Assembly (NCBI GenBank): GCA_029939505.1
Contig: JAOZSV010000017.1
Location: 1-36,923 of the forward strand
DNA length: 36,923 nucleotides
Direction of reading: 5' to 3'
From: Thiotrichaceae bacterium
GTDB lineage: Bacteria > Pseudomonadota > Gammaproteobacteria > Beggiatoales > Beggiatoaceae
In this document: in pieces, positions 1 to 36,923 of the stretch
How the letters are laid out: each line of letters begins with the position of its first letter
How positions within the stretch are numbered: the first letter of the stretch is position 1
The notes under the pieces: generated by a model
What the model saw: the letters and a program-made list of their open reading frames with translations, nothing else
Told to the model about the DNA's origin: nothing
Database searches by the model: none
Position numbers and translations under genes: made by a program

Positions 1-109
1 ACGTTTTTTCTTTAAAAGAACTTTTGCCTCATTGAGGATTAAGAAATCCGATTTTTTTTTAAATCGGATTTCTAAGCTCAAAAATGAATAGGGCGGGATA
101 GGTTCACGA
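1..109. repeat. Right part of a palindromic miniature element (family P), cut by the window start
   Basis: Contains an imperfect hairpin around 42-75 built on AAATCCGAT and ATCGGATTT arms with a poly-T loop. It ends in GGGATAGGTTCA, the inverse of the terminus seen at 1121 and 36648. The first 35 bases resemble the interior of the copy at 36689-36727. No coding capacity; the left end lies outside the window. Confidence 0.6.
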
Positions 110-210
110 AAATGTCAATTACTTAGCCCATATAATGAAATATTTGATGTAGGGGGCAAATTCTAGGTTTTCGTTTTTCTTCAAAAAACTCAAACCTAGA
201 AAAGTTAAGT

Positions 211-858
211 TTATTCCCGTGCTGAGTATATCTCATTATCTTCTAACATATTTAATAAAATAGCGACAATGTTTTTTAGTTTATCAGGCACAATATATTT
301 AGTTAAATCCCTGATTATGATTTTATTTTTTCGCTCTAATAATACAAAACCCCATTCTGTACCCATTGTTACCGCACCATATAAAAATTGATGCTGGGTT
401 TCAACCATTTTATCTAAAGCGATTAATTCCATTATCAGTTGTTTAAATCCACCAATTTCTAAATCATTGTTTTTGGCTTCAATAATAATAAATTGGGTTT
501 TAGCTTCAATTAAATAATCCAGTTTGCCACGTAAATTTTCACTACAATAAATCGCTTCTTCAGAACGAATTTGAAAGTCGATTAAGTAAGACAATTTAAA
601 TAAAATCGGCGAAACAATAAATTCTCGTCTAGCGATTTCAGTTTCAAATTCTGAAAATTTAGCGGCTTGATGAATGGTTTGATTTAAGTCATCTACATTT
701 AAATTTTCATCAATTTTAAGCTGGTAGTTAATAAATTCCCTTTTATAGTGATACTCAAAAAATTCCACTAAATTTTCAGTGCTGATCTTTGATTTAAAAT
801 AATCACTAAAAGTATAGTGAGCAATTTCTTGTTCTAATTTTTTTCGATTTAAAATCAA
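211..858 (-). CDS. Orphan PD-(D/E)XK-like nuclease-fold protein, 215 aa
   Basis: Function is unknown beyond the fold. The C-terminal half has the pattern of a PD-(D/E)XK core: D114 in a GKLDYLI strand, E127-A-K129 in a hydrophobic strand (FIIIEAKNN) and a helix with Q140. This is the layout of type I restriction HsdR N-terminal and related stand-alone nucleases. The N-terminal part is charged and helical with no recognised domain. The only available start is TTG (codon at 856-858), preceded closely by an in-frame stop, so either TTG is used or the 5' end has been lost. Similar short nucleases elsewhere in this window are paired with AAA ATPases. This one has no ATPase next to it, so it may be a leftover of such a pair. 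It is separated from the polysaccharide genes by about 500 bp of repeats. Confidence 0.6.
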   Translation of the reverse strand: MILNRKKLEQEIAHYTFSDYFKSKISTENLVEFFEYHYKREFINYQLKIDENLNVDDLNQTIHQAAKFSEFETEIARREFIVSPILFKLSYLIDFQIRSEEAIYCSENLRGKLDYLIEAKTQFIIIEAKNNDLEIGGFKQLIMELIALDKMVETQHQFLYGAVTMGTEWGFVLLERKNKIIIRDLTKYIVPDKLKNIVAILLNMLEDNEIYSARE

Positions 859-973
859 TTTAAATACCTATAAACTCGATCATCAAGTTTTTTCGTTACC
901 CAACAGACAGAATAGGCGAAATGAATTTTTTAAAACTGATTTAAAATCAAAGCGTTAAAAAATTCTCTGGAAT

Positions 974-1026
974 CCAACGCTTCAGCTTTGGCGACTTAAT
1001 ACCACGGCTCCAAAGCTAAAGCGTTG
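974..1026. repeat. Imperfect hairpin repeat
   Basis: The arm CCAACGCTTCAGCTTTGG (974-991) is the inverted partner of CCAAAGCTAAAGCGTTG (1010-1026). Short related pieces (AAAGCGTT) recur at about 950 and 1041. It is non-coding and probably a degenerate palindromic repeat. Confidence 0.6.
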
Positions 1027-1061
1027 AACGGAAAATGCCCAAAGCGTTGTACTCCAAACGC

Positions 1062-1321
1062 CAATGCCATTAAGTTAAGGGCATACACACAGGTCTTCCC
1101 CTACAAATCCCGCGTATTATATGAACCTATCCCACTATTCGTTTTTGAGCTTAGAAATCCGATTTTTTCAAAAAATCGGATTTCTTAAACCTCGTTTTTT
1201 GGTCAAAAACCCAACTATTTTTATTCATTATTCTGCATTTTTGAATAGTGGGATAGGTTCATGGTTGGTAGTTGTAGGGGCGAACCTGTGTGTTCGCCCT
1301 CGCTTTAAGTTAATGACATTG
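1062..1321. repeat. Outer inverted-repeat element interrupted by a family P element
   Basis: The left arm 1062-1105 starts CAATGCCATTAAGTTAAGGG and contains ACACACAGGT and CCCCTACA. The right arm 1273-1321 is its approximate reverse complement and ends in TTAATGACATTG. A different miniature element (1121-1262) sits between the arms, so this looks like a small palindromic element with another nested in its loop. Together with 859-1061 it fills the gap between the two flanking genes; I see no gene here. Confidence 0.6.
1121..1262. mobile_element. MITE-like family P element, 142 bp
   Basis: It has perfect 20-bp terminal inverted repeats, ATGAACCTATCCCACTATTC at 1121-1140 and its reverse complement at 1243-1262. 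A central hairpin has AAATCCGAT / ATCGGATTT arms (about 1157-1182). There is no transposase. Relatives or partial copies occur at 1-109, about 32555-32612 (interior only) and 36648-36775. No target duplication is obvious. Confidence 0.65.
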
Positions 1322-1353
1322 ACCCTACGCTCGCTGACCCCTTTTATTCTAGC

Positions 1354-3156
1354 TTATTTTGGAACAATAATCTGTACCTTTTGATTAGTGTAAGGACTTT
1401 TTACTTCTCCTACTTTCTTAAGAGAGGAAAAACCCCATTTTTTTAAATTTTGCGTCATGCAGATATTAAATTCTTTATACATTTTCCACTGAACCAAAAG
1501 CAAGGTTCTATCCAGATTGGGTAGTTTGCTTCTGGATAACGCTTCGCAATTCGATTTCTGGAAAGATTCTCTTTCCACGAAGTACCAAGGTGTTCCAGGT
1601 GAAATGCCCCCCAGGGCGTAAACAATGCCGGGCATATCATAGGCAGCCAAAATAGGATCACCTTTCTTAAAATCGGTTTTCTTTTTAATTATGTGGTTCA
1701 GTTTTTCAAAAAATTGTTTGGTTTGAATATCGACTTTTATGCCTTTAAGGGCTTTTATACCTTCAATTGTTTCAGTCTGATTTATCCTAATATCCGCCAG
1801 ACGATAGTGAGAATAAATCACACCATCAATTGTCTTAGACAACATCATGAATGCGACAGTTATGATAATAATACTGGAAATGAGGTGAATTTTAACCCTC
1901 TGATTGAGATATAAAACGAATATCATAATCAGTGCAAACCAAGCAGTTAAATAGGGCGCAAATGCAGTTGAGGATACGTTATTTGTGCCTACCATGCCTA
2001 TGATGGGAATGGCGAGTAGGAGTAAAATAACGCCGAGAATATTCAGTTTCTTTATGGAAAATAATCCTAGAATGTTATCCCACAAAAGTGCCAATAAGGC
2101 ACTTAAACAGGCAAATAGCACAACGATATAAATATGGGCAGATTTTTCCCAGTAAATGCTGAGAAGCCGGCTGCCTTTGTAAAGCTCTAAATGATAGCCT
2201 TGATATATAAAAAATATATAGAGAAAAATAGCTGTGCCAATCAGTATATAACGTTCTTTCAATAGTTGATTGGCTTGATAAGCAAGCAGTAGTCGTACAG
2301 ATAGGAATAAACCGATAAAAAGCGGTAGGAATGCCAGGATTAGGTGTTGACTAACCATGCTAAAATGGGTGACATACTTGCCTAAAAGCGGTATTGGACC
2401 ATAAGTATCCGTAGAACCTGTCTGTTTGATACTTTCCACAGAACCCGATAACCAAGACTGGTAATCTTGAAAAAATAGAAAATACAATAGACCACCAATA
2501 ATGATTCCAATGAGTGGATACACGATAATCATTAGCCGACGAAAATAGACTAAGAGCAACAGCATGGAGACTATAAAAAATGAAATAGCCGATGAGAATT
2601 TAACAAAAAACTGTAGGGCGATTATTATGCCGACGCTTACCAGCAATAACTGGCTAATTTTTGTATGGAAAAATTTTTGTGGTTCGTCAGAAAGGATAAA
2701 TAAGAGTATTCCCGTCGCGACTAACATCAAGTGACTATTTATCGCATTATAAGAAGCAATATAATGACTCAAAGAATAATAGGCTAAACAGCCCAACACC
2801 GAAAAAGCGGAGAGTGTGATGAAATTAACAGGAGAATGACTTTGAACAAAGTCATTTTTTTGTAACCATATCCAAAAGCCCCAAGAGAAAACCAGAGCAG
2901 CGAAAATAGAGAAGATGAATCGTAAAAACCGGTATGTGATGATGTCGGGATTTAACCAAGCAAATAGTTTGCTACCTAATATATGGAAAGTCGAGCCAGT
3001 AAACGTATATTCTTGAGGGTATTTATACAGGAGCATCGCAAAACCTTCATCTGTTATGTCGAACCCTTTATCAATGCCCCACAATAGAATACATAAGACA
3101 GAAGTCAAGACTAACAGCAAGAGGGTATTCGTTATTTTTAGGTTTAATGATTTCAT
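1354..3156 (-). CDS. Polytopic membrane protein, GT-C glycosyltransferase-like
   Basis: About 600 aa with roughly 11-13 hydrophobic segments and a hydrophilic C-terminal domain of about 120 aa. After the first membrane helix there is a D-E pair (ITDEGFAML), the position where GT-C enzymes such as ArnT/PMT carry an acidic loop motif. This suggests a periplasm-facing glycosyltransferase using a lipid-linked sugar, but I cannot name a family. The upstream codon at 3163-3165 is GTG; ATG at 3154-3156 (MKSLNLK) is the more natural start, and neither has a clear Shine-Dalgarno. It lies downstream of wecE, separated by a strong palindrome (3182-3216). Role inferred from context: assembly or modification of the surface glycan. 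Confidence 0.6.
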   Translation of the reverse strand: MKSLNLKITNTLLLLVLTSVLCILLWGIDKGFDITDEGFAMLLYKYPQEYTFTGSTFHILGSKLFAWLNPDIITYRFLRFIFSIFAALVFSWGFWIWLQKNDFVQSHSPVNFITLSAFSVLGCLAYYSLSHYIASYNAINSHLMLVATGILLFILSDEPQKFFHTKISQLLLVSVGIIIALQFFVKFSSAISFFIVSMLLLLVYFRRLMIIVYPLIGIIIGGLLYFLFFQDYQSWLSGSVESIKQTGSTDTYGPIPLLGKYVTHFSMVSQHLILAFLPLFIGLFLSVRLLLAYQANQLLKERYILIGTAIFLYIFFIYQGYHLELYKGSRLLSIYWEKSAHIYIVVLFACLSALLALLWDNILGLFSIKKLNILGVILLLLAIPIIGMVGTNNVSSTAFAPYLTAWFALIMIFVLYLNQRVKIHLISSIIIITVAFMMLSKTIDGVIYSHYRLADIRINQTETIEGIKALKGIKVDIQTKQFFEKLNHIIKKKTDFKKGDPILAAYDMPGIVYALGGISPGTPWYFVERESFQKSNCEALSRSKLPNLDRTLLLVQWKMYKEFNICMTQNLKKWGFSSLKKVGEVKSPYTNQKVQIIVPK

Positions 3157-3181
3157 TGTTTTCACCGATGTTGTTAGGGCA

Positions 3182-3216
3182 TAAAAAAATCCGATTTTTT
3201 TAAAAATCGGATTTTT
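3182..3216. terminator. Palindrome between wecE and the membrane protein gene
   Basis: AAAAATCCGATTTTT-type arms form a long A/T-rich stem with GC pairs in the middle. It lies just after the wecE stop on the minus strand. It could act as a transcript terminator or attenuator, but the same palindrome core is found in family P elements at 42-75, 1157-1182 and 32560-32590, so it may simply be a repeat. Confidence 0.4.
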
Positions 3217-3250
3217 GAGATAATTTAGATTATTAAGTCATTACGAATTT

Positions 3251-4378
3251 TCAAATGATATAGTTTTGAATAGCTTCAGTCACAGCCGTTAATTCTTTTT
3301 TAGATATATCATTAAAAAACGGTAATCGTACCAATCTATCACTCATGTCTTCCGTAACAGGGCAGTGATATTGTTTACCACCCAGCTTGCAACCCATTTC
3401 TGATTTGTGCAATGGTAAATAGTGAAATACCGCATTTATGCCATTTTCTTTTAGATAATTGATGAAATGAGTACGAGCGTTTAATGAGGGCATCAATAAA
3501 TAAAACGCATGGTATGCAGATTCACAGTATTCTGCTATAGTTGGAAGATGCACATCATTTTTTGTTGCCCAATTTTTTAGATATTGATCATAATGTTCCC
3601 AAATCATCTTACGTTTAGACTGAATTTCGTCTTTCTGAGTTATTTGTGCATAGAGAAAAGCGGCTAAAATATCAGACATGACATAACTAGAACCTTTATC
3701 TATCCAAGTGTATTTATCAACTTCCCCACGAAAAAAACGAGACCGATTAGTTCCCTTTTCCCTGATGATTTCAGCACGTTCTATATAAGATGGTTCATTG
3801 ATAAGCAATGCACCGCCTTCACCACAAGTGATATTCTTGGTTTCGTGAAAACTTTGAGTCGCTAAAGCACCGAAAGTTCCCAAGTATTTTCCTTTGTATT
3901 TACCATAGAGTCCATGAGCATTATCTTCAATAATCACCAGATTATGCCGTTCAGCAATTTCCATGATAGTATCCATTTCGCAACCTACCCCAGCATAGTG
4001 TATTAATACTATGGCACGGGTGCGATCATTTATCAATGGTGCTAATTTGGTTTCATCAATATTTAGGGTGTCAGGGCGAATATCAGCAAATACCGGTTTA
4101 GCACCATGCATAAAAAATGCAAGGGTAGTGGTGACAAAACCGTAGGATGGCACAATCACTTCATCTCCCGGTTGCAGGTTTAGAAGAATAGCTGCCATTT
4201 CTAGCGCGTGAGTGCAGGAGGTAGTGAGTAGTATCTTTTTCACACCTAATTGTTTTTCAAGCAAAGTCTGAGTTTTTTTACCAAAAGGACCATCACCGGC
4301 TATAGATTGACCGGCAAAGGCTTCGGCAATCAGTTCTGCTTCATTGCCTACCCAGCAAGGGCGATTGAAAGGAATCAT
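3251..4378 (-). CDS. wecE: dTDP-4-amino-4,6-dideoxygalactose transaminase
   Basis: PLP-dependent aminotransferase of the DegT/DnrJ/EryC1 family that converts dTDP-4-keto-6-deoxyglucose to dTDP-4-amino-4,6-dideoxygalactose (Fuc4N precursor of enterobacterial common antigen and some O-antigens). Conserved stretches match E. coli WecE closely: MIPFNRP start, LTTSCTHALEMAA, GDEVIVPSY, HYAGVGCEMDTIM, and SFHETKN with the PLP lysine K181, then IIREKGTNRSRFFRG. At 375 aa the length is normal. The ATG at 4376-4378 is chosen because family members begin MIPF; the longer frame opens with TTG. No Shine-Dalgarno precedes this ATG. A fragment of the same 5' end sits at 5554-5640, directly after the methyltransferase stop and with a good Shine-Dalgarno, so the intact gene appears displaced from its original site by the HEPN cassette. 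Confidence 0.9.
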   Translation of the reverse strand: MIPFNRPCWVGNEAELIAEAFAGQSIAGDGPFGKKTQTLLEKQLGVKKILLTTSCTHALEMAAILLNLQPGDEVIVPSYGFVTTTLAFFMHGAKPVFADIRPDTLNIDETKLAPLINDRTRAIVLIHYAGVGCEMDTIMEIAERHNLVIIEDNAHGLYGKYKGKYLGTFGALATQSFHETKNITCGEGGALLINEPSYIERAEIIREKGTNRSRFFRGEVDKYTWIDKGSSYVMSDILAAFLYAQITQKDEIQSKRKMIWEHYDQYLKNWATKNDVHLPTIAEYCESAYHAFYLLMPSLNARTHFINYLKENGINAVFHYLPLHKSEMGCKLGGKQYHCPVTEDMSDRLVRLPFFNDISKKELTAVTEAIQNYII

Positions 4379-4453
4379 ATTATTTTTATATTGTCTACTC
4401 AATGACGTTCGTAAATATTAAGATACCTTTTTATTTACATGAACTATCCAGAT

Positions 4454-4993
4454 TTAATTCATTAACGGTAATTTTTGATAAGTTTGTTCGATTAAGTAAT
4501 AAACATAAGAGTAATCATATTTTCTGCCTAATTTGGGTTTCCAATAACGACCATGAGCAAGCCAATGCCTATATTTTAACGCCCCAAGTAACTCAGATAT
4601 GAGTAATTTATTTTCCGGATAGTGTTGTTTCCAGGTTTCAAGAATATCTTCTTCTAAAGAGGCACGATGAGATTTTTGTTTATATATCGTTCTAAAATTC
4701 TGGGATAAACCATCTTTTCCCTTTTGATAACAGCGTGTTAAATAATCTATTCTTAATTTGGCTTCAAACGATGACAACAAAGTTAATGATGACGTTCTTT
4801 CCAACTCATCTATTCTAGCACGAAACTCAATGGAAACTTCTTCTGGTGAGTAGCTCATAAACTTTGCGGGTAAAAATTCTCTTTGCCCTTCAATCCCATA
4901 ATATGCCTTCAAGGCATTTTCTGTGTCAGAATGGTGCTGAACCACTTCAGATAATTCCAGATTTAAGCCAGAAAAGCTTACTCGTTTACCCAT
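4454..4993 (-). CDS. HEPN-domain protein, candidate RNase toxin
   Basis: 179 aa and mostly helical. Near the C-terminus it carries R142-x4-H147 in the sequence YRHWLAHGRYW, the R-x4-6-H signature of HEPN RNases, and the surrounding pattern resembles RiboL-PSP-HEPN proteins. HEPN proteins with this motif are usually metal-independent ribonucleases in toxin-antitoxin or abortive-infection systems. The gene overlaps the upstream 170-aa gene by 8 bp, implying translational coupling, so that protein is the likely partner or antitoxin. The pair is flanked by two copies of the wecE 5' end, marking it as an insertion. Activity is inferred only from the motif. Confidence 0.65.
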   Translation of the reverse strand: MGKRVSFSGLNLELSEVVQHHSDTENALKAYYGIEGQREFLPAKFMSYSPEEVSIEFRARIDELERTSSLTLLSSFEAKLRIDYLTRCYQKGKDGLSQNFRTIYKQKSHRASLEEDILETWKQHYPENKLLISELLGALKYRHWLAHGRYWKPKLGRKYDYSYVYYLIEQTYQKLPLMN

Positions 4994-5498
4994 TGATCAC
5001 TTCCATCAGCGCATCAAAAAAACTTTCCTCATTTAAGTCAATTAATTGAATGGTAGGCGGTGGCGTGGCGATTTTCCATACACAATCAATGTCTTTGGTT
5101 TGTTTCCCGTCATAGATTTGGACTTTTGTGCTAGGCACTGTGGAATTTTTATCAGCCAATATAAATCTGACCTTACCAGCACTACTCTCCATATCAATTC
5201 TACCTTTTGAACCAAATAATCGTGTACCAATAGGGATAAAGACAACCACTTGGTTAGCTATTTTAAGGTGTAATTTTTTACTTTCGTAACTGCCAATATA
5301 TTCTTCATTGAGTCTATATGGAAAAAATTCTAAAGTGACTTGCCCTTGTTTTTTATACTCATAAAACCATGTCTGCACCAGAGAATAAAAATCATTGATG
5401 TGATGAAGCCAGTCATTCTTTCTTTCCTCCCAATTGGTATTATCTTCTTCTGTTGATTTATGTTGTTTAATAAATGCGTCAAAATCTTTCTTGCTCAT
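4986..5498 (-). CDS. Uncharacterised protein, putative partner of the HEPN protein
   Basis: 170 aa, soluble, with no domain I can name. The N-terminal third is helical and charged (WEERKNDWLHHINDFYSLVQTW); the rest is strand-rich, with repeated hydrophobic and basic alternation and an IDMESSAGKVRFIL segment. It starts at ATG 5496-5498 with an AGGT Shine-Dalgarno in proximity. Its 3' end overlaps the HEPN gene start by 8 bp. It is not an MNT nucleotidyltransferase: the GSx10DxD motif is absent, so it is not the usual HEPN/MNT pair. By position it could be an antitoxin or a sensor; this is inference. Confidence 0.6.
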   Translation of the reverse strand: MSKKDFDAFIKQHKSTEEDNTNWEERKNDWLHHINDFYSLVQTWFYEYKKQGQVTLEFFPYRLNEEYIGSYESKKLHLKIANQVVVFIPIGTRLFGSKGRIDMESSAGKVRFILADKNSTVPSTKVQIYDGKQTKDIDCVWKIATPPPTIQLIDLNEESFFDALMEVING

Positions 5499-5553
5499 GT
5501 TAATACCTTTCTAATACCATTTTCTATTTCTTCTAACAAAATCATGGCAAGTG

Positions 5554-5640
5554 GAAAAAGGATCATCACCGGCTATAGATTGGCTGGCAAATGCCTCAGC
5601 AATCAGTTCATTAAAGGGCGATTGAAAGGAATCATATTTT
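5554..5640 (-). pseudogene. Remnant of the wecE 5' end
   Basis: Matches 4285-4379 (start of the intact wecE) with an internal deletion of about 15 bp that shifts the frame: M-I-P-F-N-R-P is followed within a few codons by a stop. The ATG follows the methyltransferase stop by 7 nt, and the overlapping end of that gene supplies AGAGGTGA as a Shine-Dalgarno. This is therefore the native wecE position. The fragment is one arm of a direct repeat flanking the HEPN cassette. Confidence 0.85.
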
Positions 5641-5641
5641 A

Positions 5642-6265
5642 TCACCTCTTGGTACATTCTAAGATGAAATGCGTATAAGGAATTCTTAACATATCATGGC
5701 GAATATCGGTGCTAATATTTGGAAAGACTTGAGAAGCGAGTTCAAGATAGCCTTCTTGAGTTCTGACATTTTGCCCTCGATCTTTGGAAATGAGCCATCT
5801 GGCTACCGGGGATTGCTTTTCCATAAAAACACCATCCATTGTAATTAATCTCCCCCCGTTTTTAAGGGCAGCATGAGCAATTTTGAATAGTTGCAATGCT
5901 TCCGCATCCTCTAAATGGTGCAAAACGCCTATTGCTAAAACAATGTCAAAATGTGAGTGTTCTTTGAGATTAGTGGTATTAATTTGCTCACAAACAAAAG
6001 TTGCGCGATTGCCATAACGTTTTTGGGCAGCTTCGATGTACTGGTGACTGGCATCAAAGCCGGTATATTCTACGTTTTTTGGTAAGTAGTGTAAAATATC
6101 ACCGGGTCCACAGCCAATATCTAAAAGCTTGTCACCTGTTTTTGGTCGTATGTATTTCTTAACTAAAGTAGTGCCACTATGTGGTCCACCAATGAGTTTT
6201 CCAAAAATGCCATAAACAGCGGGAATTGATAAAATTGAACGGATACCGTTATTAATTTGGGACAT
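5642..6265 (-). CDS. Class I SAM-dependent methyltransferase, 207 aa
   Basis: Has the SAM-binding motif I LLDIGCGPG (residues 47-55), an acidic residue at the end of strand 2 (GFDAS, D71), and the post-motif VLAIGVLHHLED expected of Methyltransf_11/25 proteins. The substrate is unknown; in this locus a sugar, lipid carrier or glycan intermediate is plausible. It starts 6 nt downstream of the large membrane protein gene stop and ends 7 nt before the wecE remnant, so the ancestral order was membrane protein, methyltransferase, wecE in one operon. A decayed duplicate lies at 11962-12403. Confidence 0.8.
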   Translation of the reverse strand: MSQINNGIRSILSIPAVYGIFGKLIGGPHSGTTLVKKYIRPKTGDKLLDIGCGPGDILHYLPKNVEYTGFDASHQYIEAAQKRYGNRATFVCEQINTTNLKEHSHFDIVLAIGVLHHLEDAEALQLFKIAHAALKNGGRLITMDGVFMEKQSPVARWLISKDRGQNVRTQEGYLELASQVFPNISTDIRHDMLRIPYTHFILECTKR

Positions 6266-6270
6266 GGTTC

Positions 6271-8412
6271 TTATCTAACTATTCTCTTGCAGGAAAGCAG
6301 TCTGGGTTTAGTGTATATACTATCTATTCTTAAAACTTGTGAAAAGCCCTTATCAAGAGCTTTGGAACAAAGAGCTTTAGTATTTTGCTTTTCTGTTCTA
6401 ACCCCAAAATTTTCATAACTTTCATAGCCATAAGCCCCCTTTGGTTGACAGTGAGTTGGAGGCAAACCATCTAACATAGCCATTCCAGTCATAGCAGGCA
6501 CTGAAAATGGAACTGCATAACATTCTTCCAACTTTGCATTCCAAAAATCCTTATTTGACTGTGGAATAAAAACTAGCGTCTTTTTCTTTTCTGACAAAGG
6601 CATATCTTTACCTATTTGGCGCAATAAATTGATTATTTTGCCCTCAGTCGTTGATAAGTAATTTGGATTATTCTTTATTAATTGACTTAATTGCAATTGC
6701 CTATTATACACTGCTTGGATTTGATAAGTATAATTTAAAATACAAATACCACAAATAGCTAGAATTATTAGATATGTTTTTTTCTGAAAAAGATTTTGGA
6801 ATTTACCCATACTAGCTAATATAAAAGCAAGCGCAATCCAGTTTTGAAAATCAAAAAAATAGACATTAACTGTCATAGAATTGGGATGATTATACGGCGG
6901 TAAGTGAAATAACATACCGGGCAATAAACCAACAACACATAAAATAATTATAATTTCTACATCAATCAATTGCTTACTAATAAATAAAGTTTTTAAGTGA
7001 GATACATTATTAATCTTTCTTTCATACCATAACCTTAATGTTATAAACAGTATTGACCAAAAACAACAAAAAAACAGGAAAAATAACCATAAACTGGGTT
7101 TTATCCAAGTACGGAGCAAATTAAAGGGATCGAATAGGGATACTGATTGTGCATTATAGCCAGTGGTGGCTTGATTTGCAATCGTAAAACTGATAATCAC
7201 AACAATAATACTTATTCCACTGACGATTATGGCAGAAAAACTATACATGAGATTTTTATAAAGTTTGAGACGTATAAATAGATAAAAAAGGAGTGGCAAA
7301 ATAAGAAGAACAGTAGATAACTTAGTGAAACCAATTAAGACAAGCATAAAAGGTAAAACCAGTAGAAAAAAAACAAACTCTATATTGGTTAAAGCATTAT
7401 TATGATTAATAGAAAGCAACATTCCTAAAAATAGAAACGCAAATGTCAAGCCCAAAGAATAAGAAGCACCATGTATATGCAAATACCAAAGTAAGATCAT
7501 ATTATTATGAGCATAAGGATAATATATAAAACCAATATTAGCGATAAAAAAAATGAGCCAAAACTTAAAATCTGCCCTTAAACTCCAATTTCCCAAATTA
7601 GAATTTTCTTGCCATTTTTTCAAGTTAATGGCTAATAATAATAAACTACTAAACATAAATGGGGTAAAAATAATGGGAAAAGCTAAGTTATAGAATATTA
7701 TTGGTGATATATCCAATAATTTGGCAAGATTACCAAAAATCCAATGGCTACCAAAATAAAAAACAAAAGAAGGAATACCATCCAAACCCGTACTGGGAAT
7801 ATTATGAGCTTGTATCATATTAATAATACTAGAATGAAACAAGACATCTTTAAAAGTCTTATAGGTGCTGGTATTGTCAAAAAAAATTAATTCTTCAAAA
7901 AATAAAGGGCTTCTTAAACCATATTTCCAAATGAGACTGGCTACCCAAATAGAAAATAATATGCTAATGCCAAGAAATAGGTAAGTTTGCTTATTATTTC
8001 TACCTTGAAACCAAGAATAAAAAACATAAGCAAATAGGGAAAAACTAATTAAGTAAAAAACATGCAATACATAAAACGAAAAAATGTTACCGGCGACAAT
8101 TAGTATGATTAACCCTATTAAAGAAAGTGCTGCATCTGATGTTAGCCATCTGTTACTCAAAGGAAGTTTAAATTTACTTTCTGCAATACGATAAGCTTGT
8201 GGAAAATTGAGTAAAAAAATACTGAGTACTAAGGCACTTAATATGGGATGGAAAAAATGCTCCGAACCATAAAAGTGATTATTGTTTATTTCCAGTTGAA
8301 ACAGATAACCACGTTGAATAAGGTAGCCGCTCAAAGCTATTATTCCTGCCATTATTGAACCAAAAATAGCTATTGTTTTGGAGGCATCGTTGTAGGATGT
8401 TGTTGTATTCAT
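6271..8412 (-). CDS. Large polytopic membrane protein (block A), GT-C-like
   Basis: 713 aa with many predicted membrane helices across residues about 13-570, followed by a soluble C-terminal domain (about 590-713) containing LVFIPQSNKDFWNAKLEECY and a conserved C-terminus. Family not recognised; size and topology fit GT-C glycosyltransferases or O-antigen polymerase-like proteins of polysaccharide loci. Its start (ATG 8410-8412) overlaps the stop of the upstream methyltransferase by 4 bp. A paralogue (12410-14581) is very similar in the N-terminal 140 residues and the C-terminal region but diverges in the middle, so the middle may determine substrate or linkage. Remnants of the N-terminus recur at 11818-11877. 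Confidence 0.65.
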   Translation of the reverse strand: MNTTTSYNDASKTIAIFGSIMAGIIALSGYLIQRGYLFQLEINNNHFYGSEHFFHPILSALVLSIFLLNFPQAYRIAESKFKLPLSNRWLTSDAALSLIGLIILIVAGNIFSFYVLHVFYLISFSLFAYVFYSWFQGRNNKQTYLFLGISILFSIWVASLIWKYGLRSPLFFEELIFFDNTSTYKTFKDVLFHSSIINMIQAHNIPSTGLDGIPSFVFYFGSHWIFGNLAKLLDISPIIFYNLAFPIIFTPFMFSSLLLLAINLKKWQENSNLGNWSLRADFKFWLIFFIANIGFIYYPYAHNNMILLWYLHIHGASYSLGLTFAFLFLGMLLSINHNNALTNIEFVFFLLVLPFMLVLIGFTKLSTVLLILPLLFYLFIRLKLYKNLMYSFSAIIVSGISIIVVIISFTIANQATTGYNAQSVSLFDPFNLLRTWIKPSLWLFFLFFCCFWSILFITLRLWYERKINNVSHLKTLFISKQLIDVEIIIILCVVGLLPGMLFHLPPYNHPNSMTVNVYFFDFQNWIALAFILASMGKFQNLFQKKTYLIILAICGICILNYTYQIQAVYNRQLQLSQLIKNNPNYLSTTEGKIINLLRQIGKDMPLSEKKKTLVFIPQSNKDFWNAKLEECYAVPFSVPAMTGMAMLDGLPPTHCQPKGAYGYESYENFGVRTEKQNTKALCSKALDKGFSQVLRIDSIYTKPRLLSCKRIVR

Positions 8413-9290
8413 TTTAAAATTTTCTTAAGAGTAAATGTCATAGGAGTCAAATACTTTCCGGAAAGGTATTTTAAAATAGTTAATATTCCACTATATTTAA
8501 ATAACCAATGGAGTGATTTTATAAATTTGTTATTATGACGTTTGGAAAACTCAGATTTTTTATCATCCAATCGCTTAAATGATTCGTACAAAATACCCTT
8601 CTGGCACTCTATTGACAATGAAATTTTATCCGCTAACTTTTCAAGTCTTCGATAAGTGATAAAGTTCAATGATCCCCATAATGGTTGATTAGCGTTTATT
8701 TTGTTTTTAAATAAATATTTGGTATTTTCAGGCAGAAACGGAACTAATGGAATACCAAAATGCGGTTCATAAGGTATAAAATAGTTTGGGCAATGATGTA
8801 TCATCATGCCACTTTTTGAAAGAACATTTGACATTTTACTAAATGCCAGTTCCAAATTATCTACATGTTCTAATACATTGATTGAAAATATTAAATCAAA
8901 TTCACCCTGTATTTTGTAATCAAGTTCTTCGATTCCAATCTCAAATACATTGATGTCTTGATTATTTAAACAACTTAGCAGTTGTGATTTTGCTGTACCA
9001 AAAAAATCAAAACCTTTGCCAAGTGGCTCTAATGCTACTGTATTATATCCTATTGATTTTAAATAAGATTGCAATAACATCCATCCTCCTCCACACTCAA
9101 GTATCCGAATATCCTTTTTTATTAAATAAGGCTCAATAATTTTATAACCAAATATTGCTTCGGAAACATAAGTTTCTACACGTTTTTTCAATATCTCCAC
9201 GTCAACCTTAGTTTCTGTGGAAATATCTGCTATCCGTTTATGAACCTTCAATGGAAGGAAATACTTTTCAATGTTCATCATTTTGTTCAT
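8409..9290 (-). CDS. SAM-dependent methyltransferase, block A copy
   Basis: 293 aa Methyltransf_23-type protein. Motif I is RILECGGGW (residues 62-70), with a later SINVLEHVDNLELAF segment typical of class I methyltransferases. The substrate is unknown, presumably glycan-related. The start MNKMMNIEKYF overlaps the 3' end of the truncated nuclease gene by 23 bp. A near-identical copy lies at 14585-15451. The central stretch (roughly 8740-9240 versus 14900-15430) looks identical at the DNA level, while the 3' third differs at many sites, as if homogenised by gene conversion. The same 5' end exists a third time as a fragment at 17057-17120. Confidence 0.8.
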   Translation of the reverse strand: MNKMMNIEKYFLPLKVHKRIADISTETKVDVEILKKRVETYVSEAIFGYKIIEPYLIKKDIRILECGGGWMLLQSYLKSIGYNTVALEPLGKGFDFFGTAKSQLLSCLNNQDINVFEIGIEELDYKIQGEFDLIFSINVLEHVDNLELAFSKMSNVLSKSGMMIHHCPNYFIPYEPHFGIPLVPFLPENTKYLFKNKINANQPLWGSLNFITYRRLEKLADKISLSIECQKGILYESFKRLDDKKSEFSKRHNNKFIKSLHWLFKYSGILTILKYLSGKYLTPMTFTLKKILK

Positions 9291-9773
9291 ATCCAGAAAG
9301 TGACGTTTTCGATGTCATTTGAATTATCTTATTCTTTACAAACAATAAATTTTTAAAAATGTCTTTCAGATTATCCATAAAAGTAGAATTAAATGTCCGA
9401 CTGATAAAATATTGGTATTTATCTTTATCTAATTTTTCTAAAATAACAAAATTCCAATTTTCTCCTATGATATAAGCACCTTTTATCTCTTTCCAATCAT
9501 TAAGTTCTACAGCACTTATCAGTTCAGCTAATAATTGTGGTCTCGGATTTCCATATTCTTCACTTCGTTTAAATTCTTGGATAAAAAAATAGGGTTTTTT
9601 AGCTCTTCTCAATCCGGTAGATATAACAAAATCTACTTCGCCATTCAAAATAAATTTATCCGTTTTGTAAGTTATTTTTTCATTATAAAAATCTTGAAAC
9701 TGTTCAGTTTTAAAGTCAATTCTTCTTAGCAATGGGCTTAAAAATCTCATTTTCAACGTTTCTTCATTGTATA
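9268..9773 (-). pseudogene. 5'-truncated copy of the PD-(D/E)XK nuclease
   Basis: Nearly identical to codons 92-258 of the intact gene at 17105-17881, keeping the D-strand (GEVDFVI), the QEFK strand and the PRPQ helix of the PD-(D/E)XK core. Homology stops at 9773, where a palindromic repeat abuts. The repeat supplies an in-frame GTG codon (9808-9810) and 13 new residues, so a 180-aa product remains theoretically possible. The N-terminal 91 residues, including the coiled coil, are lost. The 3' end overlaps the methyltransferase start. Confidence 0.75.
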
Positions 9774-9860
9774 GCAAGCGTAGGGTGGGTAGAGCGGTAG
9801 CGAAACCCACCTTTTCAGAATGATGGTGGGTTTCGTACCTCTACCCACCCTACGCTTGCT
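9773..9860. repeat. 88-bp palindromic element (family Q)
   Basis: Begins AGCAAGCGTAGGGTGGGTAG and ends with the exact reverse complement, giving a 22-bp outer stem, with further inverted repeats (GCGAAACCCACC / GGTGGGTTTCG) around a short loop. The right half (9822-9864) is repeated identically at 11878-11920, bracketing the ptuA/ptuB pair. It is placed exactly at the truncation point of the nuclease gene. Confidence 0.8.
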
Positions 9861-9862
9861 AA

Positions 9863-10546
9863 TTAATAATAAGCAGAAAGAAAATAGATAATAGCCGTAC
9901 AAAAAGGCGTGTATCTACCCTTGGCATCCGGTTGTGAATAACTCTGTATAAGTTGCAATATTTCCTCTTGAGTCGGAATATCCGATAATAAAGTCATGTT
10001 ATCTGTTAAACTTTGTAATGCGATACGTCTTAATGCCTCATGACGCATCTTTTTCAGTATGGGATGATTAAGATTACAGCGATTAATGGTTTCATCAGCC
10101 GCTTTTTGTTTTTCAGAAGTCGGTCGTATTTTACCTGTCGTGGTATAACGGAAATAATTTGCACAGTCTTTATCTAAAGGAGAAATCATTAGATCGGCAT
10201 CAAACCAATCATCCTTTCTAATACCACAATGCGTTAACCCTTTATTTTCAATGTGTCCAGCATTTCCATCACAGGAACACAATAAATTTTGATATTCAAA
10301 AGTTAAGTTTGGAGCGGCATTTGGTCCATTTTTAGGTACAAAATGTTCTATGTGGCTATTATTTTTAATTATAGCTCGTTCACAATAGCAGCAAATATAA
10401 CCTTGTTCCTTTAAGAGTGTTTCATGTAATGCCTTTTTTGGCAAAGGATTAAGCTTTTTCCAATCCTTGGATTGATATTTCTTAGGTTTTGCCTGTTTCC
10501 ACCGGGTAAATTCATCAGGTTCAGGTGCTTTTTGAATATATTTCAC
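9863..10546 (-). CDS. ptuB: Septu system HNH nuclease PtuB (TIGR02646-like)
   Basis: 227 aa HNH endonuclease. It has a C-Y-C zinc or HNH entry (C52, C53, C55), then SHIEHFVPKN with H65/H68 as the HNH core, NLLCSC (about 88-92) and THCG (106-108). This is the TIGR02646 arrangement seen in PtuB of Septu antiphage systems and beside retron Ec78. It overlaps ptuA by 4 bp and lies directly downstream, as in known Septu operons. Expected role: nuclease effector of an ATPase-nuclease complex that blocks phage. The 3' end lies against the family Q palindrome. There is no reverse transcriptase nearby, so it is not a retron module. Confidence 0.85.
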   Translation of the reverse strand: MKYIQKAPEPDEFTRWKQAKPKKYQSKDWKKLNPLPKKALHETLLKEQGYICCYCERAIIKNNSHIEHFVPKNGPNAAPNLTFEYQNLLCSCDGNAGHIENKGLTHCGIRKDDWFDADLMISPLDKDCANYFRYTTTGKIRPTSEKQKAADETINRCNLNHPILKKMRHEALRRIALQSLTDNMTLLSDIPTQEEILQLIQSYSQPDAKGRYTPFCTAIIYFLSAYY

Positions 10547-11802
10547 CGCTTAATAATCTCTTTTCGTCGAATAAGTACCTCAGCACCAACCAATGCGGGT
10601 TCATCATTGCCAATTTGAGTTCTCAATTGCTGTAGCAACGTTCGTGCTTCATGAAGCTGGTTGGCATCTATTAATTCAGATAATGCCTCAATGTCCATTT
10701 TAATATTTTCTGGTCGCTCATCCGTTTCCATGAAAACTTCTAAAATAAAATTAGTCTCTTTACCATAAGCATTTTTGCCCCATTCAGCAATCAGACCTTC
10801 ATCTGTATTATGCAAAAAATAAATCCGATTTTGTGGACCCATTTCACTAATTATTTGTGGTGAATGCGTAGAAACGATAAATTGGCAATGAGGAAAGGTT
10901 TTTTCTAGCCTTGGAATAAGGGCACGTTGCCATTGTGGGTGTAAATGTAAATCGATTTCATCAATTAAAACAATTGCAGCACCTTCGAGTGGATTGGACA
11001 ACGCTGGATTAGCAATGGCTAAACGCCTGACTAGATCACCGGTTAAAGCCAGCAAACATTTTTCACCATCAGATAATTGGTTGATAACTAATTCTTGTTC
11101 TTGTTTGCTTAAAGTCATACGCAAAGGTAAACGACGCACACGTAAATCGGTATAGCCGGGCATCAGTAATTGAATCGCTTGCCTCACAGCCTCAAGTTGT
11201 CTGTCACGATATCCCATTTCATTGCGTATTTGTTCATTTTCAATATCCTCTCGATTGCGGAACCATTCAAAAAAAACTTGGAAATCAATATTTTTGCTAG
11301 AAAATGCTAAATTTAAAGCAGTGAATTGGTGAAAATCCGGCTTTTCGGTGATATTCAAGGAAATATCCACATCGAATACCGCCCTATTAACCGGGTAATA
11401 GACAACTAAAGGAATACTGGCTAAAGGATTTTCAGCCAGAGTAGAACAGACATTTTCGACAATCGAATCCAACGGCTTTCGTGGCTCTATAGTAGATGAA
11501 AGAGATTGAGCATTTTTGTGAGAGATACTCATCCATGAGGCTTTATGCCCATCTATTGATACCGTGATTTTATTTTGTGTCTCGCTAGCACCATGGTAAA
11601 TATCTGATTTTTTATAAGGAATCCCCTCTATCTCACTTATCTGGTTAATTAAATGAGAGAGCAAAATCGCTAAACAATCTAAAATAGCCGTTTTTCCTAT
11701 ACCATTAATGCCTACCAATACGGTGAATTGAGGCGAAAAAGCTAAATCCAGTTGCTTAATGCCACGAAAAGCATTAATTTGTAATGAATTAATTTTTATC
11801 AT
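10543..11802 (-). CDS. ptuA: Septu system ATPase PtuA
   Basis: 419 aa RecF/SMC-like AAA ATPase: Walker A GINGIGKT (31-38), ABC signature-like LSDGEK (243-248), Walker B with DEID (IVLIDEID, 281-284) followed by LHLHPQW, and the STHS switch histidine H313. The C-terminal 70 residues are helical and charged. Known PtuA proteins form complexes with PtuB and control its nuclease. The start ATG (11800-11802) has no clear Shine-Dalgarno. Upstream are a fragment of the large membrane protein N-terminus and a half palindrome, evidence that the pair was inserted into the duplicated polysaccharide block. Confidence 0.85.
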   Translation of the reverse strand: MIKINSLQINAFRGIKQLDLAFSPQFTVLVGINGIGKTAILDCLAILLSHLINQISEIEGIPYKKSDIYHGASETQNKITVSIDGHKASWMSISHKNAQSLSSTIEPRKPLDSIVENVCSTLAENPLASIPLVVYYPVNRAVFDVDISLNITEKPDFHQFTALNLAFSSKNIDFQVFFEWFRNREDIENEQIRNEMGYRDRQLEAVRQAIQLLMPGYTDLRVRRLPLRMTLSKQEQELVINQLSDGEKCLLALTGDLVRRLAIANPALSNPLEGAAIVLIDEIDLHLHPQWQRALIPRLEKTFPHCQFIVSTHSPQIISEMGPQNRIYFLHNTDEGLIAEWGKNAYGKETNFILEVFMETDERPENIKMDIEALSELIDANQLHEARTLLQQLRTQIGNDEPALVGAEVLIRRKEIIKR

Positions 11803-11817
11803 ATTGAATCAATTTGA

Positions 11818-11877
11818 ATCACGTAGAAAATCAAAGCTATTGTCGCTGTCATAATTGAACAAAAAATAGCTATTGTT
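11818..11877 (-). pseudogene. Fragment of the large membrane protein N-terminus
   Basis: About 60 bp matching codons near the start of the 723-aa membrane protein (compare 14483-14550, sharing CGTAGAAAATCAAAGC and CATAATTGAACAAAAAA). It shows some block A-like bases (ATAGCTATTGTT). It lies between ptuA and the family Q half repeat and is not translatable as a gene. Confidence 0.75.
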
Positions 11878-11920
11878 GATGGTGGGTTTCGTACCTCTAC
11901 CCACCCTACGCTTGCTAATT
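11878..11920. repeat. Half copy of the family Q palindrome
   Basis: 43 bp identical to 9822-9864, same orientation (starts GATGGTGGGTTTCG, ends GCTTGCTAATT). With the full copy at 9773-9860 it forms a direct repeat flanking ptuB/ptuA. Confidence 0.8.
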
Positions 11921-11961
11921 CTCTATTTTTAGTCATTTAGTTGTTCTGGTGACAAGTGATA

Positions 11962-12403
11962 TTACTTCTTGGTACATTCTAAAATGAAATGCGTATAAGG
12001 AATTCTTAACATATCATGGCGAATATCGGTGCTAATATTTGGAAAGACTTGAGAAGCGAGTTCAAGATAGCCTTCTTGAGTTCTGACATTTTGCCCTCGA
12101 TCTTTGGAAATGAGCCATCTGGCTACCGGGGATTGCTTTTCCATAAAAACACCATCCATTGTAATTAATCTCCCCCCGTTTTTAAGGGCAGCATGAGCAA
12201 TTTTGAATAGTTGCAATGCTTCCGCATCCTCTAAATGGTGCAAAACGCCTATTGCTAAAACAATGTCAAAATGTGAGTGTTCTTTGAGATTAGTGGTATT
12301 AATTTGCTCACAAATAAAAGTTGCACGATTGCCATAACGTTTTTGGGCAGCAAACAGTTGGAATTGATAAAATAGAACGGATACCGTTATTAATTTGGGA
12401 CAT
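11962..12403 (-). pseudogene. Decayed block B copy of the 207-aa methyltransferase
   Basis: Begins with the same ATG and first 15 codons as the gene at 5642-6265, then has lost 182 bp, including the SAM motif I region. After the deletion the frame is shifted and reaches a stop; the in-frame remainder is the C-terminal 93 codons. Outside the deletion the DNA is nearly identical to block A, so the duplication or homogenisation is recent and the gene is non-functional. Confidence 0.9.
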
Positions 12404-12409
12404 GATTTC

Positions 12410-14581
12410 TTATCTAACTATTCTCTTGCAGAAAATAAGTCTAGGTTTAGTGTATATACTATCTATTCTTAAAATTTGTGAAAAGCCCTTGTCAAGGGCT
12501 TTGGAACAAAGGGCTTTATCTTTGGTGTTTGTCTGTTTTTTCGTTCTAATTCCATTGTTTTCATAACTATCATAGCCATAATGGTATGGTTTACAACCAA
12601 TTGGAGGCAAACCATCTAACATAGGCATTCCAGTGATACCTGGTATTAAAAAAGGTACACCATAACAGGCATCTAATTGTACACTCCAAAAATCCGTATT
12701 TGATTGTGGAACAAAGACTAATGTTTTTTTCTTTTCTGATAAATGCATATCCCCACCTATCTGATTCAATAACAAAAGTACCTTGCCAGTTGGAGTTGAT
12801 AAATAACTGGGATTATTTTTTATCAATTGACTTAGATGTAATTCTTTACTATACAAGTTATTAACATGATAAATATAATTTGAAACAAAGAAATAACCAC
12901 CAAAAAGAACTGGAATCAATAAAATTAGTTGAACTTTCTTATTAAAAAGTTTGCTAAGTTTACCTATATTGGCTAAAAGAAGAGAAAGAGCGATCCAATT
13001 TTGAAAATCATAAAAATATATACTTGTAACCGCAGAATATGCTGTATTGTATGGTGGTAAGTGGAATACCATGCCAGGCAACAAACCAACAACACATAGA
13101 AGAACTACAATTTCTACATCAATCAATTGTTTATTAAGAAATAATGTTTTAAAGTGAGATACATTATTGATACCTTTTTCATACCACAGTCGCATTGTTA
13201 TAAACGATATTGACCAAAAACAACAAATAAATAGAAAAACTAACCACATGCTTGGTTTTATCCAAGTACGAAGAAAATTAAATGGATCAAAGAGAGATAC
13301 TGATTGTGTATTAGATGCTGTGTATCCCATAGATTGGTAAGCAATATAAAAACTAAATGCGACAAATGCAATACCAATCCCACTGATTATTATAAAAGAT
13401 AAGTTATATATAGTAATCCTATAAAGTCTTAAACGTATAAATAAATAAAAGAGAATTGCCAAAATGAGGAATACAGCAGTTAACTTTGTGAAACCGATTA
13501 AAATAATCATAAAAGGTAAGACAAATAGAAAAAAAACGGGTTTAATTTCTTTAGTTGAAACCTCTTTGTTAATAATAAACGATAAGAGCATTCCTAGTAA
13601 TAAAAATGAAAACGTTAAGCCGAAAGAATAGCTAAAAACAATAATATCTATATGCCAAAGTAAAACCATGTTCCCACTAAAATAGGGATAAGATACAAAA
13701 CCAATACAGGCAACAAAAAAAATGAGCCAAAATTTCCAATCTTTTCTCAAGCTCCAGTCCGCTAAAGTTACTCCCTCTTTCCATTTTTTCACATTAATGG
13801 CTAATAACAATAAGCTATTAAACATAAAAGGGATAAAAATAATCATAGTAGCTAGGCTGAAAGATATTACTTTTGGTGTAGCCAATAGTTTTATTATTCC
13901 AGCTAAAATCCATAAGCTACCAAAATAACTAGAAAGGATGGGAATACCATCTAATCCAGTAGTTAAAATACCATGAAGTTGTATCATATTAATAAAATTA
14001 GCATTTAAAAGAACATCTTTAGGACATTTATATCCTTGAATATCTTTGAAAAAGATTATTTTTTCAAAAAGTAATACGTCTTCACAGTTAGATGACAAGG
14101 CTAAACTAGCTACCCAAATAGAAAACAAGATACTAATGCCAATAAAAATATAACTATGCTTATAATTTACTCCTTTCAACCAAGAATAAAAAACATAAGC
14201 AAATAATGAAAAACTTATCAAGTAAAAAACATGCAATACATAAAATGAAAAAATATTACCTGCAAGAATTAGTATGATTAACCCTATTAGGGAAAGTGCA
14301 GCATCCGATGTTAGCCATGTATCACGAAAGGGCAGTTTAAACTTACTTTCTGCAATACGATAAGCTTGTGGAAAATTGAGTAAAAAAATACTGAGTACTA
14401 AGGCACTTAATATTGGAGGGAAAAAAAGATCAGAATCATAAAACTGACTATTATTTATTTCAAGTTGAAACAGATAACCACGTTGAATCACGTAGAAAAT
14501 CAAAGCAATTATTCCTGCCATAATTGAACAAAAAACGGCTACTGTTTTAGAAGCATCGTTGTAAGATGTTGTTGCATTCAT
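12410..14581 (-). CDS. Large polytopic membrane protein (block B), GT-C-like
   Basis: 723 aa paralogue of 6271-8412. It shares the N-terminus (SYNDASKT, RGYLFQLEINN, ILSALVLSIFLLNFPQAYR) and the C-terminal domain (SEKKKTLVFVPQSNTDFW, GLPPIGC, ALDKGFSQILRIDSIYTKPRL). The central helices and loops are clearly diverged. It is intact and probably functional, with many membrane segments and a soluble C-terminal domain of about 130 residues. It starts 3 bp after the block B methyltransferase stop. Role inferred: a second glycosyltransferase or polymerase variant in the same pathway. Confidence 0.65.
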   Translation of the reverse strand: MNATTSYNDASKTVAVFCSIMAGIIALIFYVIQRGYLFQLEINNSQFYDSDLFFPPILSALVLSIFLLNFPQAYRIAESKFKLPFRDTWLTSDAALSLIGLIILILAGNIFSFYVLHVFYLISFSLFAYVFYSWLKGVNYKHSYIFIGISILFSIWVASLALSSNCEDVLLFEKIIFFKDIQGYKCPKDVLLNANFINMIQLHGILTTGLDGIPILSSYFGSLWILAGIIKLLATPKVISFSLATMIIFIPFMFNSLLLLAINVKKWKEGVTLADWSLRKDWKFWLIFFVACIGFVSYPYFSGNMVLLWHIDIIVFSYSFGLTFSFLLLGMLLSFIINKEVSTKEIKPVFFLFVLPFMIILIGFTKLTAVFLILAILFYLFIRLRLYRITIYNLSFIIISGIGIAFVAFSFYIAYQSMGYTASNTQSVSLFDPFNFLRTWIKPSMWLVFLFICCFWSISFITMRLWYEKGINNVSHFKTLFLNKQLIDVEIVVLLCVVGLLPGMVFHLPPYNTAYSAVTSIYFYDFQNWIALSLLLANIGKLSKLFNKKVQLILLIPVLFGGYFFVSNYIYHVNNLYSKELHLSQLIKNNPSYLSTPTGKVLLLLNQIGGDMHLSEKKKTLVFVPQSNTDFWSVQLDACYGVPFLIPGITGMPMLDGLPPIGCKPYHYGYDSYENNGIRTKKQTNTKDKALCSKALDKGFSQILRIDSIYTKPRLIFCKRIVR

Positions 14582-14584
14582 ATT

Positions 14585-15451
14585 TTAATTTCTCTTAAGA
14601 GTAAATGTCATAGGAGTCAAATACTTTCCGGGAAGATATTTTAAAATAGTTAATATTCCACTATATTTAAATAACCAATAAAGTGATTTTATGAATTTGT
14701 TGTTATGACGTTTGGAAAACTCAGAATTTTTATCATCTAATCGCTTAAATGATTCGTACAAAATACCCTTCTGGTAGTCTATTGACAATGAATTTTTATC
14801 TGCTAACTTTTCAAGTTTTCGATAAGTAATAAAATTAAATGATTCCCAGAGTGGTTGATTGGCGTTTATTTTGTTTTTAAACAAATATTTGGTATTTTCA
14901 GGCAGAAACGGAACTAATGGAATACCAAAATGCGGTTCATAAGGTATAAAATAGTTTGGGCAATGATGTATCATCATGCCACTTTTTGAAAGAACATTTG
15001 ACATTTTACTAAATGCCAGTTCCAAATTATCTACATGTTCTAATACATTGATTGAAAATATTAAATCAAATTCACCCTGTATTTTGTAATCAAGTTCTTC
15101 GATTCCAATCTCAAATACATTGATGTCTTGATTATTTAAACAACTTAGCAGTTGTGATTTTGCTGTACCAAAAAAATCAAAACCTTTGCCAAGTGGCTCT
15201 AATGCTACTGTATTATATCCTATTGATTTTAAATAAGATTGCAATAACATCCATCCTCCTCCACACTCAAGTATCCGAATATCCTTTTTTATTAAATAAG
15301 GCTCAATAATTTTATAACCAAATATTGCTTCGGAAACATAAGTTTCTACACGTTTTTTCAATATCTCCACGTCAACCTTAGTTTCTGTGGAAATATCTGC
15401 TATCCGTTTATGAACCTTCAATGGAAGGAAATATTCTTTAATGTTCATCAT
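14585..15451 (-). CDS. SAM-dependent methyltransferase, block B copy
   Basis: Near-identical to the block A methyltransferase, with the same LECGGGW motif and SINVLEHVD. The ATG-ATG pair at 15446-15451 (MMNIKEYF) matches the family start. The longer frame from 15469 adds MACTNK, which comes from the overlapping 3' end of the inserted nuclease gene. In block A and in the remnant at 17057-17120 the codon before is ATGAACAAA, so insertion altered the start region. It contains substitutions such as LPGKYL for LSGKYL relative to block A. Confidence 0.8.
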   Translation of the reverse strand: MMNIKEYFLPLKVHKRIADISTETKVDVEILKKRVETYVSEAIFGYKIIEPYLIKKDIRILECGGGWMLLQSYLKSIGYNTVALEPLGKGFDFFGTAKSQLLSCLNNQDINVFEIGIEELDYKIQGEFDLIFSINVLEHVDNLELAFSKMSNVLSKSGMMIHHCPNYFIPYEPHFGIPLVPFLPENTKYLFKNKINANQPLWESFNFITYRKLEKLADKNSLSIDYQKGILYESFKRLDDKNSEFSKRHNNKFIKSLYWLFKYSGILTILKYLPGKYLTPMTFTLKRN

Positions 15452-15966
15452 TTTGTTCGTACACGCCATAAATATTTTGGCGTATTATGCTGGTTAAAAA
15501 TTTTAGCATGGGGATCAATCGCACGAAGCATTTTGCGAAGTTTGCCCTGAGCATTAGCAGAATCAATAACTTGTGGAAACAATTTAGAGTATTTCAACGG
15601 TTGCTCTAAATGCAAAACAACCCGTAATTGTTGTGATTTTACCGCCGCTATGGCTAACTGTTTTTCAGCAAGAATTCTCGCGTTAATTTTCGCCCCCCAT
15701 AGCCCTGCTAGCGTATCAAGCACTTTTTGTGCAATTTCATTTATCAGATCAGAGGGTTTAAGACGGCGATTAGCACGGTAATCTTTGATTTCAATCAACC
15801 ATGTGCATTGATTTTTTGGTTCCACAGCAATGATATCAATCGCCTTTTGTCCTTGCAACAATTTCTGAAAATGTTTACGATAATATGTCCACTCATCATA
15901 TTTCGACACACGCCAGTTATCTGGAAATTCAAATACCAAAGCACCTTCAACTACTTTTTGCACCAT
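15448..15966 (-). CDS. PD-(D/E)XK nuclease-like partner of the 360-aa ATPase
   Basis: 172 aa. The core reads KAIDIIAVEP (D44), then WLIEIKDYR (E59-I-K61), then a helix NEIAQKVLDTLAG with Q80, the order expected of PD-(D/E)XK nucleases. The C-terminal part is strand-rich and basic. The gene starts 2 bp after the ATPase stop and runs into the start of the methyltransferase, so it is cotranscribed with both. Inferred role: effector nuclease of a two-gene ATPase-nuclease defence module. No named defence family is recognised. Confidence 0.65.
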   Translation of the reverse strand: MVQKVVEGALVFEFPDNWRVSKYDEWTYYRKHFQKLLQGQKAIDIIAVEPKNQCTWLIEIKDYRANRRLKPSDLINEIAQKVLDTLAGLWGAKINARILAEKQLAIAAVKSQQLRVVLHLEQPLKYSKLFPQVIDSANAQGKLRKMLRAIDPHAKIFNQHNTPKYLWRVRTK

Positions 15967-15968
15967 GT

Positions 15969-17051
15969 CTATTCCATATCCATATAACGATCAGATTGCT
16001 CGATCATTTCATCCAGTACCCTAATCGGATTGATCTCTTCAATACCCTCTCCTTGTTCGATTATCACACCTTCTTCCTGTTTTTCTAGTGCGAAAAATTG
16101 TGAAGGCAGTCGTTTATATTCCGCTTTTTGCCGCAGAATTTCCAACTCTCTGAGCAAAAACAAGCTATGAGTTGCTATGAACACTTGAATACCATTCTGA
16201 CAAAGACGGAAAATCACTTCGGCGGTGAGTTTAAGCAAACGTGGATTCAAATTGGCTTCCGGCTCATCCCAAAAGAGATAACCATTATCTAATAAAGCAC
16301 CAGTGGAAATTAATTGAATCAACATGCCCAGTTTACGTGCTCCTTCTGCTACCAATGGCATTTCTATCTTGTCAAGATTGGGCATAACCAGATAAAAACG
16401 GCCATTATTATCCAGATAGAGTCGTCCTCCCACCGCTTTTTCTAAGGGCGTTAGCAGTTTTTGCCCACGTTTTTGCCCACCTTTTATTGGTAAGGCACCT
16501 AATAAAATACAAGTATCACGGTAAATTTCTTCAAACTCAAGATAATGATTTTCATAAACCGCAACAAAGTTGGGGTAGAGAGTCAATAATTCCCGAGTCG
16601 GCAAAAAAACGGGGGACTTATCCAACCAAATAGAGGGAACCAACTTAAGCACCACTTCCGTTCTACTCTGGCTAGAAAAGCTAAAATGTATGTCCAGTTT
16701 CTGATTATCGAAACGGGCGAATACTTCACACCGTTTACGGTTCCGCCCATGTCGTATCAAGTTGCCCAAAGTTTCAGGACGAAACACATTAATCAATTTA
16801 TCAGCCAATCGACTTTGCAAAAGCACCTTGGTTGGCATACCTACATTAGGTTTACGACCTTCATCAGCACTCACCGCCAAAATGGAATAAGCCAGTTTGA
16901 GTAAATGGGATTTACCAGTACCATTTTCCCCAATAATCACATTTAATCCAGGGGTGAAATGCAATTCAGCTTGTTGAAAAACGGTTTGATTTTTAAGGTC
17001 AATTTCTTTTAAATAGCTGAATTTGCTCGTTTTTTTCTCATTCACACTCAA
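15969..17051 (-). CDS. AAA ATPase (RecF/OLD-like), 360 aa
   Basis: Walker A GENGTGKS (41-48), signature-like AEGARKLG (235-242), Walker B YLFWDEPEANLNP (DEPE 262-265) and ATHS with H295: a compact AAA_15/AAA_21 ATPase. There is no fused TOPRIM domain; the nuclease function is supplied by the next gene. Upstream lies a fragment of the methyltransferase 5' end, and the intact methyltransferase follows the pair, so the cassette is bracketed by duplicated host sequence. GC and codon use look somewhat richer than the neighbouring membrane protein genes, in line with acquisition. Confidence 0.8.
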   Translation of the reverse strand: MSVNEKKTSKFSYLKEIDLKNQTVFQQAELHFTPGLNVIIGENGTGKSHLLKLAYSILAVSADEGRKPNVGMPTKVLLQSRLADKLINVFRPETLGNLIRHGRNRKRCEVFARFDNQKLDIHFSFSSQSRTEVVLKLVPSIWLDKSPVFLPTRELLTLYPNFVAVYENHYLEFEEIYRDTCILLGALPIKGGQKRGQKLLTPLEKAVGGRLYLDNNGRFYLVMPNLDKIEMPLVAEGARKLGMLIQLISTGALLDNGYLFWDEPEANLNPRLLKLTAEVIFRLCQNGIQVFIATHSLFLLRELEILRQKAEYKRLPSQFFALEKQEEGVIIEQGEGIEEINPIRVLDEMIEQSDRYMDME

Positions 17052-17056
17052 GTCTC

Positions 17057-17120
17057 CAAATATCTGCTATCCATTTATAATCCTTCAATGGAAGGAAATA
17101 CTTTTCAATGTTCATCATTT
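17057..17120 (-). pseudogene. Remnant of the methyltransferase 5' end
   Basis: Matches the first codons of the block A methyltransferase (MNKMMNIEKYFLPLK region; compare 9226-9297) and overlaps the nuclease stop exactly as in block A. It is the native start position of the methyltransferase now found at 14585-15451, and forms the upstream arm of a roughly 65-bp direct repeat around the ATPase/nuclease cassette. Confidence 0.85.
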
Positions 17121-17881
17121 TGTTCATATCCAGAAAGTGACGTTTTCGATGTCATTTGAATTATCTTATTCTTTACAAACAATAAATTTTTAAAAATGTC
17201 TTTCAGATTATCCATAAAAGTAGAATTAAATGTCCGACTGATAAAGTATTGGTATTTATCTTTATCTAATTTTTCTAAAATGACAAAATTCCAATTTTCT
17301 CCTATGATATAAGCACCTTTTATTTCTTTCCAGTCATTCAGTTCTATAGCACTTATCAATTCAGCTAATAATTGTGGTCTCGGATTTCCATATTCTTCAC
17401 TTCCTTTAAATTCTTGGATAAAAAAATAGGGTTTTTTAGCTCTTCTCAATCCGGTAAATATAACAAAATCTACTTCGCCATTCAAAATAAATTTATCCGT
17501 TTTGTAAGTTATTTTTTCATTATAAAAATCTTGAAATTGTTCAGTTTTAAAGTCAATCCTTCTTAGCAATGGGCTTAAAAATCTCATTTTCAACGTTTCT
17601 TCATTGTATAGTGAGATATAATTTTCCTCTTTTCTTAAAAGTTCACGCAAAAAATATTCGTCTTTATCACTAATGGTTATATCATTAATAAACCAATTAT
17701 CAAATTTGGTACGATTAATTTTTTGGGAGATATTCACAATCCTATCTAAATCAATATCCCTCATTTTACTATATTGATAGGTAGGTATCGGCTCCTCTTT
17801 ACTTTTTATCTCTTTTATTTCTTTTTCTAAGGTTTCTATTTTTCTTAATAAGTCTAATTCTGTCTTTTTATATATTTTCAT
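17105..17881 (-). CDS. PD-(D/E)XK-like nuclease with N-terminal coiled coil, 258 aa
   Basis: Residues 5-30 form a short coiled coil. After a helical linker the C-terminal domain has NGEVDFVI (D138), FFIQEFKGS (E157-F-K159) and NPRPQLLAELISA (Q170), the motif order of PD-(D/E)XK enzymes. Function and partner are unknown. It lies between the DUF4276 gene (10 bp upstream) and the methyltransferase remnant. A truncated copy is at 9268-9773 and a 3' fragment at 19516-19640, so this gene was part of the duplicated block. It could be a nuclease or a nuclease-fold regulator. All catalytic-type residues are present. Confidence 0.65.
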   Translation of the reverse strand: MKIYKKTELDLLRKIETLEKEIKEIKSKEEPIPTYQYSKMRDIDLDRIVNISQKINRTKFDNWFINDITISDKDEYFLRELLRKEENYISLYNEETLKMRFLSPLLRRIDFKTEQFQDFYNEKITYKTDKFILNGEVDFVIFTGLRRAKKPYFFIQEFKGSEEYGNPRPQLLAELISAIELNDWKEIKGAYIIGENWNFVILEKLDKDKYQYFISRTFNSTFMDNLKDIFKNLLFVKNKIIQMTSKTSLSGYEQNDEH

Positions 17882-17890
17882 AATGTTCCG

Positions 17891-18391
17891 TTATACAAAT
17901 TTGTGGAAAACATGGATATCAAAAAGTGATGGATGGTGTTTCAATTGCCAAAAAACTGATGGATTATGTTGATTGTTTTTTAATACTTTTTCTAAGGCAG
18001 AAATGTATTGACTACCTACGACTTCCCCAGACTTTTCAGGCGCGATAAATGCCACTATTTCAAATTCATAAACCATCCATAGTGGATAAAACCTAGAATC
18101 ATCAATATCTTTCTTAAGTCTATCATTAAGGTATTTAGGACAATTACTTTCATCCCACCAACTTGAGGGAATGCCAGCTAAGTCAAACATTGTTAGCAAA
18201 AGTGTCACTTGAGTATTATGTAGTATTTGCTTAACTTGTTTTAGAAAATCTTCATAGTGAACACTACCGCCCTTTTTGCCTCCTTTAGTCATAATAATTT
18301 TGGGTACAATATAAAGGTGCGAAAATGCGGGTATAACAATTTCTTTGATAAATCGCTCTTCGGTTTGACCTTCACAAAGAACAATAATCAT
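17891..18391 (-). CDS. DUF4276 (TOPRIM-like) protein, shortened at the C-terminus
   Basis: 166 aa. Begins IIVLCEGQTEERFIKEI (conserved glutamate in the first strand, as in TOPRIM folds), followed by LLLTMFDLAGIPSSW and YEFEIVAFI, which match DUF4276 proteins usually found beside AAA ATPases. Family members are longer (about 200 aa or more), and this one stops soon after HHPSLF, 10 bp before the nuclease gene, so the C-terminus is probably lost. It overlaps the ATPase stop by 1 bp. Expected role: putative nuclease effector of the pair, possibly inactive here. Confidence 0.7.
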   Translation of the reverse strand: MIIVLCEGQTEERFIKEIVIPAFSHLYIVPKIIMTKGGKKGGSVHYEDFLKQVKQILHNTQVTLLLTMFDLAGIPSSWWDESNCPKYLNDRLKKDIDDSRFYPLWMVYEFEIVAFIAPEKSGEVVGSQYISALEKVLKNNQHNPSVFWQLKHHPSLFDIHVFHKFV

Positions 18392-19476
18392 CAGTAACGT
18401 CCTCCAAGATAGTTATTCTCCCAAAGTTGTCCTAATGAATATTCATCCAACCAGCCCTGTAGCTCTGATTCATTTAAACGTTTAATTTGACTACCAGATT
18501 GGCAGCGATCAACCACCAAAACGTCTGAAGACTCAAATTGATTCAATAGCGTAACCGACTGACAAGACAAAATAATTTGAGTTTGAACGGAGGCTTTTTT
18601 GATCAATTCTGCCAAAAAACTAATCGCCAATGGATGTAGTCCAAGTTCGGGTTCATCTATAACAATAAGCAGTGGAGGTGTTGGCTGTAAAAGCAAAGCA
18701 CATAAACAAATAAATCGAATGGTACCATCTGAAATAAGAGAAGCACTAAACTTTTTTAAGTTATTTTTTTCTTTCCATCTTAATTTTATTTGATTGGAAT
18801 AAGTCGATTCTGGTTCAAGAATAAAGTCGTCAAAGTAAGGCGTTACCAAACAAATAATTTCTACAATTTTATCATAAAAATCAATATAATTTTGTTTAAG
18901 ATAATATAAAAATGCCGCAATATTATCCCCTTCCGGATGTAAAGGATAACTTTCTTCTAGGTTCTGTCGCCTTTTCTTATTACTGTTAGCACTTACATCG
19001 TCAAAGTGAAAAACTTGAAAACCTTTAATGTTTGAATAAATATTAGAAGGTATTGCATATTTTCTTTCGGCAAGATACTTTAGTTTCGTTTCCAGTTGAT
19101 TTGTTTCTTCATGTTGAAAAGTTGAACAAGCCGGATATTTCCAAGAGCCAAATCTTTCTGCTTCTATAATATAATCTTCTTCAGTTGCTCTTAGTGAAAG
19201 TTCATAAATATTTTGTAAATTTGAGGTATCAAAGAAAAAACGGAGATTGAAAAATTCATTTTCCTGAATACCATTATAAACAACATTATCAAACCCACCT
19301 TTATTGACAATCCAATCTCTCAGTCTGCCTATCTGAATATAATTTAGCATAGTGAATAAGCTAATAAAATTGCTTTTACCAGAGCCATTTCCACCTATTA
19401 GAACATTTATATTTTTAATATCTACTTCAGTTTGACAAAAAGCTCTAAAGTGAGTTAACTGAATTTTTTTTAACAT
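18391..19476 (-). CDS. AAA ATPase (AAA_21), DUF4276-associated, 361 aa
   Basis: Walker A GGNGSGKS (28-35), the VFHFDDVS and EGDNIAAFLYYLKQ segments typical of this family, signature SDGTIRF (249-255), Walker B LLIVIDEPELGLHP (274-277) and SCQSV where others have STHS. C-terminus DEYSLGQLWENNYLGG. It is the intact relative of the gene split by the IS607 element (25552-26046 plus 22991-23587), which guides that reconstruction. Coupled to DUF4276. Such pairs are found in defence islands; the mechanism is unproven. Confidence 0.8.
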   Translation of the reverse strand: MLKKIQLTHFRAFCQTEVDIKNINVLIGGNGSGKSNFISLFTMLNYIQIGRLRDWIVNKGGFDNVVYNGIQENEFFNLRFFFDTSNLQNIYELSLRATEEDYIIEAERFGSWKYPACSTFQHEETNQLETKLKYLAERKYAIPSNIYSNIKGFQVFHFDDVSANSNKKRRQNLEESYPLHPEGDNIAAFLYYLKQNYIDFYDKIVEIICLVTPYFDDFILEPESTYSNQIKLRWKEKNNLKKFSASLISDGTIRFICLCALLLQPTPPLLIVIDEPELGLHPLAISFLAELIKKASVQTQIILSCQSVTLLNQFESSDVLVVDRCQSGSQIKRLNESELQGWLDEYSLGQLWENNYLGGRY

Positions 19477-19515
19477 AAGCCTATCATTATTTGGGAGTTG
19501 CCCTCGGTTTAATTA

Positions 19516-19640
19516 TAAAGTGACGTTTTCGATGTCATCTGAATTATTTTATTCTTTACAAACAATAAATTCTTGAAAATGTCTTTCAGATTATCCATAA
19601 AAGTAGAATTAAATGTCCGACTGATAAAATATTGATATTT
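19516..19640 (-). pseudogene. 3' fragment of the coiled-coil nuclease gene
   Basis: About 125 bp matching 17137-17262 (codons for the C-terminal part of the nuclease, from KYQYFISRTFNS to near KTSLS) with a few substitutions. It follows the stop of the flippase-like gene immediately and lies upstream of the ATPase/DUF4276 pair, so the region has been duplicated or invaded. Confidence 0.85.
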
Positions 19641-19646
19641 ATCCGT

Positions 19647-20618
19647 TTAGATATTTTTATATTTCATTTCTTTCAAGCTACCTTTCTGAAAAAACAAGAA
19701 AATAATACCTCCCAACATTCCATGAGCAATTATCTGTAACAAAACGAGGGCAGATATCGCTATAGCCATTTCCTTTGGCATACCTATTGACATAAACAGC
19801 AAAACAAAAACCCCCTCTCTTAAACCCAAACCACCAATAGAAATAGGTATCATACTAACTAACCACACAATAGGCAAAAATACGATAAAATACAAAAAAT
19901 TGACTGAAGAACCCAATGATAAAGCTATAAGATAAACAGCCAAAATTCCCATCAATTGAGCTGTCAAAGATAAGATTAGACAATGTATGACTACACGTAT
20001 ATTTTGACTATAATCTTTTATATTTTCTATAAATTTAACGATTGATTTGAAACGAGATAAGGTATTTGCAACATAAGCCCATTTGAAAAATCTATGAAAA
20101 TTCCATAAAGTAACAAACGAAGCAATACATAAAAATAGGATAATTATTATTGTTATTTTAATCACATCACTTCCAGCTATTTCAAAATCCACAAAAATAC
20201 AAAAGGATGCAAAAAATACCAGTGAAATAATTCCCAAAAATCTTTCATATAAGATAGAACTCAGGGCATGATTATGTTTGATACCATTGTCATGTAAATA
20301 ATACCATCTAACAACATCTCCCCCCACTGCTGTCGGCAAAAATAAACTAAAAAATGCACTTATGTAGTAATATTGAGTTAAAAGCAAACTCGAAAAATGA
20401 TTATTATGAAATGCTAATAGAATTTTCCAACGCATAGCTAGGAAAATATCTCTACTGATAATAATGATAAAAGATAGACAAAATAATAAAATATCAATTT
20501 TTAATAAAAGTTGTTTAATGGCAGAAAAATCTGCTTTATAAACCAAATATAATAATATTGATAGTGTTATCAACAACTTAAGTAATATAAAGCCAATTTT
20601 TTTCAACCGATTAGTCAT
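19647..20618 (-). CDS. Flippase-like integral membrane protein (LPG synthase TM/UPF0104 family)
   Basis: About 323 aa with 8 or so membrane helices. Characteristic stretches are FLPTAVGGDVVRWYYL (after helix 2) and SIGGLGLREGVFVLLF near the C-terminus, which mark the lysylphosphatidylglycerol synthase TM-region/AglD-like family. These proteins are common in glycan loci and are thought to act in lipid-linked sugar translocation or transfer. The start is probably the ATG of MTNRLKK (20616-20618), overlapping the GT2 stop by 8 bp (ATGACTAA). The upstream ATG at 20633 lies inside the GT2 gene. It was cotranscribed with GT2 before the IS insertion. Confidence 0.8.
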   Translation of the reverse strand: MTNRLKKIGFILLKLLITLSILLYLVYKADFSAIKQLLLKIDILLFCLSFIIIISRDIFLAMRWKILLAFHNNHFSSLLLTQYYYISAFFSLFLPTAVGGDVVRWYYLHDNGIKHNHALSSILYERFLGIISLVFFASFCIFVDFEIAGSDVIKITIIIILFLCIASFVTLWNFHRFFKWAYVANTLSRFKSIVKFIENIKDYSQNIRVVIHCLILSLTAQLMGILAVYLIALSLGSSVNFLYFIVFLPIVWLVSMIPISIGGLGLREGVFVLLFMSIGMPKEMAIAISALVLLQIIAHGMLGGIIFLFFQKGSLKEMKYKNI

Positions 20619-21340
20619 ATTTTCTATACACATTTTTAACAGTAGTATAAGGGCGTTCTTTAACTTCTTCCATTATTTTTTTCAAATAAATTCCTACCAC
20701 CCCGATAGATGACATAAGAAGCCCCCCTACCGCCCAAATTGAAGCAATAACACTTGTCCATCCGGGTGCAACTGTCAAAAAAATCTTCTGGAATACAACA
20801 TATAAAATGAAGCTGAAAGAAAAGATTGAAACCAAAAAACCCGTCCAAAAAATGAGCCATAATGGTTTACTTGAAAAAGAAGTGATCGCATTGACAAGCA
20901 ATTCCAGCTTTTTTATCAAGCTATAAGTTGTTTCCGAATGACTTAACTTAGTCACTAAACAAGGTTTTTGATTGAAACCGACTAGTTCATACACACCGCC
21001 AATAAAAAGTTCCCGTTCTTTATATTGCAATAACGATTGAACATACTGTTTTGTCATGAGCCTTGCTGTTATATGATTGGGCGGAATTTTGACATCCGAA
21101 AGTTTATTATAGACTTTATAAAATAATTCCCCAGATAAGCGTTCAAAAAAATTCCCTTTGCGCTGATCTTGAACACCAAATATAACATCAACTTTTTCTT
21201 CAATTAATTTTTCATAAAAATCAACGAGCCATTCGGGCAATTCCTCCAAATCAACTTCTACTAAAAAAATATATTCACCCGTTGCATATCCTAATCCCGT
21301 CATACTGGCTTTATGCTGCCCAAAGTTCCTTGATAATTCT
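20611..21340 (-). pseudogene. GT2 glycosyltransferase, 3' fragment
   Basis: C-terminal two thirds of a DPM1/GtrB-like family 2 glycosyltransferase: GQHKASMTGLGYATGEYIFLVEVDLEE (acidic metal-binding region) and FFERLSGELFYKVYNKLSD, then two membrane helices (about residues 150-210 of this fragment) and a cytoplasmic tail. Such enzymes transfer sugars to polyprenyl phosphate. Removing the IS and one copy of the 3-bp ATT duplication rejoins this to the 5' fragment in frame (VSVI-ELSRNFGQHKAS), so the break is recent. An internal ATG gives a 230-aa frame, but it lacks the nucleotide-binding N-terminus. Confidence 0.9.
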
Positions 21341-21343
21341 ATT

Positions 21344-22701
21344 AGACTTGTCCCGAAATAATTAAGTAATATATTTCATATACTTATATAAACGACGAAA
21401 TTAAAAAAACTTAAAAATCAATTAGTTATATAAATTTAATTCGATTTGACAGTTAATGATTTATCATGTTATACTAAAAAATAAAAAAAGTTCATTAATC
21501 AATTAATCAATAATATGGGTGGACAAAAATGTTTAATTATTCTAATTCAACTCGAAGTGAACGACAATTAAAAGCACTAACCGGTTTGGGTAAAAAGCCT
21601 TATGAAGAACTCTTACCGGCTTTTTCGGAAAGTTTAACCGAAATCTCTAATGAAGCCTATAAAAAAAATCGTAAAAAACGAAGCCGTCGCCCTGGTGGTG
21701 GGCGAAAAGGACAGTTACGAACGGCTGAAAATAAGTTGTTTTTCATCCTTTTCTATTTGAAAAACTATCCGACTTTTGACGTTTTAGGATTTATATTTGA
21801 TTTAAATCCCTCTAACGCAGAGGAAAATGTGAAACAATTATTACCGGTTTTAAAACGAGCTCAGGCAAAGCTAAATGTGTTACCCAAACGCCGTGTGAAA
21901 ACCGATTCTGAATTAGAAGAAGCCATAGAAACCGTGGGCAAACCTTTAGAGCAACTGTCTGATTTGACCTCAACCGTCACACCATCGGTTGAACAACCCG
22001 CCAAAGATAACTTTTTCGCATTGGAAAAAACCGCCTCTTCTTCCTCTTCCTCAATCGAAGCCGATTCCTCTTCTTCCTCAAAAACCAAACTGGCCTCAGT
22101 CGCAACCACGATTGAATCAACGCCCCCAGCCCCTTTGGTCTTGATTGATGTGACCGAAAGAAGCCACTTTAGACCTAAAAATAATTTGACACAAAAAAAA
22201 TATTATAGTGGCAAAAAAAAAAGACATACCGTCAAAAATACTCTTATCTCTGATACGAAACGACGTGTGATCTTTTTGGGTAGCACCTTTAAAGGGAGTT
22301 CACATGATTACAAAATGTTTAAACAAGAGTTTCCCTCTTCTCAGTTTGGTTTTTCACCGATCAAGATAGCAGTTGATCTTGGATATCAAGGCATTAAAAA
22401 AGATTATCCCTCAGCTTTGCCAATTTTTATCCCTCATAAGAAACCCAAAAAATCAAAAGCCAACCCAAATCCTTCTTTAACTCGAAAACAAAAGGCTCAA
22501 AACAAAAAACTCGCTTCAAAACGAGTTATTGTTGAACATGCAATAGGAGGAATGAAAGCGTTTCAAATTTTGTCCACCAAATTTCGTAACCGTCAGACCA
22601 AAAATTGGGTTGATGAAGTTATTTTTCAAGTCGCTGGATTATGGAATTTAAAAATACGTTATTAATCAATATTTTATAAGTGATTATTTCGGGACAAGTC
22701 T
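21344..22701 (+). mobile_element. IS5-type (ISL2-like) insertion sequence, 1358 bp
   Basis: Perfect 19-bp terminal inverted repeats AGACTTGTCCCGAAATAAT at 21344-21362 and in reverse at 22683-22701. It is flanked by a direct repeat ATT (21341-21343 and 22702-22704), consistent with the ANT target duplication of the ISL2 group. It carries one transposase gene. It interrupts the GT2 gene, and precise removal restores the frame. A 90-bp non-autonomous relative lies at 36554-36643. Confidence 0.9.
21529..22665 (+). CDS. DDE transposase (DDE_Tnp_4, IS5-like)
   Basis: 378 aa. An N-terminal helix-turn-helix region (about 68-112, TFDVLGFIFDLNPSNAEENV) is followed by the RNase H-like catalytic domain with D207 (LVLIDVTER), D283 (IAVDLGYQG) and E336 (VIVEHAIGGMKAF). 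Between them is an unusual low-complexity Ser-rich stretch (residues 169-184) encoded by TCTTCC-type repeats. A GGTGG Shine-Dalgarno lies 7 nt upstream of the ATG. The frame is complete, so the element may be active; it would catalyse its own cut-and-paste transposition. Confidence 0.9.
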   Translation: MFNYSNSTRSERQLKALTGLGKKPYEELLPAFSESLTEISNEAYKKNRKKRSRRPGGGRKGQLRTAENKLFFILFYLKNYPTFDVLGFIFDLNPSNAEENVKQLLPVLKRAQAKLNVLPKRRVKTDSELEEAIETVGKPLEQLSDLTSTVTPSVEQPAKDNFFALEKTASSSSSSIEADSSSSSKTKLASVATTIESTPPAPLVLIDVTERSHFRPKNNLTQKKYYSGKKKRHTVKNTLISDTKRRVIFLGSTFKGSSHDYKMFKQEFPSSQFGFSPIKIAVDLGYQGIKKDYPSALPIFIPHKKPKKSKANPNPSLTRKQKAQNKKLASKRVIVEHAIGGMKAFQILSTKFRNRQTKNWVDEVIFQVAGLWNLKIRY

Positions 22702-22910
22702 ATTACTGATACCTTTGAATCTTGTTGTTGGATAGCAATTGCTTTTTCCAGTGAGTTATCAGGTGAACCATCATTGACAAATATAATTTCGTAACGATCA
22801 GTGATAGATTCGACTGCTTTTTTTATCCGTGCATAAAATTCATCTATGTAAGGGCTAGAGTTATAGAGGGAAGTTACGATTGAAAAAGTGGGTTCAGTGA
22901 CTTTATTCAT
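22702..22910 (-). pseudogene. GT2 glycosyltransferase, 5' fragment
   Basis: Encodes the nucleotide-sugar binding start of a family 2 transferase: PTFSIVTSLYNSSPYIDEF, then YEIIFVNDGSPDNSLEKA (D of the NDGS motif), ending KVSVI at the IS. The natural start is probably ATG 22908-22910 (MNKVTEP). It is fused in frame to 28 upstream codons from a DUF4276 gene, so the expressed frame could be a chimera that ends a few codons into the IS. Confidence 0.85.
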
Positions 22911-22994
22911 AAGATTTGTTCTCAAAGGCGCTAAAAGTTCTTTAATAAATTTTTCTTCCGTTTGCCCTTCAACCAATATCAAAACTTTTTTCAT
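22911..22994 (-). pseudogene. Remnant of a DUF4276 gene
   Basis: 28 codons (MKKVLILVEGQTEEKFIKELL...) that match the N-terminus of DUF4276 proteins such as 17891-18391. They overlap the ATPase 3' fragment by 4 bp, the normal coupling of this pair. The rest of the gene has been deleted, joining it in frame to the GT2 start. Confidence 0.85.
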
Positions 22995-23587
22995 GGTTTA
23001 CCGCCAATAAGGTTCTTTTCCCATATTTCTCCCATAGAATATTCTTCTATCCATTCTTTGAGTTCTTCACTTGATAATCTTTTGAAAATAGAACTATTTT
23101 TTTCTTTATCAGCCACAATGATATTGTTTGGTTCAAAGTAATCAAGTAAAGTGACAGATTGGGTTGATGCAATAATTTGCTTATCGTTTGAAAAAGCTTT
23201 GATTAAAGAAGCTAATACAGAAATTGCATACGGATGCAAACCTAATTCAGGTTCATCTATGATAAGGGTATCCGGCGGATTAGGCTGTAAAAGCAATGTT
23301 GCTAAACAGATAAATCTAAGTGTTCCGTCAGATAAGCCAAAAGCATCAAAATAGTTATCACTTTGTTGCCATTCTAATTTTATTTTTTCCGGGTTCAGCG
23401 CATTTGGTTCCAAAATAAACTGGTCAAAATAGGGCGCAACCAGTTTTATGGTTTCTTCTATTCGATGAAAACTCAATTCATTAGTTTGCTTTAGCTTATA
23501 CAAAAAAGCGGCTAAATTACCGGCATCATAAGCTAACTTTCTATTATTATTGATATAGTTGCTAAAAATATAGTGAAGTGTTGACAA
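22991..23587 (-). pseudogene. AAA ATPase, 3' fragment
   Basis: C-terminal part of a DUF4276-associated ATPase: DAGNLAAFLYKLKQ, GLSDGTLRFICLATLLL (signature), TLIIDEPELGLHP (Walker B), ASTQSVTLLDYF and the terminal YSMGEIWEKNLIGG. It aligns from about residue 185 of the intact paralogue at 18391-19476. The 5' half is at 25552-26046 on the other side of the IS607 element. Confidence 0.9.
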
Positions 23588-23617
23588 TATAGAAAAATTT
23601 CTATATTATAGTCTGCC

Positions 23618-24226
23618 ATGAAAGCAAAAGAGGTTTTAAAATTAACCAATATTAGTCGAAGACACCTATCAAGCCTAATTAAACAAGGCCAAATTCGGAT
23701 CGTTGTTAAACCCAATGGGCAATATGATTACAATCCTGAGGACGTTTATAAGTACATTGGCAAAGAACGTCGCTCTCTTCATATTATTTATGCTCGTGTT
23801 TCGACCCCAAAACAAAAATCGGACTTAGCACGTCAAATTGAAACACTAGAAACTTTTTGTTTGGCTCAAGGAATAAAAATAGACCATGTTTTTTCTGATG
23901 TGGCCAGTGGTATCAACTTTGAAAAACGAAAACAGTTCTTCGTCTTGCTTGATTTGGTGATTGATGGTCAAGTCTCCAAGGTTTTCATCAATTACAAGGA
24001 CCGCCTAAGCCGAGTTGGTTTTGGGTTATTTAAACATCTATTTCAAAAATTTGGAACAGAAATAGTCGTGGCTAATGGCCATAGTAATGAGAAATTAGAT
24101 AGCGAAGAAATAATGAATGAAATTATTACATTGATTCATTGCTTTTCAATGAAGCACTATTCAAAAAGACGTGTTAAACGTGCAATTGAGGCGTTAAATG
24201 AGAAGAACACTAAAAACGAAGATTAG
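23618..24226 (+). CDS. tnpA: IS607-family serine recombinase TnpA
   Basis: 202 aa. N-terminal MerR-like helix-turn-helix (KEVLKLTNISRRHLSSLIKQG) precedes the resolvase catalytic domain, the order specific to IS607 TnpA. Catalytic serine S62 in IIYARVSTPKQKSDLARQ; arginines R129/R132 in NYKDRLSR; C-terminal helix (about 165-195). It is complete, and overlaps tnpB by 29 bp. It mediates integration and excision via a phosphoserine intermediate. Confidence 0.92.
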   Translation: MKAKEVLKLTNISRRHLSSLIKQGQIRIVVKPNGQYDYNPEDVYKYIGKERRSLHIIYARVSTPKQKSDLARQIETLETFCLAQGIKIDHVFSDVASGINFEKRKQFFVLLDLVIDGQVSKVFINYKDRLSRVGFGLFKHLFQKFGTEIVVANGHSNEKLDSEEIMNEIITLIHCFSMKHYSKRRVKRAIEALNEKNTKNED

Positions 24227-25463
24227 AGGCTTAGAACCGTCCGAATTTAAGCGACTTAGAGAACTCACTTTCCAGGCCAAAAATCTTTATAATCAGACTT
24301 TATGGACTTTGCGACAAGCTTTTGAGATAACCGGCAAATACTTTAGCTATCCTCAAATGGATAAAGCCATGAAACAAGTGGATAATCTTGAAGGTCAGAT
24401 TAACTACAGACTATTGAAAGCCAAAGTTGCTCAACAAACATTGAGGCGTGTTGATCAAAATTTTAAGTCGTTTTTTCAAGCGAGTAAAGATTTTAAAAAG
24501 AACCACAGTAAGTATAGGGGGCAACCACGTCCGCCTCGCTTCAAGCAAAAACGATACGATAATCTGATTTTTGATTACCAAGCATTTAAAGTTAAAGGTA
24601 CCCTTGTCCTTTTGGAAAAAGGACTAGAAATTAAGCTCCCTAATGCGTTAGTTGGAAAAATGATTAAGCAAATAGAAATCATTCCAAAACCTCACTTTTT
24701 CCAAGCCGTTTTTGTTTATGAAGAAGACGCACAAAATTTTAAAATGGTTGCATCAAATGATAAAGTGATGTCTATTGATTTGGGTTTAAATAACTTGGCC
24801 ACCTGTGTGACAAATGCGGTGCTCAAGCCGTTTATCATTGATGGTAGGCGAATTAAGTCGGTTAATGCTTACTATAATAAGCGAAAAGCTAAACTTCAAT
24901 CAGAATTAGAAAAAAGTCGAGGTAAAAAATGGTCTGTCAAACTCCAAAGTTTGACAGAGAAGCGTAATGCAAGAGTCAATGACTATCTACATAAAGCAAC
25001 CGCGCATGTCGTCAAAACCTGTTTAATTCATCATATTTCAAAAGTGGTTATCGGTGATGTGGCAAAATCTCTTGATCATATTAATTTAGGCAAGAAGACC
25101 AATCAGAACTTCGTGAATCTATCTCTTGGCCAGTTTGTTGATAAACTATCTTACAAACTTGGGCAACATGGAATTAAATTAATTGTTGCAAATGAGAGTT
25201 ATACTTCAAAAGCCAGTTTTCTTGATGGTGATCAGATGCCAAAAAAATATGATAAAGAAGCCAAACCAGCTTATTACAGCGGCAAAAGAATCAAACGAGG
25301 TTTATACCGAAGCAAAGATGGAACTTTAATTAATGCTGATGTCAATGGTGCATACAACATTTTGAGAAAAGATGATTCAAACTTTTCCTTTTCGTCTTTT
25401 ATTAAAAGGGTGGGTAACGTTAAAAAATGGTTACATCCAACGGAACGAGTGTTTATTAATTAA
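24198..25463 (+). CDS. tnpB: TnpB RNA-guided nuclease-like protein
   Basis: 421 aa, full length for the family. N-terminal helical wedge/REC region (1-185), then RuvC-I MSIDLGLNNLAT (D194) and RuvC-III TLINADVNGAYNIL (D381). Two oddities: the RuvC-II strand reads VVIGDV with D287 where most TnpBs have Glu, while E333 lies in ANESYTSKASF; and the CxxC zinc ribbon between RuvC-II and III is absent, replaced by YTSKASFLDGD. This is the variant common in some IS605/IS607 lineages, including cyanobacterial ones. It may use a relocated acidic residue. It would cut target DNA with an omega RNA from the element's right end. Confidence 0.88.
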   Translation: MRRTLKTKIRGLEPSEFKRLRELTFQAKNLYNQTLWTLRQAFEITGKYFSYPQMDKAMKQVDNLEGQINYRLLKAKVAQQTLRRVDQNFKSFFQASKDFKKNHSKYRGQPRPPRFKQKRYDNLIFDYQAFKVKGTLVLLEKGLEIKLPNALVGKMIKQIEIIPKPHFFQAVFVYEEDAQNFKMVASNDKVMSIDLGLNNLATCVTNAVLKPFIIDGRRIKSVNAYYNKRKAKLQSELEKSRGKKWSVKLQSLTEKRNARVNDYLHKATAHVVKTCLIHHISKVVIGDVAKSLDHINLGKKTNQNFVNLSLGQFVDKLSYKLGQHGIKLIVANESYTSKASFLDGDQMPKKYDKEAKPAYYSGKRIKRGLYRSKDGTLINADVNGAYNILRKDDSNFSFSSFIKRVGNVKKWLHPTERVFIN

Positions 25464-25550
25464 GTAACCCTAAGCTTCAGCGAGGGGATAATGGGTAGAT
25501 CGTTCCCCTGTACGGATATATAGAAATATTTCTGCATTATTCTATATTTC
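25380..25550 (+). ncRNA. Candidate omega RNA at the element right end
   Basis: TnpB elements encode a guide RNA that overlaps the 3' end of tnpB and runs out through the right end. After the stop (25461-25463) the sequence has GTAACCCTAAGC, then a potential hairpin AGGGGAT / ATCGTTCCCCT (about 25483-25512). The guide would be whatever lies past the right boundary, here the ATPase gene on the plus strand. Boundaries are inferred. Confidence 0.45.
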
Positions 25551-25551
25551 A

Positions 25552-26046
25552 CTACAAAATCGCGATCTGACAATATTGTTTGACAGCGGCAGTTGAACCG
25601 GTGTCATGAAAATGATAAATTTTCCATAATTTTAAGGCTTCTATAAGAGAGCCACAAACACCCTTGTTCTCATACAATTTGGTTTCTTCATTTGCTCTTC
25701 CTATAGGATGCCAACTGTTAAAATAACTTTCTTCTTCATCAATAAATAAAAATCCCTCATTTGCTGGCTTAAGTTTGAAACGATATTTGTTATTTCCGAA
25801 ATCAATTTCTCCGAAAATAAATTTTGAGTGTTTAAGTCCAAAATATAATAAATTATCAATGCCTTGCTCAATACTATAGGGCTTCAGCTGTTTTTCAATT
25901 ATTTTATTGAGCAGCTTAAAAAAAGAAATCAAATTTGATTTCCCAGCACCATTAGAACCAACAAAAATATTTATATTCGTTAAGGGTAATTTATCTAACT
26001 TATTGATAGATTTATAGTTTTTTATGGTTATTGTGTTAATTTTCAT
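25552..26046 (-). pseudogene. AAA ATPase, 5' fragment
   Basis: N-terminal 164 codons with Walker A GSNGAGKS (30-37) in NINIFVGSNGAGKSNLISF, then FGLKHSKFIFGEIDFG and KIYHFHDTGSTAAVKQY, the family block just before the break. It ends at a stop near the IS607 right edge. With 22991-23587 it makes one ATPase of the 18391-19476 type. Confidence 0.9.
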
Positions 26047-26086
26047 TATTCAATTTCCACCCGAATAAGATTATTTAGTTGATTCA
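25985..26086. repeat. Direct repeat, downstream copy
   Basis: About 100 bp (ATTTATCTAACTTATTGATA near its start, TTATTTAGTTGATTC at its end) matching 28032-28122 except for a roughly 12-bp indel and a few substitutions. It spans the start of the split ATPase and a non-coding remnant of the ATP-grasp 3' end. It brackets the 26084-28007 ATPase/nuclease cassette. Confidence 0.9.
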
Positions 26087-26650
26087 TTTAACCTGTTTTA
26101 CAAATTTTTCTATATAAAAAGTTTGATTACATTGTTGCTCTGATATAAGCAAACCATTGATATTCGCAAATTTAATATTTTCTCTTTTTGTTCCTTGCTT
26201 TCTTTGAGTTTTTCTAGTGCTAAATACAATACATCTTATATTGTCTTTATCTATTTGATAATTTTTATTAAACATTAAATTCAACATATTTTTTAGATAG
26301 TTCACAAAATTTTTACCGGCTTGTAGCTGTTTTTTATAATCTCCTAAATTATTTGATTTTAACTCAATCAATAAAACAAATATTTCATTACCGTTTTTAT
26401 AAAAAATAATCCCATCATTTACTTTTGTAATATTTCCGAGTGATTGATTAAAAAAAGGAAACATTTTACATCTATTTTGAAGTTGATAATCAAGTGAGAA
26501 AGCAAAAATATTTTTAGAGGTTAATTTCAAAATCACTTTTTGACAACCACTTTCATTTTTAATTTCATTTATTGTAATCTCTTTAGAAATAATAGGTATA
26601 ACTAAATCTGAGTTGATTATATTAGAAAGATTAGTGATTATATTTTGCAT
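26084..26650 (-). CDS. PD-(D/E)XK nuclease-like partner of the 458-aa ATPase
   Basis: 188 aa from the ATG at 26648-26650 (MQNIITN), preferred because AGAGG lies about 7 nt upstream; a longer frame from 26683 lies within the ATPase. The core reads NDGIIFY (D79), FVLLIELKSNN (E96-L-K98) and YKKQLQAGKNFVNYL (Q108), fitting PD-(D/E)XK. It overlaps the ATPase end by 20 bp. Probably the effector of a two-gene defence module. Same architecture, but little sequence resemblance, to the partner at 32706-33248. Confidence 0.65.
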   Translation of the reverse strand: MQNIITNLSNIINSDLVIPIISKEITINEIKNESGCQKVILKLTSKNIFAFSLDYQLQNRCKMFPFFNQSLGNITKVNDGIIFYKNGNEIFVLLIELKSNNLGDYKKQLQAGKNFVNYLKNMLNLMFNKNYQIDKDNIRCIVFSTRKTQRKQGTKRENIKFANINGLLISEQQCNQTFYIEKFVKQVK

Positions 26651-28007
26651 TATCTGCCTCTTTTTGATAGTAAATATCATCACTCACACTATTTAAATTA
26701 TTTATGACATTATCAAAAGTGTTGGCAATAATCCCTTCTTTATTATCCATCTCCATTAATTTGATACCATTATCATCAAATAGATAAGCACTCACCTTTT
26801 TATCTGAGATCAGCATATTTTCACTATATCCATAATTTTGCATAATCTCGGTTTTGGATTGAAACTCAGCTTTTAACATGATTAAGTTATTTATTTCTCT
26901 TACGAAATAATCGCTATGTGTACTCACAATCACTTTTATCCCACGATTAGCAATCATGACTAAAATGATGGCGATTTTTCTTTGATTCTCAGGATGTAGG
27001 TTAAGTTCTGGTTCATCAATTATGAGCGTTTCTCCCTTTTTGGCTAAATGTTCTAAATAAAACACCAATGAAAAAAAGGTTTTTACTGTTGATGATGACA
27101 GATGTAAAGAGATTTTTTGATTAAAATTATCTGTCTTGGAGTGTATTTTATCTGGTATAAAGTAAATGCCATCGGTTTCAACGATGTATTTACCATTTAA
27201 TATCTTTTTTTGAATTTCAATGGCTAAATCCTGAAAATCTGAATTGAGTTTTTTGAGTTCAAAACTATTATTTAAAAAATCAATATAATCCGCTATTGGT
27301 TGCGAATATCTTGAAATGATTAAGTCTTTAATGAGTTCCTGTGTATTGATTTCTGTTATCTTATGATGAAATATTGCTGTTCTTTTGCTACTCAATTCTT
27401 TATAAAATAGATTTAAACCGGTTCTCTCAGCGGGTAATAAAAAGGAGTTTGAAAATAGACGATTAAATATAAAATGATTTAAAACGGCTTCTAATTTATC
27501 ATTGATAAGCTCTTTTGGAATGGTATTATCAAGTAATATTAATTTTAAAATGAAGCTATCTTCCTCTTTTATCGCGTTAAAAACAATTTTACCCTTTTTA
27601 CCCAGATTAATATTGCTTCTATGTGCCGTTTTTAATAAATCTTTTTTTAGTTCTGTTTCATTTAATTCAAATTGAATTTGAGCCTTTTCAAATTCATTTT
27701 CATTCGCACTAAAAACTAAAGATAAACTTTTAGAAAAGGCGACTTCTAGCTCTTGTTTCATTTTTTGATAATAACTCTCAAAAAAAGTATTTAAATCTAA
27801 TTCATAAAAACCATTTTTATATATATTTTCTATGATTGGGTTTAACTCTTCTAGGTGGATTTGAAAATTTTTATCAAATAAACTATATAAAGTATAAGCG
27901 ACATAAGTCTTTCCAGTATTGTTTGAGCCTGCAAAAATAGTGAGATTATTAATCTCAACATCACCTTTAGCTATATTCCCTAAATTTTCAAAATGAATTT
28001 TTACCAT
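26631..28007 (-). CDS. AAA ATPase (OLD-like, no TOPRIM), 458 aa
   Basis: Walker A GSNNTGKT (27-34) in NLTIFAGSNNTGKTYVAYTL, a long helical insertion of about 250 residues, Walker B ETLIIDEPELNLHPENQ, and STHSDYFVREINNL near the C-terminus. It belongs to the AAA_15-like ATPases often encoded beside a short nuclease. The cassette with its partner is bracketed by direct repeats (25985-26086, 28032-28122) and separates the ATP-grasp gene from the downstream, IS-split ATPase. Very AT-rich, like its partner. Confidence 0.8.
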   Translation of the reverse strand: MVKIHFENLGNIAKGDVEINNLTIFAGSNNTGKTYVAYTLYSLFDKNFQIHLEELNPIIENIYKNGFYELDLNTFFESYYQKMKQELEVAFSKSLSLVFSANENEFEKAQIQFELNETELKKDLLKTAHRSNINLGKKGKIVFNAIKEEDSFILKLILLDNTIPKELINDKLEAVLNHFIFNRLFSNSFLLPAERTGLNLFYKELSSKRTAIFHHKITEINTQELIKDLIISRYSQPIADYIDFLNNSFELKKLNSDFQDLAIEIQKKILNGKYIVETDGIYFIPDKIHSKTDNFNQKISLHLSSSTVKTFFSLVFYLEHLAKKGETLIIDEPELNLHPENQRKIAIILVMIANRGIKVIVSTHSDYFVREINNLIMLKAEFQSKTEIMQNYGYSENMLISDKKVSAYLFDDNGIKLMEMDNKEGIIANTFDNVINNLNSVSDDIYYQKEADNAKYNH

Positions 28008-28031
28008 AATTATATCGAAAACGAAAAGAAT

Positions 28032-28122
28032 GGCAATTTATCTAACTTATTGATAGATTTATAGTTTTGGTGTTAATTTTCATTATTCCATTTCCACCCG
28101 GATAAGATTATTTAGTTGATTC
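28032..28122. repeat. Direct repeat, upstream copy
   Basis: Partner of 25985-26086. Here the ATP-grasp 3' end is intact (stop at 28083) and the ATPase start is the remnant (28032-28082), the reverse of the other copy. This is the pattern left when a cassette enters with duplication of about 100 bp of target. Confidence 0.9.
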
Positions 28123-29261
28123 GTTTTTTCAATCATTTCATCCATTGAGGAATAGTTCAACATAACTATCCCTAATTTTTGCACCAGATAATTATCAATC
28201 ATATCCCCTTTTTTCCACCAAAATAGTTCATCATAAATATTATTTGTTAGGCTGTCATCAACGATAACGTTCTTTACTATGCCATTTTTTGAACTCATAA
28301 TACAATGCCTTCCACAATATCCGATTTGTGTGGCAGTCGGAAAATCAGAACAATCTAATCCTGCCTCTGCCCTGACTATCCAATATGCCCAATCCAAATG
28401 AGTTGCATAATTAACTGGATAAGGGTATAAATCTCCAGAGCATCTTCTGGTTATATCAATTATTTTAGCCCTATTATTAGCAAATATATATTGAATATGA
28501 AATATTCCATCTCGCAAAGATAATAAATTTGCCATCTTTTCCACCGCATTAACCAAAGTTTTAGAAACTTTTTCCACATTTATTGCAGGTGCAGCAGAAG
28601 TCGTCACCATATAGGGATTTAAATAAGAATATTCATTATCACTAAAGTAAAAAACAACCTTGCCATTGATAATAAATGTGCTAAAACTATGCTCCGTACC
28701 CACAATCAATTCTTCAATGACGATACGTTTTACACGGGATACATTAAAGGCTTTTATAACTGCCTTCGTATATTCTGCCCTGTAAAATACCTTTGAAATG
28801 CCTTTACCGCCACTTAAATCAACTGGCTTAATAATAAGTGGAAAATGATCATGCTCAACTGCTTTTAGAGCCTTATCTTTGTTATCAAAACTTTGTGTGT
28901 ATGGCGTTGGAATTTGATGCTGAAAGGCAAACTTTTTAAATAAATCTTTTTGATGAAGTAACAGTGTCGTTTGATATGAATCATGCCCTCCTATTCCCAT
29001 TTTTTCAGCCACATAAGAAGCTGTTATCGCTCCAAAATCATTTGCATTTGAACAAATATAATCTATATGTAACTGTTGTGATAGTTTAAGAATCTCATCC
29101 TTGTTTGAAAAATCTATGCAATGATATTCATCAGCATAATGATGCCCAATCAGATGTGGTACATTGCCCGTTGTGATAACATGAAAACCAAGTTTCTTAC
29201 TCGCCTGGATCAAAGGAATATCGGAATGATCTCCATTTAATATCAATATTTTTTTTGGCAC
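28083..29261 (-). CDS. ATP-grasp ligase
   Basis: About 392 aa. Preceding Rossmann-like PreATP domain (KKILILNGDHSDIPLIQASKKLG), then the ATP-grasp fold with FPLIIKPVDLSGGKGISKVF (ATP-binding lysine and Gly-rich loop), IVIEELIVGTEHSFST and DGIFHIQYIFANNRAKIIDITRRCSGD (Mg-binding end). Resembles CarB/PurK-like ATP-grasp enzymes that form C-N bonds to carboxylates; substrate unknown. A GTG at 29259-29261 with GGAGG just upstream is the likely start, although a longer GTG frame begins at 29273. It follows the aldehyde dehydrogenase by about 15-27 bp, so they share an operon and probably a pathway. Confidence 0.75.
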   Translation of the reverse strand: MPKKILILNGDHSDIPLIQASKKLGFHVITTGNVPHLIGHHYADEYHCIDFSNKDEILKLSQQLHIDYICSNANDFGAITASYVAEKMGIGGHDSYQTTLLLHQKDLFKKFAFQHQIPTPYTQSFDNKDKALKAVEHDHFPLIIKPVDLSGGKGISKVFYRAEYTKAVIKAFNVSRVKRIVIEELIVGTEHSFSTFIINGKVVFYFSDNEYSYLNPYMVTTSAAPAINVEKVSKTLVNAVEKMANLLSLRDGIFHIQYIFANNRAKIIDITRRCSGDLYPYPVNYATHLDWAYWIVRAEAGLDCSDFPTATQIGYCGRHCIMSSKNGIVKNVIVDDSLTNNIYDELFWWKKGDMIDNYLVQKLGIVMLNYSSMDEMIEKTNQLNNLIRVEME

Positions 29262-29288
29262 TTGCACCTCCACTAAGCTAATTGAGTT

Positions 29289-30770
29289 TTAAATGGTATC
29301 AAGATGAACCCAAGTTGTTTTAACATAACTATACTCATCAAAAGCATAAAGTGATTTATCTTTGCCTATCCCTGATTCTTTAATTCCACCAAATGGAACG
29401 GTATCATCATCATCACCATAACTATTGACATGAACAATACCCGCTTGTAATTCACGCGAAACTTGATGAGCTTCATCCAAATTATTAGTCCAAATGGATG
29501 CAGCCAAACCATATTTAGAATTATTTGCAATAGAGATTGCCTCTCGCATGGAAGAGACACCTATTATAACCAACACTGGTCCAAAGATTTCTTCTTTCGC
29601 GATGGAAGATTCAGGATCAACCTGATCAAAAATAGTGGGTAATACGCACAGATGCTTTAAATCAACATCACAAGGTGTAATAATTTTAGCACCCGCGTTT
29701 TTACCCTTTTCAATGTAATCTAAAACTCTCTGTTGTTGCTCTTTATTAATGATACATCCCACCTCAGTATCAATATCAAAAGGGTCTTGTGGTATATAGT
29801 TTTGGCTTTCTTCAATTAATAATTTAACGAAATCTTCCTTGATTTCGTTATCTACAATAGCCCTTGAAGGCGCAGAACAAATCTGCCCTTGATTATAAAA
29901 GATATTTTTAGCCAAAACCTGTGCTGCTTTGTGCAAATTATTACAATGTTTGGAAACGATAAAAGGACTTTTACCACCACATTCTAATCCCACTTTTTTC
30001 ATATTGGACTGCCCTGCGTATTGTAAAATCTTTTTTCCTACATCAGATGAACCCGTAAAAAAAATGCCTGACACATCAGGATGAAGAGCAAGAGCTTTTC
30101 CAGCGGTTTCCCCAAACCCAGTAACCACATTAAATACACCATCAGGAATCCCAGCTTTTTGGGCTAAAGCTGCTACACGCAGAATGGAAAAAGAGGACTG
30201 TTCTGCCGGTTTAATGACAACCGAATTTCCCATTAGTAATGCCGGTGCAAATTTCCAGATTGCTACCACAAGTGGATCATTCCAAGGCGTGATTAATCCA
30301 ACAACACCCAAAGGTTCTCTGGTAATAGTAGCAAAGACATTAGGGCGAGGCGGAATGGTGTGATCATAATATTTATCCACGCTTTCAGCGAAATAGCGTA
30401 AAGTTTGAATCGCTTTCGGGATTGAGTCAAAATAATAATTTTTGAATGATCTGCCGGTTTCAACCGTATCCAAAAGAGCCAGTTCTTCCTTGTTTTGTTC
30501 CATTAAATCTGCAAGCTGGAATAAAATTTCCTTTTTTTCTTGTGGCAGTTTATCCAGCCAAATCTTTGCCTCAAAACTTTTCTTAGCAGCATCTACCGCA
30601 ATATTGACATCTGCTTCTTTGCATGAACTGATGCCCGATAGATCACGTCCATCAATAGAACTTACTTTGTGAATTATATCGTTATCAAGGGCATTTACAT
30701 ATTTGCCATTGATGAATGCACGTTTTTCGATTTTTAAAGCGAATGCTTTTTTTTTGATATTTTGGATCAT
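29289..30770 (-). CDS. Aldehyde dehydrogenase family protein (NAD(P)-dependent)
   Basis: 493 aa, normal length. ITPWNDP with N164, IKPAEQS (K187), FFTGSSDVGKK, LECGGKSP with the general base E263 and QGQICSAPSR with catalytic C298. EEIFGPVL and PFGGIKESGIG complete the family pattern. Most like the PuuC/betaine-aldehyde-type dehydrogenases, oxidising an aldehyde to a carboxylate. A good AGGAGT Shine-Dalgarno lies 5-6 nt before the ATG. Coupled with the ATP-grasp gene, it could oxidise an aldehyde to the acid that is then ligated; that link is inference. Confidence 0.88.
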   Translation of the reverse strand: MIQNIKKKAFALKIEKRAFINGKYVNALDNDIIHKVSSIDGRDLSGISSCKEADVNIAVDAAKKSFEAKIWLDKLPQEKKEILFQLADLMEQNKEELALLDTVETGRSFKNYYFDSIPKAIQTLRYFAESVDKYYDHTIPPRPNVFATITREPLGVVGLITPWNDPLVVAIWKFAPALLMGNSVVIKPAEQSSFSILRVAALAQKAGIPDGVFNVVTGFGETAGKALALHPDVSGIFFTGSSDVGKKILQYAGQSNMKKVGLECGGKSPFIVSKHCNNLHKAAQVLAKNIFYNQGQICSAPSRAIVDNEIKEDFVKLLIEESQNYIPQDPFDIDTEVGCIINKEQQQRVLDYIEKGKNAGAKIITPCDVDLKHLCVLPTIFDQVDPESSIAKEEIFGPVLVIIGVSSMREAISIANNSKYGLAASIWTNNLDEAHQVSRELQAGIVHVNSYGDDDDTVPFGGIKESGIGKDKSLYAFDEYSYVKTTWVHLDTI

Positions 30771-30791
30771 TATTACTCCTGCTAGGATGTT

Positions 30792-30905
30792 TTAATATTT
30801 ATAATAGATAATCATAGAATCCTTATTCTTTCTGAAAAATAAAAGGGATACATCGTGATGTTTGTTTATGATATATCCAAACCAGTATAGAAAATTGGTT
30901 TTACA
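30792..30905 (-). pseudogene. C-terminal remnant of a second methyltransferase
   Basis: In a different frame from the upstream gene it encodes NFLYWFGYII and FFRKNKDSMIIYYKY, matching the C-terminus of the methyltransferase at 34411-35228 (NFPYWFRYLIN, IFRKNRDSMVIYCEYE). It begins exactly where the 285-aa gene ends. Confidence 0.7.
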
Positions 30906-31758
30906 TTTTTCTAAGCACAAAAATATGACAAATAACCAAGGGCCAACGCTCCTTAAATATTGGATATGCAATACGGTTAACAACTTCAATAAAACGTAAT
31001 AAGAGACCGACTAAACCTTCTCTTCTGGTGTTTGAGCCCATAGCAATCTCAATAATTTTAAATCGGTTTCTCTCAGATAGAATTTGCATCCCTTTACATG
31101 AAATCAATCCAGTATGCCAAGGAGCAGAGAAAGCACCATTTAAATCAGGAAGTTCACCAGATTTCTTTAATATTGTGCCTGCAAAAGAGGCAAAATGCGC
31201 TGTAGGCTGCAACGAGATTAATAACCCATTTTGTTTAATTTTTGTATGCGCTTTTTTTAGCCATTCATCATGGTTTATTAAATGCTCAAACACCGTACAC
31301 ATAACAATTGCATCAAAGGTTTGGTCTGGAAATGAGTCCAAGTCGCCAAGTGTAATGGGAATGCCTACATCACGACAATAAGCAACCATTTCCTCAGATT
31401 GATCTACTGCTTCACACTGAAAATTATTTTTATTAAGTAACTTACAAAGCCCCCCCCATCCAGCACCATAGTCTAAGACTCTACTACCTTTTGGTAAATA
31501 TCTAGTCACTGCAAGTTTTATGTCATTCCACAAATATTGCTTCACTAATTCTGATTTGCTAGGAGATGTATCGTGATGACCAGATTTTGAATATTGTTTT
31601 TCATATAATAGTGTTAATTGTTCTTCTGATGGAAGAGGATTGAGTTGTATTGTACTGCAATCATTACATTTAAAATAATCATAACCATTGCGCTTTCCAA
31701 AGAAAGTTATATTATTTTTTCTACACACGAAACAACTTTTCGTTCTCACTACATTCAC
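30901..31758 (-). CDS. Zinc-ribbon SAM-dependent methyltransferase, 285 aa
   Basis: N-terminal CxxC pairs C9/C12 and C31/C34 form a small zinc ribbon, followed by a class I fold: VLDYGAGWGG (94-103), FDAIVMCTVFEHL and LISLQPTAHF. This layout is typical of Methyltransf_23 proteins in glycan and antibiotic clusters. A run of eight G on the coding strand (31450-31457) encodes the W-G-G of motif I in frame; slippage would break the gene. The C-terminus abuts a fragment of another methyltransferase, and a fragment of that gene also lies upstream (31813-31834), suggesting a recombinant history. Confidence 0.78.
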   Translation of the reverse strand: MNVVRTKSCFVCRKNNITFFGKRNGYDYFKCNDCSTIQLNPLPSEEQLTLLYEKQYSKSGHHDTSPSKSELVKQYLWNDIKLAVTRYLPKGSRVLDYGAGWGGLCKLLNKNNFQCEAVDQSEEMVAYCRDVGIPITLGDLDSFPDQTFDAIVMCTVFEHLINHDEWLKKAHTKIKQNGLLISLQPTAHFASFAGTILKKSGELPDLNGAFSAPWHTGLISCKGMQILSERNRFKIIEIAMGSNTRREGLVGLLLRFIEVVNRIAYPIFKERWPLVICHIFVLRKM

Positions 31759-31812
31759 CTATTTCTTTTAAAACTTTTTAAAAAGAAAGATTAAAACTTT
31801 CATCCAATATAA

Positions 31813-31834
31813 TACCCCAATATTTCATACTTGA
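31813..31834 (-). pseudogene. Short internal fragment of the frameshifted methyltransferase
   Basis: ACCCCAATATTTCATACTTG matches 34809-34828 (SSMKYWG region) with few changes. It is too short alone, but it lies beside a repeat and a 3' fragment from the same locus. Confidence 0.6.
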
Positions 31835-31837
31835 TAG

Positions 31838-31947
31838 CACGGTAGCATGGTAGGGTGTATAAGCGAAGCGTCATACACCAAAAAAACTATTACTTATGCA
31901 CCGACGAATTCTGATTGATTAATCAGACATATGCGGCTTACGAGTTC
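31838..31947. repeat. Shortened family R repeat plus 3' fragment of the methyltransferase
   Basis: Shares TAGGGTGTATAAGCGAAGCG with 34285-34304 and a common right side, with an internal deletion. Positions 31905-31946 (GAATTCTGATT...GGCTTACGAGTT) match 34397-34438, the 3' end of the methyltransferase. It is a direct-repeat partner of 34278-34438 around the BrnTA and ATPase/nuclease segment. Confidence 0.75.
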
Positions 31948-31989
31948 ATCAACATTGAGATTAGGTGGGTTTTCTGGTGGCGACGCTCG

Positions 31990-32232
31990 CTACCAGGCTA
32001 CCCTACGGGCTTGTTCTTCAAGTCGTTCAACCAACCAAATTTTAATTATTGATTGGCGCGTCACACCCATTCGATTGGCTTCCTTATCTAAAGAATCTAT
32101 TACCCAAGCTGGAAAATCCAAATTAACTCTTTTCTGAGTCTGATTTGGACGTTTTAAAGTAGACATATCAAGATCGTCAATAATATCTATTTCGTTATCA
32201 TCAAATTTTTTGTCAAAATCTTTAGCTTTCAT
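31990..32232 (-). CDS. brnA: BrnA-type antitoxin (ribbon-helix-helix)
   Basis: 80 aa. An acidic N-terminus is followed by QKRVNLDFPAWVIDSLDKEANRMGVTRQSIIKIWLVERL, a ribbon-helix-helix DNA-binding fold typical of BrnA/CopG antitoxins. It starts within the toxin gene (11-bp overlap). The last residues (ARRVAW) and the stop are read from a GTAGGGTAGC repeat, so the C-terminus appears altered by repeat insertion. Expected to bind and neutralise BrnT and autorepress the operon. Confidence 0.82.
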   Translation of the reverse strand: MKAKDFDKKFDDNEIDIIDDLDMSTLKRPNQTQKRVNLDFPAWVIDSLDKEANRMGVTRQSIIKIWLVERLEEQARRVAW

Positions 32233-32485
32233 AAAGTTCTACTTCCTTCTTGCGTGAACGCCTTACTGAGATTATTCGAATGGTATCACCGCGATATGTT
32301 ATAACTGCCGACCAGTGTTTGTCCGCAATGCAGCCAACTATTAAAAAGCGAGGTTCATTATCTGATTTAGCCTGAATTTTGATAAAGCTAGAATCATTCC
32401 AAAGTTCTTGGGATTCAACAAAATCAATTCCATGTTTATGTCGATTTGAACAACTCTTTTTATTATCAAATTCAAAATAGTACAT
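32222..32485 (-). CDS. brnT: BrnT-type toxin
   Basis: 87 aa, typical size. Family features: FEFDNKKSCSNRHKHGIDFVESQELW near the start (K-HGI-F), RFLIVGCIADKHWSAVITYRGDTIRIISVRRSRKKEVELY near the end (R-II-RRS). BrnT is a RelE-fold ribonuclease that blocks translation. The toxin-first order with overlapping antitoxin matches brnTA operons. It starts at ATG 32483-32485. Confidence 0.85.
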   Translation of the reverse strand: MYYFEFDNKKSCSNRHKHGIDFVESQELWNDSSFIKIQAKSDNEPRFLIVGCIADKHWSAVITYRGDTIRIISVRRSRKKEVELYES

Positions 32486-32509
32486 AACATAAAAAATATA
32501 TTATTAAGT

Positions 32510-32625
32510 AGGGTGGATAACGTATTGCCTACCGAAACATTAAAATATTTTGAGTTAAGAAATCCGATTTTTTCCAAAAATCGGATTTCTTAACCCTCGT
32601 TTTTTGGTTAAAAACTACGCTCGCT
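32510..32625. repeat. Composite palindromic repeat
   Basis: Between BrnT and the nuclease gene. The hairpin TTAAGAAATCCGATTTTTT / AAAAATCGGATTTCTTAA (32557-32593) is followed by CCTCGTTTTTTGGT, as in the family P element at 1190. Outer pieces TAGGGTGGATAACG and CTACGCTCGC resemble family Q. It is non-coding; the 220-bp gap holds nothing else I recognise. Confidence 0.6.
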
Positions 32626-32705
32626 TTCAGTAATCAGCTTTAGCAGGTGGCAATTGATATTCACAATAGTTCTTGTTCTTGCTAAAAATTATTCTATCTG
32701 AATTT

Positions 32706-33248
32706 TTACGCCAAACCGTTGTAAAAGTCTTTTAAATTCATTTCCACATTCAGGTGTAAATGCCTCTTCCAAAAAACTGCCTTGTATTTATCAATACCAA
32801 AACGAACTTTGGCTTTATCCAGATGGTTCTGAATGCCTTTGGTACGAATAGAAGATGAAGGGCAATTTTTAGGATTAAAAACAACTATATAAACGAATCT
32901 TGTACTCACCAATTTTTTAGCATCAAGATTCATAATCGTACCAACAACTCGTTCATATAGAAGAATACTTGCCAAAAGTTTAAATTGAAGTTGTTGTTTT
33001 TCTATCTTCACATTTTTACCAGCTTTGAATTCAATTAGCAAAACATGTTCATCACCAAAAGCTAACATATCCACCGTAGCGGGTGAGTTTTTCCCACTAA
33101 AATATTTTTGAGCGACACAATCAAAATCAAGATATTTTTCATCACTGATACAAAGCCTACGCTCATTAGCATGATCATAACTAATTTCTGTCAGGGTGCG
33201 TTGACAATCCCCATACATTTGTTCATAAGCTGCTTGTAAATGTTGCAT
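32706..33248 (-). CDS. PD-(D/E)XK nuclease-like partner of the 333-aa ATPase
   Basis: 180 aa. ATVDMLAFG (D60), VLLIEFKAGKN (E73-F-K75) and the helix KQQLQFKLLASILL (Q86/Q88) give the PD-(D/E)XK order. The start ATG shares one base with the ATPase stop (TAATG), so translation is coupled. Likely the nuclease arm of a two-gene defence module. Confidence 0.68.
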   Translation of the reverse strand: MQHLQAAYEQMYGDCQRTLTEISYDHANERRLCISDEKYLDFDCVAQKYFSGKNSPATVDMLAFGDEHVLLIEFKAGKNVKIEKQQLQFKLLASILLYERVVGTIMNLDAKKLVSTRFVYIVVFNPKNCPSSSIRTKGIQNHLDKAKVRFGIDKYKAVFWKRHLHLNVEMNLKDFYNGLA

Positions 33249-34249
33249 TAACTGATTCCCAACACCGTTTGTTCTAATTTCTGAAATGGCAAAGAAAGTG
33301 TCTCAAACAGAAAACTTAAATCATCAGTGACTTCTTTGACTTCAACACCTTCAGGCGTTAACTTATTAAAATAAAAATGGGTTTGCTCCTTTATACTTCT
33401 ATCACTATAAACTTTTAAAGCTTCTATCATATACGGGCTATGCGAATTGATGATGACATAAACTTTATGCTGTTTAACTAAATTGACAATCAATTCTGCC
33501 AGTAACAGTTGCCATTCTGGATGTAAATGATTTTCAGGTTCATCAATTATCAATAAATGATCAGGTTTCAATTTGTGGTTTTCAGCTAATTTTTGCAACA
33601 AACCAAAATATTTAATACCTGTGGCTACATTCATCAGTAATATAGATTCATTTTGGCGTTGAAACACGATTCGTTTATCGCGTTGTTCAAAACTGCCCTG
33701 AATTATCTGACGAATATTTTTCACTAAATCATTCGTTTGTGAATCTTTATCAACTGGTATATTGGTAATTTTTAGATAAATATCCCAAAAAATATAAGGA
33801 TATTTAATTGAAGACGATACGATGTTTTGAGTCATTTCTTGATTTTGTTTGAGACGTAAAACGGTATCAAAAAAATCAACTAAATCCCACACTAAGGGAG
33901 TTTGAATAAAAACGCTCTCTCTAAAAAAATGGGATGATTCTGGCTGGCAACAATCAAAGCGTACACATTGATGTTGAGAAAAATCGACTGAACATAAGGG
34001 GATATCCTTATCTTGTATGCTCACTTCACCCTGACTTGATATTTGTGAATCAAACACTAAGTTCACCATCGTATTCATAAACTGGCAGTGCTGGTTAGCC
34101 GTCGCCATGTTGTTTGCTTTGATGATGCTAAAAATAACCTTACCAATAGTGCTTTTCCCAGTATCATTTTCACCAGCAATCACTGTTAAGCCATCCAGAA
34201 TAATTGTCGCGTTTGGCAATGGTCCTATTTTTTTAATGGTAATTTCCAT
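33248..34249 (-). CDS. AAA ATPase (OLD-like, compact), 333 aa
   Basis: Walker A GENDTGKS (26-33), an extended central region, Walker B HLLIIDEPENHLHPEW (DEPE 236-239) and INSHSPYMIEAL with H270. It lacks a TOPRIM domain. Of the window's ATPases it looks nearest in layout to the 458-aa one (ENDTGKS / SNNTGKT start, DEPE-N-HP). It forms an operon with the downstream nuclease. Upstream is the family R repeat that follows the frameshifted methyltransferase. Confidence 0.8.
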   Translation of the reverse strand: MEITIKKIGPLPNATIILDGLTVIAGENDTGKSTIGKVIFSIIKANNMATANQHCQFMNTMVNLVFDSQISSQGEVSIQDKDIPLCSVDFSQHQCVRFDCCQPESSHFFRESVFIQTPLVWDLVDFFDTVLRLKQNQEMTQNIVSSSIKYPYIFWDIYLKITNIPVDKDSQTNDLVKNIRQIIQGSFEQRDKRIVFQRQNESILLMNVATGIKYFGLLQKLAENHKLKPDHLLIIDEPENHLHPEWQLLLAELIVNLVKQHKVYVIINSHSPYMIEALKVYSDRSIKEQTHFYFNKLTPEGVEVKEVTDDLSFLFETLSLPFQKLEQTVLGIS

Positions 34250-34283
34250 AGTTTATTGAATTTTTGAGCAAAGTTTTAGCACG

Positions 34284-34397
34284 GTAGGGTGTATAAGCGA
34301 AGCGTCATACACCAAAACAAAAAAATAACAAGATTATAGAAATATTGTGGTATGAATGGCGTATATGGTGCATGACGCTATCGCTTATGCACCCTAC
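34284..34397. repeat. 114-bp palindromic element (family R)
   Basis: Ends are inverted repeats of about 30 bp: TAGGGTGTATAAGCGAAGCG near the left, ATCGCTTATGCACCCTAC at the right. Fills the gap between the ATPase start and the methyltransferase stop. A deleted copy is at 31850-31907. Confidence 0.8.
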
Positions 34398-34410
34398 GAA
34401 TTCTGATTTA

Positions 34411-35228
34411 TTAATCAGACATATGTGGCTTACGAGTTTGGTATACTTCATATTCACAATAGATAACCATAGAATCCCTGTTCTTTCTAAAAATTAATTG
34501 CAACAAGTAAAAGGGATACATCGTAAACTCATTTATAAGATAGCGAAACCAATAAGGAAAATTGGTTTTAAACTTTATCTGTTTTGTCCCACCAGCTGAT
34601 GATAGTTCTGTTTGCTCATTTTTGCTTAAAGATGTTTTCCATCCATCACTCTTCTTAACTAAGTAATTAGACAACTCAAAAAGCAGGTTTGACAATGGAT
34701 AAGTTAGCCCAGCTATGTTTTTAACCATAAATCCGTTAGCTGTAGCAATATTCTCAAAATCTTCAAACTCAAAACGCCTGTAATGCCCAGCAGTTTCATC
34801 TTCAATGCCCCAATACTTCATACTTGACGGCACCAATGAAACAATTACCCCCCCCTATTTAAGAATGATTCGCATTTACAAAAATATTGTTCCAGAAGTT
34901 CATCTGACAAATGTTCAATGACATGAGAAGAAATAATGACATCCACTTTCGCACCTCTATAGTCAAAGAAGTCTGCTTCTTCAACTTGGTACATGCCATC
35001 CTTAATATAGGAACCATTCTTTTTTCTATTTAGATCACAAGCTGTTTCACTTAAATCAAAGCCAATACCACTCATCCCAGAATTGAGTAGCATAGCAGAA
35101 ATATTACCATTTCCAGAACCTAATTCTATGAATGTTGTTTTCCGCAATTTTTTTAGCCTGCGTTCCAAATACATATTTTGCAAAATATTTCCAGGAGCCA
35201 GATTATAAGTCAATTTTTCGTGTTTCAT
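34411..35228 (-). pseudogene. SAM-dependent methyltransferase with a poly-G frameshift
   Basis: N-terminal part (from 35228): APGNILQNMYLERRLKKLR, then motif I FIELGSGNGN and ISSHVIEHLSDELL. It reads FLNRGG and stops at a run of eight G on the coding strand (34848-34855). One extra G would give FLNRGGVIVSLVPSSMKYWGIEDETAGHYRRF and join the C-terminal frame (34836-34411), a continuous protein of about 272 aa. This is either a natural off-phase of a contingency tract, a true mutation or a homopolymer error. It follows the radical SAM gene by about 12 bp, so they are probably one operon. Confidence 0.85.
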
Positions 35229-35240
35229 ACCTTTTCTCTG

Positions 35241-36371
35241 CTAGATAAACCGATCAAATTCATCAACTGTATCAACTTCTTTTCCATCATTAATTGCCCT
35301 GACAATATTGATAATCTCAAGGTTAGACTCATGTCTAAGACAATGAAACGTACACTGCTTGCTTGGATTTAAGAAGTCCATAATCTCTTTACGCCCTTCC
35401 CCATGCCACATTTCAGAAAAAGAGTGGTTATTCAAATCTCCAATCCGAAAAGGTTCTTTTGCCCTCCAATATGGACAAACGAATACACCTGAAGGACAAA
35501 TCAAAGTTCTAAGTTCAGCAACAGGGCATATATTATAATTTTTTGGCTGTACTAACTGTTTTCCTTCCAGTGAAAAATCAAGATTGATTGCTTTCGTGAT
35601 TGAAAAATCATCCGTTACCAAATCATCTAAACGAGCAATTTCTTCTTTAGCTTGCGACATTAACATTTCATCTTGTACCATAAGAGCATGATCAATACCA
35701 TCACGAAATCGGTAACTGGGTTTAATTTCAAAATAATCACAGCCAATATCTCTAGCTAATTTAGCCGCTTGGTAGATTTCATGTATGTTTGATACCAGCC
35801 CTGGACCATCTTTAGGCGTTTGAATTAAAAATGAATAACCCAACTTGCCCTGTTTAATTTCAGCAAGTAATCTCATATTTTCAACAATACTATCAAACTT
35901 TGACTTCCCACCTTTTGAAGGTCTTAATACCTTGAAAGTTTCACTCGTAGCAGCATCCATAGATACGCGTGTCCAGCTTGAATACATGGCTATTTGTTTC
36001 AAATATTTCCGAATAAACGTACCATTTGTCGTTATTCCAAGATGAATATCATGTTCCCCCAAATATTCCATGAAATCACCTATTATAGGATGCACCAATG
36101 GTTCACCACCCCCAATCAATACCACCCCTTTAATTCCATTTTCATAAAATTCTTGGCCTAATTGCATTAAACGTTCATTCGTAAATCGGTTGTTAGTCTT
36201 CATCATGTCTTCACTGATACACCCTGGGCATGCCAAATCACACGCCTCTGTCGTATCCAGTTCAACAACTAATGGACTTTCACTACCTACAACAGCCCAA
36301 TCTGTTTTCTGTATTTTCTCAATGACAAAATCTTGATGTAATTTTGAAATCAAGTTCATTTTTTTTGGCAT
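35241..36371 (-). CDS. Radical SAM protein with SPASM-like C-terminus
   Basis: 376 aa. The CxxxCxxC cluster motif is ACDLACPGC (C44, C48, C51), preceded by ELDTTEACD; GGGEP (86-90) binds SAM; ITTNGT and RVSMDA follow in the barrel. The C-terminal NICPVAELRTLICPSGVFVCPYW plus later cysteines (CTFHCLRH) look like an auxiliary Fe-S (SPASM/twitch) domain. These enzymes modify peptides, sugars or cofactors; the substrate is not evident. It is the first gene of the minus-strand operon leading to the methyltransferase. Confidence 0.85.
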   Translation of the reverse strand: MPKKMNLISKLHQDFVIEKIQKTDWAVVGSESPLVVELDTTEACDLACPGCISEDMMKTNNRFTNERLMQLGQEFYENGIKGVVLIGGGEPLVHPIIGDFMEYLGEHDIHLGITTNGTFIRKYLKQIAMYSSWTRVSMDAATSETFKVLRPSKGGKSKFDSIVENMRLLAEIKQGKLGYSFLIQTPKDGPGLVSNIHEIYQAAKLARDIGCDYFEIKPSYRFRDGIDHALMVQDEMLMSQAKEEIARLDDLVTDDFSITKAINLDFSLEGKQLVQPKNYNICPVAELRTLICPSGVFVCPYWRAKEPFRIGDLNNHSFSEMWHGEGRKEIMDFLNPSKQCTFHCLRHESNLEIINIVRAINDGKEVDTVDEFDRFI

Positions 36372-36390
36372 AATTTTATACCCTAGTTGT

Positions 36391-36530
36391 CTAATGTGGT
36401 CTTATTGCAGAATCAATGGGGTCAGATTCGATTGATTTAACTAGAACAAAACGAGGATGACGTGCCATATTTATTTAAGAAAAACATTTATTTAAATAAT
36501 CAATAAATCGAGTCTGATCCCATTTATTCT
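36391..36530 (-). mobile_element. Relic of a REP-associated (Y1) transposase element
   Basis: Inverted ends GGGGTCAGATTCGATT (36419-36434) and AATCGAGTCTGATCCCA (about 36506-36522) with only about 90 bp between. On the minus strand, ATG 36466-36468 opens MARHPRFVLV, the usual N-terminus of REP-associated tyrosine transposases, and stops after 25 codons. The interior of the gene is deleted. Confidence 0.6.
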
Positions 36531-36553
36531 AACGGTTTTTAACTTAACTCATT

Positions 36554-36643
36554 AGACTTGTCCCTTTATAAGCTAAGTTATTGATTTGTATCGTTTTTAT
36601 ATTTAGTATTTTCAAGGGTTTACGCTTATTAAGGGACAAGTCT
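36554..36643. mobile_element. 90-bp MITE related to the IS at 21344-22701
   Basis: Terminal inverted repeats AGACTTGTCCCTTTATAAGC (left) and nearly the same in reverse (right) share the first 11 bases with the IS ends. It is flanked by ATT direct repeats (36551-36553, 36644-36646), the same target type. It has no coding capacity and is probably mobilised by that transposase or a close relative. Confidence 0.85.
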
Positions 36644-36647
36644 ATTA

Positions 36648-36775
36648 ATGAACCTATCCCGCCCTAATTCGTTTTTAATTTTAGAATTCGAGGCTAAAGT
36701 TTTTTCTTTAAAAAAACTTTAGCCTCGAACCGATTTTTAAAAAAATCGCTTGACGCTTTTCTCAAAAATCAGGAG
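36648..36775. repeat. Partial family P element
   Basis: The left end ATGAACCTATCCCGCCCTAA matches the terminus at 1121. The interior has a strong hairpin CGAGGCTAAAGTTTTTT / AAAACTTTAGCCTCG (36689-36727) and a second small one (CGATTTTT / AAAAATCG). The right terminus is not seen. It begins 4 bp after the MITE. Confidence 0.6.
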
Positions 36776-36808
36776 AGTTTTATTTTGGTAATTACTCAGC
36801 TCTAAATT

Positions 36809-36905
36809 GAGTACAACGGATTAGGGAATACAACGGATTTATCATCCTCAAATGACAATCATTGAGCGCAACTCCGGTAAGTATCCGTTCATCCGTTGTA
36901 CTAAA
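36809..36905. repeat. Imperfect inverted repeat of about 95 bp
   Basis: The left arm GTACAACGGATTAGGGA and right arm TCCGTTCATCCGTTGTAC pair imperfectly; ATACAACGG and CCGTTGTA repeats recur inside. Nothing coding is seen between the radical SAM gene and the window end; the 550 bp consist of four small elements in a row. Confidence 0.5.
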
Positions 36906-36923
36906 TCAAGTTGAAAAATCCGT

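Follow-up and report, generated by a model that had tools for sequence, protein, structure and literature searches.

The described systems closest to the locus reported here are an IS607 TnpB of solved structure, the Fanzors, a clade of DphiG TnpBs with a relocated Glu, TnpB clades with a rearranged RuvC-II motif, and a Helicobacter pylori IS607-family TnpB. The TnpB of ISFba1, an IS607 element, has the catalytic residues D194, E290 and D371 and a RAGATH-18 RNA (PMC11061315). For Fanzors and for a DphiG clade of TnpBs, an alternative position of the RuvC-II Glu, "Ealt", has been defined; Ealt sequences fall into two clades, this DphiG one and one with DPG to which the Fanzors belong, and E-x6-CxxC...CxxC was the pattern in one search of the same paper (PMC10711439). 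The structural data considered here on the relocated-Glu arrangement come from Fanzors (PMC11423790, PMC10432273). Their RuvC site consists of an Asp on the second strand, a Glu on the loop that connects the fifth strand to the TNB domain, and an Asp on the helix (PMC11423790), and in SpuFz1 two Mg2+ are bound by D383, E541 and D606 (PMC11423790, PMC10432273). In a TnpB screen 27 of 59 orthologues were active and the remaining 32 were without TAM activity; the clades with a rearranged RuvC-II (RII-r3 and RII-r5) need not be inactive, one RII-r5 orthologue being active (PMC10278001). Both the Ealt TnpBs and the activity of one TnpB with a rearranged RuvC-II are already in print (PMC10711439, PMC10278001).

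We analyzed a stretch of 36,923 nucleotides from a Thiotrichaceae bacterium (hereafter, the window). It carries the tnpB gene of an IS607 element in which both genes are full-length, and the encoded protein (P0001) would be a working RNA-guided nuclease with a D194-E333-D381 site, a reading to which we assign a probability of about 0.85. The unusual features of P0001 are explained by a known kind of protein, namely an IS607 TnpB with its RuvC-II Glu at the alternative position.

The IS607 element and its insertion site

The element and the host gene around it comprise the following features:

23554-25568, + strand: IS607-family element of about 2.0 kb, delimited by its outermost conserved bases (junction uncertain by 1-3 bases)
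23554-23617, + strand: left end, starting with TATAGT
23618-24226, + strand: tnpA, IS607 serine recombinase of 202 aa (NF033518; Resolvase PF00239)
24198-25463, + strand: tnpB, RNA-guided nuclease TnpB of 421 aa (NF040570; OrfB_IS605 and Cas12f1-like TNB Pfam domains)
22991-23553, - strand: C-terminal part of an interrupted AAA ATPase gene, whose joined flanks form one frame
25567-26046, - strand: N-terminal part of the same gene (25567-25568 are shared with the conserved right end)

A serine recombinase gene adjoining tnpB identifies the element as IS607. The TnpA protein scored 174 bits against the transpos_IS607 model (NF033518, cut-off 110), and the 3' end of its gene overlaps the start of tnpB by 29 nt. 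The tnpB gene is one open frame, and its product scored 195.1 bits against the guided_TnpB model of NCBIfam (NF040570, cut-off 100). Copies at other sites are alike between about 23554 and about 25568 (GATCT) but not outside these limits, which bounds the element to about 2.0 kb. Where copies matched to the ends, similarity began at 23547-23554 and stopped at 25568-25572; many other copies matched inner parts only. Variation started directly before TATAGT at the left junctions and directly after GATCT, or variants of it, at the right junctions. The exact TATAGT was found in 11 of the 14 other left ends listed, 11 rows that correspond to 8 different places (three row pairs are the same place), and the ends of L027, L110 and L106 differed.

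Removing the element in silico regained a single AAA ATPase frame of 347 aa (AAA_21), so the element was inserted within a host gene. The two junctions share only GAT and the joined host-gene frame fits; no empty site was seen. As to a crossover dinucleotide, no two adjacent bases were found to be common to both junctions in all copies, and no TAM was readable from the copy junctions. A listing of 26 inverted pairs, examined for its 25 longest, gave no terminal inverted repeats at the element's two termini; the outermost pair was subterminal (23586-23606 with 25518-25538), with a partly palindromic AATATAGAAA motif near both ends.

RuvC residues, zinc ribbon and predicted fold

P0001 was aligned with 43 relatives that are 33-76% identical to it (alignment A2, 44 rows, all matching NF040570 at E 0.001 or better), and a larger alignment held 95 rows, of which 85 are distinct (the window is present again as L001, and some places occur twice). 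The positions of interest are the following:

24777-24779, + strand: D194 codon, RuvC-I Asp
25053-25055, + strand: G286 codon, column of the ordinary RuvC-II Glu
25056-25058, + strand: D287 codon, candidate of the first-pass annotation, in a variable column
25194-25196, + strand: E333 codon, putative relocated RuvC-II Glu (Ealt)
25215-25319, + strand: residues 340-374, the part of TNB where other TnpBs have their zinc ribbon (alignment A6)
25338-25340, + strand: D381 codon, RuvC-III Asp in INADVN

Alignment A2 has 24 invariant columns, including D194, G286, E333 and D381, and each of these four was also unvarying in all 95 rows of the larger alignment. D194 (in SIDLGLN) and D381 (in INADVNG) are in place, as the first-pass annotation had stated from the window copy. 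The same annotation described an RuvC-II strand reading I-G-D in place of the usual Glu. Its letters are correct (I285-G286-D287, with no Glu), but its register is not: in HMMER alignments to solved Cas12f chains (9i8y, AsCas12f) the RuvC-II Glu corresponds to G286 and the next residue to 287, so that D287 lies next to the lost Glu and does not substitute for it. Gly at RuvC-II combined with E333 (in ANESYTSKASFLDGD) is no peculiarity of the window copy, being common to all 95 rows.

The further suggestion that P0001 has a relocated active-site residue fits E333, which occupies the Ealt position. Six TnpBs of other genomes (L137, L138, L142, L155, L164 and L181) combine zinc-finger Cys with a RuvC-II Gly and E-x6-Cys, and when the window piece was aligned with these six (A6), G286, E333 and D381 were invariant in 7/7, E333 coinciding with the Ealt residue of the zinc-bearing proteins. 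P0001 has E333-x6-S340, with Ser at the place of the first zinc Cys. In our view E333 most likely serves as the second catalytic residue of P0001. In L164 the second knuckle is shortened.

The RuvC-I motif of P0001 is D194-L195-G196, i.e. D-hydrophobic-G, and column 195 of the 95 rows contained L in 85, F in 5, I in 3 and V and P in one each. With D-L-G instead of the D-P-G of pro-Fanzors and Fanzors, the window protein is not a pro-Fanzor. P0001 resembles the DphiG TnpBs with Ealt in this motif and in having its Glu six residues ahead of the first zinc-finger Cys site; it differs from them in that the zinc cysteines of the search pattern used in PMC10711439 are absent, both from P0001 and from the sampled clade. 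With the RII-r3 and RII-r5 clades described in PMC10278001 it shares a rearranged RuvC-II, and in RuvC-III it has the NADxN of the "Derived" group; the RII-r3/RII-r5 rearrangement may well be the Ealt arrangement. The ISFba1 TnpB is likewise of IS607 type and of similar size, but its Glu follows the first Asp by 96 residues, compared with 139 in P0001.

The only cysteines of P0001, at 203 and 276, both lie outside the zinc-ribbon stretch, and neither of the two CxxC pairs of a zinc ribbon is present between the RuvC-II and RuvC-III motifs. The first-pass annotation had noted the lack of CxxC before RuvC-III, and this extends well beyond P0001: CxxC within residues 326-390 was found in 0 of the 95 rows (85 distinct), of which 74 had no Cys there at all, 16 had one and five had two. 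The zinc cysteine pairs are thus absent from every sampled member of the clade. In A6 the cysteine columns are occupied by S340/D343 and R371/D374; the TNB subdomain of P0001 is still recognisable and has lost its zinc cysteines.

An AlphaFold2 model built from A2 had a mean pLDDT of 88 and a pTM of 0.68, with blocks at 291-310 under 60. It places D194 in strand 190-195, E333 directly after strand 327-332, which is the fifth RuvC strand of the model, and D381 in helix 380-392. Foldseek and VIA-align matched the model over most of its length to Cas12f, ISDra2 TnpB, ISFba1 TnpB and the mimivirus Fanzor2, with values of Z 21.4, rmsd 6.5 and 346 aligned residues for 8h1j, Z 21.4, rmsd 6.6 and 349 residues for 8iaz (ISFba1 TnpB), and Z 18.7, rmsd 6.6 and 357 residues for 9b0l (Fanzor2). 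Structure prediction had been proposed as a check on the acidic site; as far as fold topology goes, the model agrees with a role for E333, immediately after the fifth strand. Its Glu and last Asp are predicted to lie as in Fanzors, including Fanzor2 (9b0l) and Fanzor1 (SpuFz1), where the Glu is on the loop past the fifth RuvC strand. The first Asp differs, being on the second strand in the description of Fanzors (PMC11423790) and, by our own count, on the first RuvC strand in P0001; Fanzors also have D-P-G and a zinc finger, in contrast to the D-L-G and missing cysteine pairs of P0001. From its modelled place after strand 5 and ahead of the zinc-finger stretch, E333 would correspond to the Fanzor Glu.

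Taking these observations together, we propose that the RuvC site would be formed from D194, E333 and D381. Gly has taken the place of the ordinary RuvC-II Glu (column 286), and the metal-binding Glu would be E333, as in Fanzors, on the loop that is predicted to lead from the fifth RuvC strand to the TNB subdomain.

Relatives and alternative readings

The closest relatives of P0001 are from Thiomargarita and Parabeggiatoa, which suggests that the window's own family belongs to gammaproteobacterial sulphur bacteria, and the host genome has two further full-length members with 67% and 41% identity. Outside this family, all six named records inspected had the same features: Helicobacter pylori pAL226, Anoxybacillus, Dolichospermum, Bacillus phage G, Methanohalobium and Paraclostridium. 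The TnpB of the H. pylori IS607-family element on plasmid pAL226 (L186) shares the triad (IMGIDLGLN, EESFTSKCDHL and LNADING), the RuvC-II Gly (VIGKND), the lack of CxxC and an overlapping IS607 tnpA; it differs in having K at 287 and is 36% identical to P0001. A tblastn search with P0001 matched 477 of 72,556 plasmid records and 64 of 50,697 phage records, counts that take in other TnpB types, such as the two weakly matching contrast proteins from E. coli and Salmonella, which have zinc cysteines and no Ealt.

We classified 133 rows, which are no random sample and were labelled by reading, as MAFFT shifts RuvC-II in distant rows: 89 were zinc-less with Ealt, 6 had Ealt with zinc, and 38 were called neither, with Glu at RuvC-II in all 24 inspected of these 38. 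In a tree built without the trait columns, 15 zinc-less Ealt rows including the window formed one branch (support 100/99), with members from cyanobacteria, Bacillota, Chloroflexota, an Izimaplasma, Lokiarchaeota, viral contigs and the window's own family. The nearest zinc-bearing rows beside this branch were L142 and L164, which have Ealt and pair up (91/73). L173, with the canonical RuvC-II Glu (Ecan) and a very long branch, fell near the Ealt rows, and L137, L138 and L155 (Ealt with zinc) fell on the Ecan side; these placements do not establish that Ealt arose only once.

Our literature search, which was partial and did not include the main TnpB census, found no description of the zinc-less Ealt group as such. 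A PNAS 2023 study reportedly provides a census of rearranged TnpBs. It is conceivable, although we hold it only tentatively, that the zinc-less Ealt TnpBs of bacteria, archaea, viral contigs and the H. pylori element represent a separate enzyme design, in which moving the Glu either removed the need for a zinc ribbon or came after the ribbon had been lost, and the TNB loop is now held by polar or ionic contacts where the zinc ligands used to be (e.g., D343-R371). If so, cleavage may differ as well, for example as weak trans-cleavage of the sort suggested for Fanzors in PMC10711439.

We weighed other readings against a working nuclease with a D194-E333-D381 site. The missing cysteines and odd RuvC-II might reflect degeneration confined to the window copy or an error in its sequence, and related genomes do contain decayed copies that are fragmentary or carry internal stops. 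However, identical features were present in 95/95 rows (85 distinct), distant organisms included, and the two other copies of the same genome and the six named plasmid and phage records are alike; relatives sharing the features refute this explanation, to which we give practically no credit. The first-pass annotation had left room for D287 as the replacement for the RuvC-II Glu, which would make a D-D-D site and leave E333 a structural role. D287 does end the predicted RuvC-II strand (282-287), adjoining the ordinary Glu position, and Asp occurs at 287 in 28 of the 95 rows. Yet the column is variable, with K in 49 rows, Y in 7, E in 4, N, H and W in two each and R in one besides Asp (in A2: K22 D8 Y6 N2 H2 W2 E1 R1), whereas E333 is unvarying, and the Cas12f alignments place the Glu column at 286, not 287. 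With a variable column and the wrong register we rejected D287 as a catalytic residue, and a D-D-D site appears very unlikely.

TldR proteins are nuclease-dead relatives of TnpB that act as RNA-guided binders or repressors. P0001 could similarly have lost cleavage and become such a binder or repressor, as the absence of the RuvC-II Glu from its usual place and of the zinc ribbon would favour; we consider this improbable, if less so than a D-D-D site. Against it, the three acidic positions are invariant across a broad clade, and the relatives are under purifying selection, with a median dN/dS of 0.10 and a maximum of 0.33 in 31 overlapping pairs (dS 0.05-1.5) from 20 close sequences, among which L016 and L099 are the same place; none of these pairs involves the window, which is separated from its relatives by a dS of at least 1.9. 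The gene also lies in an element with a full-length tnpA. Moreover, 161 nt from the right part of the element recur at 98% identity in a sister species, where the remainder of tnpB is missing, and this remnant suggests recent movement of the element. Finally, one TnpB with a rearranged RuvC-II is active (PMC10278001). Counting against a working nuclease, an IS607 tnpA-like gene was found in 24 of the 84 copies having at least 900 nt upstream, as judged by similarity to the window tnpA and with duplicates and the window itself included.

Overall, the sequence evidence makes it likely that P0001 cuts DNA with its own RNA. A missing RuvC-II Glu and zinc ribbon are no ground to call the element's nuclease dead, and the same caution applies to the wide group of TnpBs with such features, including the H. 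pylori IS607-family element. The contrast between E333 and D287 also allows the relocated-Glu idea to be probed by simple mutations in a protein that is prokaryotic and lacks the zinc cysteines.

The right-end RNA and its predicted guide

Downstream of tnpB we delimited two features:

25462-25568, + strand: putative right-end (omega) RNA scaffold of 107 nt, which shares two bases with the tnpB stop codon and reaches the element's end
25569-25588, + strand: predicted guide segment, from the host gene beside the element

Rfam at gathering score gave no match in the window. Searched up to E 10, the stretch 24700-25800 gave no match named RAGATH-18; its five matches, to four snoRNA families and one sRNA of enterobacteria, fell far short of their gathering scores. 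On these searches we rejected a RAGATH-18 guide RNA, unlike in ISFba1. In seven relatives, Rfam found one tRNA and otherwise nothing.

The stretch 25462-25568 was kept in 13 aligned copies of 16 (L002, L028 and L042, with a longer insert, were left out). The RNAalifold consensus kept nine pairs. Hairpin 1 had one compensatory pair, both bases of which differ in two related copies, and a long-range helix between GAUCGU (25498-25503) and GCGAUC (25562-25567) covaried: at its three variable positions 32 of 39 cells were paired, a value reached by 9 of 5000 shuffles that ignore relatedness.

The long-range helix uses the element's last bases, and so the guide should begin after GATCT, where the sequence differs between copies. 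In ISXfa1 the first flanking nucleotide is reported to belong to the scaffold (PMC10711439). By analogy with ISFba1 (PMC11061315), we took the guide to be 20 nt long. The right-end RNA would be bound by P0001, with about 20 bases past the element serving as guide, and an empty copy of the insertion site would be cut, a presumed benefit to the element, which would thereby be retained. In L002, L028 and L042, the corresponding RNA stretch starts inside the tnpB frame.

Candidate defence genes at the insertion site

The IS607-family element interrupts a gene for an AAA ATPase, whose joined protein matches HEC-01A, a candidate defence ATPase (E 3e-136). Together with its neighbours, this gene gives the following arrangement in the window:

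21529-22665: DDE transposase, adjoining the HEC-01B-like start and the glycosyltransferase 2 fragment
22674-26046 (-): HEC-01-like region with the element insertion, recognized by sequence matches
22674-22994 (-): HEC-01B/DUF4276-like gene, start only, following the HEC-01A-like gene
26084-28007 (-): two adjoining genes with near-full-length matches to PD-T4-4 B and PD-T4-4 A

The start of the HEC-01B/DUF4276-like gene continues into a glycosyltransferase 2 fragment, and the candidate HEC-01 defence pair may have been disrupted through deletion. The matches to PD-T4-4 B (E 4e-44) and PD-T4-4 A (E 6e-121) cover almost the full length of the proteins; the two genes apparently form an intact defence pair, adjoining the broken HEC-01 pair.

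Copies and remnants in the same and related genomes

A further copy of the element (L002, 1441-2803) lies in the same genome as the window. Its left end leads directly into tnpB, no tnpA was found, and the guide-RNA stretch starts at the 3' end of tnpB, still within the reading frame.

The element family is also present as numerous copies and fragments in three genomes from the same family as the window's host, with at least 26, at least 31 and 5 tnpB matches (G018, G019 and G033, respectively) and 19, at least 34 and 10 right-end matches; some of the matches contain internal stops.

In a sister species (G001, contig 6), a 161-nt remnant of the right end (L195, 1447-1607) has 98% identity to that of the window, and the rest of tnpB is absent around it. 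Immediately upstream of this remnant we observed a second, diverged right-end-like hairpin sequence, as judged by eye.

A TnpB with a shortened zinc knuckle

One TnpB from outside these genomes, L164, was located as follows:

from about 508 (+): L164 TnpB frame, in the Parageobacillus genome that also holds L062

The protein carries EESYTSQTCPVC, and its second knuckle is shortened (CRC). It is a possible intermediate linking zinc-bearing with zinc-less Ealt TnpBs, whose RuvC-II glutamate lies at an alternative place.
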